From a virus, in IMG/VR virus record IMGVR_UViG_3300031963_000213, positions 1 through 51,629 of that record: a stretch of DNA of 51,629 nt, one strand, 5' to 3'. Of this stretch, positions 1 to 51,629 are shown piece after piece. The position numbers and the translations under genes are program-made. Under the pieces are notes generated by a model. The model searched no databases and had not been told where the DNA came from. It saw nothing but the letters and a program-made list of their open reading frames with translations. How positions within the stretch are numbered: position 1 is the first letter of the stretch; each line of letters starts with the position of its first letter.

Positions 1-259
1 AGATGAACGAAGATACGCTGATTCGCCAGTCAACATCAGCATTGGCGTAAGTACACTCAAACACTGACAAAGTTTTCGCACCTTGGCGAACATCACTGGA
101 GATCAGCTTTTCAACGTAGTAGTCATCACTGGTGGCCAGCCACTCAAGAAACTTTCGCGGTTCCTTTGTGGCATGACCAGGCATGATAAGCTTACTGTAA
201 ATCTCGTCTGGCGTGTAGATCCAGATAGACTTTTCAGTTGTTGCAGTTGCAGTTGCCAT
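1..259 (-). CDS. Hypothetical protein, C-terminus beyond window edge
   Basis: An open frame starts at ATG 257-259 and runs leftward off the window with no stop, giving at least 86 residues. The N-terminus is Ala/Thr-rich (MATATATTEK), followed by a Trp/Tyr-rich stretch (SIWIYTPDEIY). It lies 36 bases downstream of the next leftward gene and is the third gene of the operon driven from the promoter near 1.2 kb. I do not recognise the family. The reading frame is supported by its position in the operon and by the lack of any other long leftward frame here. Confidence 0.6.
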   Translation of the reverse strand, partial: MATATATTEKSIWIYTPDEIYSKLIMPGHATKEPRKFLEWLATSDDYYVEKLISSDVRQGAKTLSVFECTYANADVDWRISVSSFI

Positions 260-295
260 TGCGTTGGCTGCGAGTTGGACAGTGAACGATTACAG

Positions 296-682
296 CTAGA
301 TTACGCCATGAAACACGTATCCACCTTCAGGAAACAACTCATTAACCGGATAGCCAAAACGGCTATCAACAACATGCAACTTATCGCCAACTTTGGCGAT
401 CCTATAACCTTCGATCAAGTTACAGAGTATCGCGTTAGCACGCCTGCGCTTGATGAACGTATCCAAGTTGCGCAACCACAGTCTTCCGGTCAGCGGATAC
501 AACGTTGCGATAACGTCGCCATCCACCTTGACATTGATCCAGCTGTCATAGCTAGGTGTCCACCTGATACCTGAGTAGCAGGACTCAACTACGGTGTTGT
601 AGAACTTGCCTTCTCCACAACAGTCCTTGTTTTGTAACCAGAAGCGAACACTGTTGACAACGTTGCGATTGATGGTTTCCAT
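296..682 (-). CDS. Hypothetical early phage protein
   Basis: A 128-residue protein rich in aromatic residues and cysteine, including a CC pair near residue 21 (NKDCCGEG). It has no membrane segment and no motif that I can assign. It is the second gene of the leftward operon headed by the gene at 742-1035. A CCAACCAAC motif lies 16 bases before the ATG, one of at least six genes with this arrangement, and there is no clear Shine-Dalgarno. Function unknown. The open frame on the opposite strand (83-574) is treated as a shadow. Confidence 0.65.
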   Translation of the reverse strand: METINRNVVNSVRFWLQNKDCCGEGKFYNTVVESCYSGIRWTPSYDSWINVKVDGDVIATLYPLTGRLWLRNLDTFIKRRRANAILCNLIEGYRIAKVGDKLHVVDSRFGYPVNELFPEGGYVFHGVI

Positions 683-698
683 GACAGAAGAAAGCGAA

Positions 699-707
699 GT
701 TGGTTGG
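699..707 (-). promoter_or_regulatory. CCAACCAAC motif upstream of start codon (copy 1)
   Basis: The leftward strand reads CCAACCAAC, ending 16 bases before the ATG of the gene at 296-682. The same nine bases occur 9-16 bases before five other leftward start codons. The role is unknown; a translational element or a site near the mRNA 5' end are options. Confidence 0.5.
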
Positions 708-741
708 ACGCCGGTTTAACGATCACCGGCAACGCACTTAG

Positions 742-1035
742 TCAGTCTCGATACTCAACGATGAAGCGAAGACCAATGCGCGGCTCACCGTACTTAGGAC
801 GGAACCAGTAAGCCTCAAACCCACCAGAACTTACGTTGCTGTCAAGTCGGCGAGCTTCCAACATCAGACCGTAGGCAGCACACTTAAGTTCCATCGGATC
901 AGGAACCTTAAGCTCGGGAACGTTAGGACCGCCCCACTTCCAGTCAAGAAGTTGCATCACACGATGCACTTTCTCAAAATCAAACCTTTCCAGCACTTCG
1001 TCAATCTGCTGGTAGACATCTTTGACAGTTTGCAT
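742..1035 (-). CDS. Conserved phage hypothetical protein
   Basis: A 97-residue soluble protein with an acidic, helical N-terminus containing FDFEKVHRVMQLLDWKW. This resembles the 'FEKVH.VM..LDWKW' segment I associate with a widespread small phage protein of unknown function. It is the first gene of the leftmost operon, about 135 bases downstream of the predicted start of transcription at promoter cassette 1. Its role is not known. Early expression and a part in host takeover are inferred only from position. Confidence 0.7.
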   Translation of the reverse strand: MQTVKDVYQQIDEVLERFDFEKVHRVMQLLDWKWGGPNVPELKVPDPMELKCAAYGLMLEARRLDSNVSSGGFEAYWFRPKYGEPRIGLRFIVEYRD

Positions 1036-1121
1036 GATGCAAGTAGCAAGTGAACAAGCTACGCAGAACAGTTAAGCTGCTGCGCAGTCAACGTCAGAAG
1101 TTACAGCTAAGTGATTAACTT

Positions 1122-1297
1122 AGTTAGAAACTTAAGACAGCCAGCGGGAGATACAATCTCCCCACCGCTTGATGCCATGATACCCGATCCGCCCGGATCT
1201 GTCAAGTCGCATGTAACGGAAAAGTAACACGCAGCTATGGGGCGATTCCTTGCAAGTTACGCCCTGTCTCCCCACTTTTAAGCCTATTTTAAGGTGG
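1122..1297 (-). promoter_or_regulatory. Early promoter/leader cassette, copy 1
   Basis: On the leftward strand this holds a sigma70-type promoter: -35 TTGACA at 1200-1205, a 17-base spacer, and -10 TATCAT at 1177-1182. Upstream is a direct repeat GTTAC-N6-GTTAC next to the -35, and further up an AT-rich stretch (1273-1297). Downstream, within the first ~25 transcribed bases, GGGAGAT/ATCTCCC (1146-1162) can form a hairpin with a 3-base loop. A TAAGTTTCTAACT element follows at 1122-1134. Large parts of this block recur at about 6.0 and 9.4 kb, each time heading a leftward operon. Confidence 0.8.
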
Positions 1298-1484
1298 CAG
1301 CTTGGCGGCCCTGTGGCGCACTTACCGGCGCTCTCCGCAGCTACCGGCCAGCCGCCACACCTAAGCCCGTTCCCGGCGATCCTACCGGCCGCTGGCGAAG
1401 CCTACGGCAGCCACCACAGACAGAATCGACTCCAGACAACGAAGCCAGCTGCACGAAGCAACTGGCCCGTATAAGTTAGCCGGA
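1298..1484. other. GC-rich non-coding stretch
   Basis: With the flanking elements, 1036-1565 has no convincing gene. This GC-rich part contains three scattered TACCGGC copies (near 1323, 1342 and 1383). Two short overlapping rightward frames look non-coding: they overlap each other, lack ribosome-binding sites, and have compositions unlike neighbouring genes. I see no terminator with a clear U-tract. Confidence 0.4.
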
Positions 1485-1538
1485 TAGTGAACACTAACTT
1501 TTTAGTTAGTGGATGAGCGAAGCGATTAGTGAACACTA
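1485..1538. repeat. Paired TAGTGAACACTA inverted repeats
   Basis: The 12-base interrupted palindrome TAGTGAACACTA occurs at 1485-1496 and 1527-1538, with centres 42 bases apart, about four helical turns. Between and overlapping them is an 8-base inverted repeat, CACTAACT-TTTT-AGTTAGTG (1492-1511). The arrangement looks like an operator pair. It lies downstream of the operon ending at 1566 and about 280 bases upstream of promoter cassette 1. Which protein would bind is unknown. Confidence 0.4.
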
Positions 1539-1565
1539 CTGCTGAGGCCAACTTATCGCTTCAGT

Positions 1566-1829
1566 TCAGTTACGAATCCTGCTTGGTTCAGCTTCCTGAA
1601 CCTCAACCTTACCTCGCCACATATTGACAAGGATCATTGCGGCACCGAAGTCAATCTTTCTGTCGGCCAGTAACTTACCGCTAACGGTTCGGCACTGATA
1701 CACAAACTTATCCTCTCTGCCGGTAGTATCAGCATTGCGTGTGATCTGATGCGACAGATCGGTTGCCTGATCGTAGTTCGTTGCGCGATAGATACCGCGC
1801 AGCCACTTGAATCCTTTAGGGTCAGCCAC
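1566..1829 (-). CDS. Hypothetical protein
   Basis: About 87 residues from a GTG start that overlaps the upstream stop by eight bases (GTGGCTGA). A longer GTG start at 1877 would overlap the preceding gene by 56 bases. The protein contains KWLRGIYRATNYDQATDL and an acidic C-terminus with EVQEAEPSR. It is the last gene of the operon running from 5.95 kb to here. No family is recognised. The eight-base overlap matches several other junctions in this genome, which is why I prefer the shorter start. Confidence 0.6.
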   Translation of the reverse strand: MADPKGFKWLRGIYRATNYDQATDLSHQITRNADTTGREDKFVYQCRTVSGKLLADRKIDFGAAMILVNMWRGKVEVQEAEPSRIRN

Positions 1830-2322
1830 TTGAGAGAAAGCGAAGTTTGATAGCTTGACACCAATACAGCTTATCACTGCAGCCAGGTATCGGGTTCGCC
1901 GGAGTCAAGCAATCCAGCGCTCCAGGTAAGTAGACATCAATCGCAGCTGAGAGAAACACCGGGCCAGTTTTCTCAGCTTCCAATGCAAATAAGCTCCGTC
2001 CACCTTGAGGTATCAGGTAAGCGATCCATTCAAGATAGTATGCACGCTCTTCGTCGTCAGCTATGAATCCTGGATTGTCAGACACCATTGCTGATGCCCA
2101 GTCAGCCGGGATCACATACTGATACTCACAGCTACCGACTTCTTCCACGTAGTATGGAGTGAAGGCTTTATAGGCTGCACCGACTTCGCGCTCGCTAAGT
2201 TGACTCACATCTGTGTCAAACAGTTCAGAAGCGTAAGCAATGAATAGCTCACGCAGTCTTTCTGTTTCCGGCAAGTTACCGAACCTAGCTGCGATCAACT
2301 TAGCAAGCGGAGTGTCAATCAC
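1822..2322 (-). CDS. Hypothetical protein
   Basis: A protein of about 166 residues if translation starts at GTG 2320-2322, which overlaps the upstream stop by eight bases (GTGATTGA). The alternative GTG at 2379 would overlap the upstream gene by 65 bases. It is acidic and soluble, with segments ETERLRELFIAYASELF and EVGAAYKAFTPYYVEEVG. No membrane segment or catalytic motif is visible. It is part of the leftward early operon; function unknown. Confidence 0.6.
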   Translation of the reverse strand: MIDTPLAKLIAARFGNLPETERLRELFIAYASELFDTDVSQLSEREVGAAYKAFTPYYVEEVGSCEYQYVIPADWASAMVSDNPGFIADDEERAYYLEWIAYLIPQGGRSLFALEAEKTGPVFLSAAIDVYLPGALDCLTPANPIPGCSDKLYWCQAIKLRFLSSG

Positions 2323-2848
2323 TAAAGTAACCGTCCTGCCAACTTTCAGACACCTCAATTTGCTTGAGGAATCTGTCACACGTTAGCCGCGCTTTTTCCT
2401 CCGTCAATGTTTCAGGGTATTGATCGAAGTTGACAGTACCATGATAATCAGACAGATGTCTGAAGCCGATAGCACGCTCAATCGGATCACTGCTAAGCAG
2501 TAAACGCATGAGGCTAAACAGATCCTCGCCAACACAGTCAGCAACTTTCTGTAAGCTAGCAAGATCACCAAACCACGTTGTTATGTCAGCATGGTACTTG
2601 TTGTCACTTAGGCCAATCCAGCTATCTTCCGGCCGGCCAGTTTCGATAGAGCGATCCTTGATGACAGTCAGGCAGTCAAGGGTAACATTTGACACCCTGC
2701 GCTCACCAGAATTATCAAAGCTCTCAATCAAGATAAGCTCTGGTGCATAGACACCGCGCCTGTCAACCAAGACAAATGCGCCACCGTGTTCATACGGATC
2801 GGCGTCACCAATGCTGGCAACGCACCAAAAGGAAGGCTGTTCAGTCAT
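2315..2848 (-). CDS. Hypothetical protein
   Basis: A 177-residue soluble protein with a beta-rich N-terminal half (SFWCVASIGDADPYEHGG, then AFVLVDRRGVYAPELILIE) and a helical C-terminal half. The ATG overlaps the stop of the preceding gene by four bases (ATGA), indicating translational coupling. I cannot assign a family. The compact early operon setting suggests an accessory host-interaction protein. Confidence 0.65.
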   Translation of the reverse strand: MTEQPSFWCVASIGDADPYEHGGAFVLVDRRGVYAPELILIESFDNSGERRVSNVTLDCLTVIKDRSIETGRPEDSWIGLSDNKYHADITTWFGDLASLQKVADCVGEDLFSLMRLLLSSDPIERAIGFRHLSDYHGTVNFDQYPETLTEEKARLTCDRFLKQIEVSESWQDGYFSD

Positions 2849-3096
2849 AGCTGCTTGAGTTTTTCGTAGGATTGTGGATCAACTTTTTTGATTAAAAAGC
2901 TGGCAGTTAAGCCAAGCACTTCAACGTGTTCGTTGAGTTGGTCAACGTGTTCGTTGAGCTTGGATACCTGTGCCTCCAGCTTGCTGATTCTGTCGTTTAG
3001 GTTTGACAGCTCGGTAACCAATTCATCGTGTCTGGTTACTTCATCGCCCGGACAGCAGCTAAAGCTGCTAGGCTGAACGTAAGAAGTGTCAGGCAT
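2845..3096 (-). CDS. Small coiled-coil protein
   Basis: An 83-residue protein from an ATG that overlaps the upstream stop by eight bases (ATGCCTGA); an earlier in-frame ATG at 3120 is less likely. Residues ~30-66 form a coiled coil with heptad-like repeats (LSNLNDRISKLEAQVSKL, then NEHVDQLNEHVEVL), so it probably oligomerises. A near-perfect duplication of NEHV-QLNEHV is visible in the DNA at about 2922-2960. No enzymatic motif is present. It might be a scaffolding or adaptor peptide. Confidence 0.65.
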   Translation of the reverse strand: MPDTSYVQPSSFSCCPGDEVTRHDELVTELSNLNDRISKLEAQVSKLNEHVDQLNEHVEVLGLTASFLIKKVDPQSYEKLKQL

Positions 3097-3499
3097 TGCC
3101 GGCAGGATAAAGGCCAGCATGACGAAACGTAGCTACTTTCTTTACGCTGCCATCAGGCTGGGGTTGCTCAATAGATTCGCGACGACTGAAAGCGTAGTAA
3201 ACAGCGATTCCATTTTCTGCAAACGCATCTTCAAGGTTTGACATCAAGAACGGTGCGCCGCCAATCATAACTTGCAGCGAAGCTTCCTCCGATGAGTAGT
3301 CATACGCAAGGTCAACCGCAACTTGCTCAAACAAGTCAGCGATCAAGCAGGCACGTTGCCATACTTCGGGATGATTAGGCAGCTCGTCAAATGTCAAAAG
3401 CTTTTGCAGCTTCTCAAAATAGCTGTCAGGACAGTCAAGAATGCCAGCAGCAAGCTGCTCTGGCGTGCAGCGATGCTGCGTGAAATTGAGAACAGGCAT
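3089..3499 (-). CDS. Conserved phage protein, possible small Rossmann-like fold
   Basis: A 136-residue protein starting MPVLNFTQHRCTPEQLAAGI. Signature elements are LLTFDELP (~residue 34), IGGAPFLMSNLE (~80) and VYYAFSRRESIEQ (~100), then FRHAGLYPAG at the end. The alternation of strands and helices and the glycine-rich centre suggest a small Rossmann-like protein. I recall similar small proteins from prophages and bacteria but cannot name the family securely. It follows the T-arm fragment and feeds into the coiled-coil gene by an eight-base overlap. Confidence 0.65.
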   Translation of the reverse strand: MPVLNFTQHRCTPEQLAAGILDCPDSYFEKLQKLLTFDELPNHPEVWQRACLIADLFEQVAVDLAYDYSSEEASLQVMIGGAPFLMSNLEDAFAENGIAVYYAFSRRESIEQPQPDGSVKKVATFRHAGLYPAGNA

Positions 3500-3543
3500 G
3501 GAATAGACTGATTGACTGGTGCCGATCTCCAGCAAACGGCAAG

Positions 3544-3588
3544 ACGTTAATCAGGAATCGAACCTGAAACAAAGCCGCCAGGTAACGC
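3544..3588 (-). other. tRNA-like T-arm plus acceptor fragment
   Basis: In the 125-base gap 3500-3624 the leftward strand carries a perfect T-arm, TCAGG-TTCGATT-CCTGA (3551-3567), with the B-box GGTTCGATTCC. The next bases TTAACG can pair with GCGTTA at 3583-3588, which sits where a 5' acceptor strand would be. Only 15 bases lie between, so D and anticodon arms are missing. It may be a deleted tRNA gene, a tRNA-derived attachment core, or a tRNA mimic. No complete cloverleaf can be drawn. Confidence 0.4.
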
Positions 3589-3624
3589 TGTGGCAGTTTT
3601 GATGGGATCTGCCAACCCAACAAG

Positions 3625-4053
3625 TCAGTAAACCTCAATCAACTCGCCAGTATCCATAGCTTTCTTGCCTTCCAGTGATTCAACGAAGTCACCCCAGCTA
3701 GTGAGCAGCCACTTGCTGTCGCGATGATCCAGTAGGATCGTTGTGTTGTAAGTGTCACCAGTGTTCAGGTAGCTAGCACGAATGTCAAAGTGATACCTAT
3801 CAATGTGTTCACTGGTGCGAATAGCTTCAACGCCATGCGTTAGCAGCAGCTCATTCAGAGCACTCATGCGGCACTCGTTGTCAGTTCCAGCGCAACACTC
3901 AATCTGACCTGCCAAATGCCTATAGGTATTGAGCGTGTTGGGAAACTTATCCGGCATGTCAACTGGGTTGACCTTGTAGCGCATGATGCGCAATGCAAGC
4001 TTGGCATCATCAAGTAAAACGTCAAACGCTTCGGCAATTTGCTCAGCTCTCAT
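3625..4053 (-). CDS. Conserved phage hypothetical protein
   Basis: A 142-residue protein: helical N-terminal half, then a beta-rich C-terminal half with YLNTGDTYNTTILLDH (~residue 95) and LLTSWGDFVES (~116). The 'YLNTGDTY...SWGD.VE' combination is one I recognise from small conserved phage proteins of unknown function. It lies directly after the gene at 4055-4645. No catalytic role can be read from the sequence. Confidence 0.65.
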   Translation of the reverse strand: MRAEQIAEAFDVLLDDAKLALRIMRYKVNPVDMPDKFPNTLNTYRHLAGQIECCAGTDNECRMSALNELLLTHGVEAIRTSEHIDRYHFDIRASYLNTGDTYNTTILLDHRDSKWLLTSWGDFVESLEGKKAMDTGELIEVY

Positions 4054-4054
4054 G

Positions 4055-4645
4055 TCAGATACAGAATGAGGTTGACAGTGTTTTCAAGATAGATTCAGCT
4101 TCGCTGCGAGCTTCTCGCTCACAGTCTTCGTAGCCATAGACTCCACAGCATGATGCAAGTAAGTTGCCGGCATCATCTTTAATCAGGTACTCCCACACGT
4201 CGCCACGCAGGTACTGATCGTAGACTTCAACTTCTGACAGCAAGCCGGCTTTCAGATCTGGATACTCAGTGCAGTTACGCTCCGCGTAGATAAAGCCAAC
4301 TTGACCGCTATCCCACGGACAGCTAAACGGTGCCGCTTTGATTGTTAAGCCGCCATGATCGTACAGATAAAGTGGCAGCACAAAGAAGTGCTTGTTGATG
4401 TAAGCCTGAACGTGCTTGGTCTTGATCTCGTCAGGCACGTACTTACGATGCTTGTCAAACTCACGGTCACTCATGAGCCTGAATAGAAACTCGTCAGGCG
4501 AACAATCAGGTTGCTGGTCGCCAAGTTTGTAATTGCGATGCCAGCAAACCATTGTGCCAACGTTGTCCCATTCTCGCGAATTTACGGCAAACGCATCATC
4601 ATCTTCTTCAATACTGATGGTCAGATTGCCAACTTTGATTGTCAT
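4055..4645 (-). CDS. Conserved phage hypothetical protein (REWDN...MVCWHRNY family)
   Basis: 196 residues from ATG 4643-4645, one base after the stop of a 54-residue gene; the longer ATG at 4717 would overlap that gene almost fully. The segment SREWDNVGTMVCWHRNYKLG near residue 22 resembles 'PREWDN.GTMVC.HR.Y.LGD', seen in many phages of unrelated hosts. A Trp-rich middle part and an acidic C-terminus with four Glu/Asp-rich turns follow. The family is widespread but its function is not known to me. Confidence 0.75.
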   Translation of the reverse strand: MTIKVGNLTISIEEDDDAFAVNSREWDNVGTMVCWHRNYKLGDQQPDCSPDEFLFRLMSDREFDKHRKYVPDEIKTKHVQAYINKHFFVLPLYLYDHGGLTIKAAPFSCPWDSGQVGFIYAERNCTEYPDLKAGLLSEVEVYDQYLRGDVWEYLIKDDAGNLLASCCGVYGYEDCEREARSEAESILKTLSTSFCI

Positions 4646-4646
4646 G

Positions 4647-4811
4647 TCAGTTAAAGGGGTTGCCCCAAGATTGAACTTGCTGGTCAGTGACTGAACCATC
4701 GCGATGTAGGCAGTCAATGAAGATGCACCATGCTTCGCGTGCAGCAGGTTTATCGGTCTTGTCGAAAGTAAACTGCTGATTAAACTGTTGCTTGGCTTGC
4801 TTGTAAGTCAT
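4647..4811 (-). CDS. 54-residue conserved phage protein
   Basis: A short gene: MTYKQAKQQFNQQFTFDKTD at the start, then REAWCIFIDCLHRDGSV and an end WGNPFN. This closely follows the pattern of a common small phage protein ('K.A.REAWN...D.L..DGQI....Y..W.NPF'). Its ATG overlaps the upstream stop by four bases, and the next gene begins one base after its stop. Coding is well supported by this packing. Function unknown. Confidence 0.75.
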   Translation of the reverse strand: MTYKQAKQQFNQQFTFDKTDKPAAREAWCIFIDCLHRDGSVTDQQVQSWGNPFN

Positions 4812-5095
4812 TCGCCGTACTCCTCCTGCAACCAGCTGAACACATCTTTGGCAAGTAGCTCAAGCGAACCCCAGTGTTCGTCTTTTTCAATCATTGTCCA
4901 GTAAACAGTCTTGCCGTCAATGCTGAACTTTACGAACCACTGCTCATCATCAAGAACAGTGAAACAGACAGGCTGATACTTGATGAACCAGCTTGGCTCA
5001 ATACAGTTTTCCTTGGCAATGCGAGAAGCGTAGAACTCCTCACAACTAGCCTCCTTGGCCGATGCAAGGAAGTCTTCAAATGTTGAACTTACCAT
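4808..5095 (-). CDS. Hypothetical protein
   Basis: A 95-residue acidic protein with helical ends and a central beta-rich part (QWFVKFSIDGKTVYWTMIEK), ending WLQEEYGE. It is translationally coupled to the 54-residue gene by ATGA. No known domain or membrane segment. Part of the second leftward early operon. Confidence 0.6.
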   Translation of the reverse strand: MVSSTFEDFLASAKEASCEEFYASRIAKENCIEPSWFIKYQPVCFTVLDDEQWFVKFSIDGKTVYWTMIEKDEHWGSLELLAKDVFSWLQEEYGE

Positions 5096-5292
5096 TTGAT
5101 TGAAGTGGAACGTGGACGACAGTAAGCAACGCGACCAAACAGAAAGTGTCTGTAGCTATCAGGCTCCTCCCATGCAGGGCAGGTAAGTTGATCGTTGTAC
5201 TGGGCAGTACGTTGGCCAAGCGCAATAGTTACGCCGAGAACACCAAGCAGAGAACCGACGCAAGCACAGATAACAAGTCGAGTGAGTTTCAT
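5089..5292 (-). CDS. Small membrane or exported protein
   Basis: 67 residues. Residues 5-25 (RLVICACVGSLLGVLGVTIA) form one hydrophobic segment after a short basic N-terminus (MKLTR), consistent with a signal anchor. The rest is polar with two cysteines and a basic C-terminus. A CCAACCAAC motif ends 12 bases before the ATG. It overlaps the next gene by seven bases. A role in the host envelope is plausible but not shown. Confidence 0.6.
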   Translation of the reverse strand: MKLTRLVICACVGSLLGVLGVTIALGQRTAQYNDQLTCPAWEEPDSYRHFLFGRVAYCRPRSTSIKW

Positions 5293-5597
5293 CAGTTGTA
5301 GTTTGTTGGTTGGAGAACCCAGTGGTAACCATTCCAGTCACCGCCGCGTGCAACAACTTTGTAGTCAGCGACGAAACCCTTGGATTCCGAGCCGGTGAAG
5401 TTAGCGATCCATGCAGCTAACACTTTCTCGTGACCAGTATCACTACCCGGAGACTGTATGATCGTCTTCCAGGTAGTTTGCGCATCGCGCTTGTGAATTG
5501 CGCGGTAACTGTTGCGACCCCTGTAGATACAGAAGTCAGTTCGGACAATGATGCCAACCGGAATGTCAGCTGGCGACGGAATGACTGGAGTTTGCAT
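5292..5597 (-). CDS. Hypothetical protein
   Basis: A 101-residue soluble protein with a Pro/Ile-rich N-terminus (MQTPVIPSPADIPVGIIVRT) and an aromatic C-terminus ending WVLQPTNYN. No family recognised. It ends one base into the ATG of the following membrane-protein gene. The CCAACCAAC motif of that next gene lies inside this coding region. Confidence 0.6.
   Translation of the reverse strand: MQTPVIPSPADIPVGIIVRTDFCIYRGRNSYRAIHKRDAQTTWKTIIQSPGSDTGHEKVLAAWIANFTGSESKGFVADYKVVARGGDWNGYHWVLQPTNYN
5305..5313 (-). promoter_or_regulatory. CCAACCAAC motif (copy 2)
   Basis: The leftward strand reads CCAACCAAC, ending 12 bases before the ATG of the small membrane-protein gene at 5089-5292. Here it is also part of the codons for the end of the upstream protein (QPTN). 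Confidence 0.45.
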
Positions 5598-5606
5598 GAT
5601 TGCCAG

Positions 5607-5876
5607 TTAGTTGCAAGGGATCAGAAAGAAAGCGTATCTCGAAGCTAAGCCACCCGGTACTTCGTGATCGGTGATCTCGGCTCTGTATAACTTGCCTGAC
5701 TTGTCGGCTTCTGGATCATCTGAAGCAAACTTGAAGATAGCGTTGTCAGGCACCTCACACTCAAACGGAATCTGAACGTTTCCGCCGCGAACAACCTGTC
5801 TACCGTACAAAGTAAGCGGTGGATTAGTGTGGCTACCTGGATAGTGAACGCCAGTATCAAAGTAGTGGGTAGTCAC
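5607..5876 (-). CDS. Hypothetical protein
   Basis: An 89-residue beta-rich protein starting at GTG, which overlaps the stop of the 24-residue leader gene by four bases (GTGA). It contains LYGRQVVRGGNVQIPFECE and ends YAFFLIPCN. No recognised domain or membrane segment. It is the second gene of the operon that starts at promoter cassette 2. Confidence 0.6.
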   Translation of the reverse strand: MTTHYFDTGVHYPGSHTNPPLTLYGRQVVRGGNVQIPFECEVPDNAIFKFASDDPEADKSGKLYRAEITDHEVPGGLASRYAFFLIPCN

Positions 5877-5947
5877 TTAGCGGACTCCCTTCCGCAACGG
5901 AAGAACGTGCCGTCAGCAGACAGCACAACGAACTTAGAAAGGTCCAT
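5873..5947 (-). CDS. 24-residue microprotein, first gene of operon
   Basis: Reads MDLSKFVVLSADGTFFRCGR then ESAK and stop. It is the first frame after promoter cassette 2, about 95 bases from the predicted transcript start. Its stop overlaps the GTG of the next gene by four bases (GTGA), a coupling geometry typical of true phage genes. It could act as a leader peptide for the operon or as a tiny effector. Coding is inferred from position and overlap, since the length alone is uninformative. Confidence 0.5.
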   Translation of the reverse strand: MDLSKFVVLSADGTFFRCGRESAK

Positions 5948-5994
5948 AGAAATGAAGTAGTTGAGTGAAGAAGTTACAACTAAGCGATCAGCTC

Positions 5995-6160
5995 AGTTAG
6001 AAACTTAGACAGCTGGCGAGAAGGTACACCCTCCCCACCGCTTGATGCCATTGTACCGCATCCGACCTTGAAGGTCAAGTCGCATGTAACGGAAAAGTAA
6101 CACGGGCTTTACAGGCGGCCTTTGCACTTTTAATGCAATTTTAAGGCGGGGCTGGCGCAC
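5995..6160 (-). promoter_or_regulatory. Early promoter/leader cassette, copy 2
   Basis: The leftward strand has -35 TTGACC at 6073-6078, a 17-base spacer and -10 TACAAT at 6050-6055. The 30 bases directly upstream of the -35 match copy 1, including the GTTAC-N6-GTTAC repeat. The leader hairpin is GAGGGU-GU-ACCUUC (6020-6033). Its stem differs in sequence from copy 1 but still pairs, one pair being G-U on the transcript strand. The TAAGTTTCTAACT element (5995-6007) and the upstream AT-rich stretch (about 6125-6150) are also kept. Confidence 0.8.
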
Positions 6161-6171
6161 TCAAGGCCGCA

Positions 6172-6687
6172 TCATTCGTGCTCCATTAACGTAGGTTTAC
6201 GCCTCAGATTAACGATAGTCGAAACAATCTCCTCCTTCGTCATCTTGTTAAAGCACTTCCAGCGAGTTGTGGCAACAACAGACCACATAGCAGATGGCAT
6301 TGCTTTCTCAGACCACGGATACTCATAGAACTCGCCAAGATCATCCAGGCACAGCACGGAAATTTTACAGCGCTTGATAACTTCCTGTGCAAGTATGTGA
6401 CGCTCAACCCATTCAATCAGTCGCTTCTCTGTATTTTCGTAACGATCTTCTTTGTAGTCAGGAACAGCTTTCTCCCAGCCTTCCTTTAGCTTGATCGGTT
6501 CGGTACTCAAGCGAATGTTATGCTTAGCTGCAAACCATTCAAGTACGTCAACACGTTGAGAATGGTTTGTCCATTCAAGAATGTCGGGACCAACGAACGC
6601 AACCTTACGACCATTGGCAACAAGCGAAGCAGTGTGACCGCCTTCACAGCGGCGAATGCTTTTGACCTCAAGAAGGATGTTCCTCAT
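6172..6687 (-). CDS. Hypothetical protein
   Basis: A 171-residue protein with a beta-rich start (SIRRCEGGHTASLVANGRKV, then AFVGPDILEWTN) and a Lys/Glu-rich helical C-terminal half. I do not recognise a family. It is the last gene of the third early operon and overlaps the upstream gene by four bases (ATGA). Confidence 0.6.
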   Translation of the reverse strand: MRNILLEVKSIRRCEGGHTASLVANGRKVAFVGPDILEWTNHSQRVDVLEWFAAKHNIRLSTEPIKLKEGWEKAVPDYKEDRYENTEKRLIEWVERHILAQEVIKRCKISVLCLDDLGEFYEYPWSEKAMPSAMWSVVATTRWKCFNKMTKEEIVSTIVNLRRKPTLMEHE

Positions 6688-7193
6688 TTAATCAGATCAG
6701 AATACCTAGGAAGTGAGTCAACAGTGATAGATGGAGACTTGGCATGACGCCATGCAAGAATTGGAGCGTGATGCCACGTACCCAGCCAGACAGACGCAAA
6801 CTTTGTACCAGTTTCGTCTTCTTTGTCAGGCTGATCGTGACGCTTGTACGAATAGAAGCCGATGTCAATGACAAGACCGATAGATGCTTGTCCGCCAAGA
6901 TCCCAGCAAACGAAGTCAATGGCGTTCAGCTTCCTGAAGCTACGATCTTCATTCCAGTGCTTAGCTGTTAAGATGGTTGCTCGTTCGCCAAGCAGCGTCA
7001 AACGCTCTGGCTCAAGTCTTGGCGCAGAGTAGTAACTTTCATCATCATCAGGCAGGTAGCCATCAGGAAGCCATTGAAGCTTGGCGAAACGGAAAGCTAG
7101 ACGCTCCTTGTTGCCAATGTAACTTTTGACTTCCTGTAAGCGTTCGACAGTCTCTTTGCGTGTGAAGCGCAACGGATCGCGTTGTTTGGGCAT
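6684..7193 (-). CDS. Hypothetical protein
   Basis: A 169-residue protein, basic at the N-terminus and acidic in the middle (LPDDDESYY). A hydrophobic beta stretch (IDFVCWDLGGQASIGLVIDI) and a Trp-rich end (WLGTWHHAPILAWRH) follow. No membrane segment or known motif is clear. A 125-base gap with no convincing gene separates it from the upstream gene at 7319. Confidence 0.6.
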   Translation of the reverse strand: MPKQRDPLRFTRKETVERLQEVKSYIGNKERLAFRFAKLQWLPDGYLPDDDESYYSAPRLEPERLTLLGERATILTAKHWNEDRSFRKLNAIDFVCWDLGGQASIGLVIDIGFYSYKRHDQPDKEDETGTKFASVWLGTWHHAPILAWRHAKSPSITVDSLPRYSDLIK

Positions 7194-7318
7194 CGTCGCA
7201 GGTAGCGTCAGGATCGGCCAGGAAGGGGCCTGAGTTGGCGGATAGGTAATGAACCGGGCCAGACAGTAGAGGCGTCTCAGACAGGTAGCTGGCAGCCGCA
7301 GACAGCGTTCTGACGCAG

Positions 7319-7732
7319 CTATTCCAAGCAGATCTTGCCATCGTCACCAACGTAAGCGTGGATCTCAGTTTCCTTTTGAGCCAGGGCTGTCAGAATCTCA
7401 CCAGCAGCTTCCTGCCAGTCATGCTTCTCCCAGAAGCCAACACCATGACCATTGACAGTCAGGATGTAGTCGTGCTCGGTCTGGTAGCTGCCGTTGCTGG
7501 CTCCGATGTAGAAGTCGTCAATAGAGGACCAGTCACCGCCAAACTTGGCAGTTAGCAGCTGCTCAGCCCGCTCAACAAAAGACTGAAAGCGTTTATGCAG
7601 TTTCTGCAATGATGCTTCGTCGATGTCGGTTACGCTGTAGTTTGCGTCAAGCGGCTCGCCACCTGACTCATCGGCGTTGTCATTTTCTGACCACAACAAG
7701 GTGATCGCCAGTTGCTCAAGTGATGGATTCAT
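7319..7732 (-). CDS. Conserved phage protein of the 'NGHGVGFW' type
   Basis: A 137-residue acidic protein. It carries ALL the landmarks of a family common in phages and plasmids: LWSENDNADESGGEPLDANY near the start, HDYILTVNGHGVGFWEK at ~residue 88, and HAYVGDDGKICLE at the end. I recall 'GHDF.LTRNGHGAGFWDR...YVGDDGK' from many phages. The family has no secure function. It couples by ATGA to the next small gene. Confidence 0.75.
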   Translation of the reverse strand: MNPSLEQLAITLLWSENDNADESGGEPLDANYSVTDIDEASLQKLHKRFQSFVERAEQLLTAKFGGDWSSIDDFYIGASNGSYQTEHDYILTVNGHGVGFWEKHDWQEAAGEILTALAQKETEIHAYVGDDGKICLE

Positions 7733-7938
7733 GATGCGTCAGCAATTTGTGCCATGTAGACAGTGCGACCGGATGCCGTACACATTCCACAATCTGTCAG
7801 CTTGACTAGACCGCGACGCTCAAGAGACTTCGCAATCTTGACAGTTTGGTGATCGTGGCTGATGTAGTGACGCTTGCCAGTTTTAGCAAGGAAGTCATAC
7901 ACCTGTTGTTGCAGGTAGCCAAGGTGACGGTTAGCCAT
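7729..7938 (-). CDS. Small winged-helix-like protein
   Basis: A 69-residue basic protein. Residues 7-48 (LQQQVYDFLAKTGKRHYI, then KIAKSLERRGLVKLTDCG) follow a helix-helix-wing layout like small winged-helix DNA-binding proteins. The start overlaps the upstream stop by eight bases (ATGGCTAA). It could be a transcription regulator of the early operon. The fold is inferred from pattern only. Confidence 0.55.
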   Translation of the reverse strand: MANRHLGYLQQQVYDFLAKTGKRHYISHDHQTVKIAKSLERRGLVKLTDCGMCTASGRTVYMAQIADAS

Positions 7939-8182
7939 TGCTCGGAAGTTTCAATGCGTAGTGCGTGTGCTCACAGGGTCCATCCTGCGGACGAAAGATG
8001 GTTGCCCCGATAACTTGATTGCGACGGTTGCGGTAAAGCGTATAGCTAGTAAACCTTTCGGTCCGACTCCAGCCAAGCAACTTAAGCCGAGCGCCCATCA
8101 CAATCTCGCCTGACTCAATCTGTTCCATGCCAGCTGAGTCGAAGATTGGCGAGTTAGTAGGCATGACGGTGTAGTTAGTCAT
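7931..8182 (-). CDS. Hypothetical protein
   Basis: 83 residues from ATG 8180-8182, overlapping the upstream stop by eight bases (ATGACTAA). It contains a beta-rich C-terminal half (RFTSYTLYRNRRNQVIGATI). No family recognised. Sits between two other small early genes. Confidence 0.6.
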   Translation of the reverse strand: MTNYTVMPTNSPIFDSAGMEQIESGEIVMGARLKLLGWSRTERFTSYTLYRNRRNQVIGATIFRPQDGPCEHTHYALKLPSNG

Positions 8183-8369
8183 TGCGAGACTCTTCAAGTT
8201 TGAGTGTGCCGCCAGTTATGCGAGCAGCATCGCGACGCAAAATCTCAGCTTCGCCAAGCGACAGTGGAACAGGCTTGTTCCACGTCCAAGCAGGAAGACC
8301 GTCGGCTCCGCGAATAACATAGGCGTCGCAACGGTCGCTTGACTGAACGCGAACGTAATACAGAATCAT
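8175..8369 (-). CDS. Hypothetical protein
   Basis: A 64-residue protein with a beta-rich start (MILYYVRVQSSDRCDAYVIR) and a helical charged end (EAEILRRDAARITGG). Coupled upstream by ATGA. Function unknown. Confidence 0.55.
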   Translation of the reverse strand: MILYYVRVQSSDRCDAYVIRGADGLPAWTWNKPVPLSLGEAEILRRDAARITGGTLKLEESRND

Positions 8370-8740
8370 CGCACACCAGCAGGTAGCATTGACAGCTCAG
8401 CAATACAACTATGGATTTCATTGATTAGATCGTTGGCTACTTCCTTGCAGTTTGAGCGTGGCTGCAATGAACAGGTGAACCATTTAGGGTGCCCATAGGC
8501 TCCACCCGTGGAGCTGTTGTCCCCGGTTTGGTAGCCCCAGTCAATCGTTGCGTCAATGAAGTTGAACGTGCAGCCGATTGTTACGTCAAGCCAGGGGGAG
8601 TCACCTTCACAGTAGTCGGGTGATTGCTTGAAGTCTGCTCTGAGAGTTTTCCAGTCAGTATCTTTCTTGATAGCAACCAGAAGCTCACACAGTTCGCGGC
8701 GAAGTTTGGGGATCTCGCCAAGGATTGTCAGGTTAGCCAT
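8366..8740 (-). CDS. Conserved phage hypothetical protein ('QTGDNS.TGGAYGHP')
   Basis: A 124-residue protein with a helical N-terminus. Its core is DVTIGCTFNFIDATIDWGYQ followed by TGDNSSTGGAYGHPKWFTC (~residues 52-90). The 'D.TIGC...W.YQTGDNS.TGGAYGHPHW' pattern is one I recognise from many phage proteins of unknown function. It probably forms a beta sandwich. Two further cysteines lie in the C-terminal helix. Confidence 0.7.
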   Translation of the reverse strand: MANLTILGEIPKLRRELCELLVAIKKDTDWKTLRADFKQSPDYCEGDSPWLDVTIGCTFNFIDATIDWGYQTGDNSSTGGAYGHPKWFTCSLQPRSNCKEVANDLINEIHSCIAELSMLPAGVR

Positions 8741-8741
8741 C

Positions 8742-8972
8742 TCAACCTACTGGTGTAACTGCGTTTGCATAAATAACAGAATCAACGACTTCCAATGGAT
8801 CTATTCTGTATGTCTTCTCATTGAACACAGCTTGGACCTTGACGCCATGCGCAAGGGCAAGGCAAATTGCCTCACGAAGAAAGGAGCCAATGTCACAACC
8901 AGCTGGAGCGAGCACGCGAACAAAGTTAATAGACAGATCGCGGCTGTTCAGAGTAGATGAATTGTTCTTCAT
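8742..8972 (-). CDS. Hypothetical protein
   Basis: 76 residues from ATG 8970-8972, four bases after the upstream stop; the longer start at 9059 would overlap the upstream gene by 83 bases. It contains LSINFVRVLAPAGCDIGSFL and an alternating helix/strand layout. No assigned family. It is the second gene of the third early operon. Confidence 0.55.
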   Translation of the reverse strand: MKNNSSTLNSRDLSINFVRVLAPAGCDIGSFLREAICLALAHGVKVQAVFNEKTYRIDPLEVVDSVIYANAVTPVG

Positions 8973-8976
8973 TGAA

Positions 8977-9324
8977 TCAAGCAGCGTAGAGATCAGAGAA
9001 GTTACCAAGATCAAACTCTTGGCGTTCGCCATTGGCAATCGCAACAGCGGCAGCAGCAATCAACTTACTACGATTGTGAATCAGCCACTGAGTCTTAAAG
9101 CCATCACGTCCAGGAAACGCAGACCAGAAGTGCTGCGTTGCGTAGTCAATGCAGCAAGCAGTGGCAAGTGGCAGGTAGCTGTTAGGCTTGCTTGTTTTGT
9201 AGATAGACTCAAGCTCGCGCCTGAGCTTGTTCCAAGCATTGCCGTCAGCATTTTCAAGCGTGACGATCAGAACATTTAGACACTCAGGAAACAACTGAGC
9301 ATCAAGATGCGTAGCAAGAGTCAT
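8977..9324 (-). CDS. Hypothetical protein, first gene of operon
   Basis: 115 residues from ATG 9322-9324; a TTG at 9348 is in frame but would lie inside the leader repeats. It is mainly helical, with an alanine-rich part (IHNRSKLIAAAAVAIANGE). It follows promoter cassette 3 by about 95 bases. I do not recognise the family and see no Shine-Dalgarno. Confidence 0.6.
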   Translation of the reverse strand: MTLATHLDAQLFPECLNVLIVTLENADGNAWNKLRRELESIYKTSKPNSYLPLATACCIDYATQHFWSAFPGRDGFKTQWLIHNRSKLIAAAAVAIANGERQEFDLGNFSDLYAA

Positions 9325-9346
9325 GCAGTAACTTTGGCAGAAGCTC

Positions 9347-9480
9347 AAGCTAGAAACTCAAGTTAGAAACTCAAGCTAGAAACTTAAGCGGTGGCACGCG
9401 AGGCGCACCTCTCCCCGCGCTTGATGCCATGATAGCACATTTTATACGGGGCGCAAGTCGATTTTTAACATGCGTTTACA
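9347..9480 (-). promoter_or_regulatory. Early promoter/leader cassette, copy 3
   Basis: A divergent copy. On the leftward strand -10 TATCAT lies at 9429-9434 and -35 TTGCGC at 9451-9456 with a 16-base spacer. The bases after the -10 (GGCATCAAGCG-GGGGAGA) match the other copies. The hairpin position is kept but weaker (GAGG/CCTC, 9400-9411). The leader element is expanded into three tandem 13-base units, AAGYTAGAAACTY on the + strand (9347-9385). Only part of the upstream GTTAC repeat remains. Confidence 0.7.
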
Positions 9481-9509
9481 CGCCACTTCCTGTAAGATAC
9501 GGGTGAGTC

Positions 9510-9683
9510 TCACGGTGAGACGGGCCTGCTGGCGATACTACCGCCGCAGTTGTCGCACTTAAGGGGCAGGCCCGTGCGATTAACTTGATCGCCAATCACA
9601 AGCCAGCTTGCATCTAACGCAAACTTCTCGCGCTCGGTTCGGCAGCAGTCAACGCAAATCTTTTTGCGCTGGATAGTGAACAC
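9510..9683 (-). CDS. Small zinc-ribbon-like protein
   Basis: 57 residues from GTG 9681-9683, four bases after the upstream stop; an upstream ATG at 9755 would overlap the preceding gene by 68 bases. Two CxxC pairs (CVDC at ~10, CDNCGG at ~43) are spaced as in a small zinc ribbon. A 7-base inverted repeat (GTCTCAC/GTGAGAC, about 9506-9520) overlaps the 3' end but has no U-tract. Could bind nucleic acid or protein; role unknown. Confidence 0.55.
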   Translation of the reverse strand: MFTIQRKKICVDCCRTEREKFALDASWLVIGDQVNRTGLPLKCDNCGGSIASRPVSP

Positions 9684-9687
9684 ATAC

Positions 9688-9936
9688 CTAAACCTTTGCC
9701 CGGTTACGGAAATGGTGTCGGTTAGTCTTAGGGTCTGGGATGCAGCCGTCATCAATACTATCCTTGATTCGTTTGTAAAGCTTTTTCATGCGCAGTTTAC
9801 ACTCTTCCCATGCCTCTTGTTTTGGTGGGTTGTCACCATCCCAAAGCATGGAAATGTAGTGAGGACCGGCACGATACAGAAACTTGATGCAGACAAGAAG
9901 CAGACGCTTCTCAAAGTTGGAGAACTCCATTGTCAT
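9688..9936 (-). CDS. Hypothetical protein
   Basis: 82 residues from ATG 9934-9936; the longer frame to 10101 would lie entirely inside the upstream gene. It has an aromatic N-terminal half (RLLLVCIKFLYRAGPHYISM) and a very basic C-terminus (KLYKRIKDS then NRHHFRNRAKV). It overlaps the upstream gene by 26 bases, which is more than usual here. Function unknown. Confidence 0.55.
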   Translation of the reverse strand: MTMEFSNFEKRLLLVCIKFLYRAGPHYISMLWDGDNPPKQEAWEECKLRMKKLYKRIKDSIDDGCIPDPKTNRHHFRNRAKV

Positions 9937-10618
9937 CAGGCAGGTGTTCGTTAAGCATGGACTCGATCTGTTTCCAGTCAACAGCTTTCTCGACATTTGC
10001 AGAAGCTTCTGCGCGAATGTCGGCAAGCTCTGGCGCATCAAACTCTTTACTGAGGATGCTGCAGAACTCTGCCATGAACATTTCGTTGCGCATGGACTCA
10101 AGCCGGTCAGCTACAGTGATCCCCTTCCGCTTCGTTGTCGAGCGTGGATAATTGTTGATAGTGAACAGCTTATGAATGCAATTATCAGGATCAAGCAGCG
10201 CATTGATCTGGGCATCGTTTAGCCCGACCTGCTTCGCTTGAATGACGATTTTCGCTTTAGCAACATTGTGCAGCGAAACACGCCAGGTAACTTCGCGCTT
10301 AATCAGCTTGTAGAACGAGTTGTAGACATTGATCTTTCGGCTCAGCTGGTTGAGCTTGGATTCAATGTGCTCCCTATCCTGACTGCTAGCATGTGCAGCT
10401 TTTTGCAGCTCGATCGTGAACTCGTTGACAGCCTTGAACATGGACTGCCGATCACAATAAATTTCGTGATACAGCGTTCGCAGATCGTCAACATGGATGG
10501 TCGCCAGCTCGGTCACATAAACAGTGCGACCAAGCGCTTCGCTCTGAATGCGAAATGCGTGAGGCTTGCGATTTTCTGGATTGTCGTCGTGATGAATGGC
10601 TTTGCTGGATGTTTGCAT
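9911..10618 (-). CDS. Long helical hypothetical protein
   Basis: A 235-residue, mostly alpha-helical protein. A coiled-coil-prone region lies at ~65-105 (ELQKAAHASSQDREHIESKL). The C-terminal half holds LGLNDAQINALLDP-like helices and acidic stretches. I do not recognise a family. It follows the dNMP-kinase-like gene by four bases, so the two are likely co-transcribed. Confidence 0.6.
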   Translation of the reverse strand: MQTSSKAIHHDDNPENRKPHAFRIQSEALGRTVYVTELATIHVDDLRTLYHEIYCDRQSMFKAVNEFTIELQKAAHASSQDREHIESKLNQLSRKINVYNSFYKLIKREVTWRVSLHNVAKAKIVIQAKQVGLNDAQINALLDPDNCIHKLFTINNYPRSTTKRKGITVADRLESMRNEMFMAEFCSILSKEFDAPELADIRAEASANVEKAVDWKQIESMLNEHLPDDNGVLQL

Positions 10619-10622
10619 GTAA

Positions 10623-11174
10623 TCAGCTAATGATTTGTTTTACGGATTCGTACAGATCGTCAAGCGTGCCATTGTTGTCAATGACGTGATCCCAGTCAGC
10701 AAAAGAAGATAGCTCTACGTCCGACTGGTGGGTATCGCTCAGGGAGCTGCGATCATTTTCGCGATGAACATGAACAAGTAAAAACTTCTTACTCATGAGC
10801 AATGCGGCTTCATTGCGAAACCGCATGTCGTCAACAACGATCGGATACTTGCTTGAATGGCGGTCAAACTTTTGTTCAAACGCATCCAGCCAAGTTGTTT
10901 CCTTGACAAGACTGCGGCCCCATTCTGTGCCAAGCGTGCGGGCAAGATGCCTGTAGCTTTTGCCAACGCCAGGGATGGGCGTTTCTTTTGCTTCGTAGCA
11001 ATAGTGCTCAATGTCCTCAATGTTGAGGCCGTGGTGCATCAAGAAAGTTTCCACCATCTCAAGCAAAGGAGATGCGAAACTCAGGGCCTGATAGCCATGG
11101 CAATGAACAAGGTAGTGGGCAATAGTTGATTTACCCTGTTGCGGCGTTGAACTCCAGAGAGCGATGTGCTTCAT
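10623..11174 (-). CDS. Deoxynucleoside monophosphate kinase-like P-loop protein
   Basis: A 183-residue nucleoside/nucleotide kinase-like protein. The N-terminal P-loop TPQQGKSTIA (~residue 9) lacks the usual first glycine of GxxxxGKS. ARTLGTEWGRSL (~83) and VVDDMRFRNEA (~113) match the conserved blocks of T4 gp1-type phage dNMP kinases. Such enzymes phosphorylate dNMPs to dNDPs in the cytoplasm to supply phage DNA synthesis. It is coupled by ATGA to a tiny membrane-protein gene. Family assignment is good; substrate preference cannot be told. Confidence 0.75.
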   Translation of the reverse strand: MKHIALWSSTPQQGKSTIAHYLVHCHGYQALSFASPLLEMVETFLMHHGLNIEDIEHYCYEAKETPIPGVGKSYRHLARTLGTEWGRSLVKETTWLDAFEQKFDRHSSKYPIVVDDMRFRNEAALLMSKKFLLVHVHRENDRSSLSDTHQSDVELSSFADWDHVIDNNGTLDDLYESVKQIIS

Positions 11175-11293
11175 TTGATAATCTTTGATGTGTAGTAGAC
11201 CAGCAAAATGACTGCACAGACGACAGCAGCGGCTAAACCGGCAACTATTGTGGCCAGCAGTGAGATTTGTGCTACCTGAATGGCATTTTCCAT
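11171..11293 (-). CDS. 40-residue membrane protein
   Basis: Reads from ATG 11291-11293. Residues ~9-34 are strongly hydrophobic (ISLLATIVAGLAAAVVCAVI plus LLVYY), bounded by a short N-terminus and a basic end (TSKIIK). It overlaps the kinase start by ATGA. One transmembrane helix with an N-out/C-in arrangement is predicted from charge. It forms a pair with the 28-residue membrane protein next to it. Coding is supported by the overlap and by the clean hydrophobic pattern. Confidence 0.6.
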   Translation of the reverse strand: MENAIQVAQISLLATIVAGLAAAVVCAVILLVYYTSKIIK

Positions 11294-11303
11294 ATCCGGC
11301 TGT

Positions 11304-11390
11304 CTAAGGTAGATGTATGCAAACAATAAGGAACACAAAAATGGTTACTACCAGCAATAAGATCATTGCCACGCTGACAGGATCAGCCAT
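11304..11390 (-). CDS. 28-residue membrane protein
   Basis: Reads MADPVSVAMILLLVVTIFVF then LIVCIHLP. Nearly the whole chain is one transmembrane helix. The ATG overlaps the upstream stop by one base (TGATG). It lies 10 bases before the 40-residue membrane protein, and the two look like a matched pair. Small phage membrane peptides can be holins, superinfection exclusion factors or envelope modulators; nothing here separates these. Confidence 0.55.
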   Translation of the reverse strand: MADPVSVAMILLLVVTIFVFLIVCIHLP

Positions 11391-11662
11391 CAACCCAGCT
11401 CCCGAAACGGGCTTGAATGGCCGCCCAGGAGATCGACTGCCTCCAGCTCCCGGAAGTACCGGCGGCGGGCTTGGTGGGCCAGCTGGGCGCGGCTCAGGGC
11501 CTCCAGGTGAAAGGGGTTCGCGTCTTGAATGGTCGCCGGAGCCGGACCGCTCCTCTCGGCCAGCGCATCAGCCTCTTTTTCAAGAATCAGAGCCTCTGCG
11601 CCATACAAGTGAGCGCGAGCCGTGATGCAGTTACGCAGCTTGACTGACAGTTGATAATCCAT
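11390..11662 (-). CDS. Hypothetical helical protein
   Basis: About 90 residues from MDYQLSVKLRNCITARAHL; a second ATG three codons upstream is possible. Helical and Ala/Glu/Arg-rich (EALILEKEADALAERSG, ALSRAQLAHQARRRYFREL). No family recognised. It overlaps the upstream regulator-like gene by about 30 bases. Confidence 0.55.
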   Translation of the reverse strand: MDYQLSVKLRNCITARAHLYGAEALILEKEADALAERSGPAPATIQDANPFHLEALSRAQLAHQARRRYFRELEAVDLLGGHSSPFRELG

Positions 11663-12266
11663 TTGGTTCAATTCGTTTCCAGTGATAACCAGCGCATGTT
11701 CCGCCGACTTTCATCGCTGAATGGATGCCCTGAGACGTTGCAAAAACATCCCTGGCGGCGGCGGTGACGCTTTCGTAGATGCGACCGCTTTCGACGGCCT
11801 GAACCATCTTACCAGATCCACGGGGTTTCGGGAAGTTCTGGGCGATGAAATCCGCAAGATCCTCGTCCTCCAGGAGCATAAAAAGCCTCTGGCGATCAAT
11901 TCCACCGAACACGCTTGGACGATTGCGGGCAAGGGCAACGACATCAGCACGCCTGAAATAGCGCCTTGACTTGCTGCCCGCATTTTTGTAGGACTCAATC
12001 AGCCCTTTCTCTGCCCATCGCTGCGGAACGTCAATGCTGGTGCCCAAGGTACTTGCAATGTACGAAGCGGCTATCCAGTCGCCCTCGGCCTTGCGTGAAA
12101 CCTTGCGCCTGCCCATCGCACTTGCGATAGACTGCCTAGTGCGCTCTGTATAGCCATTCTTCTTTGCCCATCTGTTGTAGGCGCTGAAGATCATGGTTGG
12201 CAAAACATTGCCTGCAATAGACTCAAGGGCAGCTTTTTCTTCTGGCGACCAGAACACTTTTTTCAT
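11631..12266 (-). CDS. DNA-binding protein with HTH segments and NUMOD1-like C-terminus
   Basis: 211 residues from ATG 12264-12266, overlapping the upstream stop by ATGA. Three parts are visible. Residues ~5-55 (SPEEKAALESIA...YTERTRQSIASAMGR) look like a Myb/homeodomain-type helix bundle. Residues ~65-112 (ASYIASTLGTSIDVPQRWAE, RRYFRRADVVALAR) look like a MerR/excisionase-type HTH. The end (SGRIYESVTAAARDVFATSQ, GYHWKRI) resembles the NUMOD1 motif found with homing endonucleases. There is no nuclease domain, so it is probably a regulator or a decayed homing-associated protein. Confidence 0.6.
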   Translation of the reverse strand: MKKVFWSPEEKAALESIAGNVLPTMIFSAYNRWAKKNGYTERTRQSIASAMGRRKVSRKAEGDWIAASYIASTLGTSIDVPQRWAEKGLIESYKNAGSKSRRYFRRADVVALARNRPSVFGGIDRQRLFMLLEDEDLADFIAQNFPKPRGSGKMVQAVESGRIYESVTAAARDVFATSQGIHSAMKVGGTCAGYHWKRIEPNGLSTVSQAA

Positions 12267-12532
12267 GGAATCCTCCATGCGTGACTGGAGATGCCGGGAT
12301 GCGAAAGTTCACGGGTTCCGTGCAGTTGCTTGAGAGCCCTGCTTACCCTGTGACGCCAGGTTTCACGACCTGCATTGTTGATAGGCTTGAGATCGCCGGA
12401 ATTCAAGTCAACGCCGCCATCGGCAACCCAAGAAAATACATCCTTTGATCGAAAGATCGTTCCGCTTGGAAACCTTTTAATCCATTGACGAAGGATTGAT
12501 TTCCAAGCGGCTACATCCTTGGCCTCACTCAA
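12263..12532 (-). CDS. Winged-helix-like hypothetical protein
   Basis: 89 residues from a TTG start that overlaps the upstream stop by four bases (TTGA). The frame also opens upstream, but that part is the shadow of the 53-residue gene. It contains WIKRFPSGTIFRSKDVFSWV, WRHRVSRALKQL and SSHAWRIP. The order resembles a winged-helix domain in which a recognition helix precedes a basic wing. Possibly DNA-binding. The unusual TTG is chosen on overlap geometry. Confidence 0.55.
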   Translation of the reverse strand: MSEAKDVAAWKSILRQWIKRFPSGTIFRSKDVFSWVADGGVDLNSGDLKPINNAGRETWRHRVSRALKQLHGTRELSHPGISSHAWRIP

Positions 12533-12690
12533 AACTGCTGCTCCTCCTGTTGGGATTCGCTTTTGACATGCTGCAGTAGATACTGCGCCCATCCGATGTG
12601 AGTTGAGATGGCGTGCTTTCCAGGAGGGGAATTTGGAAAGCTTTGTTTCCACCACTCACGGAAAAGAACTTCAAGCTCGGATTCGTTCAT
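12529..12690 (-). CDS. 53-residue hypothetical protein
   Basis: Reads MNESELEVLFREWWKQSFPN, then a helical Gln/Glu-rich end (VKSESQQEEQQF). ATG 12688-12690 overlaps the stop of the zinc-finger gene upstream (ATGA). The stop overlaps the TTG start of the next gene (TTGA). Both junctions support coding. Function unknown. Confidence 0.65.
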   Translation of the reverse strand: MNESELEVLFREWWKQSFPNSPPGKHAISTHIGWAQYLLQHVKSESQQEEQQF

Positions 12691-13154
12691 TGGTCCTTTG
12701 GAATCAATGTAAAGTTAGAGCAATAGGAGGCAAATGTCAAGCCCTCCTCAACCGGATCCCTGTGCCCCAGGTCGCACGGGTCTTGCCTGATACCCCTGTA
12801 ATGAGTGCATTTCCTGCAGGTTTTCCTGCCTGTTTTGGTTTTGCTTTTGAATCTTGGTATCTCAGGGTGGATGTTCGCGTGCATTTCACCACGGCGTATT
12901 CTGCCAATAGCGGATGCACTGCATCCATGCTTATCAGCGAGAACATACTGAGGGGACGTATCAGTCAGGATGTCAAGGATTACCTCGTCAGACAGCCTTA
13001 CCTCTGGTGCTGCACCTTTGGGTGCAATTCCATTCAGCTCGGTCCATGCAAAGTCGCAGCTCCTGCATCGGAAGCGACGACGAACATCGCCTGACTGATT
13101 CCTGCGTGTTTCAGTGACATAAGCAACGCCATTGCAGTTTTCACAAACGGCCAT
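12687..13154 (-). CDS. Zinc-ribbon/HTH protein
   Basis: 155 residues. The N-terminal CENC (residue 4) and CRSC (~30) form a zinc ribbon like those in phage transcription or replication proteins. The middle (LSDEVILDILTDTS, then ADKHGCSASAIGRIRRG) looks like an HTH. A second cysteine group follows (CRKCTHYRGIRQDPC, then YCSNF). This suggests a DNA-binding regulator or a decayed homing-type protein with two zinc sites. The TG-rich tail (FTLIPKDQ) is polar. Confidence 0.6.
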   Translation of the reverse strand: MAVCENCNGVAYVTETRRNQSGDVRRRFRCRSCDFAWTELNGIAPKGAAPEVRLSDEVILDILTDTSPQYVLADKHGCSASAIGRIRRGEMHANIHPEIPRFKSKTKTGRKTCRKCTHYRGIRQDPCDLGHRDPVEEGLTFASYCSNFTLIPKDQ

Positions 13155-13164
13155 CTTTAGCGTC

Positions 13165-13392
13165 CTACACCAGAAGTGGTAGTTGTTTGAACGGCAGCGG
13201 CTGCCAATGGGTTAGCGGAGATTTGGTAGGTATAAAAGATCCATTCCACTCTCCTCTACCACGTCTCCATTTACCAGGCGCGTAATCAGTCCTGATCTGT
13301 TTTGGCCAGTTGCAGATGATTACCTCTTCCGCATTTGCGCCGATGAAAAATTGACCGTCTCTTGGTGCTGTTTTAATTGGTTGCCAGGTCAT
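13165..13392 (-). CDS. DUF551-like small protein
   Basis: 75 residues with the layout of the DUF551 family common in phages: WQPIKTAPRDGQFFIGANA at the start and LTHWQPLPFKQLP at the end. The family has no known function. The ATG overlaps the upstream stop by one base. Assignment is by the two conserved ends. Confidence 0.7.
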   Translation of the reverse strand: MTWQPIKTAPRDGQFFIGANAEEVIICNWPKQIRTDYAPGKWRRGRGEWNGSFIPTKSPLTHWQPLPFKQLPLLV

Positions 13393-13670
13393 CAGTCTCC
13401 TCCACTAAGGCTGGGGTGAAACACGAGAGCACCTTGCACGCTGTTACGCGGGCCTCTAGGGCGTGCAATTAGTTCAAAACGTCCCATCGGCAATTCATGG
13501 AGTCCGTTCCTGTCGGCAAAGATGGAGACAGCGGCAGCCTGAAACCCGCGTGGAAGCGTGATACAGGGATACCCAGTTTCTTCTCTAATTCTGTCTTGGC
13601 GGTTGAGGTCCTCATAGATTGATTCGACAAGTTTCTTGTATTCGTCGGGATAGAGGGGTAGTTCAGCCAT
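13392..13670 (-). CDS. Hypothetical protein
   Basis: 92 residues from an ATG overlapping the HNH gene's stop by eight bases (ATGGCTGA). Helical N-terminus (YPDEYKKLVESIYEDLNRQD) and a beta-rich end (GRFELIARPRGPRNSVQGAL). No family recognised. Confidence 0.6.
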   Translation of the reverse strand: MAELPLYPDEYKKLVESIYEDLNRQDRIREETGYPCITLPRGFQAAAVSIFADRNGLHELPMGRFELIARPRGPRNSVQGALVFHPSLSGGD

Positions 13671-14277
13671 TTGGTTGGTCACTTTCAATACCGAATTGGT
13701 GAGAGTTGAGCAAATCCCTTAAGCCCTTCAAGAGGGCTATGTCTTCTTTCTCAAGAGCGTGCTCATTTTCAATCATGTAGACAATGATGCGAATCAACTC
13801 TGCTGGACTTGCATTGCTTTTGACAAGATTGGCTCGCCTACTGATAACTCTGACATTATCGGGGGTATATCCACGCTGATTGTTAATCCTGTCCAGACTA
13901 GCAGAGCTTGAATTAAGGCTACTATTGCGGGGGCCGGTGCCAGTTCCATCGGTAATTTTGATGCCACGAATGGGGCAAACTTCAGGAATCACAATGTCAT
14001 CAACCGTTAGCGTGAACTCAAGGCCAAACTTGTTGGCTCGTTGCCTTGCTGCGTACAAGAGTTTCAGTCGCGGATCAATTCTCTTATACCGCTCAATTGC
14101 ACACTTCGGGCACATGGAAACTATTGACGTTCCTAGAATGGTCTTTCTTTTGTTTTTCGCTGGATAAAAGTCAACAACTGGCAAGAGTTGCTTGCAATCT
14201 GAGCAAGGTGCCAACAGAGGGCATGGCGTATCTATTTTTGTTGTCCAACCAGACGGGAATGTTCGCACGTTGTTCAT
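13663..14277 (-). CDS. HNH endonuclease VII-like protein
   Basis: 204 residues. CSDC (~25) and CPKC (~56) form a zinc-binding pair. Further on come CPIRGIKI, SASLDRINNQRGYTPDNVRV and SRRANLVKSNASPAEL. This matches phage HNH-type nucleases related to recombination endonuclease VII, where the DRINN..GY..DNVRV region carries the catalytic and metal-binding residues. It may be a free-standing homing or DNA-processing nuclease. Its start overlaps the next upstream gene by four bases. Confidence 0.7.
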   Translation of the reverse strand: MNNVRTFPSGWTTKIDTPCPLLAPCSDCKQLLPVVDFYPAKNKRKTILGTSIVSMCPKCAIERYKRIDPRLKLLYAARQRANKFGLEFTLTVDDIVIPEVCPIRGIKITDGTGTGPRNSSLNSSSASLDRINNQRGYTPDNVRVISRRANLVKSNASPAELIRIIVYMIENEHALEKEDIALLKGLRDLLNSHQFGIESDQPNG

Positions 14278-14573
14278 GTTTCACCGTTGGGGTAAACGTT
14301 CTCACTTGTGGATTGGTCGCCCCGCTCTGCCCGCTCTGCCTCAGCGGCGAGCAGGGCGCGGAGGCGTTGGCGTTCATCTTGCTTAATGGACGAAGTTGAA
14401 TAGCATCCTCGTGGAAGATTGTCGGTTATCGGAGTTTCCTCCGGCACCAGCCAGTCACGCAGGGCGCGGATCAGCATGGCAATCAACTTGCGCCGCAAAA
14501 GGCCGTGAATGACCATGTATGCGTCGCAGCTTTCAATCACCTCCCACAGCGGCGGGCGGTTGGTGTCGCTCAT
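14274..14573 (-). CDS. Hypothetical protein of GC-rich array
   Basis: 99 residues from ATG 14571-14573 (MSDTNRPPLWEVIESCDAYM). Helical N-terminal half, and a C-terminal Arg/Ala/Glu helix (RQRLRALLAAEAERAERGDQ). Similar 'RPPLW.V...' proteins occur, to my knowledge, in cyanophages and cyanobacteria. The start lies 10 bases downstream of a nine-G run in the preceding gene; one more G there would give an ATGA junction with this gene. Confidence 0.6.
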   Translation of the reverse strand: MSDTNRPPLWEVIESCDAYMVIHGLLRRKLIAMLIRALRDWLVPEETPITDNLPRGCYSTSSIKQDERQRLRALLAAEAERAERGDQSTSENVYPNGET

Positions 14574-15069
14574 GGCTGGGACCCCCCCCCGCAGGCAGGG
14601 GCAGGGCGTGGGCGGGGAGCACAAAGCCATCGGACAGCGGCTCAGGGCGAACCAGCCACCAGCGGAGTGGTGGACCGTCAAGCGTCGACATGCACCAGCA
14701 CCGGCCATCGCCATCGCACCACCCCTCGCGCTCCCAGGGCCGCTCGCTCACCGATACCGGCTGCAGCGCCAGGCGGGTGAGGATGTCAGCGGCGCGCCTA
14801 AGCAGGCCAGCCCAGAGCGGCGAGCACTCGCTGGAGTACACGCGCAACTTGTCCACCAACTCCCCCACCTCCCCTTCAGCAACCGGCGGGGGAGCGGAGA
14901 CGGGCACCGTGGACGCATTTAGTACATCAGGATGATGCCCAACAAGCAGCGCCAGGGAGTCCAGCTCTTCGTTGCCGAACGTGTTGCCCAGGATGATTTC
15001 GCACATGCGGCGAACGAGCGCGGCTTCCCCCACCCCTCGCTGTGTTGCTGCCTCGATCGGTTCTTTCAT
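14533..15069 (-). CDS. Cyanophage-type hypothetical protein with homopolymer near its end
   Basis: 178 residues as read. The middle and end (VSERPWEREGWCDGDGRCW, FVLPAHALPLP) match a pattern I associate with Synechococcus/Cyanobium and their phages. Near the end the coding strand has nine G (+ strand C run at 14582-14590). As read, the frame continues 40 bases into the next gene. With one extra G it would stop at TGA 14570-14572, overlapping the next ATG by ATGA. The present C-terminus is therefore suspect. Confidence 0.6.
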   Translation of the reverse strand: MKEPIEAATQRGVGEAALVRRMCEIILGNTFGNEELDSLALLVGHHPDVLNASTVPVSAPPPVAEGEVGELVDKLRVYSSECSPLWAGLLRRAADILTRLALQPVSVSERPWEREGWCDGDGRCWCMSTLDGPPLRWWLVRPEPLSDGFVLPAHALPLPAGGGPSHERHQPPAAVGGD

Positions 15070-15599
15070 TAGTCAATCCAGTGATTTTCAAGACGATGAA
15101 TAATGGCGTTCAAGTGAGCCTCATACGGATCTTCAAATGTACCGACGTGAATCTTTTTTCCGGTTCGTGGATGCTTATATTGTGCCCTGGTCTTTCTTCC
15201 AGATGGAGGTGCAGGCGAAATAAAGCGCCAAGGCATGGATCCCCTAGTTGATCTATTTTTCATGTTTGTTGAGCGGCTGGCCCATCTTAGATTTCCTATT
15301 AAATTATTGCTTGGATTCCTATCTATGTGATCCACCTCGCTACATCCTGGCGGTAGCATGATTCCGTTCATCACGAGAACCAGCTGGTGACAAGAATACT
15401 GAACTCCGAAAAGCTCAATCCTGTAGTACCCCTGAAAATTTCTCCATCCAGCCGGTCGGCCTACATTGGAATTTGGCTTGTTACGGTTTGACTTTTTCCA
15501 GCGAAGTCCACTTGGAACGGCTGGATCAAGCTCAAGGCAATCCTGCAGCAGCTCCAAGGGAGGAATTTTCTTCTTGATGCAGCTGTGTTCAGTCTTCAT
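15069..15599 (-). CDS. HNH homing-type endonuclease
   Basis: 176 residues from ATG 15597-15599 (MKTEHSCIKKKIPPLELLQD). A core of SCHQLVLVMNG, GCSEVDHIDRNPSNNLIGN and LRWASRSTNMKNR is the HNH fold of phage homing endonucleases. The C-terminal part (HPRTGKKIHVGTFEDPYEAH) resembles an AP2-like DNA-binding segment. Such genes are mobile and usually cut intronless or endonuclease-free alleles. It is inserted in the GC-rich array and its composition is more AT-rich than the neighbours, consistent with transfer. The stop overlaps the next ATG (TAATG). Confidence 0.8.
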   Translation of the reverse strand: MKTEHSCIKKKIPPLELLQDCLELDPAVPSGLRWKKSNRNKPNSNVGRPAGWRNFQGYYRIELFGVQYSCHQLVLVMNGIMLPPGCSEVDHIDRNPSNNLIGNLRWASRSTNMKNRSTRGSMPWRFISPAPPSGRKTRAQYKHPRTGKKIHVGTFEDPYEAHLNAIIHRLENHWID

Positions 15600-16323
15600 T
15601 TTTTTCTCCACTAGAAGTGGCGGCCGGTAGCGCGGGCTGGTGGCCGTAGCGGGCGAGTTCCTTGCGGACGTAATCCAGCGCATTGCCAAAATCGCTGTCG
15701 TACATAAACCGTTCGCCTTGATAGCCAACGGTTTGATATTTGTCCCATGAACGCTCAACAAGCGCATCCCATTCGTCATCCGTCACCCCCTCCCCCTGCG
15801 GCTCGGCCAGGGCGGCGCGGGCCTTGTCCGCCAGAACGGAGCGGTACAGGTGCTGCTCGTAGTCAGCCAGCAGCTCAGCGCACAGCGCTCTCCAGTCAGT
15901 CATCAGTCGTCTCCGTGGCGCCGGGGCGGGGCGGTCCCATCGGGCGAGGGCGGCGAGGGCGAGATCTACGGCATGGCGGTTGAGGATGGTGCGCATCGCG
16001 CCCATGGCGCGACGGCTGACAGTGCCGGCCTGAAACCCCAGGGCACGTGCCGCAGCGGCCAGGTCATCGTGCATCTGTTGGGGCATCAGCCCCATGATGT
16101 CATCATCGCTAGGCTCCCCAGCGACGGAGGCCGGTTCCCTGCCCTCGGGCACAGCCGGTCCATCGCCTGCAGCCAGGGCAGCGCGGGCGCGGTCCGCTAC
16201 GCCAAAGTCAATCTCTACGGCTTCGCTGAGCGACACCAGATCGCCCTTCCAGTCGTACTGCCACGGCAGCTCATCCCATGCTTCCAGTAGCTCAGCGCAT
16301 AGAGCTTTCCAGTCAGTGCTCAT
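15589..16323 (-). CDS. Two-module array protein, apparent in-frame fusion
   Basis: 244 residues as read. It contains two copies of an N-terminal module: STDWKALCAELLEAWDE at residue 2 and TDWRALCAELLADYEQ at ~142, each followed by an ARAALA helix. The second copy has its own GGAGACGACTG-ATG start (ATG at 15900-15902), as in the neighbouring gene at 16702. In the +1 frame the upstream part would end in TETTDD and stop just there. So this is either a true fusion or two genes joined by a small indel in GC-rich repeats. Function unknown. Confidence 0.6.
   Translation of the reverse strand: MSTDWKALCAELLEAWDELPWQYDWKGDLVSLSEAVEIDFGVADRARAALAAGDGPAVPEGREPASVAGEPSDDDIMGLMPQQMHDDLAAAARALGFQAGTVSRRAMGAMRTILNRHAVDLALAALARWDRPAPAPRRRLMTDWRALCAELLADYEQHLYRSVLADKARAALAEPQGEGVTDDEWDALVERSWDKYQTVGYQGERFMYDSDFGNALDYVRKELARYGHQPALPAATSSGEKNED
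15872..15918 (-). repeat. Gene-start direct repeat, copy 1
   Basis: About 47 bases covering the ribosome-binding site, ATG and first codons of the 'DWRALCAEL' module. It is nearly identical to copies at 16289-16338 and 16671-16717 and marks recent duplication of gene starts in the array. Confidence 0.75.
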
Positions 16324-16338
16324 TGGTCGTCTCCGTGG
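16289..16338 (-). repeat. Gene-start direct repeat, copy 2
   Basis: The most divergent of the three copies. It gives the MSTDWKALCAEL start of the gene at 15589-16323. The upstream GGAGACGAC is kept. Confidence 0.7.
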
Positions 16339-16702
16339 TGATGGTGGTGATGGTGATTAGGGCGGGGCGACGATTCCAAGCGTTTATGGCCGACTGCCGA
16401 AACGGTTGCCAGTAACTATCAGGCAGCTCCTCCTCTGGTTCTGGGGCGCGATCACCAAAAACACAGGCGCTGCAACTGGAGCAGCGAACAAACCACAGCA
16501 GTCTGTGATCTTCCAGATTGGCCCGGCTTCCACAGAATGGGCAGGGCAAAAGGGTTGACTGCGGCATAGGCCCCTCCCCCTGCGGCTCAGCCAGGGCGGC
16601 GCGGGCGCGGTAGAGCAGGGAGCGATCGTGCATCGGGCTGGCTGTTTTGTAGCCATGCAGCTCATTGGTCAGCTCAGTACACAGTGCTCTCCAGTCAGTC
16701 AT
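16313..16702 (-). CDS. Lar-like zinc protein with array module at N-terminus
   Basis: 129 residues from ATG 16700-16702. Residues 1-45 are the array module (MTDWRALCTELTNELHGYK, YRARAALAEPQGEG). Residues ~50-115 hold CPFCGSRANLEDH, FVRCSSCSACVFGD and INAWNRRP. That is the layout of the Lar restriction-alleviation protein family (CPFCG...C..C...WN.R). E. coli Rac Lar relieves type I restriction, so an anti-restriction role is possible. The fusion of this zinc domain to the array module is unusual. The start overlaps the upstream stop by eight bases. Confidence 0.65.
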   Translation of the reverse strand: MTDWRALCTELTNELHGYKTASPMHDRSLLYRARAALAEPQGEGPMPQSTLLPCPFCGSRANLEDHRLLWFVRCSSCSACVFGDRAPEPEEELPDSYWQPFRQSAINAWNRRPALITITTITTETTNEH

Positions 16703-16717
16703 CAGTCGTCTCCGTGG
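16671..16717 (-). repeat. Gene-start direct repeat, copy 3
   Basis: Nearly identical to 15872-15918. It provides GGAG and ATG for the Lar-like gene and the last codons (ETTDD) of the gene upstream. Confidence 0.75.
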
Positions 16718-16916
16718 TGTTGGTGGGGTCGGCGGACAGCTCGGGGGTAGTGTTCTCGACATAGGCTGTGGGCCGCCGCTCGCCACTGGTGTCCCACCAC
16801 CAGTCACCCCAGAAGGTCCAGCTACTGCACGTTCGGCGGGTGTCAGAGTTGACCCAGGCAAAGCGGCCAATGTTGCCATTTCCGTGGCGGTCCAGATAGA
16901 TAGGCGAGATGGCCAT
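16695..16916 (-). CDS. Small Trp-rich hypothetical protein
   Basis: 73 residues, with an aromatic centre (TFWGDWWWDTSGERRPTAYV) and a Thr/Asp-rich end (NTTETTDD). The stop overlaps the next ATG by eight bases (ATGACTGA). Alternative frames here are shadows. Family unknown. Confidence 0.55.
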   Translation of the reverse strand: MAISPIYLDRHGNGNIGRFAWVNSDTRRTCSSWTFWGDWWWDTSGERRPTAYVENTTPELSADPTNTTETTDD

Positions 16917-16951
16917 AGCTGTAGAAGATGATCGGTCTTATGGAGTGGCGG

Positions 16952-17320
16952 TCAGTCAGGCAGCGCCTCAAGGGCGTGGCGGATCGCATTGGTCTGAGCG
17001 CCGTTCCTGGGAACTGCATCGCCAGCCTGAATAGCGGCCAGCGCTTCAAGCGCCTGCTCCTTCAGGCTTTGCGGCTTCGGGCGGCGGGCGGCGCGGAGGT
17101 GGCCAATTCGGGTTTCAAATAGGCCGTTGTTGCGCAGCCACTCACAGCACGCTTCCAGCTCCTGATCGGCGCCCCAGCGGGCGGCTTGGGTGGCGATGTG
17201 CTCATCCCGTGCATCATCAATGTCGCAAGGGCACGGATTTTCGTCATCAGGGAATGAATTGAGCGCTTCGTCTCTCCATTTCTCCACCAGCTCAGGAGGT
17301 GGGGTGACTGGATGTTCCAT
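16952..17320 (-). CDS. Cyanophage-type hypothetical protein ('PPPELVEKW')
   Basis: 122 residues beginning MEHPVTPPPELVEKWRDEAL. It contains ATQAARWGADQELEACCEWL and LRAARRPKPQSLKEQALEAL. This layout (PPELV.QW, then QAARWGADQELEACCEWL) is, from memory, common in cyanobacterial and cyanophage proteins of unknown function. Mainly helical. First gene of the GC-rich array. Confidence 0.65.
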   Translation of the reverse strand: MEHPVTPPPELVEKWRDEALNSFPDDENPCPCDIDDARDEHIATQAARWGADQELEACCEWLRNNGLFETRIGHLRAARRPKPQSLKEQALEALAAIQAGDAVPRNGAQTNAIRHALEALPD

Positions 17321-17337
17321 GGTGTTAGTGGTTTGCT

Positions 17338-17931
17338 TTACTGCTGGATGGCGAGAACACCCTGCAGAAACTCGCGAGCCTGCTCGTCGCCCTCAAAGAA
17401 GTGACTGTGCGCTTCTGCGCCGAGCAGGTACAAGCCAGCAACTTCCGTGCCCAGCGCGGACTCAAGAAGTCGGCCGGGTTCACCGGCTAGATGCACGGCC
17501 CATCCGGCCATGCAATGCGTGGTTTCACATGAATGCCAGGCAGTCATCTTGAGCGCATTTGGCTTTAGCGCTGCTCGGGCAACCGCCTGCAATCGCTCCG
17601 AGGCATCGGCCGCAACAGGGAGGCCAACGGCATCCTCCAGGTAGGCACCCCTCAGGTCGGCATCCCTCAGGTCGGCACCGCTCAGGTCGGCATCCCTCAG
17701 GTCGGCATCCCTCAGGTCGGCACGCCTCAGGTCGGCACGCCTCAGGTCGGCACCGCTCAGGTAGGCACCCCTCAGGTCGGCACGCCTCAGGTCGGCACCG
17801 CTCAGGTCGGCATCCCTCAGGTCGGCATCCCTCAGGTCGGCATCCCTCAGAATTAGCCGCTGGCCAGCGGCGTCGCCACTCAGCCACTTCTGATGGCTCG
17901 CGAGTTGTTCGGGTGTTGGCAGTGATGTCAT
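17338..17931 (-). CDS. Pentapeptide-repeat protein
   Basis: 197 residues. Residues ~27-100 consist of about 15 pentapeptides of the A(D/Y)L(R/S)(D/G/R) type, which form a right-handed quadrilateral beta helix. The C-terminal domain ([20 protein letters not shown], then [12 protein letters not shown]) resembles a domain found beside such repeats in cyanobacteria and phages. Some pentapeptide proteins mimic DNA and inhibit gyrase; others have unknown roles. The function here is not shown. It is coded by tandem 15-base repeats (17640-17850). Confidence 0.8.
17640..17850 (-). repeat. Tandem 15-base repeats coding pentapeptides
   Basis: About 14 head-to-tail units of the type CTCAGGTCGGCAYCS (+ strand), differing mainly at the last few bases. 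They are in frame with the pentapeptide-repeat gene and prone to expansion or contraction. There are no spacers, so this is not a CRISPR array. Confidence 0.9.
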
Positions 17932-17970
17932 GGATGGATTGCACAGGTGAGTTCAGTGTTGCCAGCGACT

Positions 17971-18660
17971 TCAGGTGATAGCCCACGAAGTAGCCGCCGT
18001 GATCACGCCGGACCCAAGCGACACGCCATCAAGCACGAACGCCGTATCATCACCGCAATAAACAATGGTCGATCCATTGGATTGCGCGTAGCGATAGCTA
18101 GCACCGTGCGTAAGTTTCACCCTGTCCTCCGCAACAGAGAAGTCCATAATTCTCGCGTAATCATTCGGACCGCCACCGACATAGCACCCAACTACATCGA
18201 AAACATCATTTCCACGACCGCCCCAGAGCTTGTCGATTTCTCCGCTGCCGATCCCGCCAACCAGCGTGTCATTGCCCGCGCCGCCCTGGAGCAGATCGTT
18301 TCCGGCGCCGCCACGCAGCAGGTCGTCGTCAGCGCCTCCCCCGAGGCTGTCATTGCCTGCTCCGCCGATCAGGGTGTCCCGGCCTGCCAGGCCGCAGAGC
18401 AGGTCATCTCCCTGGCCTCCTACGAGGCTGTCGTTGCCATCGCCGCCGATCAGCGTGTCATTGCCCAGGCCGCCGAGCAGCGTGTCGTTGCCGGCGCCGC
18501 CGTCAAGGCTGTCGTTGCCAGCGCCACCATCAAGGCAGTCACTGCCGGCATCTCCAAGAACAGTGTCATTGCCACCGAGGCTTGAGATTGCGTCGCTGAC
18601 GCTTGTGCCAACAATGCTGTCGGCAAATTCGGTGATGGGAAAACGGGGAACCGAGGTCAT
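17971..18660 (-). CDS. RTX calcium-binding repeat protein
   Basis: 229 residues. Residues ~30-150 hold about a dozen nonapeptides of the GGxGxDxLx type (such as GGAGNDTLLGGLGND), which bind Ca2+ and form a parallel beta roll. The C-terminal ~65 residues (GRGNDVFDVVGCYVGGG, ARIMDFSVAEDRVKL, AFVLDGV) resemble the end of type I secreted RTX proteins, where an uncleaved secretion signal sits. Cyanobacteria have many such proteins; in a phage it looks like a host-derived cargo gene. It has its own predicted promoter and a CCAACCAAC motif 9 bases before the ATG. Confidence 0.8.
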   Translation of the reverse strand: MTSVPRFPITEFADSIVGTSVSDAISSLGGNDTVLGDAGSDCLDGGAGNDSLDGGAGNDTLLGGLGNDTLIGGDGNDSLVGGQGDDLLCGLAGRDTLIGGAGNDSLGGGADDDLLRGGAGNDLLQGGAGNDTLVGGIGSGEIDKLWGGRGNDVFDVVGCYVGGGPNDYARIMDFSVAEDRVKLTHGASYRYAQSNGSTIVYCGDDTAFVLDGVSLGSGVITAATSWAIT

Positions 18661-18669
18661 GGGATTTGC

Positions 18670-18678
18670 GTTGGTTGG
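18670..18678 (-). promoter_or_regulatory. CCAACCAAC motif (copy 3)
   Basis: Ends 9 bases before the ATG of the RTX gene, in a true intergenic leader. Confidence 0.5.
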
Positions 18679-18741
18679 ATTGAGGGAACGGGGTGGAGCA
18701 GGCCGATGAGGAGCGAGAACTGATAGCCGCCCGCAAGCCCG

Positions 18742-18750
18742 ATCATATCA
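18742..18750 (-). promoter_or_regulatory. Extended -10 promoter of the RTX gene
   Basis: The leftward strand reads TGA-TATGAT, an extended -10 element (TGnTATGAT), about 85 bases before the RTX start. There is no good -35. The gap 18661-18818 holds no gene. Confidence 0.45.
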
Positions 18751-18818
18751 CGGAATGGGAGGGCGGGCCATAGCAGCGCCATCGCTTACTGAATTTGGAT
18801 CGCCGGAATCGCCGGAAC

Positions 18819-19502
18819 CTACCTGCCAAGGAAAACCGACTCAGTTGAAACCTTCCTAAAGGCTCGCAAAAAAGATCCAACAGAAGATCGGAATGCGTGC
18901 CCTTGTGGGTTTCGACCAATTACACGGTATCCACCGTAAATGACAACGTAGATTCCTACCTCCGGTTTACTCCTAGATCGCCAAACCGATCCGGTTTCAA
19001 TGCCTGGACTGAACTGTGGCTTTGGTGCAAGACTGACTACATCACTTACAGCCCTGTGAGCGCGAAGCTTATCACCAAGACCCTCCCAGGCTTCATCATT
19101 CAGGTACTTGCAGCAAGCCTCTCGCTCAACCTGTCGTTCACGCTGCTCCAAGGCTGCCAGTCCATCAAAAGCAAGTTTCTCTGCTTGGTCATAGGTCAGA
19201 GTTCCATCGTCCTCTTGGTAGCGATAGGTTCGATCGCCCATGCGAGCGCGCAAGCTGTAGAGCGCCTCTATTGCCGCGTGATTGGCGGCAAGTCGAGCAA
19301 TTTCGTAAGCTGCAGCTTCTGGCTTTTCTTTGGTGCCAAACAGTTGCTCGAACCATTCGCCAACAAGCTCAAAAAGCTCTTCCCTCAGGAAATGCGGCGT
19401 AGCTTCATGACATGAGCCAGACGAAGTAGTCGAAGACTGTCCAGACAAAGGAAAAGCTTCCTGGGATCTCCCAGATGTCGCGTTCGTGGATTGTTCCGTC
19501 AT
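18819..19502 (-). CDS. Hypothetical protein, start uncertain
   Basis: 227 residues from ATG 19502 (MTEQSTNATSGRSQEAFPLS). The first ~30 residues overlap the upstream gene by 98 bases and are Ser/Thr-rich, so the true start may be a TTG nearer its end. The body is helical (ELFELVGEWFEQLFGTKEKP, YEIARLAANHAAIEALYSLR) with a Cys pair (EACCKYLNDEAW). The C-terminus is basic and beta-rich (GIYVVIYGGYRVIGR). No known family. Confidence 0.55.
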   Translation of the reverse strand: MTEQSTNATSGRSQEAFPLSGQSSTTSSGSCHEATPHFLREELFELVGEWFEQLFGTKEKPEAAAYEIARLAANHAAIEALYSLRARMGDRTYRYQEDDGTLTYDQAEKLAFDGLAALEQRERQVEREACCKYLNDEAWEGLGDKLRAHRAVSDVVSLAPKPQFSPGIETGSVWRSRSKPEVGIYVVIYGGYRVIGRNPQGHAFRSSVGSFLRAFRKVSTESVFLGR

Positions 19503-19662
19503 TGTTGAATAGCTGAATTTCAAACCGACCCTGGTTGTGCCAGTAAAGGCGGCCAATGCGACCGCCACTACTTGTCACATGGATGAAGTTGTTGTCTTCC
19601 GGCTCATAGAGAGCATTCGGATCATCAAGCGAGAGATTTTCAAGTGGATCTTTCCACATCAC
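19405..19662 (-). CDS. Hypothetical protein
   Basis: 85 residues: acidic start (PLENLSLDDPNALYEPEDNN), beta-rich middle (GRIGRLYWHNQGRFEIQLF) and a hydrophobic end (FVWTVFDYFVWLMS). Coupled to the upstream gene by ATGA. Not recognised. Confidence 0.6.
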   Translation of the reverse strand: MMWKDPLENLSLDDPNALYEPEDNNFIHVTSSGGRIGRLYWHNQGRFEIQLFNNDGTIHERDIWEIPGSFSFVWTVFDYFVWLMS

Positions 19663-19901
19663 TTCAGCTTTTCAACTTGAGGTTGAAGCATCATCAGCAG
19701 CTTTTCATTGTTCAAGGCGACCGATGCAAGGGAAAGCCCAGAGAGAAGGGTCAGTGCGATAGCAGCCCATAGACCGAGTGACGGATCTGCTTGGCTGCGA
19801 TTTCTTGCAGCAATAGACTGCCACCGAACATCACGCTGATACTGCTGTCCCCTATCCCAGCGATCATGCCTGCCCAGGTGATGCTCCTTTCTCGCGCTCA
19901 A
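19659..19901 (-). CDS. Small single-span membrane protein, start uncertain
   Basis: About 80 residues if translation begins at TTG 19899-19901; the frame opens further to 20027, but that part lies within the upstream gene. One transmembrane helix is predicted (LGLWAAIALTLLSGLSLASV) after a polar, Gln/Arg-rich N-terminus. The C-terminus is short and charged (QPQVEKLK). Could be an envelope-associated protein. Confidence 0.5.
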   Translation of the reverse strand: MSARKEHHLGRHDRWDRGQQYQRDVRWQSIAARNRSQADPSLGLWAAIALTLLSGLSLASVALNNEKLLMMLQPQVEKLK

Positions 19902-20070
19902 GATCTGGCGTGATGTCAGAAACCCCAGTGATGATGGTATTTGGGTGCCTGAACGTGAAGGATTCGACTGACCGCTCTTCTGTCCATCCGGTAGGGGATA
20001 CCCACTCGGTTTCGTGTTTGATCGCATGGCCCTCGTTGGTTGTTGTGTAAGAAATCAGTAGAACTGGCAT
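19864..20070 (-). CDS. Hypothetical protein
   Basis: 68 residues beginning MPVLLISYTTTNEGHAIKHE, beta-rich, ending DLEREKGASPGQA. It overlaps the membrane-protein frame downstream. No family recognised. Confidence 0.55.
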   Translation of the reverse strand: MPVLLISYTTTNEGHAIKHETEWVSPTGWTEERSVESFTFRHPNTIITGVSDITPDLEREKGASPGQA

Positions 20071-20086
20071 CTTGTTAGGTCGGCGA

Positions 20087-20521
20087 CTATCCGACTATAG
20101 ATGGATTGCGCTCAGCTGCCGTCAGCGCCTCCGCTCCGTCTGGATACTGATTGACGGAATCTTGTTGAGCTGGCCTTGGAAACTTGGCGATGAAGCCAAC
20201 GTCATCTGGAATGTAACGAGCGCCGAAGTACCCAGCCACATGATTCCAAAAGCTCTTGCTGGTTTCTTCGTAGCGAACGAACTCTTGACCTGGATACGCC
20301 GGCTTGACTTCGTATGGGCCGTCGATGTCGCAATCAATGTCAGGCTCGGCAATCCACAGGGCAACCGCGAAACCATCTTTGATAACTGCCACGGCAGTAA
20401 CGGCTTCGTCAAAGCAGCTGCGAACTTGACGAATGAATTCAGCCAGTGAACTGACTTCTTCTTTTGTGTTGATCGACTGGTAGGGGCCGTAGGGCTTGTG
20501 GGAAAGGATTTCAATAGTCAT
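20087..20521 (-). CDS. Hypothetical protein
   Basis: 144 residues with a helical N-terminal third (SSLAEFIRQVRSCFDEAVTA) and a beta-rich, acidic centre (LWIAEPDIDCDIDGPYEVK). A plausible ribosome-binding site (TGAGGAAT) precedes the ATG. Function unknown. Confidence 0.6.
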   Translation of the reverse strand: MTIEILSHKPYGPYQSINTKEEVSSLAEFIRQVRSCFDEAVTAVAVIKDGFAVALWIAEPDIDCDIDGPYEVKPAYPGQEFVRYEETSKSFWNHVAGYFGARYIPDDVGFIAKFPRPAQQDSVNQYPDGAEALTAAERNPSIVG

Positions 20522-20530
20522 CGCAATTCC

Positions 20531-20716
20531 TCAGGTGGCGGATTGGACAGACTGCTCTTTGCTGGCGTACTTCTGCACAATGTCAGGAAAGGCGGAACAC
20601 AGGCGCCGGTAGTTGCCGGGATCGGCGGCAACCATTGCGTCGGCGAGCCTGGAGACAAAGTTGCCGCCATAGCGACGCATGTTGTCAACCAGGGGGAATT
20701 TTGCGGGGGCTTGCAT
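20531..20716 (-). CDS. Small conserved phage protein ('NMRRYGG.FV')
   Basis: 61 residues from ATG 20714-20716, with DNMRRYGGNFVSRLADAMVA and ADPGNYRRLCSAFPDIVQKY. This matches a recurring small phage protein ('N.R.YG..FV..L..A...AD..N...L...FP....KY') of unknown function. The longer frame to 20803 would run over the CCAACCAAC motif and the end of the upstream gene. Confidence 0.7.
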   Translation of the reverse strand: MQAPAKFPLVDNMRRYGGNFVSRLADAMVAADPGNYRRLCSAFPDIVQKYASKEQSVQSAT

Positions 20717-20726
20717 TTGTAGAATC

Positions 20727-20735
20727 GTTGGTTGG
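20727..20735 (-). promoter_or_regulatory. CCAACCAAC motif (copy 4)
   Basis: Ends 10 bases before ATG 20714-20716, and supports that start over the longer frame. Confidence 0.5.
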
Positions 20736-20787
20736 TGGGGCTGCTGGGTTGCAGCTGATGGAATCTTACAGGTAGGCGGCCATGCCG

Positions 20788-21291
20788 TCAATACTCGACC
20801 CATTCAACGACGGGGCGGGTCTTGCAAACTGCCAGCTCGGCCAGTTCCATGTAGGGGATCGGGACGACGGTTCCATTCTTCGCATCCGTCTTTGTGACAA
20901 GAAAGCAGTGCTTGTCGCGATAGGGGTCGTGGAAGCGCCTCCAGGGCGTGCTGCCCTGAAACTTGCTGGCTTCACCCATCCACCGGGCCACCAGCACCTG
21001 AACCGGGGCCAGGCTGGCAAGGCACCCGGAGGTCCACTTGGGACGGTCCGAGAGGCGGCAGTAGGCCGGGCTGAGGTAGCTGCCCATCTGGGTGACGATC
21101 CAGTAGGCCGTGTGGCCCACGGGGAGGGTGCGGAGCTTGTCGCGGTCGTGAATCGCCACGTCGGTCCAGTTGTGCTGGATGATCGGCTCCGCGATCAGCA
21201 TCATCTGCTCATGGAGGGTCCGAGCAACGGGCTGCTGCCGCTCCATCGAGTGATGGCTGATGAGGTTTGTGACGGCTGGTTGGGATGCCAT
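20788..21291 (-). CDS. Hypothetical protein
   Basis: 167 residues, basic and Trp/Tyr-rich. Landmarks are RTLPVGHTAYWIVTQMGSYL (~55), CLASLAPVQVLVARW (~90) and FHDPYRDKHCFLVTK (~120). The mixed alpha/beta layout has no recognised motif. Confidence 0.6.
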   Translation of the reverse strand: MASQPAVTNLISHHSMERQQPVARTLHEQMMLIAEPIIQHNWTDVAIHDRDKLRTLPVGHTAYWIVTQMGSYLSPAYCRLSDRPKWTSGCLASLAPVQVLVARWMGEASKFQGSTPWRRFHDPYRDKHCFLVTKTDAKNGTVVPIPYMELAELAVCKTRPVVEWVEY

Positions 21292-21374
21292 GGCGTTCTG
21301 CGGGAACTTGCAGATCCTACCGCGCAGCCGACCTGCAAGCCGGTGTCAGGCGATACCGTTGCAAATCGTCATCC

Positions 21375-21914
21375 CTACAGCTCCGGGATCGGCGGAAGAT
21401 CAAGACAGGGGTACATTCGCTTGTCAGATAAACGATTCCAGTTAGTTAGCACGTTGCCAAGTGGCTCAAATGGCTCAGTCATAATGTGCCCCATTTTCGA
21501 GTAAGGGCAGATCCAGTCAGCTACGCGATTGTCAACAAAGATACGTGGATACTCATGTTTAGTGCCGATCCAGATACAGCCAATATCAGTTGGTCGATGT
21601 CTTTGCAAGCAGCGAATGAAGGGATAGAACGCTCCCTCCAGTGCAAACTTTGGCGTGGTGAACATTCCACCCCAGCCAAGCTCGTCAATCTTCTTCAGGT
21701 TTTCAGTAAAGTATTCACCGTACAGAAACTCAAGCTTACAGAACCGTTGAGCAACCGAGTCGGATTCATAACAGTTCTTGAATTTAACAGTTAAAGATCT
21801 GTCAGGGCATAGAGCCTTTCTGCACAGGGCAATTCTGTTGATAGTTTGTGAAGAGGTAAACTGTGGCCATCCTGTTGCGGTGTATCGCTGGTGGTATTGA
21901 ACTGCTCTTGCCAC
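21375..21914 (-). CDS. Hypothetical protein, N-terminus unresolved
   Basis: The frame is open for 179 codons, but its first ~41 codons overlap the upstream gene by 124 bases and look non-coding. From about residue 42 (LTVKFKNCYESDSVAQRFCK) the sequence looks like a real protein. There is no ATG, GTG or TTG at the expected place near 21791, and the next ATG is at about residue 84. A weak non-standard start or a sequence error is possible. Function unknown. Confidence 0.45.
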   Translation of the reverse strand: MARAVQYHQRYTATGWPQFTSSQTINRIALCRKALCPDRSLTVKFKNCYESDSVAQRFCKLEFLYGEYFTENLKKIDELGWGGMFTTPKFALEGAFYPFIRCLQRHRPTDIGCIWIGTKHEYPRIFVDNRVADWICPYSKMGHIMTEPFEPLGNVLTNWNRLSDKRMYPCLDLPPIPEL

Positions 21915-22393
21915 AGCTTCGGCTTCGTGAAAGGATTTAGCTCAGTGTACTCGTCTATTTCCCGCTGGCCGTATGTGATGACGATCAACCTGAGTAGATA
22001 ATGATTTAGCTCTTTCGTGTATCGCTGCGGCGGAAAGCTATCAAGCCATTTAAGTATCAATTTTGACTTCGCGGCACAGTTTGCCCAGTATTTTCTTAGC
22101 GACACAGCCTGCTCTTGCCTGATAGGCGTCGCAATCATGCCAGATACTGGACAGACGAACTCAAGCCTCCCTGGCGCACCGTATCCACGAACAGCGTAAA
22201 ACTGATACCATTTCCACTTTGCACGTCTTGATGCCTTGTGAATCTGAATAGATAGCATCATCCTGATGTTATAGAGCGCTCTGTACTTCCACTGCTGGGT
22301 GCCGACGTATGGCTTCGGCTTGGCCGGTTGATCCTTGGGGACGATCAGGATGCGGTACGGGAACCTCGTCTTCCCCTTGAATGTTCGCGCCAA
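21791..22393 (-). CDS. Hypothetical basic protein
   Basis: 200 residues from a TTG start. It is strongly basic at the N-terminus (ARTFKGKTRFPYRILIVPK, HKASRRAKWKWYQFYAV), followed by helices (RKYWANCAAKSKLILKWLDS). It may bind nucleic acid. It is the first gene of the leftward block. Its start lies 37 bases from the oppositely directed mini-unit at 22430, so their promoters overlap. Confidence 0.6.
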   Translation of the reverse strand: MARTFKGKTRFPYRILIVPKDQPAKPKPYVGTQQWKYRALYNIRMMLSIQIHKASRRAKWKWYQFYAVRGYGAPGRLEFVCPVSGMIATPIRQEQAVSLRKYWANCAAKSKLILKWLDSFPPQRYTKELNHYLLRLIVITYGQREIDEYTELNPFTKPKLWQEQFNTTSDTPQQDGHSLPLHKLSTELPCAERLYALTDL

Positions 22394-22422
22394 CTGACAA
22401 AAGGTTGATTGTGATGTAAGAT
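22394..22422 (+). promoter_or_regulatory. Promoter of the rightward mini-unit
   Basis: The + strand shows -35 CTGACA (22394-22399), a 17-base spacer, and -10 TAAGAT (22417-22422). The predicted transcript starts at about 22429, directly at ATG 22430, so the first frame would be leaderless. Confidence 0.5.
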
Positions 22423-22429
22423 AGCAGGC

Positions 22430-22636
22430 ATGGATCGCGCTTCTTACCGATTTCTAGTCCTCAGGGGGGATTCACTCCCTGCGGTTGGCTGCCTTGAGGG
22501 GTGGATAGGTGGAAATGCGTCCGCACTCCGGCACCTGGAATCCATGTATCCAGACTGGACTCAAATCACATTGAACAAGGTAAAAGATGTTTCCACTTGC
22601 AGACTCGGAACGCGAAGAGATCTCTGCAGCGTTTGA
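22430..22636 (+). CDS. Possible leaderless small protein
   Basis: 68 residues starting at the predicted transcript start: MDRASYRFLVLRGDSLPAVG, then HLESMYPDWTQITLNKVKDV. It overlaps the next frame by 50 bases. Coding is uncertain. If not translated, these bases are a ~157-base leader of the second frame. Confidence 0.35.
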   Translation: MDRASYRFLVLRGDSLPAVGCLEGWIGGNASALRHLESMYPDWTQITLNKVKDVSTCRLGTRRDLCSV

Positions 22637-22838
22637 CGAAGCTGAACGGAAGCTAGCAGAAGCGGCCCAGGCAGTTCAGGAACTTAATCAAGTCCTGAAA
22701 ACCAAGGCCGCTTTTATTGGCAACGCGAGAATTAACAAGATCAGAAACGCCAGCACTCCTGTTGGGGCTGGCGTTTTTGAGCTGTCAGTTCAGAGGTGCA
22801 AGATGCTCAAGTTTGGGGCTGCAAGAGCGCTGAAGTAG
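22587..22838 (+). CDS. Small helical protein with terminator inside its frame
   Basis: 83 residues from ATG 22587, preceded by AAGG seven bases upstream. It is helical and acidic (SEREEISAAFDEAERKLAEA, AQAVQELNQVLKTKAAF), with coiled-coil character over the first ~45 residues. A strong terminator hairpin lies within the frame (22743-22775). The last ~30 residues may rarely be made, and a shorter product from the truncated mRNA is possible. Only rightward gene between 1 and 27.7 kb that I support. Confidence 0.5.
   Translation: MFPLADSEREEISAAFDEAERKLAEAAQAVQELNQVLKTKAAFIGNARINKIRNASTPVGAGVFELSVQRCKMLKFGAARALK
22743..22775 (+). terminator. Rho-independent terminator of the mini-unit
   Basis: AACGCCAGC and GCTGGCGTT form a 9-base stem followed by TTTTT on the + strand. 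On the other strand the same stem follows the end of the MazG-like gene but has a poor U-tract. Confidence 0.75.
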
Positions 22839-23276
22839 TCAGACAAGATCAGAGAGGTCAGGGGGCTGGTAGTTCGGCCCCTTCAGGATCTTGCCATCTT
22901 CCCGATAGATGGGCTTTCCGTTTGAGTCGAGCTTGCTCATGTTTGAACGGAAAACGCGACACATCGCTTCTTCAAGGTCGATTCCCAAGAAAGCTGCCAT
23001 CTGCTCGCATACAAAAGCAAGATCAGACAGCTCCTTAATAACGCACTCCTTGGCCTGGCGAACAGCGTTGATGTCGCTATCAGAGGATTCCCCACCCTCC
23101 GACAACTTCACCCACAGGTCAAGGGCTTCCTTGAACTCGTTGCCCTCTTCTTGAATCAAGCCAAGCTGCATCCTGAGAACCGACAGCGATTCGGGCGGGA
23201 TGCAAGCTACGCCGGCTTGAATTGTCTTTTGACCAAAAGCGCGCCGAAATTCAATAGCCTGTTGTGTACGATTCAT
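22839..23276 (-). CDS. mazG: MazG-like nucleotide pyrophosphohydrolase
   Basis: 145 residues of the all-alpha NTP pyrophosphohydrolase superfamily. LGLIQEEGNEFKEALD (~38) supplies the EExxE metal-binding helix. KECVIKELSDLAFVCEQMAA (~75) supplies the second (E..D) helix. The C-terminal part (SNMSKLDSNGKPIYREDGK, ILKGPNYQPPDL) is typical of phage members. These enzymes hydrolyse non-canonical or alarmone-type (d)NTPs; cyanophage MazG has been linked to control of host nucleotides. Substrate cannot be told from sequence. Confidence 0.8.
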   Translation of the reverse strand: MNRTQQAIEFRRAFGQKTIQAGVACIPPESLSVLRMQLGLIQEEGNEFKEALDLWVKLSEGGESSDSDINAVRQAKECVIKELSDLAFVCEQMAAFLGIDLEEAMCRVFRSNMSKLDSNGKPIYREDGKILKGPNYQPPDLSDLV

Positions 23277-23281
23277 GTTCG

Positions 23282-23503
23282 TCAGGCGAATCTTGCAGTA
23301 GTGATGCTGTTGCTGATGTGACGCCAGTGGTTGTCGAACGTATCAGCGAAGCGCACGCCAGTTCGCCACCACAGACGAATCACCGACCTGCGCTCACTCC
23401 TGGGCATCTTGCTCCAGCTTGCTGCAAGATAGGCAGCCTCAGCCCTTTGAAGATCCGAAAGGCTTGGTCGTGCAGCATTACTGCTTGCATCAGTTTCTGA
23501 CAT
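23282..23503 (-). CDS. Small hypothetical protein
   Basis: 73 residues: polar start (MSETDASSNAARPSLSDLQR), then a basic/aromatic helix region (SERRSVIRLWWRTGVRFADT). It starts only 9 bases after the abrB terminator, so it depends on read-through or on a promoter that I cannot see. Co-transcribed with mazG, six bases apart. Confidence 0.5.
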   Translation of the reverse strand: MSETDASSNAARPSLSDLQRAEAAYLAASWSKMPRSERRSVIRLWWRTGVRFADTFDNHWRHISNSITTARFA

Positions 23504-23511
23504 TTTCAGGT

Positions 23512-23539
23512 AAAAAAATGGCCCCGGTTTCCCGAGGCC
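23512..23539 (-). terminator. Rho-independent terminator after abrB-like gene
   Basis: On the leftward strand GGCCTCGG-GAAA-CCGGGGCC (8-base stem with one G-T pair and a GAAA loop) is followed by ATTTTTTT. It starts 21 bases after the stop of the AbrB-like gene. Confidence 0.85.
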
Positions 23540-23559
23540 GTTGACTCAGTGGAAGTGGA

Positions 23560-24132
23560 TCAGAGATCCAGATCGCTCTCGCCATCCAGGTCGTCGCTCA
23601 GGTCGGCTTCAACCTGATCAGAGGCTTCCTTGACGCCAGCGGTGATCACGATCTGACCGGGCGATGCTTCGATCTTGACGTAGGAATCAACGTCCTCGCC
23701 GAAGGGGAAGCCGGCGATCGTGGTGTGACGGCCGCCAACCACAATGTTGCCGGTCTTGCCGATCTTCACAACCGGGCTGCGGTTGGTGCGGCGATACGGA
23801 CGCGAGGGGGGAGCCAGCTTGATGCCGGTCTGAGCTTCAAGCGAAGCCTTCAGGAATTCGTTGAGGTCCGCCTGGGTAACACGGACTTCGACATCACCAG
23901 TGGCATTGTCGGTGATTTCGGTGTAGAAGCCGCAGGCCTTGGCGACAGCATCAATCTGGCTGCCTTCCATCTCGGCCATCTTCTGCTTGATTTCAGCAGA
24001 CGACAGCGGAGTGCCCTTGGTACGGGTGGTGGCCTTCTGGTTTTCGGCGGGAGCTTCGGACATTTGTTGGGTAGTGGAACTATCGGTGGTGGTTTCAGCC
24101 GACTCGGCGGCGGCTGCTTTTCGGCGGGGCAA
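23560..24132 (-). CDS. Cyanobacterial AbrB-like transcription regulator
   Basis: 190 residues. An N-terminal Ala/Thr/Glu-rich tail (1-40) is followed by LSSAEIKQKMAEMEGSQID, AKACGFYTEI (~65) and TQADLNEFLKASLEAQTGIK (~86). The segment VVKIGKTGNIVVGGRHTTI (~121-139) corresponds to the C-terminal swapped-hairpin region of cyAbrB proteins. The end is acidic (DLSDDLDGESDLDL). Cyanobacterial AbrB proteins regulate carbon/nitrogen balance and cell differentiation. It has its own promoter and terminator. It could override host expression or control phage genes; which is unknown. Confidence 0.8.
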   Translation of the reverse strand: MPRRKAAAAESAETTTDSSTTQQMSEAPAENQKATTRTKGTPLSSAEIKQKMAEMEGSQIDAVAKACGFYTEITDNATGDVEVRVTQADLNEFLKASLEAQTGIKLAPPSRPYRRTNRSPVVKIGKTGNIVVGGRHTTIAGFPFGEDVDSYVKIEASPGQIVITAGVKEASDQVEADLSDDLDGESDLDL

Positions 24133-24158
24133 CGTGAAAAGCCGTTGACGACCAAGAA

Positions 24159-24187
24159 ATCATACCTTGCAGGAGCGGAACGCGCAA
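24159..24187 (-). promoter_or_regulatory. Promoter of the abrB-like gene
   Basis: The leftward strand has -35 TTGCGC (24182-24187), a 17-base spacer and -10 TATGAT (24159-24164), giving a ~20-base leader. The same -35 hexamer occurs in early cassette 3. Confidence 0.65.
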
Positions 24188-24197
24188 GCCCAGGCGC

Positions 24198-24605
24198 TCA
24201 CCTTTTTTGAGGAGGCCACCACGGCAGCAGATACAGGTACGTCCGCTGCTGGTCTGTTGGAGCCGGCTGCCACCATGTCACAGCTCCCGGCAGGCGTGAA
24301 CAACGGTCGTCCACCAGAACGCCAGCCTTGACAGCTGCATCGAGCACGGCACCTGACAAATTGTCAACATCGCTGCGCCCGTGGCCATGAAACTCGATGC
24401 CGACCAGGGCATGATCCAGCGGCTCGCGCCCCTGCCATTGCTGCTGGAGGCTGGCCTGGGAGGCCGCCAGCCAGGCCCTGTACTTCGGTGAGGTGAACGA
24501 TCGGCCCTGCCCCTGCCGTGGCCGCTCCTTGGGCTGCAGGGGGCCATCCAGAGAGAGGGTGAGCCAGTCAGGCCCATTCGGGCCGGGCTGCAGCATCATC
24601 ATCAT
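24198..24605 (-). CDS. rusA: RusA-family Holliday junction resolvase
   Basis: 135 residues if the first of four consecutive ATG codons (24594-24605) is used. It shows the RusA layout: LSLDGPLQPKERPR near the start, KYRAWLAASQ, then GRSDVDNLSGAVLDAAVKAG (~77) and VLVDDRCSR (~97). The conserved aspartates (SDVDN and DD) bind the catalytic metal. It would resolve four-way junctions formed by the phage's annealing recombination and replication. It overlaps the upstream gene by 38 bases. Confidence 0.85.
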   Translation of the reverse strand: MMMMLQPGPNGPDWLTLSLDGPLQPKERPRQGQGRSFTSPKYRAWLAASQASLQQQWQGREPLDHALVGIEFHGHGRSDVDNLSGAVLDAAVKAGVLVDDRCSRLPGAVTWWQPAPTDQQRTYLYLLPWWPPQKR

Positions 24606-25326
24606 CAGCGCCTGAATCCCCTGCCCTGGCGGCACGCGCATTGGCGCAATGACTCAAAAGGTTCAACGCAAGAATCCTAGACTTAGCCGGACCGAAACGC
24701 TCAAACAAGATCTTGCCAGCTTCCTCAAGCTGCAAGTTAGTCGGATTCTTGAATAGCTTGATCGGCTTGAGAGCTTGCTTCTTTTCCGCATAACCCTCAG
24801 CGTAATAGCATTCCTGTATGTTTTTATACTTTCTTCCTGGGCCTACATCAGCAAGCAGTGACGGCTGCATCTGGTATAGATACTTAATAGTGCGATAGTC
24901 AATAATCTTATCGTACTTTCTTTTTCTTCTATCTTTCGCAACAGATGCAATCAAGCGCCTGAACTCAAAAAACTCTGGCGGAAAGTCGAATGACTTGTCT
25001 TCTTTCCTGAGCCAATCAATAAACTTATAGGCATACTTATTTTTTGATCTTTCTTTCAGTGCTGACTTTGTTACAGCAATGATAAATTGATTTAGATTCT
25101 TGACGCCAAGACCGTAGTAAACACTATGGATAAAGTCTTTAATGCCCTTAAGCTTGATTTCCTTGTTGCGAAGCGTTGTGTATCCATGATGAACATTGGC
25201 TTCAACGATTCGCAGCATTGCCGCAAAAAAAGGCTCCGAATCTTGACCGGCCATAACCGTGCCAAGGTGGAGCCTTGCATCTTCTACAAGCAGAGCACCG
25301 TAATACGGATCATTTCTGCTCAGCAT
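24568..25326 (-). CDS. Hypothetical basic protein
   Basis: 252 residues, Lys/Tyr-rich and helical in the body (LKGIKDFIHSVYYGLGVKNL, SVAKDRRKRKYDKIIDYRTI). The tail is Ala/Asp-rich (ARAARAGDSGADDDDAAA). Base composition is clearly more AT-rich than the RusA gene next to it, suggesting a different origin, until the GC-rich tail. It lies between ssb and rusA, so a replication or recombination role is possible. I do not recognise a family. Confidence 0.6.
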   Translation of the reverse strand: MLSRNDPYYGALLVEDARLHLGTVMAGQDSEPFFAAMLRIVEANVHHGYTTLRNKEIKLKGIKDFIHSVYYGLGVKNLNQFIIAVTKSALKERSKNKYAYKFIDWLRKEDKSFDFPPEFFEFRRLIASVAKDRRKRKYDKIIDYRTIKYLYQMQPSLLADVGPGRKYKNIQECYYAEGYAEKKQALKPIKLFKNPTNLQLEEAGKILFERFGPAKSRILALNLLSHCANARAARAGDSGADDDDAAARPEWA

Positions 25327-25360
25327 GTCTCGCTACCGATTCAACAGCAGCTTACATGGA

Positions 25361-25756
25361 TCAGAAGGGAATCTCTTCCTCTTCGGGTTCGGGGCGGCTT
25401 CCCTTGCTGCCAGACGGAGCGGAACCTTTCGGCTTGTCGCCACCAATGAAGGTGAATTGCGAACAGTTAAGAGTCATGGAAGAATTTTTCTTGCCATCCT
25501 TCTCCCATTCATCAAGGCCAAGCTCTCCTTGAACAAGGATTGCACTGCCCTTCTTGACGTGATCTCCGATGGTTTGAGCACGCTTGCCCCACACTTCAAC
25601 GCGAAGCCACAGAGGAGCAGGCTTCGGGCCGTTCTTTTTGCCATAGCGATCAACAGCAAGGCTGAATTTCGCCACTGCTGATCCGCCATCAAGGAAGCGC
25701 AGTTCAGGGTCGTTTCCGACGCGACCACTGAAAGTACAGGAATTAAAAGAAGCCAT
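25361..25756 (-). CDS. ssb: Single-stranded DNA-binding protein
   Basis: 131 residues with a bacterial-type OB fold: FSGRVGNDPELRFLDGGSAV, KFSLAVDRYGKK, LWLRVEVWGKRAQTIGDHVK, then KGSAILVQGEL. A flexible linker leads to an acidic tip EEEEIPF, which in bacterial SSBs recruits partner proteins. It coats ssDNA during replication and recombination. Shorter than E. coli SSB (178) because of its short linker. A CCAACCA-like sequence lies just upstream of the ATG. Confidence 0.95.
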   Translation of the reverse strand: MASFNSCTFSGRVGNDPELRFLDGGSAVAKFSLAVDRYGKKNGPKPAPLWLRVEVWGKRAQTIGDHVKKGSAILVQGELGLDEWEKDGKKNSSMTLNCSQFTFIGGDKPKGSAPSGSKGSRPEPEEEEIPF

Positions 25757-25774
25757 GCGGTAGGGGCTGGTTGG

Positions 25775-26176
25775 TCAAAGTGACAATTCATTATCGTCGG
25801 CCATGGGGCCTTTGTCAATAGGCTCCTCCAAGCTGTAAGCCTTCGACAGATCAACGTTGAAGCTGGGTGCAGCTCCAAGCTTTGGCGGAAGCGTAAAGAA
25901 AGCGTCCCGCAGGTAGATGTGACAGCACTTGATTCCGTCCTTTCTGGTTCTTGGCATGATGCGGCTGATGGAGCCGCTCATTGTCATGTACTCGTTTGCG
26001 CGAACGAATTCAAGGATTATGCTGATCTTTCGGCCGTAGAAACGCCCCTGAGCGTAGTGAACTTCGCGATTGCCAAGAGAAACCTTCAAGACAATATCAA
26101 CATATCTGCCATATTCGCCGTCTTTTCCCTCTGGGTCTTCAACGACGTAGCCATCAAAAGTCGCTGTTACTGGCAT
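25775..26176 (-). CDS. Second SSB/OB-fold-like protein
   Basis: 133 residues from ATG 26174-26176 (MPVTATFDGYVVEDPEGKDG); the frame opens further but overlaps the nuclease gene. The pattern TFDGYVVEDPEGK...RYVDIVLKVSLG, AQGRFYGRKISIILEFVRAN and MTMSGSISRI follows the strand order of an OB fold. The acidic/hydrophobic end (GPMADDNELSL) resembles an SSB tail. It sits directly upstream of ssb and may bind ssDNA or assist the annealing protein. Family inferred, not certain. Confidence 0.6.
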   Translation of the reverse strand: MPVTATFDGYVVEDPEGKDGEYGRYVDIVLKVSLGNREVHYAQGRFYGRKISIILEFVRANEYMTMSGSISRIMPRTRKDGIKCCHIYLRDAFFTLPPKLGAAPSFNVDLSKAYSLEEPIDKGPMADDNELSL

Positions 26177-26948
26177 CTTGTAGTGGTTGAATGAGTTTGC
26201 GCGGGAATGAAGAGTCTTCAAGTTCTTGGTAGATCTTGAAGCGCTCAATGAATTCGTCGGCAAATTGACGAATTTTCTCAATCGGCTCAATGAAAAGCGT
26301 TGGCTCGCACCAGTCGTAGCAAGAACAGATGACGATCTGCTCGATTGGCGGATAATTGCCGGTTTCCTTTGCGGCAATGTTATGAGCAAGAGCGTAAGCG
26401 CTCATTTGAATGAAGCCTTCGTGATAGCGGCTCCTGGGCTTGCGCTTTTTTTCAACGCCTTCCTCAAGATGCGATCTTGAAGTTTTCCAGTCCCATACGG
26501 TGTATTTCTGGTTCCACCAAAGCCTGAGGTCAGGCTTGCCAGCAAAACCATAAGGACAGAACAGCTCCTCCTCAATGATCAGGTTTGATTCAGCGAGCCC
26601 TGGCCAAAGTGGACAGTTGCCGTCGTTTGACTCCTTGATCTCCTTGAGCAAGGGTTCAAGGTAGTGCATGTAAGCGCCGATATTGTGATGCGTCAGCTCT
26701 TCCATGGAAGGTGACTCGTCACTGTGCCTTACGTGCTCACCCGTCAGATACCCTTCTGCCATGTAGTGGATGATGGTTCCACGACGGCAGGCTTTCTCAA
26801 GAATCTCTTGGTGGTTGGGCTCTCTTTCCTGCCAGATTGCAAGTCCTTTTGCCTTGGCAGGATGGAAGATGGGCATTGTTTTGCCAAGGATCGTGGAAAT
26901 CCTTGCATACTCAAGCCCATCCCTTTCGTAAAACTCGTGATCAGACAT
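26154..26948 (-). CDS. PD-(D/E)XK exonuclease (RecB/Cas4-like)
   Basis: 264 residues. The nuclease motifs are in order: an acidic pair IIEEELFCPYGF (~125), GKPDL (~137), WDWKTS (~152) and FIQMSAYALAHN (~179). This is the PD-(D/E)XK arrangement of RecB-type nucleases, the lysine of WDWK being catalytic. Next to a Rad52-type annealing protein it most likely forms a two-component recombination system that resects dsDNA ends. It overlaps the annealing gene by eight bases. Confidence 0.85.
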   Translation of the reverse strand: MSDHEFYERDGLEYARISTILGKTMPIFHPAKAKGLAIWQEREPNHQEILEKACRRGTIIHYMAEGYLTGEHVRHSDESPSMEELTHHNIGAYMHYLEPLLKEIKESNDGNCPLWPGLAESNLIIEEELFCPYGFAGKPDLRLWWNQKYTVWDWKTSRSHLEEGVEKKRKPRSRYHEGFIQMSAYALAHNIAAKETGNYPPIEQIVICSCYDWCEPTLFIEPIEKIRQFADEFIERFKIYQELEDSSFPRKLIQPLQDASNSDF

Positions 26949-27714
26949 TGAGCGCGTCCTTCGCAGCCGACTGGAGATCAGAAATAGAAGGAGCTTGAAC
27001 GTCCTCGCCTACCTCAATGATCTGTTCACCCTTGCTGTTTTGGCCGGCATTGAGCTTCGCAGCGTATTCAGGCGTGAGATTGGCAATAAGTTTCGACCTG
27101 ATCCCAGGCTTGACATCTTCCCACTTCCTGATCCCAAGGATTGCCCTCAGGGCAAGAGCACCAGTCCTGTTGATGCCAGCAGACTCAAGCTTGTCGGTAA
27201 GCGTGGAAACAAACTCAGCGTTGACGCGATCAATGTCAGAGACTTGAACGGCGTTGGGTGGCGCATCCTCAACAGAGCGCTGATCCTTGTCGTACAGGGC
27301 AAGGCCGAACGGATTGCCGAATGTCATGGCAGCACGTTTCAGTGCATCGGTTGCCGCCTCCTTGATTGCAGATTCATGGGCCAGGCCAAGATCGGCGTCA
27401 ATGCCGTGACCAGCGCCGACGCCTTCGCGGCTAACGCCAAGAACAGTCAGCTTGATGCGGGCGATGTAGGAAACACCCCAGCCATCGCGTTGATCGCGAC
27501 CAATCTTGCGAGCCTTTTCGCTGACGGCGCGAATCTCAACAAGATCCTGATGCCAAGCATCAAAGCCGAAGATACGATTGAGTTCGCGGATAACCCACCA
27601 ACCTTCAATGTACGAAAGGTTGCGACCGCTCTGCTGACGCTGCTTGACGACCTGTGACGACAGTGCTCCTTTTAGCTCGTCGTTCTGGGCGTCCGTAAAA
27701 ATTGCCGATTTCAT
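26941..27714 (-). CDS. Rad52/Rad22-family single-strand annealing protein
   Basis: 257 residues. The Rad52 core is clear at ~30-145: YIEGWWVIRELNRIFGFDAW, GVSYIARIKLTVLG, then AHESAIKEAATDALKRAAMT and FGNPFGLALYD. The C-terminal ~100 residues are variable and end in a short acidic/hydrophobic tail (SISDLQSAAKDALNV), which may contact SSB. It anneals complementary strands in phage recombination. First gene of the leftward recombination operon. A weak promoter (TTGCTT-N18-TAGTAT) lies in the divergent gap. Confidence 0.9.
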   Translation of the reverse strand: MKSAIFTDAQNDELKGALSSQVVKQRQQSGRNLSYIEGWWVIRELNRIFGFDAWHQDLVEIRAVSEKARKIGRDQRDGWGVSYIARIKLTVLGVSREGVGAGHGIDADLGLAHESAIKEAATDALKRAAMTFGNPFGLALYDKDQRSVEDAPPNAVQVSDIDRVNAEFVSTLTDKLESAGINRTGALALRAILGIRKWEDVKPGIRSKLIANLTPEYAAKLNAGQNSKGEQIIEVGEDVQAPSISDLQSAAKDALNV

Positions 27715-27753
27715 TGGCTTGATGGCTGGGGCTTACACCTCCGTCATACTACC

Positions 27754-28086
27754 ATGTCCAGCAGCCGAAAAGCAACAGTGTCAACAGCTGGCGGAAGCAA
27801 TCTAAATCGGATACTCAGGACAACGGCAAATCTGCTGTTTGAGCGGGGCGAGGATCCTGCAAGCGTCATGAATCTGCTGCAGGGCTTCGTCGCTCCGGCC
27901 ATGATTCGCAAGTGGCATCAGCGGTATCAGGAGACACACGGCCTGACTGGCGCAGATACAAGCAAGAGGGCTGTCAGGAGAATGCCAATGCCTCCGATCG
28001 ACTTCAATGCCATTGAGCTGAAATCGCTTGAGCAACTGCTGGAACCGGAAATCATTGAGGAGGACGAGGAGGAGCCGAACTGGTAG
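27754..28086 (+). CDS. Small rightward protein with HTH-like segment
   Basis: 110 residues, divergent from the Rad52-type gene. Residues ~30-62 (FERGEDPASVMNLLQGFVAP, MIRKWHQRYQETHG) have the length and pattern of a helix-turn-helix. The C-terminus is very acidic (PEIIEEDEEEPNW). It may be a small DNA-binding regulator of the divergent operons. Opposite-strand frames here are judged shadows. Confidence 0.6.
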   Translation: MSSSRKATVSTAGGSNLNRILRTTANLLFERGEDPASVMNLLQGFVAPAMIRKWHQRYQETHGLTGADTSKRAVRRMPMPPIDFNAIELKSLEQLLEPEIIEEDEEEPNW

Positions 28087-28170
28087 CAGCAGGCACCGCA
28101 GCTAGCGTGGATGGGCCAGGGCGGGATGGCCACAAGCCAGTCGGCGCCTACATTCTTCGGTTGATTCGAC

Positions 28171-28332
28171 GTGGAAAATTCTGTGAAGATTCCAGAGCAG
28201 GTTTGTGCAGTTCTTGCAGACATCGCCAAGATTCGCCGAACGGTTCTTGAAAATGCTCCGCAGTGTCTTCCACTTTTGGCGCCGATGATTGTTGACGCGG
28301 AAGACCATCTACTGGCCATTCGGCAGGGCTGA
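28171..28332 (+). CDS. 53-residue helical protein
   Basis: Starts at GTG 28171: MENSVKIPEQVCAVLADIAK, then IRRTVLENAPQCLPL and VDAEDHLLAIRQG. It is helical with regular codon use, and an in-frame stop sits just upstream. It follows the HTH-like gene after 84 bases and converges with the leftward gene ending at 28309, overlapping it by 24 bases. Function unknown. Confidence 0.55.
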   Translation: MENSVKIPEQVCAVLADIAKIRRTVLENAPQCLPLLAPMIVDAEDHLLAIRQG

Positions 28333-28545
28333 CTTCTTCTTGTTCTGAGTTCTATTTTTGTTCTTGGAACTGGCTTTCTGTTTCTGGATCTCTTGCATCT
28401 GGGCCTTGATCCTCTCAGTCTCGGCCCTGTTTTTTTGGTCACGAACTGACTTAAGAGCCTCCTGATAGCCAGGGGCTTCAAGCTCAGGGCGTTCGGCAAA
28501 GATTGCCGACCAGTCCGGGCAGGTCGATTTGTTGAGTTCAGCCAT
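28309..28545 (-). CDS. Small charged protein following DnaB
   Basis: 78 residues from an ATG that overlaps the dnaB stop by eight bases (ATGGCTGA). It contains CPDWSAIFAERPELEAPGYQ and a long Lys/Gln-rich helix (IKAQMQEIQKQKASSKNKNR). The coupling to dnaB suggests a helicase accessory or loader function, by inference only. The 'PDW..IF..RPELE.PGY.E' pattern I have seen in phage proteins without assigned function. Confidence 0.6.
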   Translation of the reverse strand: MAELNKSTCPDWSAIFAERPELEAPGYQEALKSVRDQKNRAETERIKAQMQEIQKQKASSKNKNRTQNKKKSALPNGQ

Positions 28546-30013
28546 CAATTCTGCGCAAGGTTTCGTCAAAAACAATCGAGCTTTGCAGGTCTATCGCACA
28601 CTGCAGGATCCCACAGGTTCCATGGCGGTTCTTGGCAACACTGATCGCCAGTTCGTAGGGATCCTTCTGGGGATCATAGTAACAGGGCCTCAGCAGGAAC
28701 ATAACAATGTCGGCATCCTCTTCAATGCGACCCGAGGCGCGAAGATCAGATAGCGTTGGCATCTTGTCATTCCTACTTTCAACACCCCTGTTGACTTGGC
28801 TCAGCAGAAAGATGTCAATGCCAGTCCTGACAGCAAGCTGCTTGAGAGCCCTGGTTACATGGCCGATGTTTGACGCTTCGGTGTTGTTTGCGTCGCCAGA
28901 GCAACCTTCAATCAACTGAAGATAATCAACGAATACAGCCGACAACTTTGGCCTTGTCTTTGCTAGCAGCGCAACCTTGGTTGAGATAGTGTTGATACTT
29001 TCCGCTGAGTCATAGATGTGAAATCTTTTAACGAACGGAGAATCGCGATAGCCCTCAAGCCTTTGGCGCTGATCGGCCGTGTAACTCCTGAGTCTCAGGT
29101 TATTTGATCGGATTGGATTTGTAAGGTTTTTGGACATACTTAAGTTCATGTAGTCATAGCACGAAATAGCCTTATACTGAATCTGCCTTCTTGACATTTC
29201 AAGGCTAAAGAAAGCAACATCGCCGTGCGAATCGGCAAGCTGTGTTGCAAGAGAGATAGCAATCGTACTTTTTCCCATTGCAGGCCTTGCTGCAACGACG
29301 ATCAATCTGCCAGAATAGGGCGAGTTCCTGGATGCAATGCCACCTTGTATGGCATCGTCGAGAACCCGTAGGCCAGTGCTAATTGCAACGTTCTCCGGCA
29401 GGGGAGAAAGAAGTTCATCAACAGATGAATTCCAGTCGTCAGCCTTTTTTGTAGATACAGAAAGATTGCTCCATGTCTCCTGCTGGGCTTCAATAAGCTT
29501 TGGAACCTTGTCAAGAATTATTGATACGTCTGGCTGATCGTTAAAAATATCCAGCATCTGTTCTGAGCTGGAAATCATTTCTCGCCTGACCAGCTTGATG
29601 CGCCAGACAGGGAGAATTGACTCAAGGCTTTCGATTGAATAAAAGATAGACGGAGAAGATGTTACAGACTCTACGAACTCACACTCTTGATCGTGTCCGC
29701 GCAGCCTCAGCATCTGAATAGCCATCATGCCGATGCTACCAGGAAGCAGAAATTGCGACTTAGAAGTACCAGAGAAGACTCTTTTAACAACGAAGAAGAT
29801 CGCCTTTCTGTGAGGCTGAGAGAACCAGTTCTCATCAAGAACTGTGAAGATCCTCATTAACGCCTGAACATCGTCCTCCTTTGCGTCACCTTCAAGCAGA
29901 AAACAGATTGTTGACAGGAATGAGATCTCAAATTCATCGGTATCCCAGGTCTTAATTCCAGAGAGGAGATCTTCAAGGGTTTTTTGAGGTTGAGCATTGG
30001 TCCCTTTCGTCAT
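28538..30013 (-). CDS. dnaB: Replicative DNA helicase, DnaB family
   Basis: 491 residues. The N-terminal helical domain is atypical. The RecA-like core shows Walker A AARPAMGKST (241-250), FFSLEMSRRQ (~269), Walker B VDYLQL (362-367), LSQVNRGVE (404-412) and SDLRASGRIEEDAD (422-435), the hallmark DnaB H4 region. It unwinds DNA ahead of the phage replication fork as a hexamer. Its start overlaps the upstream winged-helix gene by ATGA. Complete, normal length. Confidence 0.95.
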   Translation of the reverse strand: MTKGTNAQPQKTLEDLLSGIKTWDTDEFEISFLSTICFLLEGDAKEDDVQALMRIFTVLDENWFSQPHRKAIFFVVKRVFSGTSKSQFLLPGSIGMMAIQMLRLRGHDQECEFVESVTSSPSIFYSIESLESILPVWRIKLVRREMISSSEQMLDIFNDQPDVSIILDKVPKLIEAQQETWSNLSVSTKKADDWNSSVDELLSPLPENVAISTGLRVLDDAIQGGIASRNSPYSGRLIVVAARPAMGKSTIAISLATQLADSHGDVAFFSLEMSRRQIQYKAISCYDYMNLSMSKNLTNPIRSNNLRLRSYTADQRQRLEGYRDSPFVKRFHIYDSAESINTISTKVALLAKTRPKLSAVFVDYLQLIEGCSGDANNTEASNIGHVTRALKQLAVRTGIDIFLLSQVNRGVESRNDKMPTLSDLRASGRIEEDADIVMFLLRPCYYDPQKDPYELAISVAKNRHGTCGILQCAIDLQSSIVFDETLRRIDG

Positions 30014-30714
30014 CTCAGCGTATAGTTGATGGCGGACATGGCTGGCTTACCAGATTTGGCTGGCTGTTTGTCTTGGACGAGTTTGTTGATATAACCCTTG
30101 AAACCATTAAATCCTAGTGACTGCCATGTTGCTTCACTCGCAAGCTCGCAGAAATCGCCAAGAACATCACATTCCTTTGCGTATAGAAGTGCTGTCATCG
30201 AACGACTGCTGATCTCCCTCGCGAGCTTCGGGTGGGCCTTGGCCCGCTGATCCAGCCACTTCTCCAGGGCCTCCCTGTGGGGCTCCAGCCAGTCCGACAG
30301 CCGAAGCCGCGCCGATGCAGCGGAACGACCGCGCTTGCGCTCCTGTGGGGCCGCTGGGGCCGCTGGGGCCGCCGGGGTAAGCATGGAGAGGTGCTGCTGC
30401 TTAAGATCATCCAGCTCGTCAAAGAAGTGATAATGCTTTGAGTCGCCTTGGATAAAGATCTTCAGGTAGCCAGCTGTAACCAATTCCTTGAGAGCGTCGC
30501 TAACAGAAGGTGGGCTATCCCTGCTAGCGGAAAGCAGCCATTCCTTGCTGAAAAGCTCACCGCCAGAAAGGCAAACTGCGAGGGCGCCCTTGGCCGCAAG
30601 GCTCAGGCGAGGATCGTGCAGTGCATTGTTTGAAATGAGCGTAAAATTGCGCTTTACCGGACGCGCTGAAAACAGCGGCCCGCTGAATTGCTTGCCAGTA
30701 GCGTCATCTACCAT
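30010..30714 (-). CDS. Winged-helix replication protein (initiator/loader-like)
   Basis: 234 residues. Residues ~20-100 (RNFTLISNNALHDPRLSLAA, KGALAVCLS..., SVSDALKELVTAGYLKI) form a winged-helix domain of the type in phage replication initiators and DnaD-like loaders. An Ala/Pro linker (~115-125) and a basic helical C-terminal domain follow. Directly upstream of dnaB and coupled by ATGA, so an origin-binding or helicase-loading role is likely. A CCAACCAAC motif ends 13 bases before the ATG. Confidence 0.7.
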   Translation of the reverse strand: MVDDATGKQFSGPLFSARPVKRNFTLISNNALHDPRLSLAAKGALAVCLSGGELFSKEWLLSASRDSPPSVSDALKELVTAGYLKIFIQGDSKHYHFFDELDDLKQQHLSMLTPAAPAAPAAPQERKRGRSAASARLRLSDWLEPHREALEKWLDQRAKAHPKLAREISSRSMTALLYAKECDVLGDFCELASEATWQSLGFNGFKGYINKLVQDKQPAKSGKPAMSAINYTLR

Positions 30715-30727
30715 GTAGAGTTCCCAC

Positions 30728-30736
30728 GTTGGTTGG
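30728..30736 (-). promoter_or_regulatory. CCAACCAAC motif (copy 5)
   Basis: Ends 13 bases before the ATG of the winged-helix replication gene, in the short gap after the ribbon-helix-helix gene. Confidence 0.5.
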
Positions 30737-30744
30737 GCAGGGCC

Positions 30745-30948
30745 TCAGCGAATCTCGCTGGGGTCTTTTTTCTCGGCCGATTGATTTTTAACTGAATCGT
30801 CGCTTGTTGGCTCTTGGCGCCTCAGTCCATTCAGCCAGCTCATAAATGCAAGGGAGCAGGCGTGCGAGAAGCTGATACCACGTCTTTCCGCCTCTGATGC
30901 CATGGAGTTGTAGAGCCTGTCTGGAATGTAAATGTTTCTTTTTGCCAT
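30745..30948 (-). CDS. Ribbon-helix-helix-type small regulator
   Basis: 67 residues from ATG 30946-30948. MAKRNIYIPDRLYNSMASEA then ERRGISFSHACSLAFMSWL follows the strand-helix-helix layout of Arc/CopG-type DNA-binding proteins. The C-terminus is charged and disordered. It heads the replication operon and faces the rightward nucleotide-metabolism operon, so it may regulate either. The longer frame to 30987 adds an unlikely N-terminus. Confidence 0.65.
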   Translation of the reverse strand: MAKRNIYIPDRLYNSMASEAERRGISFSHACSLAFMSWLNGLRRQEPTSDDSVKNQSAEKKDPSEIR

Positions 30949-31059
30949 GGGCTGCGGAGCCGGATGCTTGCAAAAAGGTAGCACCACTTCCCCGGCCCGT
31001 CAACCCCGTCCCAGAAAAGAGGACGCTTGCCTCACCCTGCATCTAAAGCCATGAATTTC

Positions 31060-31088
31060 TTGCATGTATCAGCGCGGCCTGCAATAAT
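31060..31088 (+). promoter_or_regulatory. Promoter of the dcd-thyX-sigma operon
   Basis: The + strand has TTGCAT (31060-31065), a 17-base spacer and AATAAT (31083-31088), which predicts a transcript start at about 31095. A CCAACCAGC motif (31098-31106) then lies at the mRNA 5' end, seven bases before ATG 31114. Confidence 0.5.
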
Positions 31089-31113
31089 GGCACCGCACCA
31101 ACCAGCAAGTGCC

Positions 31114-31404
31114 ATGGAGCCAGTTAAGCCAAGTCCCAAAAAGCTAGCACCGAAACGATTCCTGGAAGGCAAGCCAACGGTCCAGACAACTGAGTTCAGC
31201 GTTGGCGATGCAGTCTATGCACGCTACCACGGTGACAGGGTTTTGCGTATCGCTGGAATTGCCAAGGTAGATGCACCATTTCCACACTATCTATGCGAAG
31301 TTGATGGAGATGTGTATCTTGTTCCCAAGCTGCATCTGTCAACTAGAAGCCTTCTATCAGAAGTGAGCGGTGGAAACCGCCGTCAACTCCAACTCCCCGT
31401 TTAA
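31114..31404 (+). CDS. Small SH3/KOW-like hypothetical protein
   Basis: 96 residues from ATG 31114; earlier ATGs (31027, 31051, 31087) lie upstream of or within the predicted promoter. After a Lys/Pro-rich start comes EFSVGDAVYARYHGDRVLRI, then AGIAKVDAPFPHYLCEVDGD, a small beta-barrel pattern like SH3/KOW domains. The stop is one base before the dcd start. Function unknown. First gene of the rightward operon. Confidence 0.55.
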   Translation: MEPVKPSPKKLAPKRFLEGKPTVQTTEFSVGDAVYARYHGDRVLRIAGIAKVDAPFPHYLCEVDGDVYLVPKLHLSTRSLLSEVSGGNRRQLQLPV

Positions 31405-31405
31405 C

Positions 31406-32011
31406 ATGCTTAAGAACGATCGCTGGATCAAGGAGCAGGCCGCCGTTGGCATGATCTCCCCGTTTGAACCAAGTCTAGTACGCAAGGTTGAGACAGCGCT
31501 GGACGGAGCAACTGTAAATCGAAGCGTTCTTAGCTACGGGTGCTCCTCGTATGGCTACGACATTCGACTTGCGGCAAGCGAGTTCATGGTATTTCACAGA
31601 ATTCCAGGCTCGGTAGTAAATCCAAAGCGATTCGACCCATTGAATCTTGAGCAAGCAAGTCTTCATTCGGATGAAGACGGGATGTTTTACATTCTTCCAG
31701 GGCATTCTTACGGGCTTGGTGTTGCCGTGGAGAAACTAGAAGTCCCGAGCAACATCACTGTTATATGTCTCGGGAAGAGTACGTATGCAAGATTAGGCAT
31801 CATTGCCAATACAACGCCCGCAGAGGCAGCCTGGAAAGGGCATCTGACACTTGAGTTCAGCAACTCAAGCAGTGCCGACTGCCGTATTTACGTGAACGAG
31901 GGTATCTGTCAGCTTCTCTTTTTTGAAGGTGAGCCCTGCGATACAACCTACGAGGACAGGAACGGAAAGTACCAAAATCAGCCACGGAGGATTGTCACGG
32001 CAAGGGTTTAG
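31406..32011 (+). CDS. dcd: dCTP deaminase
   Basis: 201 residues from ATG 31406. Conserved blocks: SYGCSSYGYDIRLA (~43), LGKSTYARLGII (~122) with the Ser and Arg of the active site, TPAEAAWKGHLTLEFSN (~137) with the catalytic Glu, and YEDRNGKYQNQ (~182). It deaminates dCTP to dUTP, providing dUMP for ThyX downstream. Normal length. Cytoplasmic. It may be mono- or bifunctional (with dUTPase activity), which the sequence does not settle. Confidence 0.92.
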   Translation: MLKNDRWIKEQAAVGMISPFEPSLVRKVETALDGATVNRSVLSYGCSSYGYDIRLAASEFMVFHRIPGSVVNPKRFDPLNLEQASLHSDEDGMFYILPGHSYGLGVAVEKLEVPSNITVICLGKSTYARLGIIANTTPAEAAWKGHLTLEFSNSSSADCRIYVNEGICQLLFFEGEPCDTTYEDRNGKYQNQPRRIVTARV

Positions 32012-32038
32012 TGTTAAGGCAGCTTGAAGATTGACGGC

Positions 32039-32083
32039 AAGGGGTGTGGCTAAGTAGGCTTCGGTCGCTGTCCACCCCTTTTC
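32039..32083 (+). terminator. Hairpin between dcd and thyX, possible attenuator
   Basis: AAGGGGTG (32039-32046) and CACCCCTT (32073-32080) form an 8-base stem followed by TTTTCT. Inside the loop GGC-TTCG-GTC can form a stable UUCG tetraloop. It could partly terminate after dcd. Confidence 0.5.
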
Positions 32084-32090
32084 TGCTGCT

Positions 32091-32810
32091 ATGGATCCAC
32101 GGTTCCGGGTTTCACTGATCACGCGAACGCCGGAGCCAAACCGGGCGATCTGGTGCGGAATGCACCAAGATTATTCGGAGGGATTTGTAGCAGGTGAGGA
32201 ATGGCCTGATGAACCAAGGGCTGGCGAAATCATCATCAAGCGCTTGCTAGCAGGAGAAAGAGGGCACTACGGACCACTGGAGCACGCTCAAATTGTCTTG
32301 AATGTTGGCTGGTTCCCGCATTCAGTGATGCAACAGGCGAGAACTCACAGAATCGGAGTCTCGTTTGATGTTCAGAGTATGCGTTATACGGGTGACAGAA
32401 TCTGCAAAGCAGCCAACGAAGAACTTGCCATTGAAGAAGTTTTTTACCTAAGGCCCGCTGGATACTATTCAGATAGAAATGGAAAAAAGTATCACTACAC
32501 AGAGAGCCGGAGAAACAAAGATCTGGCGCTCTGCAAAGAAGCCGCCAACAGGTATTACGAGTTAATTCTTGACGGATTTGCAGAAGAGCACGCACGCGGC
32601 ATTTTACCATTTGATTATCGCCAACATTTTGTAGTTAGTTTTACGCTCAGAGCTTTCTTGCACTTTTTGGATCTTCGCGCCAAGTTGGATGCACAGCTTG
32701 AGATTCGGCAACTTTGCGATCTGATGTGGCCACATCTTGAAAAATGGTCGCCAGAAATCGCAGCTTGGTATAAGGCCACCCGCTACGGCAAAGCGAGGCT
32801 TGCGCCATGA
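32091..32810 (+). CDS. thyX: FAD-dependent thymidylate synthase ThyX
   Basis: 239 residues. The ThyX signature is RTHRIGVSFDVQSMRY (~84-99), a cyanobacteria-like variant of RHRxxSxNxxSxRY. HYGPLEHAQIVL (~59) and DYRQHFVVSFTLRAFLHFLD (~180) are also conserved. It converts dUMP to dTMP with methylene-tetrahydrofolate and FADH2. With Dcd it forms a dCTP-to-dTMP route. It overlaps the sigma gene by ATGA. Confidence 0.93.
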   Translation: MDPRFRVSLITRTPEPNRAIWCGMHQDYSEGFVAGEEWPDEPRAGEIIIKRLLAGERGHYGPLEHAQIVLNVGWFPHSVMQQARTHRIGVSFDVQSMRYTGDRICKAANEELAIEEVFYLRPAGYYSDRNGKKYHYTESRRNKDLALCKEAANRYYELILDGFAEEHARGILPFDYRQHFVVSFTLRAFLHFLDLRAKLDAQLEIRQLCDLMWPHLEKWSPEIAAWYKATRYGKARLAP

Positions 32811-33745
32811 CATGCGAGGACTACTTGAAGGACATTGGCAGAGTGCCACTGTTGACAAGCGAAGAAGAGATCGTGCTTGGTAATAGAGTCCAAGCAATGA
32901 TCAGAATGCTTGAATCGCACGGGATTGGCTATCAGCTATCGGCGAGCAATATTGACGAGGCATTGCAGCAGCTCAACCAAGACGAAAAACGGCTTGTAAG
33001 ACTTGGAATCAAGGCAAGAAATCGCATGGTTTCAGCCAATATGAGACTCGTCGTTGCGATAGCCAAAAAGTACGTCAACAAGCAAGTCCACATGACAATG
33101 CAGGACTTGATTCAAGAAGGTGCTATCGGCCTTACGAGAGCTGCTGAGAAGTTTGATCCAGCAAGGGGTTATAAATTTTCGACGTATGCGTATCTATGGA
33201 TAAAGCAAGGAATGACAAGGGGGTGTGAGGCCCAAGAGGGCATCATCAAGCTCCCGGCTCACTTGCAGCGTCTGATACGCAGGGCCGGTGAAATGAGAAT
33301 TCGGCTTGCAGCGAAGCTCGGAAGAGAGCCGAGCTTCAAGGAGCTTTCCGATCAGATGGGAGAAGCTGATCACGAAAAGCTCAGAAGCATCATCTCGATG
33401 CACTTCCTCATGTCACCTGCGATCCTGTGGATTGACAGGTGGGTGGAGACAGGGGATCGGTCATTCTTCACGCTATCAGATCTGGCTGGTGACGGCTACG
33501 CAGAAGCCAAAAGCGAAGAGGAGGATACTAGTAAGCTGAACTTTATCATGCTTGCGATTCAAGCACTTGAGCCGATTGACAGGGAGCTTGTCACAAAGAG
33601 GCATGGAATTGGCTGCGAGCCAACCAATTTCAAGGAGTTATCCGAAGCAACGGGCCTGACAGTACAGGTGGCAAAGGAAAGGTATCAAAAGGCTACAGCA
33701 AAGATACGGTATATCGTTACAACTTTCACCGCGCCTGATGGCTGA
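32807..33745 (+). CDS. RpoD-type sigma factor
   Basis: 312 residues. Region 1.2 is DYLKDIGRVPLLTSEEEIVL (5-24), as in cyanobacterial group 2/3 sigmas. Region 2 (79-140) holds NMRLVVAIAKKYV, DLIQEGAIGL and FSTYAYLWIKQGMTRG. Region 3 is IKLPAHLQRLIRRAGEMRIR (147-166). Region 4 (~250-303) is divergent: TGLTVQVAKERYQKATAKIR replaces the usual TxERVRQIE..ALxKLR. It should direct host RNA polymerase to phage promoters, perhaps with altered -35 choice or an activator. Likely middle/late control. Confidence 0.9.
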   Translation: MTCEDYLKDIGRVPLLTSEEEIVLGNRVQAMIRMLESHGIGYQLSASNIDEALQQLNQDEKRLVRLGIKARNRMVSANMRLVVAIAKKYVNKQVHMTMQDLIQEGAIGLTRAAEKFDPARGYKFSTYAYLWIKQGMTRGCEAQEGIIKLPAHLQRLIRRAGEMRIRLAAKLGREPSFKELSDQMGEADHEKLRSIISMHFLMSPAILWIDRWVETGDRSFFTLSDLAGDGYAEAKSEEEDTSKLNFIMLAIQALEPIDRELVTKRHGIGCEPTNFKELSEATGLTVQVAKERYQKATAKIRYIVTTFTAPDG

Positions 33746-34037
33746 ATGGTTGCCACCGTCCCGTCACGGTGGACTTTTTACCAGGGCCGACTCTCAAGGA
33801 AAAACGGGCTGGACCTTGAGCCTGGAAAGTGGAAGGACGCACCGGACGTTTCCAGCATCGTCGTGCCACGAAGGCAAAATAGCACAAAACCCGGAAGCGG
33901 CTGCACACCTCCGGGCTTTGGCGGGGCTTCCTACAGGGCTGATTCCTGCAGATGCTACGAACATCCTAGCGCAATTTCCTGATCACCGAATCATGATGAT
34001 GGGTCCGCGTCATAGCGATGAAGCTCAGCAAGCATAA
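33738..34037 (+). CDS. Doubtful small gene after the sigma factor
   Basis: 99 codons starting with an eight-base overlap (ATGGCTGA) like other junctions here, containing KIAQNPEAAAHLRALAGLP. Against it: a strong terminator lies within its first codons, a second hairpin lies in its middle, it overlaps the convergent gene by 47 bases, and a competing +2 frame (33746-33982) is equally open. Kept at low confidence. Confidence 0.25.
   Translation: MAEWLPPSRHGGLFTRADSQGKTGWTLSLESGRTHRTFPASSCHEGKIAQNPEAAAHLRALAGLPTGLIPADATNILAQFPDHRIMMMGPRHSDEAQQA
33753..33779 (+). terminator. Rho-independent terminator after the sigma gene
   Basis: CCACCGT and ACGGTGG form a 7-base stem with a 6-base loop, followed by ACTTTTT, eight bases after the sigma stop. 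It ends the rightward operon. Confidence 0.75.
33880..33915 (-). terminator. Terminator for the leftward P-loop gene
   Basis: CCCGGA (33890-33895) and TCCGGG (33910-33915) pair. Read leftward, the stem is followed by TTTTGTGCT. It lies about 75 bases after the stop of the gene at 33991. The + strand also has a short CTTT after the stem, so it may work both ways. Confidence 0.55.
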
Positions 34038-34326
34038 GGCTAAATCTAGTCTCAATTGCATAGTGGCCAACGAATACTTTGCAGTTTGGATGGGCACCGC
34101 GAAGCGTCATTGTCTGCCAGTCAAAAGTAGGCAGACCCGCGTGAGACTCAATTTTGATGCCAAGATTCCCATAACCAAGTTTTTCAACAAGATGCTCAAT
34201 GTCCGACTCCTCTCTTGCGGAGGCGCAGATAATGTAAACTGCGCGGCCATCAAGTGCTGCAGACCCAGCATTTTTGACCATTCTGGTCGTGCGACCAGTA
34301 CGCCTCAAATCAGCAAGACGGTTCAT
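33991..34326 (-). CDS. P-loop protein of the 'GRTTRM' type
   Basis: 111 residues from ATG 34324-34326 (MNRLADLRRTGRTTRMVKNA). The TGRTTRM motif is a variant P-loop found in small phage and plasmid NTPase-like proteins. ALDGRAVYIICASAREESD and CKVFVGHYAIETRF look like the next strands of a Rossmann-like sheet. Too short for a full helicase. Role unknown. It has its own predicted promoter and terminator. Confidence 0.65.
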   Translation of the reverse strand: MNRLADLRRTGRTTRMVKNAGSAALDGRAVYIICASAREESDIEHLVEKLGYGNLGIKIESHAGLPTFDWQTMTLRGAHPNCKVFVGHYAIETRFSLMLAELHRYDADPSS

Positions 34327-34349
34327 ATAAGTAGAGTTGAGGTTTGCGG

Positions 34350-34415
34350 CCCGCAAGGCGGGACAATCACAATATACCACAAAACCCAAGACTCGCACAA
34401 GAGGCAAGCCTTGGG
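34350..34415 (-). promoter_or_regulatory. Terminator-promoter-hairpin region upstream of the P-loop gene
   Basis: Reading leftward: CCCAAG/CTTGGG (34385-34415) followed by TTTT could end the regulator transcript. TTGTGC (34395-34400), an 18-base spacer and TATATT (34371-34376) give a promoter overlapping it. CCCGC-CTT-GCGGG (34350-34362) lies at the start of the new transcript, a 5' hairpin like those of the early cassettes. Confidence 0.5.
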
Positions 34416-34427
34416 CCTTGCAGGGTT

Positions 34428-35174
34428 TCATGCTGGCTGCCCGTGATCGCCTCCGTTCAAGCGCGAGCTATTGGCCAGTTGACCACTTGATTTTAACCGT
34501 TCCAACAGTGCTGTTCCATCCCACTCCTCGATCCATGTCTCAGGCTTGTATTTGCCATCCACCCAAAGCATTTGCAACTCTTCAGGAGTGTAATTATCAA
34601 AAAGTAGAACGGCTGAAAATCGCTCCCTATCTTTTTCTGGGGCTTCGTTGACAAGGGTAGAGATGGATTCAGTGAATATGCCACCTCTCCGCACAAGCAC
34701 TTCTTGAGTGTGCAAGCGCCACTTGTTGCAGAGTTCGGCAGCTCTTTTTGACGAAATGAGCGGAGCCGGGGAAGACCTATAGCGGCAGGGCACCTCACTG
34801 AATCCAGTGTAGCATTTCCAGAAATCTACAGCATCCCAAATTCCATTGTCATCGCATTCTATTGGTCTTGCTTTTTCGATAAGTGATCGCAGGTTGATGT
34901 CGCTGATTTTCGTGAGATCTTTTTGCCATGCCAATCTACGATTCAATTCATCAAGCTGGAAGAAAGCTTTTTGGCGAAGCTCGCCAGCCTTGCCCTGCTC
35001 AAGAACTGACAGATTGCCATAGGAAATCGTTTCAAAACCGGCCTCCCTGGCCCACTTGCAGGCTGTGTACTGAGTCCAGCCATTGGAAAGTCGCCAGTTG
35101 AGCATCATCTTGCCAAAGGCCTTACGGCACTCCAGCTGGCGATCCAGTAACTCTTGGTAGTACGGTTGAAACAC
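34428..35174 (-). CDS. XRE/HTH-like regulator
   Basis: 248 residues from GTG 35174. Residues ~18-72 (FGKMMLNWRLSNGWTQYTAC, ISYGNLSVLEQGKAGELRQK) follow an XRE-type helix-turn-helix with the 'W.Q..A....S...EQGK' layout. The remaining ~170 residues are a helical, aromatic-rich domain with no known match. Likely a transcription regulator of phage genes. A CCAACCAAC motif ends 10 bases before the GTG. Confidence 0.65.
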   Translation of the reverse strand: MFQPYYQELLDRQLECRKAFGKMMLNWRLSNGWTQYTACKWAREAGFETISYGNLSVLEQGKAGELRQKAFFQLDELNRRLAWQKDLTKISDINLRSLIEKARPIECDDNGIWDAVDFWKCYTGFSEVPCRYRSSPAPLISSKRAAELCNKWRLHTQEVLVRRGGIFTESISTLVNEAPEKDRERFSAVLLFDNYTPEELQMLWVDGKYKPETWIEEWDGTALLERLKSSGQLANSSRLNGGDHGQPA

Positions 35175-35184
35175 GATTGCAGTT

Positions 35185-35193
35185 GTTGGTTGG
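35185..35193 (-). promoter_or_regulatory. CCAACCAAC motif (copy 6)
   Basis: Ends 10 bases before the GTG of the XRE-like regulator, in the gap after the primase gene. Confidence 0.5.
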
Positions 35194-35248
35194 AAGCCCT
35201 CATAGCGAGGGCAGCCCGCATTCTATCACGGATGGCGACCTACAAGCG

Positions 35249-36949
35249 CTAGCGCTGCTGCTCTACACCAAGCCGCTGATCCTGCAGGAAATCTGGCGGG
35301 TCATCATCCGCTGCCCATTCAGCCACCATTTTCATTAGCTCCCCATGCGTGAAATATCTTTTATCTGTTGGCATCTTAAATGTATTTTCAAAGATATCCC
35401 GACTTTCTTGCAGTTTTTGCTCAAAAAATCTTGCAGGTTCCTCTGCCGTCCTCCGCTCCTGCTGGGGGGTTCCAGGGTTCCGGTGCTCACACCCCTTATG
35501 AGGGGGGGTATGGTGAACCAGTAGATCCCAGTAATGCCAGTGCTTCTGGATGGTGGCCCAGCCCATGCCGAGGAGCTTCCTGACCTGGTTCTTGCTCAGG
35601 CCTGCGGCTGTGTCCTTCATCTTGCAGAACAGGTCGCGCAGGCGTTCACGGCTTGCATTGAAAAGCCTTTCATTGCGGTTGCTATCTGCACTAACTTTGG
35701 CTTTTGCCGTTTTTCCATTTGCGTTCCAACCTCTTCTAAACGAGCAATTGGCCCAGCTTTTGCACCAACTGGTCAGGTTTTCTTTTGTTTCGTCGGATGC
35801 GTATTGATCGAATCCAGGTGACTCAAGTGCAAGCTGCTCAACAATGGCTGCAAGTTTCTCGGGTGTTTGGGGCTTGTAGCGCAACCTTGCTTGTGTTGTA
35901 AGCGCTCCAAGGTTATCATTACTTTGGCTGGGGCCAGTCCACGCAATGTTGCCCGACGAGCGCTTGAATTCAGAAATCCCGTTGGACACTTTGCTGCACC
36001 GCTTGCTTTGCTTTCGCAAGCTATCTGCCTGAGATACCAGTTTCTTAAAGTTCAAGCAGCTTTGCGCCTCTTCTACAGCACTTTTCAGTTGCTGCAAGAT
36101 CAGGACGGGATGGGTGATCGTTCGGTCGCCAACCACCAGGGCTGAGCCCTCTTGGCCGGGGAGGCGGAAACCGTTGCTCAGAGGGCGCTCAGAGGGGCTT
36201 CCGGCATGGAAGGGCATCTCGCTGGGGAACAGCTCGGCCTGGCCCGCTCCCGTGGCGATTCCGGCCCTCTGGAGAAGCGCACGGCCGATCCAGTGAGCCC
36301 GGAAGGCATGGACCCACTCCGGCAGCGCGATGTAGACGTGCAGCCCACCGGAATTGCTGCTGATAACAAAGTCAACCTTGCAGCCACAGTCTTCTGCAAC
36401 CTCTTGCAGTCTCAGTAGTTCTTTGCTTTTGCCGAGTGGGTGCCAGTATTTGCTTGGCTTTTCGGGTTTATTGTCAATGTCAACGACGATAAGCCTTACT
36501 TGCCGCTCATGCCTGACTCCAATGATCTCCGCGTCATCAGAGGCGGCTCGGAATGCAATCTGAGAAAATGACAAGGGATGCCATCCAGACAGCCAGCTGG
36601 CGTCAGGCTTCCTGTAAATATAGTTTAGACAGCTTGTGTTGAAGGCCGAGCTAAGCAGCTTTTCATATTCGCGCTTCAGCTCTTTATCAGTTACTCTAAA
36701 TTTAAGACCGTCTTCATCTTCGGCGTCAGCGGCGAGCGAATAGCTCTGCTCAAAGCTTTCCTCGCGGGGATCCCCGAGTCGCAGCCATTCCTCGGGCCAC
36801 TCTGGGGGAGATTCTTGCCAGTCGTCCTGGGAACCCATTAAAGTGGGTGCGAGCGTGTTGGTGACGCTCATCCGGTCCGTAAAAAGCGATTCGCGTCGCT
36901 TGGACCGAAAGGGGGGATTCAGGAGGCTTGTCCTGGTCCCCCACCCCAT
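35249..36949 (-). CDS. Primase-polymerase (AEP superfamily)
   Basis: 566 residues as read; an internal ATG at 36871 (MSVTNTLAPT) is an alternative start. The archaeo-eukaryotic primase motifs are visible: RLIVVDIDNKP (DID, 157-159), SSNSGGLHVYIALPE (~197-211, with the SxH-type histidine) and GQAELFPSE then GFRLPGQEGS (~237-269). The ~300-residue C-terminal part is helical and may contact the helicase or bind DNA. It would prime phage DNA synthesis; no DnaG-type primase is present. Promoter TTGCAG-N17-TAGACT lies just upstream. Confidence 0.8.
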   Translation of the reverse strand: MGWGTRTSLLNPPFRSKRRESLFTDRMSVTNTLAPTLMGSQDDWQESPPEWPEEWLRLGDPREESFEQSYSLAADAEDEDGLKFRVTDKELKREYEKLLSSAFNTSCLNYIYRKPDASWLSGWHPLSFSQIAFRAASDDAEIIGVRHERQVRLIVVDIDNKPEKPSKYWHPLGKSKELLRLQEVAEDCGCKVDFVISSNSGGLHVYIALPEWVHAFRAHWIGRALLQRAGIATGAGQAELFPSEMPFHAGSPSERPLSNGFRLPGQEGSALVVGDRTITHPVLILQQLKSAVEEAQSCLNFKKLVSQADSLRKQSKRCSKVSNGISEFKRSSGNIAWTGPSQSNDNLGALTTQARLRYKPQTPEKLAAIVEQLALESPGFDQYASDETKENLTSWCKSWANCSFRRGWNANGKTAKAKVSADSNRNERLFNASRERLRDLFCKMKDTAAGLSKNQVRKLLGMGWATIQKHWHYWDLLVHHTPPHKGCEHRNPGTPQQERRTAEEPARFFEQKLQESRDIFENTFKMPTDKRYFTHGELMKMVAEWAADDDPPDFLQDQRLGVEQQR

Positions 36950-36967
36950 TCAGGGCAGCTGGTAGCC

Positions 36968-36996
36968 AGTCTATCGCAGTGACGCAGGAACTGCAA
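36968..36996 (-). promoter_or_regulatory. Promoter of the primase gene
   Basis: The leftward strand has TTGCAG (36991-36996), a 17-base spacer and TAGACT (36968-36973). Confidence 0.5.
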
Positions 36997-37026
36997 GTAC
37001 ACTGCCAAATACCCCGCCAGCCATAA

Positions 37027-37374
37027 ATGCCACGCAAGCCGAACCTTGCTGTAACCGAGCTGCCGGCCAACTACAAGGCGCCTCCTAGACCAGTACGGAA
37101 ATTCAATCCGACAAGAGCGAAGCTCAACCGCTTTCTTGAAGTTAGGTGGTCAAGCGGCGCCGTTCCAATCAGGATTTCCGAGGTTCAGTCTGCGCTTGAA
37201 ATACCGATCGCATCTTGGCCAAAGTATAAACACGAGGTTGAGCGTTGGCTTACGGTTGTCGGCTGGAGAAATTGCACAAGAAAAATGGGTAGCGATAAGC
37301 CTTCTCTCCGGGGCTGGTGGCCGCCGCTCAAGCCGGTGAAGAGGATCGACGACTGGAGCGAGTACGACGATTGA
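37027..37374 (+). CDS. Lone rightward hypothetical protein
   Basis: 115 residues, basic (MPRKPNLAVTELPANYKAPP, RPVRKFNPTRAKLNRFLEVR). The middle (ISEVQSALEIPIASWPKYKH, EVERWLTVVGWRN) looks like a winged-helix or HTH segment. Probably DNA-binding. It is divergent from the primase gene and is followed by its own terminator. Confidence 0.6.
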   Translation: MPRKPNLAVTELPANYKAPPRPVRKFNPTRAKLNRFLEVRWSSGAVPIRISEVQSALEIPIASWPKYKHEVERWLTVVGWRNCTRKMGSDKPSLRGWWPPLKPVKRIDDWSEYDD

Positions 37375-37425
37375 TCCAGTCGCCTGGTAGGCTCTCTTGG
37401 CGCTCTTGGACGGGCGGGACGGCGG

Positions 37426-37458
37426 CCCAGGATACAGCCCCCACAGGCTCCTGGGTTT
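37426..37458 (+). terminator. Terminator of the lone rightward gene
   Basis: CCCAGGA (37426-37432) and TCCTGGG (37449-37455) form a 7-base stem followed by TTTAG. The U-tract is short. Confidence 0.5.
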
Positions 37459-37520
37459 AGCCCCTCAACAGGCAGCCAGCCAAGACGCAACGCCCAACAG
37501 AGCGCGAGACTTGCAAGGTC

Positions 37521-37826
37521 TTACGGCCTTTTGTCCTGCTTGACGTAGCGGCCATGCTCGTCACGAAGCAGTCCGCCTTCTTCTTTCCCTTTGAGTGCCG
37601 GGTTGTAGGTGTTGTAGCCTGCAAGGTAGCCACCGCCAACTCCGGCACCAAGACCCATCATTGGCAGTGCTGACAGATAGCACCTGTCGATTGCATCAGT
37701 GCCTTTTGCTGAAATGCGGCAATCAACAAGATATACCGCGCCCATGACAACTGCAAGGCTTGATGCAGTGCTGATGATCTTTGCACCACTACCGAAAATA
37801 GCCGCAGCAACACCTGGAATGTTCAT
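37521..37826 (-). CDS. Membrane protein, possible holin
   Basis: 101 residues. Two hydrophobic segments: ~5-33 (AAAIFGSGAKIISTASSLAV, then VMGAVYLV) and ~52-70 (LSALPMMGLGAGVGGGYLAG). The C-terminus is charged (DEHGRYVKQDKRP). The size, two spans and location at the end of the lysis/tail block fit a class II-type holin, but no specific holin family is recognised. Coupled by ATGA to the next membrane protein. Confidence 0.55.
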   Translation of the reverse strand: MNIPGVAAAIFGSGAKIISTASSLAVVMGAVYLVDCRISAKGTDAIDRCYLSALPMMGLGAGVGGGYLAGYNTYNPALKGKEEGGLLRDEHGRYVKQDKRP

Positions 37827-38125
37827 CTTAGCTCAAGTTTAATAAGACGGCGATCGTGTTCGTTGACCTGTTCTCTCAGTTCATTGAACTGCTGCCCAAA
37901 TGCGGCTTGGTTCTGAATAATAAGGTTGATTTGCTCCTTCATCTTTTGCAGCTCATTCGGAAGTGAAATGACAAGCCATGTCATTCCAGTTGCCGTACCT
38001 AAGATCGCGGCTGCAAGAACTGCTGCGGCAGTTGCTTCAAGGACTTGCACCTTGCTGAATCTGCGAGGCTCGGCCGCGCTCGTTTGTTCTGGCTCCACGG
38101 GCGATACCGGTTCCCTCATTGGCAC
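37823..38125 (-). CDS. Membrane protein with coiled coil, possible holin or spanin-like
   Basis: 100 residues: polar Pro/Glu-rich N-terminus, one transmembrane helix ~30-54 (ATAAAVLAAAILGTATGMTW, LVISL), then a coiled coil (ELQKMKEQINLIIQNQAAFG, FNELREQVNEHDRRLIKLEL). The single span plus periplasm-length coiled coil resembles inner-membrane spanin components or cyanophage holin-like proteins. It pairs with the adjacent membrane protein and lies 3 kb from the lysin gene. Confidence 0.5.
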   Translation of the reverse strand: MPMREPVSPVEPEQTSAAEPRRFSKVQVLEATAAAVLAAAILGTATGMTWLVISLPNELQKMKEQINLIIQNQAAFGQQFNELREQVNEHDRRLIKLELR

Positions 38126-38140
38126 TCTAGGCCGCCCGTT

Positions 38141-38590
38141 TTATGGCTTTTCCGGCCAGCCAATCTCCCATGGGAAGCCGGGCTGAGATGTAATGTCCCT
38201 CAGTGCTTGGCGATATTCAGCCCAAGCATCCTTGTCGCAGGTTGCATCCCAGATCTGAGTCCAATCACTTGACGCAAGTTCAGCATTTCGCTCGCTTCTC
38301 ACTTCGGCAGCCTTTGCTTCCGTCCTCGCGGAAACTTCCTCGCTACTTGCGTCCTCAATATCCCATTGCTGAACCCAGATCCCATCTACCAAGACGGCAG
38401 TTCTGCTGATGGCGTTTTGCCAGTAATCAATAAGAGGCTGCGCAACGGGAAGGGCTTCTTCGTAACCTTCCGGGGCTTCAAACGGAATCGGGAAGCTCGT
38501 TTCAGGAAAGCGAGCAATGATCTGCCGCTCGTAAAGCGGAAATTCTGCAACCTCTTCACCTTCAAGACGGAGAAAGATTCTGGCTGTCAT
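38141..38590 (-). CDS. Tail fibre assembly-like protein
   Basis: 149 residues. The C-terminal part (RNAELASSDWTQIWDATCDK, AWAEYRQALRDITSQPGFPW then EIGWPEKP) matches the end of phage tail fibre assembly/chaperone proteins ('LA.SDWTQ..D......AW..YRQ.LRD.T.Q.GFP..I.WP..P'). It is directly downstream of the fibre genes, as expected for a fibre chaperone. The N-terminal part is acidic and variable. Confidence 0.7.
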   Translation of the reverse strand: MTARIFLRLEGEEVAEFPLYERQIIARFPETSFPIPFEAPEGYEEALPVAQPLIDYWQNAISRTAVLVDGIWVQQWDIEDASSEEVSARTEAKAAEVRSERNAELASSDWTQIWDATCDKDAWAEYRQALRDITSQPGFPWEIGWPEKP

Positions 38591-38630
38591 TGCTCACTGA
38601 AATGCTTAAGCAAAGCATAGCTCAAGTGAG

Positions 38631-39302
38631 CTAGAGGGCGATCCTCCGAAACGCTCTAACTGATCCCGTGTTTCCGCTTGGCGAGACAGCTGGCGACTCT
38701 CCATTGGAAAAGCTCAGTCTATGCGTATTGTTGAAAAGGCTATCGTAAGTAGAGGTCCAGTGCCCGTTTGCCATAAAAGCCTGCGCATTGCCAGACTGAA
38801 AAAGTGTCAATGCGGTCTGAGATGGCGTTCCAGAGGAGTAATTTGAATTTGATAATGGGACTGAATACTGGTTGACGCCGTAGAAGGTTGAGTTCGTTTG
38901 CGTGGTCGGCTTGAGATTTCGATACGCTATCCCAAGTTCACTCAGGGACGGCAAATACCAATCCGTAAATCCTCCTATACTCAGCCCAATGCAAAACTGA
39001 GCAGCAAGAAATGTAGAGATGCCAATCTCAATCATCCTGTCCGTGTTCAGCCTTCCATCGTAAACGCTTGTAATTGTTGGCTGCGAATTACCATTGCTGG
39101 AATTGCTGTAGGCTGTCGTAAGCGTATAACCACTGCCGCTTGCGCCTGTTTCAGCCGGAGCAATGATCAGGGCATGTGTTGCAATGCCATTCGCGCTGTG
39201 GCTTATGTATCCGGCGAAATAGCCACCACCAGTAGCCTCACCAAGCGTAAAGCTTGCCGGTGACCTGGACGAAGCAAAAAGGCGAAATGTATTTGGATCC
39301 AT
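38631..39302 (-). CDS. Lectin-like tail tip protein (Lcl/DUF1566-type domain)
   Basis: 223 residues. The sequence GGGYFAGYISHSANGIATHA, then FTDWYLPSLSELGIAYRNLK, HWTSTYDS and TGSVRAFRRIAL is the layout of the Lcl/DUF1566 domain (W.LPS..EL, WTST, .VR.FRRI), a C-type-lectin-like fold. In phages such domains sit at fibre tips and bind the host surface. It lies between the 827-residue fibre protein and the fibre assembly protein, consistent with receptor binding. Confidence 0.75.
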   Translation of the reverse strand: MDPNTFRLFASSRSPASFTLGEATGGGYFAGYISHSANGIATHALIIAPAETGASGSGYTLTTAYSNSSNGNSQPTITSVYDGRLNTDRMIEIGISTFLAAQFCIGLSIGGFTDWYLPSLSELGIAYRNLKPTTQTNSTFYGVNQYSVPLSNSNYSSGTPSQTALTLFQSGNAQAFMANGHWTSTYDSLFNNTHRLSFSNGESPAVSPSGNTGSVRAFRRIAL

Positions 39303-39307
39303 GTTGA

Positions 39308-41791
39308 TCAGTTTGCGTAGTTGACGAGGGAAGACGCTCTCCAGCGAGTGCCGCCATCATCAGTGATAAACATGAAGAGATGAGTCTTCCCAGTTGTCAA
39401 AGATGGAGCTGTTCCATTTGGCCACTCAACACCGCTAAACCAAGTAATTGAGCCGCTTGTGTGCGTGATCTCAAGGGTAAAGCTATATGCTCTACTGGCT
39501 GGAACATTGCTAACGGTGAAAGTAACCGAGGAGGAAATCGTTTTCGCAAAATAGTTACCAGCCGAACAGTCAATGTTTAGTGATGGGACGGCGACTGGAA
39601 CCTGCGCATAGGTGCCGTTAACGTCAAGATCTGTATTGGCCGCTGCACTTGCTTGGCCAATGGCAACCGATCCACTTGTTGAAATGTTGCCAGTAGTGCT
39701 GATGTTGCCGTAGGTGATAGCTGCACCGCTGACCTTGCCAGGGGTTGTGATGTCACCAAGCTTGCTCTGGTCGATTGAGCCAGCCAACATAGTGTTGGTA
39801 ACTGTCCCCGTATCAGCGCTTGTGATGATGGTTCCACTGACGTTGGGAGCCGTCAACGTCCTCGAAGCCGAAAGCGACGCCGGAACGATCTCAAGCACGA
39901 ACGAGCCCGTGCCACCGCCGCGACCACGAAGCAGAATGCCGTCCTGTGTTGCAGCCTGCCTGAAGGTCTGACCGGTTACGTTCGTGAAGGTATTGGCGCC
40001 AGTGAGCGCATTGTTACCGCCAGTGCTAATGCTATCCGTGATTCCATATCCAGAAAGCGTTGTCGGCTTGCTTGTAATATTTTCAAAGGCATAACCAGTG
40101 CAATAGACAAGGTTGCCGGATTGCGGTGTTCCGAGAACTGGGGACAGCAGCGTCGGGCTGTTGCTGAGCACCACGCTGCCGATCCCTGTGCTGGTCGTGA
40201 CGCCCGTGCCGCCGTTGGCCACAGCCAAGGTTCCAGCGAGCGTCACAGCGCCCGTGGAGGCCGCTGACGGCGTGAGGCCGGTCGTTCCACCCGAGAAGCT
40301 GCTGACGCCGGCTGTGGTCGTCGGAGGGACCGTCCAGGTGCCGTCAGCCCGCAGGAAGTTCGTGGTTCCGCCGCCGCTCGCGGGCGCCAGCCCAGCAATG
40401 CTGTTGCTGAACAGTGGAATCTCGGCATCTGATCCGGTGCTGCTTTCAATCGTTCTGTTGTATCCAGACCATGTAAGATTGGTCGGAACGTTGACTTGTG
40501 CTCCAGTCTCAATTCCGTTGAGCTTCACCTTGTCAGCGCCGCTCATGCTGCCAGCGGCACTGGTTGTTGCAGCACTGATTGAAACAGACGGAGTTGATCC
40601 GCTGCTGACAGAAATTGGCGCAACGCCACTGATGCTGGTGATCGCAACAGAGCTTGAGAATGAAATAACTCCTGTATTCGAGTCGTAAGTCAGATCGCCG
40701 CTAGCGCTGATTGCATTGCGAGCACGCGCTTGCGTAAAGTACAGATTCGTCGTTCCTTCCGTGATCGCATCCGAATTAGTCGGAATCGCGGAACTCGGTA
40801 GCAGGCTGGTTGGAATCTTCCCGCCAGAATCCAGCCTCGCAAGGCCGTTGGCGACGTTCATCGAAAGGGAGATGTTTCTTGCGAAAGTCCAGTCACCATT
40901 GCCATCCTTCGTGGCAACTCCGCTAACAGAGAAGGGCTGACCGGACTCTGATGTTACGTTTGTAATATAACGGCTGCCAGCAAATTCCTTGACGGCGAAT
41001 TGAGTTGGCGCAGTATTTGCATCGACCTGACCAGTAGACGCAACAAGTGACGTATTGTTGCTGATCTCCCGAAGCTGTGCTCCAACGGTTGTGACACCGT
41101 TATCGCGGCTAAGGGGACCGACCGTGTAAAGCGTGGAAGATCCAGAGCCGCTACCGCTTGAACTGCCGCTGACAATCAGCGTTCCGGTTGAGCCGTTGAC
41201 ACGTCCAACCCTGGCGACAATTTGCTTGTAGCCACCGGGCTCAGAACTCGTCAGGCCACCGCTTTGACCAACGTACAGAGCTTGATTTGCTTGCCAGCCA
41301 GGAAAAACGGTGTTGTATCCGGTGATTTGTCCAACAAGAATTCCATTACCTTCGGCATTGACAGAGAGGGAATCTGCAATAAGTCCAATTGCCGGACCTT
41401 TTGCAGTGTCTGAGGCCATTGCCTTCTTGACCTCGACTGCCTCGCCACCGCTGGCAGTTCCGCTGATGTAGAAGGGGGTTCCCTTGGCAAGAGTTTCTGT
41501 ATCTGTATTCTTGACCTTGATATAAAGCGAGCCGGAAACATCCGCTTCAATCTGACCGGCTTCAAGCAGCCCAGTGATGGTCAGATTCTGGAAGGTTGGG
41601 CTGGCCGAGAAGTCAAACAGATATTCAAGATTGGCGAAAGTCGTTACACCGTCACCAATCTTGATCCATCTTGACTGGTCAGTCTTGATTTCAATCGCAA
41701 TTTCACCAGCTGCAACCACAAATGGATTTACAGCGGCCCACTCAGCAGTTGTGCCAACAAGATGACGAGTCCGCGCCAGCTGCTCAGTCAT
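39308..41791 (-). CDS. Large tail fibre protein
   Basis: 827 residues. The N-terminal ~55 residues (HLVGTTAEWAAVNPFVVAAG, KTDQSRWIKIGDGVTTFANL) are the virion-attachment type found in many phage fibres. Residues ~75-210 are a beta-rich domain (ETLAKGTPFYISGTASGGEA, QANQALYVGQSGGLT). Then come fibre repeats with DKVKLNGIETGAQVNVPTNL and SGGGTTNFLRADGTWTVPP, shared with the protein at 50014-51384. A beta-sandwich-like end (SYSFTLEITH-like, GVEWPNGTAP) follows. It probably forms a trimeric fibre. Ser/Thr/Gly-rich throughout. Confidence 0.85.
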   Translation of the reverse strand: MTEQLARTRHLVGTTAEWAAVNPFVVAAGEIAIEIKTDQSRWIKIGDGVTTFANLEYLFDFSASPTFQNLTITGLLEAGQIEADVSGSLYIKVKNTDTETLAKGTPFYISGTASGGEAVEVKKAMASDTAKGPAIGLIADSLSVNAEGNGILVGQITGYNTVFPGWQANQALYVGQSGGLTSSEPGGYKQIVARVGRVNGSTGTLIVSGSSSGSGSGSSTLYTVGPLSRDNGVTTVGAQLREISNNTSLVASTGQVDANTAPTQFAVKEFAGSRYITNVTSESGQPFSVSGVATKDGNGDWTFARNISLSMNVANGLARLDSGGKIPTSLLPSSAIPTNSDAITEGTTNLYFTQARARNAISASGDLTYDSNTGVISFSSSVAITSISGVAPISVSSGSTPSVSISAATTSAAGSMSGADKVKLNGIETGAQVNVPTNLTWSGYNRTIESSTGSDAEIPLFSNSIAGLAPASGGGTTNFLRADGTWTVPPTTTAGVSSFSGGTTGLTPSAASTGAVTLAGTLAVANGGTGVTTSTGIGSVVLSNSPTLLSPVLGTPQSGNLVYCTGYAFENITSKPTTLSGYGITDSISTGGNNALTGANTFTNVTGQTFRQAATQDGILLRGRGGGTGSFVLEIVPASLSASRTLTAPNVSGTIITSADTGTVTNTMLAGSIDQSKLGDITTPGKVSGAAITYGNISTTGNISTSGSVAIGQASAAANTDLDVNGTYAQVPVAVPSLNIDCSAGNYFAKTISSSVTFTVSNVPASRAYSFTLEITHTSGSITWFSGVEWPNGTAPSLTTGKTHLFMFITDDGGTRWRASSLVNYAN

Positions 41792-41852
41792 TGATTCTAA
41801 CGTCTTAGACGTACTACTGCTTCAAGGCAACTGTAGCCAAGACGCTCAATGG

Positions 41853-43121
41853 CTACTGCTGGAACACACCGACGTAGACGGTTCCTTTGTCGCAAAGGGG
41901 AAGAATTCTGTCCCTGCAATCAATGTTGTGGACGCGGATGCAGCCAAGTGTCGGGTGCAGTGTTTGACGTTCTGCCCATGCTCCAGGCCATCCACATGCA
42001 CTCCCGCCGCCGTGCGTCATAATCCCAGCTCTGCCATTAACAGCTTCCTGATTTTCAAGCTCAATCATGTCGAATGAATACCAGCCATACGACTGAGCGG
42101 TATCTGATTGAGGGGGATTCGGATTAGTCTCGTAATCTCGGTAGATCTGACCGATCTTGTAAAGTCCCGGAGGTGTATCGCCACCGGTTCTCTTCCAGTC
42201 AGAGTGCTGGCCGCTTGCAAGGCAGGGAATCTTCCACAATAGATTGCCTTCGTGGTCGTATGCCTCCATGTCACGATCGCGATCATTGACAAGCAGGTAG
42301 CTGTCTCCAGGTTTGACGGGAGCAGCAATCTTGGGGCCGGTCAGACCTTCTTCCTCTTTGCCGCGAGGGTCAAGTCCTGCGGGTTTCGGCTTTTCTTCTT
42401 GAACGCCAGAAGGAATAGCTCGCGTTGCTTTTTCAAAGTAAGCTTCGCGTTCATCGAGCCCATTAGCTGGATCTCTACCATTCACTTTTGCGCTGACTTG
42501 CCTGCAGCTTGCGCCATTGTCAACAAAGGAATTGATGGCATTGAGATGCCACCAAAAACCAGCTGACGTGAACGGATACGTATTGGCAACATACTGGCAG
42601 CCAAGCATCACATCCTTGTCGCCAAGGAAGTCTGAAAGACGCTGATAGTTGTATCTGCCAGTGAGCTGCAATGCGCCGGCTCCCTTGAACCTTGGTCCAT
42701 CGCCAACCTGGGTGTTGCCCAGATCCTTGCGCCCCTCGTAAGCGTCGCCAGACGCAAGCTCCATCATCCAGCGCAGGCCGCCGGATTCATGCGCCACCTG
42801 GGCCAAGAAGTGGCGGATCCTGGCCGGCGTGTTGATCGAGAACCGCTGCAGGCAGGCGTTCAGGTCATCGACCTGGGTCTGGCTCGGCATCCGGCCGAAC
42901 ACAACGGCTGCCTGGTGGATCGAAACCAGCTCCTTGCCGGTTGGCGCGTCCTGCTCGTCCCAGGCGCCGCTCCAGATCTCGTAGAGCTTCCCGTCCCGGT
43001 CAAGGGCGGCAGGCTCCACGGCGACCAGGCGGACCAAGGCTTCCTTGACGAAATCGCGATGGCGACGAAGCTCGGAATTCAGGTTGTCGGCAAAATCGGC
43101 AGGAACTGGTTGATTGCTCAT
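41853..43121 (-). CDS. Two-domain lysin: GH19-like plus L,D-transpeptidase
   Basis: 422 residues. Residues ~75-235 form a GH19/lysozyme-like domain: INTPARIRHFLAQVAHESGG with the catalytic Glu (~112), and FKGAGALQLTGRYNYQRLSD (~145). Residues ~270-420 form a YkuD-type domain with IMTHGGG (~367) and TLGCIRVHNIDCRD (~391) holding the catalytic Cys394. The first would cut peptidoglycan glycan strands. The second usually forms 3-3 crosslinks but may cleave or swap them. No signal peptide. The combination in one chain is unusual. Confidence 0.85.
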   Translation of the reverse strand: MSNQPVPADFADNLNSELRRHRDFVKEALVRLVAVEPAALDRDGKLYEIWSGAWDEQDAPTGKELVSIHQAAVVFGRMPSQTQVDDLNACLQRFSINTPARIRHFLAQVAHESGGLRWMMELASGDAYEGRKDLGNTQVGDGPRFKGAGALQLTGRYNYQRLSDFLGDKDVMLGCQYVANTYPFTSAGFWWHLNAINSFVDNGASCRQVSAKVNGRDPANGLDEREAYFEKATRAIPSGVQEEKPKPAGLDPRGKEEEGLTGPKIAAPVKPGDSYLLVNDRDRDMEAYDHEGNLLWKIPCLASGQHSDWKRTGGDTPPGLYKIGQIYRDYETNPNPPQSDTAQSYGWYSFDMIELENQEAVNGRAGIMTHGGGSACGWPGAWAERQTLHPTLGCIRVHNIDCRDRILPLCDKGTVYVGVFQQ

Positions 43122-43140
43122 TGCTTGGTATGGGAGTGAT

Positions 43141-46100
43141 TCAAACCTTCACGACAACGATCATGCCATGAGCTTCGTGCTCGTTGATCAGCGAGCTTGC
43201 GGATGGCGATCCAGCAGGGGCGAACTGCTTGTAGAGATAGTAGATGTTGTGCAGCCCTGGCGGCATTGCTTTCGCCCACTGCGAACCAGAGGTTGTATCA
43301 ACGGTTCTGTTTTCTCCATAGAAAGCGTCGGCAGCTGGCGACGATTGACTGTTGACACCTGGCGCAACGTAAGCAATCACGTTGTTTACGTCAGTGGTTG
43401 GGTTGTTGTAAATATCAAGAAATGCCGTCACGAGCGTATTGGATGCCTGCACCCAGCTAATTCTTGGAGCAACGGGATAGACAGACGAAGGAGCGACGGA
43501 CCAGTTAAGGCTTGGGACGTTCCAAGAATTCCCAAAGAAGTAAACAGCCCGAGCGTCGTACAGGTTGTAGAAGTTGGCTAAGTAGATGCGGGGGAAGTTG
43601 GCACTCCCAGATCCCTGAATCGTTCCGCCAAGGTCAATCGTGCTAGTTCCGGCCGAGGTAGTGCGAAGCACGCCAACAAAGCGTCTGGACGGATCACCAT
43701 TTTTCACGATCACGCCGTCTCTGTCGCCCCTGGTTGGCATGACGGTATCACTTGGCCATGCCGTATAGTCAACTGCGAGTGTTGGACTTTGGGTGCTTCC
43801 AGCGTTATACAGGTAAATGTCGTAATTCCTGTTTGCAATGTTTGCTGGTGCAAAGCCGTTTCCAGCGTTGCCGGTCAGAAGGCTGAAGGCCTGCAGTCCA
43901 GAGAATCTGACAACCTGCCAACGCAGTGTTGCAGTGCTGTAAAGAGCAATCTCATTGCCGTTAAAAGGATGGACGTAGAGAGTTGTCGAATTCAGCTGGT
44001 TCTCCCCTGGCGTGCTTGAAGAAGATGAGAGGCTGAGTCGCAGGTTGACAACAGACTTGACCGCATCACCAAGAGTTTCAATTAGTGTTGCAGGGGTGAT
44101 GGCAAGATCATTACGCACAAACTCTTGAGCCTCAAGGCTGGTCGCAATCTCAATCGCACCCCTCTGAGAAGTGCTTGCGGCTGGAAGTTCTGGCAGGACG
44201 CCGCCAAATCCATTTACACCTCCCCAGTTGGGTGAACCACTGATCGTCGCATTGCCAAGATTCAGTCCGTTGTTGACGGTGAGTGTATTGACGGCAAGTT
44301 GATCAAAGAAAGTTGGGAATGCAATTTCGTCAATCGGAACATTGGAGTCGCCGATCGCCTCAAAGGAGATCTCATTGCCAGTGGCGAGATCCTGCAGGCC
44401 CTGCGGAGTTACAAGCAGCCCCTCTTCGTTGAAGCCACTTGCGTACACCCGACCACCATCTTGATTGGTGAAGTAATAGGTGAACTTGTTGACAGCGCTC
44501 AGTTCAAGTTGGTACTCGGGCAGTGCCTTTGTGTAATTCAGCGTGCCGGCCCATTCCCAAGCATGGCCGAACAGGCGAATGTTCGACGGGCGGCGGAACT
44601 CAACAGGCCAGTTGCTCCAGCTCGTTGCAGCACCAGATGGAGCGGCAATGCCATCAAGAGCTGCATTTGGATTGCGCTCACGGGTGGCGGCAACCTTCGG
44701 TAGCAAGATTGTGTGAGCGTTTGACGAGCTGAAGCCAAGGCTCATCAGGAACGAATGAATACCGAGATAGTCGGTGGCGGATCTGTACTGAGCCTGAATC
44801 AGCGAATCAGACGACCAAACAGTTGTGAGGTTATAGCCGCAATTGATCGTGCCATCGTTGGCATCGGTGTCGTTGTCAAAGATGACAGCAGGCTGACTGT
44901 TCTTCCAGTAATCCTCAGGGTTGTAGAGGGTGTCCATGTGGACATAGGCCTGTTCCCACTTTTCGAGAGAGAATGAGGTATCGGTGTTCTGAATCTTGCA
45001 GCTCCACTTCTTGCCCTGGTAGGAAACGCAGTCGCCGGGACGATACAGCTGTCCAGAGAGCCAGTTGCGAAGCGGATTGCTACGACGAAGCTCAACGGAC
45101 GCTGAACGAGTCACGCCATTCTGTTCGGGAGCAACAGAGTTGCCGATAGCAACAGTGAGAATTGCGCTATCTGGAATGTTGCCAACGATACCACTGCTAC
45201 CAGGGCTGGTCTGCAGGATGTAGTCACGAACTGGAGTCCGCGACAGGACATTGGTATTGTTGACGCGCAGCGAATAGCGGCGTTCGTCAATCGAGCGCGT
45301 ATCTTGCAGGCGGCGAACGTAGATCCTTGCGCCAGCCAGATCGGGCCAGCTCTGGCCAGTGCTCAGGCCTTGCGAGTTCAGAATCGCATCGCCAGGCTTG
45401 ATGCCGTTCTGATCTTGAAAGACAGCGGTAACAGTGATGACATCGGGCTGCGCCGGATTCCATGCAGTTCCGGTAAGACGAGCGCGATAGTCAAGTCCTC
45501 TTGCATTTTCAATCCAGATGAAGGAGTTGCCCTTCAGCGAGTATCCGTCACGCGCAAGTGATGCAGGGGTTCCTGGGCTGGAAATGCTGTCAGTCAGTGG
45601 AACTGTCAGCGTGATTGAGGTTGCGTTGTTTGCGACACCTTCGTCAACGACGCCAAGATAGATCTTGCGAACGTTGTTGCGCTTTTCTGTCAGATCGGTT
45701 GCAACACGGATTGATCCGACGTTCCAGTTCGAGTCACTGACAAATGCGGCATTCTTATAGCCCTCGGCGATCGCAGCGCATCCGCCGAAGTTGCTGTTGC
45801 TATTTGTGATAGTGATTTCACCACCGGAATCAACCCAGTGGTGGACACCTTGGCCAATCGCAAAAACGGAAACCTCTTGGATGATCGCATCGTTGATGCA
45901 GCGAATATGGAAGCTCCGGCGTGCCGGATTCATCCGCACATCATCGGGATCACTGTTGATCAGGTCGTTGTAGCCAGTGAAGTAGTTGCCCCACTGCGGA
46001 CTCTGATTCGATGCGTATTTCTGCCAGCAGGACAGGTCGCGCTGCAGGCTGACGCCAGTGAACTGCGCCGTCACCATCGACTTAAAGCCGGAAGGCTTGG

Positions 46101-46347
46101 AGCCGTCAGCAAAAATGCCGCAGATACCGTAGTTGCTTCGGATTGAGCAGTTGAAGATGTACGGAGAAGCGGAGAGAGTCGTATCAGTGTTGATTGTCTG
46201 AGCGCCAGACGCTGGCCTGGGGCCGACAATTTCGTATTCGGCCGTGCGCGTTACGGCAAGGCTGTTGTCAAGATTGCCGGTATTGTTGACGCCACCGAAT
46301 GCCAACGATTTTGGCATAGAATTCATCAAGCTCAGCCTTACTTGCAA
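43141..46347 (-). CDS. Giant structural protein, 3' part after frameshift
   Basis: 1068 codons. It continues, in the +1 frame, the protein begun at 46268-47080. From AFGGVNNTGNLDNSLAVTRT the sequence follows cyanophage structural proteins (ASPYIFNCSIRSNYGICGIF, SMVTAQFTGVSLQRDLSCWQ). Later parts are beta-rich, with SQRGAIEIATSLEAQEFVRN (fibre-type) and a C-terminal ending HEAHGMIVVVKV. Without the shift the whole would be ~1330 residues. Its own start codon is not convincing, so it needs the upstream part or internal initiation. Confidence 0.8.
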   Translation of the reverse strand: MQVRLSLMNSMPKSLAFGGVNNTGNLDNSLAVTRTAEYEIVGPRPASGAQTINTDTTLSASPYIFNCSIRSNYGICGIFADGSKPSGFKSMVTAQFTGVSLQRDLSCWQKYASNQSPQWGNYFTGYNDLINSDPDDVRMNPARRSFHIRCINDAIIQEVSVFAIGQGVHHWVDSGGEITITNSNSNFGGCAAIAEGYKNAAFVSDSNWNVGSIRVATDLTEKRNNVRKIYLGVVDEGVANNATSITLTVPLTDSISSPGTPASLARDGYSLKGNSFIWIENARGLDYRARLTGTAWNPAQPDVITVTAVFQDQNGIKPGDAILNSQGLSTGQSWPDLAGARIYVRRLQDTRSIDERRYSLRVNNTNVLSRTPVRDYILQTSPGSSGIVGNIPDSAILTVAIGNSVAPEQNGVTRSASVELRRSNPLRNWLSGQLYRPGDCVSYQGKKWSCKIQNTDTSFSLEKWEQAYVHMDTLYNPEDYWKNSQPAVIFDNDTDANDGTINCGYNLTTVWSSDSLIQAQYRSATDYLGIHSFLMSLGFSSSNAHTILLPKVAATRERNPNAALDGIAAPSGAATSWSNWPVEFRRPSNIRLFGHAWEWAGTLNYTKALPEYQLELSAVNKFTYYFTNQDGGRVYASGFNEEGLLVTPQGLQDLATGNEISFEAIGDSNVPIDEIAFPTFFDQLAVNTLTVNNGLNLGNATISGSPNWGGVNGFGGVLPELPAASTSQRGAIEIATSLEAQEFVRNDLAITPATLIETLGDAVKSVVNLRLSLSSSSSTPGENQLNSTTLYVHPFNGNEIALYSTATLRWQVVRFSGLQAFSLLTGNAGNGFAPANIANRNYDIYLYNAGSTQSPTLAVDYTAWPSDTVMPTRGDRDGVIVKNGDPSRRFVGVLRTTSAGTSTIDLGGTIQGSGSANFPRIYLANFYNLYDARAVYFFGNSWNVPSLNWSVAPSSVYPVAPRISWVQASNTLVTAFLDIYNNPTTDVNNVIAYVAPGVNSQSSPAADAFYGENRTVDTTSGSQWAKAMPPGLHNIYYLYKQFAPAGSPSASSLINEHEAHGMIVVVKV

Positions 46348-47080
46348 ACTGAAAGCAGTCCAGTAGATGGTGCGAGGATGTGCTGCCGACTTGATCCATG
46401 AAGGTCATGCCGAAGTAGTATCCAGCGCCAGTCACCTTGAAGATGGCTCGGCGGTTGCTGCAGTCGGATGCCTCGTCAGCAGGCGCCGGAACCGAGCCAG
46501 GCCGAACGATCGTCTTGCGGAGGTCGATGTTGCACAGGCTCGCGCCACGGACCAGCAGGATGCCCCCGGTGCCGGAGGGGTTGAAAGCCTCCAGCTCCGC
46601 ATCCGTGGGATCCTTGCCGTTCTCCCACTCGCTCACGGACGCAGCCCCGGCGCCATTCAGGGCGTAGGAGACGCCAGGGGACAGGAAAATGCTGACGAGA
46701 TCAGTATTTGCAAGAGGATTTTCGTAGTATGACTTGGCGGTGATGATACCGGCTTCAATAACAGCGCGGTTGATTGTCTTGAAGGGCCTTGCCGGTGTGT
46801 AACCGCATTCCAGGCGCTGAAGTTCAATGCGCTCAGTCGCTGATCCGCTTGTTGAGTAACTTCCGCTTACGAATCTATCACTGCCGATATATGGATTGAC
46901 GTACAGGACATAGGGTGCGGACAGCGGATCACTGATGACAGCGCCAGAGCCAATTTCAGCGCCGCCGCTCAGCTGGCGAACAGCATCGGTGATCGCTGCA
47001 ACCTGAGCGCGAACAGTGCCTTGCGAGCTGTTGATGTTGTCGAAAGAGCCGACCTGGCCACTGCGGACAATCTTGGTCAC
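46268..47080 (-). CDS. Giant structural protein, 5' part
   Basis: 270 codons from ATG 47080 (MTKIVRSGQVGSFDNINSSQ). It includes LYVNPYIGSDRFVSGSYSTS, PFKTINRAVIEAGIITAKSY and SSHHLLDCFQFASKAELDEF, as in large cyanophage virion proteins. The last ~10 residues (VGIRWRQQYRQS) are the out-of-frame end. The +1 frame then gives AFGGVNNTG. Removing one A from the AAAA run near 46324 would read FYAKSLAFGG and restore a single gene. Confidence 0.8.
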   Translation of the reverse strand: MTKIVRSGQVGSFDNINSSQGTVRAQVAAITDAVRQLSGGAEIGSGAVISDPLSAPYVLYVNPYIGSDRFVSGSYSTSGSATERIELQRLECGYTPARPFKTINRAVIEAGIITAKSYYENPLANTDLVSIFLSPGVSYALNGAGAASVSEWENGKDPTDAELEAFNPSGTGGILLVRGASLCNIDLRKTIVRPGSVPAPADEASDCSNRRAIFKVTGAGYYFGMTFMDQVGSTSSHHLLDCFQFASKAELDEFYAKIVGIRWRQQYRQS

Positions 47081-47139
47081 AGCACAAGCGCGTCAATACG
47101 CACAGTGTAGATGCGCTGAGATTGAGCCAGTTGGCAAGT

Positions 47140-48300
47140 CTAGGAGAAGGGGCCGATCAATGGCTTGATGCCAATTCCATCTTTATCCTTGACGACGACG
47201 AACTGAGAAGAGTAGTTGATCGCTTCGTCTACGGAAGCTCCGATTTCACCGGGGCCAAGCAGAATGTCGGCTTCAATCCATACGGCATCCTCTTTCTCGC
47301 AACCAACGGATCGCTGATCCTGAACGCGAAGGCGGACTCTTGCCTTTGATCCAGTTTCGGTCATCAACATCAACCTGATGAAGCCTCTTGCATCAAAACT
47401 GCCAGAGCCTGGATTGCTGACAGGTATGAATCCATTGAAGCTTCCAGATCCCCTGACCACATCTTTGACGCTATCACCAAAGTCTTCGCCAATAGCAGTC
47501 GTGTCGAGAACTGTTGGATCGGTTTGCAGCGTCCATTCGCGGCAGCCAACAAGAATCGACCAGCCACGCTGCTCCGGGTCATCGGCAACGCTTGTCATTT
47601 CTTCCGGTAGGTCGATATAAGCGCTTGCCCCCTGCTCTCGTTGAGGCATTTCCTCAAACAGAAACTCTCCAAGAGCTTCAAACGCAATTTGGTAGTCGGT
47701 TGACGAGCTGTAGGGAGCAATCAGCAGATTTTTGTAGTCAACATTTGAGAAAGTGATTAACTGGTCTGGACTTCTATTGATCGCTCCGTTTTCAGAGGTA
47801 TAAAAAGTAATGCGATCAAGCTGATCACGATTGACGTAGGCTTCAATCACCCGGTCAAAACCTGTCGTCAGCTGCGTTTCCCAAAAACCGGCGGAAATCG
47901 TGTAAGCGAAGAAGTCGTCAGCGGGATCCTGAAGCGTGCCAGGAACAATGAAGTCATCGGCTGGATCACCAGGTGTCCCTGGATTGACCATCAGCGGTGC
48001 AACGTCTGACTTCCAGAAAATCGTGTTTCCGCTTCCCCTGTGAGCGGTTTCAGGCCCCTGTGCCCAGCTACTGCCACCCCAAAATCTGTGCCCTTCTGGA
48101 CACGGGGCGTATTGCTGGCTGGAGGTTCTTACAGGAAAGCCGAGGTACGAATAGATCAGGACTCTCTGGCCGGTCCAGAAAGCCTTGTCTTGGCAGAAGA
48201 TCGCATTGGATCCAGCCCTGCTGGACTGCGGGAAAACGGTGGGCTCAGGCCATTCCCGGCTGAGCTGCACATAGCCGCCGTAGCCAAGAATGACAGACAT
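47140..48300 (-). CDS. Structural protein with tail-tube-like C-terminal half
   Basis: 386 residues. The N-terminal half is unique (PTVFPQSSRAGSNAIFCQDK, IYSYLGFPVRTSSQQYAPCP). The C-terminal half (WSILVGCREWTLQTDPTVLD, TTAIGEDFGDSVKDVVRGSG) has the 'W.L.....LDTT..G........GSG.F.G' layout of tail tube and similar virion proteins, and resembles the next protein. It ends in a normal stop one base into the upstream ATG. Most likely a tail component. Confidence 0.65.
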   Translation of the reverse strand: MSVILGYGGYVQLSREWPEPTVFPQSSRAGSNAIFCQDKAFWTGQRVLIYSYLGFPVRTSSQQYAPCPEGHRFWGGSSWAQGPETAHRGSGNTIFWKSDVAPLMVNPGTPGDPADDFIVPGTLQDPADDFFAYTISAGFWETQLTTGFDRVIEAYVNRDQLDRITFYTSENGAINRSPDQLITFSNVDYKNLLIAPYSSSTDYQIAFEALGEFLFEEMPQREQGASAYIDLPEEMTSVADDPEQRGWSILVGCREWTLQTDPTVLDTTAIGEDFGDSVKDVVRGSGSFNGFIPVSNPGSGSFDARGFIRLMLMTETGSKARVRLRVQDQRSVGCEKEDAVWIEADILLGPGEIGASVDEAINYSSQFVVVKDKDGIGIKPLIGPFS

Positions 48301-48701
48301 CAGAAGGAACCGGTGATAGGACCGCTGAACTGAATCGAGATGCTGATGCGCAGCAGATCACCAACAGAAACAGATGCACCGCGAGAGGTGATGATTGCCG
48401 TTCCTTCACGCGAGCCGTTGCTGGTATTCTTGATCCACTCAATCTTCAGCGTACCATCGGTCGTGTTGTTTTGATCAATGGCGTTGATCAGTCCTGCAGC
48501 AACCGAATCAGATGGATCGTAAAACAGTGTACCAGAAAACGTGTTATTCCTCAGCTTGCTGCTGACGTATGTTCGATCGCTGGCACCAAGCGCCGTAGTT
48601 TCAAGTGCGGGCTTCTCGGTTGGCTGTTCAGCAGAAATGAAGCTGCCGACATGCTGGCCGTTCCAGTAGACGTATGCGTCTGCGCCGGTTGCAATGCCCA
48701 T
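48300..48701 (-). CDS. Tail-tube-like protein
   Basis: 133 residues. YVYWNGQHVGSFISAEQPTE, KPALETTALGASDRTYVSSK, then NTFSGTLFYDPSDSVAAGLI and SISIQFSGPITG follow phage tail tube proteins ('G......D.TTLG....Y...L....G...YDP.D'). Such proteins stack as rings to form the tail tube. The position after tip/fibre genes is unusual for a main tube protein, so it may be a tube-like tip component. Confidence 0.7.
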   Translation of the reverse strand: MGIATGADAYVYWNGQHVGSFISAEQPTEKPALETTALGASDRTYVSSKLRNNTFSGTLFYDPSDSVAAGLINAIDQNNTTDGTLKIEWIKNTSNGSREGTAIITSRGASVSVGDLLRISISIQFSGPITGSF

Positions 48702-48755
48702 TGGACTTGAATACTTTGCCTCATTCTACCGCCCTTGGTCAAAGCTGGCTAACAG

Positions 48756-48992
48756 CTAGTTGAGCCCCCTTGGCCATATCTGGCCAGTTGTTGGAACTGA
48801 GCCACCTCCTCCACCGCCACCGCTACCGGAGATTTCAATGTTCATAAAGTAGGTTGGCCCCGTTCCATCTTGCTGAAAGCGTTTGTAGTTTACACGCACT
48901 GTTCCTTCAGTGCTTCCGCTAACAAGTGACACACTTGAAGCTGAAAGCGAAGTCGTAGCCTGATTCGGTGGATCCTGGTTAAATATCGCCAT
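48756..48992 (-). CDS. Small structural protein with glycine run
   Basis: 78 residues: Ser/Thr-rich start (NQATTSLSASSVSLVSGSTE), a beta segment (TYFMNIEISGSG) and seven to eight consecutive glycines (~60), then TTGQIWPRGLN. Probably a minor virion or linker protein. It touches the next upstream stop by one base. No family recognised. Confidence 0.55.
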   Translation of the reverse strand: MAIFNQDPPNQATTSLSASSVSLVSGSTEGTVRVNYKRFQQDGTGPTYFMNIEISGSGGGGGGGSVPTTGQIWPRGLN

Positions 48993-50011
48993 CAGATAAT
49001 CCTTGCCCCAAAAGCCATGGAGGCCGACGTGTTGGCGCCACTACCGTTCAGCCTGAGAAGAATTTCCCATTCTTCAACTCCAGCTGTTACCACGAAGGTA
49101 TCGCCAATCCCAAGTGTGTTATTCACGTATGTTGGAATAATCCCAAAATCTGATGGGAGCTGTGAATTGTTCATGTAAAAAGAGTAGGGGACTCCGGTTA
49201 CAATCGGATTGTAGTTGCTTGTGTAAGCCGGATTTCCAGAAGCTACCGCATTTGGTATGAGCAGGGAAAACGCTGTAGAGTTTCCACCTGCGTAAGTCAT
49301 GGGAATTGGCAGGCTGCTTACATAGTTTGTTGATCTTCCTGGGATTGAGTAGCTTGACACGCACGTACTGAAATCAGCCCCAGAGCTAGTCGTTCCAGCA
49401 ATAATTGATCCAGCTCCATAAGATCTTCTCAATGTAAACAATGAATTGAATGAGAGTGTTTGACTTGCGTTTGAGGTGGAGATTACTGGAGTAATGAAAT
49501 GCGAGAAAAACGTTTTATCAAGATCCATCCAGCTAGCCACCTGATGGCTTGGATGTGAGATAGTAAATACAATATTTTGCGTTGTGCTTTGCTTGAGCAC
49601 AAAGTAAGAATGCGTATTATTTACCTGAGATGTGTAACGCAAAAGTTCTGCGTTAGTTGCAGTGGACATGCTGCCAGAGTGCATCTGCCTTCCAGATGGA
49701 GAGCTGGTAGTATTCGAGAAAAAATCAAGCCATAGGGTTCCAGTCGGAACATTTGTTGAAGTATTCCATCCAGTTGTAACTTGAAACCAAAACCCAGCAG
49801 TTGTAAACTGGAACCAGTAGAAGCAGTCTCCGTAAACCTTTCCGGCTGAGTATGTAATTCTGAGAACTCTGTTTAGAGTGCTGCCAGACGTAAAGGCTGA
49901 GTGCCAGTCCGACATCAAACCAGCATCAATAAAGGCAGACCTGAACGCATCTGCAAGCTGTGTTGCAGTCCAAGTGGCCGTAAGTGAATAGGTCTGCTTG
50001 GTGACTGGCAT
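48992..50011 (-). CDS. Hypothetical virion protein
   Basis: 339 residues, strongly beta-rich and Ser/Thr/Asn-rich, with few charged residues. N-terminus MPVTKQTYSLTATWTATQLA. Aromatic clusters occur (CFYWFQFTTAGFWFQVTTGW). It has the composition of a phage adhesin or baseplate-associated protein. It lies between the fibre-bearing tail protein and the small glycine-rich protein. No named family. Confidence 0.6.
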   Translation of the reverse strand: MPVTKQTYSLTATWTATQLADAFRSAFIDAGLMSDWHSAFTSGSTLNRVLRITYSAGKVYGDCFYWFQFTTAGFWFQVTTGWNTSTNVPTGTLWLDFFSNTTSSPSGRQMHSGSMSTATNAELLRYTSQVNNTHSYFVLKQSTTQNIVFTISHPSHQVASWMDLDKTFFSHFITPVISTSNASQTLSFNSLFTLRRSYGAGSIIAGTTSSGADFSTCVSSYSIPGRSTNYVSSLPIPMTYAGGNSTAFSLLIPNAVASGNPAYTSNYNPIVTGVPYSFYMNNSQLPSDFGIIPTYVNNTLGIGDTFVVTAGVEEWEILLRLNGSGANTSASMAFGARII

Positions 50012-50013
50012 GA

Positions 50014-51384
50014 TCAGCTGTTGAAGGAAAGAATTGAGAACTGAAGGGCCAGCGCCCTGGTCACTGTATCAGTATTCTGAACCCTGAGGTACACAAGGCC
50101 AGCTGTCGGCTGAACGAGTGGGACTGGCGAGAGTCGGATGGTTTGTGGTGTCGCCGTGGTTACAAGTTCTGCGTAATACTCGCTACCAGCTAACGGCAGT
50201 GTGCCGCCTGGATTTGTTCTTGCATCAGCGGCGCGTGCAGCACTGGTCCCGTACACTCTAATCCAAGCTGGAGTGGATGCAGTAAGGCTCAGCAGCTGAA
50301 ACAGGCTGTTGCTTGACAGCGTGAAGTCTGCGCTGGCGCCAGCTGCAAGCGATCCTGTCGTATGCGTAAGCGTACCCGCTGAAACACCGGTTCCAGGCGG
50401 CTGAGCCCACGTACCATCGGCCCTCAGATAGTTTGATGTTCCGCCACCGCTTGCGGGTGCAAGACCGGCATCGCCACTGGAAACAAGTGGGAGTGTCGCA
50501 TCATTGCCGGTGCTGCTCTGAAGTAGCCTGATTGACGGTGTATATGACAGATCAGTAGAAGATTGCGGAGGCGCCGCCCATGTGCCATCTGCTCTCAGGA
50601 AATTGGTAGTGCCACCACCAGAAGACGGTGCAAGGCCGGGGTCAGCGCTAGATACAAGCGGCAGCGTAACATCATCGCCAGTGCTACTTGCAAGCAGCCT
50701 TGTTGACGGCGTATAGGCAAGGTTTGTTGGAACATTCGGCTGTGCGCCAACTTCAATGTTGTCCAGCTTCAACTTATCGTTCTTCGACATCCCGCCATCG
50801 GCCGTCTGGGTGGCCATGGGCAGGGAGAGCACCGGATTGGTGCCCCCGGTCGAGCTGAGGGGTGCTTCGGCGCTGACGCTGGTGACGTACTGGGTCGGCT
50901 GGACCGTGCCGCCTCCAGGGCCTCCTGGCGTTGGCAGAGGGGCCGGCAGGATCGGCGTGGTCGATGAACCGGTGGAGTCCGGCATGAGCCGAGCCGCCAG
51001 CTCCATCGACATATTTGATACTTCTGCGCCACCCTCCACGCGATTGATACGTGGTGGGGAGTCTTCAATAAAGTACCAGAGAAGCCCAGGATAGGCCGAG
51101 CCATCAAGAAACAGCCTCAGGTCATCACCAGCACCACGAAAAAAGCTTTCGTAAAAGGCAATCGGCGCAAGTCCCCTTGAGTTGATGCAGGTGAGCAGCA
51201 CCTGGGCGCACAGATAGTTCGAGATATTCCTGAATTCAACTGTAAGCCTGCCATCGTATTGACGATTGCCAAACTTGCGTCTTGACGAAACGCCGCCAAG
51301 ACTTGTATCGGACCCCACCGGAAAGCGCGGGGCCACAAAATCCATTGACGAAGGGGTGATGTCTGGGAACTGTACGAAGTTCAT
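50014..51384 (-). CDS. Minor tail protein fused to fibre repeats
   Basis: 456 residues. The N-terminal ~140 (VQFPDITPSSMDFVAPRFPV, SSRRKFGNRQYDGRLTVEFR, NISNYLCAQVLLTCINSRG) resemble phage minor tail proteins. The middle carries MSKNDKLKLDNIEVGAQPNV and two repeats of 'TPS.RLL.SSTG.D.TLPLVSS..GLAP.SGGGT.N.LRADGTWA.PP', shared with the 827-residue fibre. A beta-sandwich end follows (AGASADFTLSSNSLFQLLSL, YYAELVTTATPQTI). It links the tail to host-binding fibre parts. Its ATG overlaps the stop of the tail-tip gene. Confidence 0.75.
   Translation of the reverse strand: MNFVQFPDITPSSMDFVAPRFPVGSDTSLGGVSSRRKFGNRQYDGRLTVEFRNISNYLCAQVLLTCINSRGLAPIAFYESFFRGAGDDLRLFLDGSAYPGLLWYFIEDSPPRINRVEGGAEVSNMSMELAARLMPDSTGSSTTPILPAPLPTPGGPGGGTVQPTQYVTSVSAEAPLSSTGGTNPVLSLPMATQTADGGMSKNDKLKLDNIEVGAQPNVPTNLAYTPSTRLLASSTGDDVTLPLVSSADPGLAPSSGGGTTNFLRADGTWAAPPQSSTDLSYTPSIRLLQSSTGNDATLPLVSSGDAGLAPASGGGTSNYLRADGTWAQPPGTGVSAGTLTHTTGSLAAGASADFTLSSNSLFQLLSLTASTPAWIRVYGTSAARAADARTNPGGTLPLAGSEYYAELVTTATPQTIRLSPVPLVQPTAGLVYLRVQNTDTVTRALALQFSILSFNS
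50404..50710 (-). repeat. Direct repeat of fibre module
   Basis: Two head-to-tail copies (about 50404-50550 and 50574-50710) code the TPSxRLLxSSTG...LRADGTW module of the minor tail/fibre protein. A related single copy lies near 40320-40460 in the large fibre gene, with GGCGGAACCACNAA-like wording. Confidence 0.65.
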
Positions 51385-51629
51385 TTTTCAATCACCCAGT
51401 TTTCGTCAGTGGACAGCCCTCCCCAATTCTGGGACAAGATCAGCCTGCCATTTTCATCAGTCGGAGTCTCAATGGCATTTGCGATGAATCCGCTGTTTTC
51501 GGCCGGATCAATGTCCAGAATTCTGTAGGTCTTGTAGTCGGAGCCGGATTCCTTGATCACGAAAATGATGCCAGATGGTGAAGCCGTGCCATCTTCGTTG
51601 ATCGTCAACTCAGATTCCGTGACCTCGCT
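51381..51629 (-). CDS. C-terminal part of a tail-tip (gpJ-like) protein
   Basis: The frame enters from the right edge without a start and ends at 51381, overlapping the next ATG by four bases. The visible 82 residues include SGSDYKTYRILDIDPAENSG, IANAIETPTDENGRLI and WVIEK. The 'YRILDID....GF.ANAI' part resembles the fibronectin-like segments of central tail tip (J-type) proteins, which contact the host. It is the last part of a gene that lies mostly outside the window. Confidence 0.55.
   Translation of the reverse strand, partial: SEVTESELTINEDGTASPSGIIFVIKESGSDYKTYRILDIDPAENSGFIANAIETPTDENGRLILSQNWGGLSTDENWVIEK

Follow-up and report, generated by a model that had tools for sequence, protein, structure and literature searches.

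The window analysed here, the whole 51,629-nucleotide stretch of the IMG/VR virus record IMGVR_UViG_3300031963_000213, carries on its minus strand a gene for a cyAbrB-family protein (23560-24132; 190 codons plus stop), which runs from a TTG start codon at 24132 to a TGA stop codon ending at 23560. The TTG start is backed by conserved first residues among the orthologs, one of which starts with GTG, and a clear Shine-Dalgarno sequence is missing at the TTG/GTG start in most family members. The encoded protein consists of a linker (residues ~1-40), an N-terminal domain (~40-109), a putative AbrB-like C-terminal half (~110-169) and an acidic tail (170-190) ending in DLDL. Within the linker, an internal ATG (24061-24063, minus strand; Met24, MSEA) is conserved and resembles the start of host cyAbrB proteins (MTE...). 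Of the 21 distinct family members, 19 possess one linker Met and the remaining members two, with S, T or P as the most frequent next residue. In L162-L188 the Met is kept at this place, near the host cyAbrB start position, although the linker is otherwise variable. The internal ATG is thus a possible second translation start.

Upstream of the gene, a promoter sequence (24159-24187, minus strand) is found with a TTGCGC box at 24187-24182, a 17-nt spacer and a TATGAT box at 24164-24159. It is followed by a short 5' leader (24133-24158, minus strand) of the GGTCGTCAACG type, which is well conserved in nearer relatives and shows no obvious Shine-Dalgarno sequence. Past the stop codon lies an intrinsic terminator (23512-23539, minus strand) of the form GGCCTCGG-GAAA-CCGGGGCC plus T-run, whose stem (23539-23520) with GAAA loop precedes seven T's (-17.7 kcal/mol, z = -2.0). 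The upstream neighbour, a gene for a RusA-like resolvase (24198-24641, minus strand), is separated from the cyAbrB-family gene by 65 bp. On the downstream side, an ORF of 73 amino acids (23282-23503, minus strand) sits at a distance of 56 bp between the terminator and a gene for a MazG-like pyrophosphohydrolase (22839-23276, minus strand); the former is confined to L003 and L006, the nearest relatives, and the latter is present in nearly all relatives.

Scanning viral sequences with a mixed phage-plus-host alignment yielded 27 loci which, minus near-copies, encode 21 distinct proteins with identities down to 34%. A genome scan using a narrow phage alignment returned nothing, and cyAbrB proper was not found in viral contigs with an approximate host-like query and narrow patterns. 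Taken alone, the promoter motif is unremarkable, as the window contains 11 sites with at most one mismatch compared to 8.6 expected. Its position is conserved in all 27 related loci: TTGC(G/A/T)N, 17 or 18 nt and TANNNT start 53-61 nt before the start of the coding match, and a slightly looser pattern falls at that place in only 0.7% of shuffled upstream regions. Likewise, a GC-rich stem-loop and a subsequent T-run are found within ~90 nt past the stop codon in 27/27 loci, the stem sequences differing among loci with pairing kept. The 27 loci are related and do not represent 27 independent events; given protein identities down to 34%, inherited chance is unlikely to account for this conservation. 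Since both elements are kept at every locus, we regard the insulated unit proposed in an earlier note on this DNA, together with its own TTGCGC-N17-TATGAT promoter and GAAA-loop terminator, as confirmed. Such a monocistronic unit with a sigma-70-like promoter would be transcribed apart from the surrounding replication and recombination genes.

Profile searches with the window protein gave no Pfam match (none to PF14250 even at E 10), no NCBIfam match and nothing significant in PHROGs, and direct HMM and BLAST searches against the PDB and phage records gave no significant match. A match to a PHROG 'virion structural protein' (E 0.018) was rejected, as it concerns one family member only and spans its low-complexity N-terminus. 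We therefore turned to host sequences. 80 host cyAbrBs were gathered from a genome collection with an approximate query and 52 more from genomes found through PF14250, including small picocyanobacterium-like ones. The HMM of these 132 proteins matches residues 37-147 of the window protein with 35 bits (E 6e-13 for one sequence). Alignment of the phage with the host profile by hhalign results in a score of 77 and a probability of 97.7 over 102-113 columns, whereas 100 column-shuffled versions average 12.5 (sd 2.7) and reach 21.8 at most, and a reversed version scores 13.6. According to both methods the homology spans the whole two-part cyAbrB domain, and the phage and host sequences align collinearly, with the putative AbrB-like part in the C-terminal half. 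Moreover, 16 of the 21 distinct family members match PF14250, a model which covers only 70 positions, at E <= 0.1 (best 2.6e-7). With a host-profile score far above the shuffled maximum and relatives that match PF14250, the assignment of the window protein as cyAbrB homologue is secure at the sequence level. The AbrB likeness that had been noticed earlier is thereby borne out. The Pfam search proposed as its check fails for the window protein itself, where it is a false negative, and succeeds for the relatives as well as with the broader host profile.

In the AlphaFold2 monomer model of the phage protein, residues 35-110, comprising a strand, two helices, a hairpin and a further helix, are well modelled; confidence is low for the C-terminal half, as expected if a swapped-hairpin dimer is modelled as a monomer. 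A model of host cyAbrB shows the secondary-structure elements in the same order. Structure searches with the host C-terminal half gave AbrB-superfamily proteins as all of the best 17 matches, with a best E of 0.03 and probabilities up to 1.00; these include B. subtilis AbrB and SpoVT, MazE and archaeal 'histone-like' proteins. With the phage model, AbrB ranks third and fourth at a non-significant E of ~1.1. The swapped-hairpin fold anticipated in the earlier note is thus not recovered in the phage monomer model, the matching host half alone resembling AbrB-superfamily structures. Via this homology, the C-terminal half of the phage protein is expected to adopt an AbrB fold. It would form an AbrB-type swapped-hairpin dimer and bind DNA; in host cyAbrBs the DNA-binding domain is the C-terminal one (PMC4284466). 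The N-terminal alpha/beta domain would probably provide assembly contacts, and both domains would be flanked by a flexible linker starting with PRRK and by an acidic tail whose tip is conserved.

Another IMG/VR contig (86 kb) is practically identical to window positions 10157-51629 and extends the sequence by ~45 kb, in which genes for tail, head, portal and terminase lie. Two overlapping ORFs of the window (43141-47080) correspond to one ORF of 1313 amino acids in this contig (L155:12985-16926), with a length difference of 2 bases; this split probably stems from misassembly or from a frameshift that arose recently in this tail-region gene. Judged by eye, the terminase large subunit (L157:8167-10047) contains an apparent intein-like insertion (CVAGETLI... 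to ...HNSGKT), which adjoins the ATP-binding motif, a TnpB/IS200-IS605 OrfB-like gene of 402 amino acids (L156:6047-7255) is located inside this phage's structural module, and the window encodes a pentapeptide-repeat-like protein beside a GGxGxD (RTX-like) repeat protein (17338-18660). A tyrosine integrase (PF00589), which would be expected beside a lysogeny regulator of a temperate phage, is absent from four contigs, all of them possibly incomplete.

Most loci whose contig spans the region share the gene order g24568 - (RusA) - cyAbrB - MazG, RusA being undetected by sequence in some of the related loci. A gene for a phage group-2-like sigma factor (32807-33745, plus strand) is present in 13 of the 14 family contigs searched; a related contig, G155, has two such genes. 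The capsid protein shows 72-84% identity in four relatives. As the neighbours and the sigma factor recur among relatives, the gene content places the cyAbrB-type gene among the core genes of a single uncultured cyanophage clade. None of the 50,697 phage records searched represents a cultured phage bearing the family gene, and a cyAbrB-type protein is recorded there for just one phage, an uncultured podophage. In separate Krakvirus-type podophage contigs (L089:20004-20360 and L143-L153), a short cyAbrB-like gene follows a tail gene. Since the family is missing from PHROGs and is represented in the searched phage records by this podophage alone, annotation would label such genes 'hypothetical'.

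The earlier note had regarded the protein as a phage copy of the host regulator. In a tree of 62 sequences, a long branch (98/100) unites the sampled host cyAbrBs to the exclusion of every phage sequence, which does not support this view and rules out recent capture from the sampled host clade. The best explanation of the tree is that phage cyAbrB represents an anciently diverged, phage-specific member of the cyAbrB family. What was observed at the locus is confirmed and its interpretation is supported in part, namely in that the phage encodes a cyAbrB-family protein within an insulated unit. With respect to the host, the cyAbrB family is described as cyanobacteria-specific (PMC4284466). The sigma factor has cyanobacterial and cyanophage relatives, its best full-length phage matches including Synechococcus phages S-CBS3 and KBS-S-2A, and the best portal matches are Prochlorococcus phages (28%). 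The capsid gene by itself gives no pointer to cyanophages. Taken together, the cyanobacteria-specific family and the sigma factor and portal matches point to a cyanobacterial host.

Host cyAbrBs regulate carbon and nitrogen genes (PMC4284466, PMC13421787), and the phage protein could accordingly, as suggested in the earlier note, redirect host carbon/nitrogen metabolism at the host cyAbrB targets. The long, well-supported branch between the phage lineage and all sampled host cyAbrBs speaks against this. Furthermore, Cys67 of the ACGFY motif aligns with the host CGYY cysteine (C34 of Sll0822), which reportedly tunes cyAbrB2 by glutathionylation; it is kept in nearer relatives and lost in the deepest phage branches (L179-L188). 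We thus consider metabolic redirection very doubtful.

Codon usage provides a hint at the expression level. The cyAbrB-family gene shows an ENC of 36.9, compared to 47.7 ± 3.8 for simulated genes with its own amino acids and matched GC3, of which 2 out of 2000 were as low. Among 64 phage genes compared, it is surpassed in codon bias by the major capsid gene alone, whose codon choice is in turn approached most closely by the cyAbrB-family gene. In 19 of 21 loci, which are related to each other, the gene has the lowest ENC among the compared neighbours (p = 2e-6), with means across loci of 41.0 for the cyAbrB-type gene and 53.4 for the neighbours. Capsid-like codon bias together with a private promoter and terminator points to high expression, so that the protein is probably made in quantity. 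This expression signature and the core-gene status fit a nucleoid-type role at least as well as carbon/nitrogen control. A DNA-associated virion protein, packaged with the genome in capsid-like amounts, would share the codon usage nearest to that of the capsid gene; as the gene sits among replication and recombination genes outside the structural module, and no significant match to virion families was obtained, this appears hardly credible.

Alternatively, the protein might be a sequence-specific regulator that acts on a small number of phage promoters, its own among them, for example in an early-to-late switch and perhaps together with the phage sigma factor. The dedicated promoter with its conserved position, the conserved leader and the sigma factor in nearly all contigs searched are in line with this idea, as is the action of Synechocystis cyAbrB2 on SigE-dependent promoters (PMC11368403). 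The capsid-like codon bias, however, exceeds the need of a few-site regulator, and a shared phage regulon on the same promoter motif had to be rejected, the motif occurring only twice in the 86-kb contig, which is no more than chance. We therefore assign a low, albeit not negligible, probability to specific regulation.

The termini and the charge distribution set the phage proteins apart from their host relatives. Nearly all members start with PRRK (exceptions are PSRK, PRQK, PRLK and two starts cut by the local match), and the C-terminus is an acidic stretch with a conserved tip, mostly LDL (DLDL, ELDL; also QMDL), except for three members ending in F, D and N, respectively. Both the N-terminal extension and the acidic tail noticed earlier are thus present; the tail is not unusual, though, as 95% of 129 host cyAbrB tails are net negative as well. 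The C-terminal half carries a charge of +5.6 in the phage proteins versus +2.3 in the hosts, the N-terminal half -3.9 versus +2.6, and the pI of the whole protein is 4.4-5.7 (about 4.7) in the family versus a host mean of 7.9. As far as sequence can tell, the phage-specific traits are the PRRK N-terminus, the conserved C-terminal tip and a more basic half that is predicted to bind DNA. Between distinct orthologs, dN/dS is 0.05-0.23 in the core, some of these estimates being obtained at high dS, and 0.46-0.97 in the linker, by which purifying selection appears clear in the former and weak in the latter.

An N-terminal domain that is conserved yet oppositely charged, in an acidic protein of predicted high expression, could be that of an antagonist which, by mixing with the host cyAbrB or through competition at its sites, lifts the silencing of incoming DNA, an idea also put forward for phage-borne silencer homologues (PMC8612146). 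Unlike in a truncated antagonist, the predicted DNA-binding half is kept and is more basic than that of the hosts, and ~30% identity to the hosts makes mixed oligomers less sure. Antagonism therefore seems quite unlikely to us.

Analogy to cyAbrB2 and actinophage Lsr2, together with the expression signature and the charge layout, makes a nucleoid-associated-type role the best reading. Synechocystis cyAbrB2 binds AT-rich DNA broadly, represses transcription and excludes sigma factors, and has been proposed as a nucleoid-associated protein (PMC11368403). Similarly, an abundant phage protein might sit on phage and/or host DNA via its AbrB fold, organise this DNA and bias its transcription, in line with proposals for host cyAbrB2 and actinophage Lsr2; we hold this view with about even confidence. 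Computation from the sequence shows the homology, the structure of the unit, its conservation, the codon bias and the charge pattern, whereas DNA binding, dimerisation, abundance and the nucleoid role itself are what we infer for the phage protein. The acidic whole protein and negative N-terminal half, which are odd in a general DNA coat, the low-confidence model of the C-terminal half with non-significant AbrB structure matches, and the TTG/GTG start, mostly without a clear Shine-Dalgarno sequence, argue against a nucleoid-type role. A more far-reaching version, in which a chromatin protein of near-capsid level coats or compacts phage (or host) DNA during infection, docks partners by its conserved acidic C-terminal tip and has a second form, devoid of most of the linker, made from the internal ATG, is in our opinion unlikely.

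In conclusion, an uncultured cyanophage group possesses its own distant cyAbrB, by which these phages may coat or re-programme the DNA of the infected cell. We found no paper on cyAbrB in phages in an open-access library, and host cyAbrBs have only recently been proposed as cyanobacterial nucleoid-associated proteins; the phage protein would offer a handle on how cyanophages meet or exploit host chromatin. With the host proteins cyAbrB1 and cyAbrB2 (PF14250; Sll0359 and Sll0822 of Synechocystis) it shares the two-part architecture with a predicted AbrB-like part at the C-terminus, the order of secondary-structure elements and the acidic tail. It differs from them by an identity of only ~30%, a PRRK-led linker preceding the ancestral start, the conserved C-terminal tip, a more basic C-terminal and an acidic N-terminal half, and a lower pI. 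The AbrB family regulator of the uncultured podophage MedDCM-OCT-S39-C11 (Krakvirus, BAQ94494.1) is likewise a phage-borne cyAbrB-type protein, but with 118 amino acids lacks linker and tail, belongs to a different phage type and groups only weakly with part of the present family in the tree. Archaeal chromosomal proteins such as Sso7c4 (PDB 5itj/5itm, 'histone-like protein') also employ an AbrB-superfamily fold, in their case in a short, single-domain protein. Finally, the Lsr2-type proteins of actinophages are phage homologues of a host nucleoid-associated silencer, too, and have been proposed to maintain lysogeny as well as to interfere with the silencing exerted by the host (PMC8612146), although protein family and hosts are unrelated to those of phage cyAbrB. 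If the nucleoid-type role holds true, a phage lineage whose core genes include a cyAbrB of old origin, with a promoter of its own and probably high abundance, would represent in cyanobacteria the counterpart of the Lsr2 carried by actinophages.
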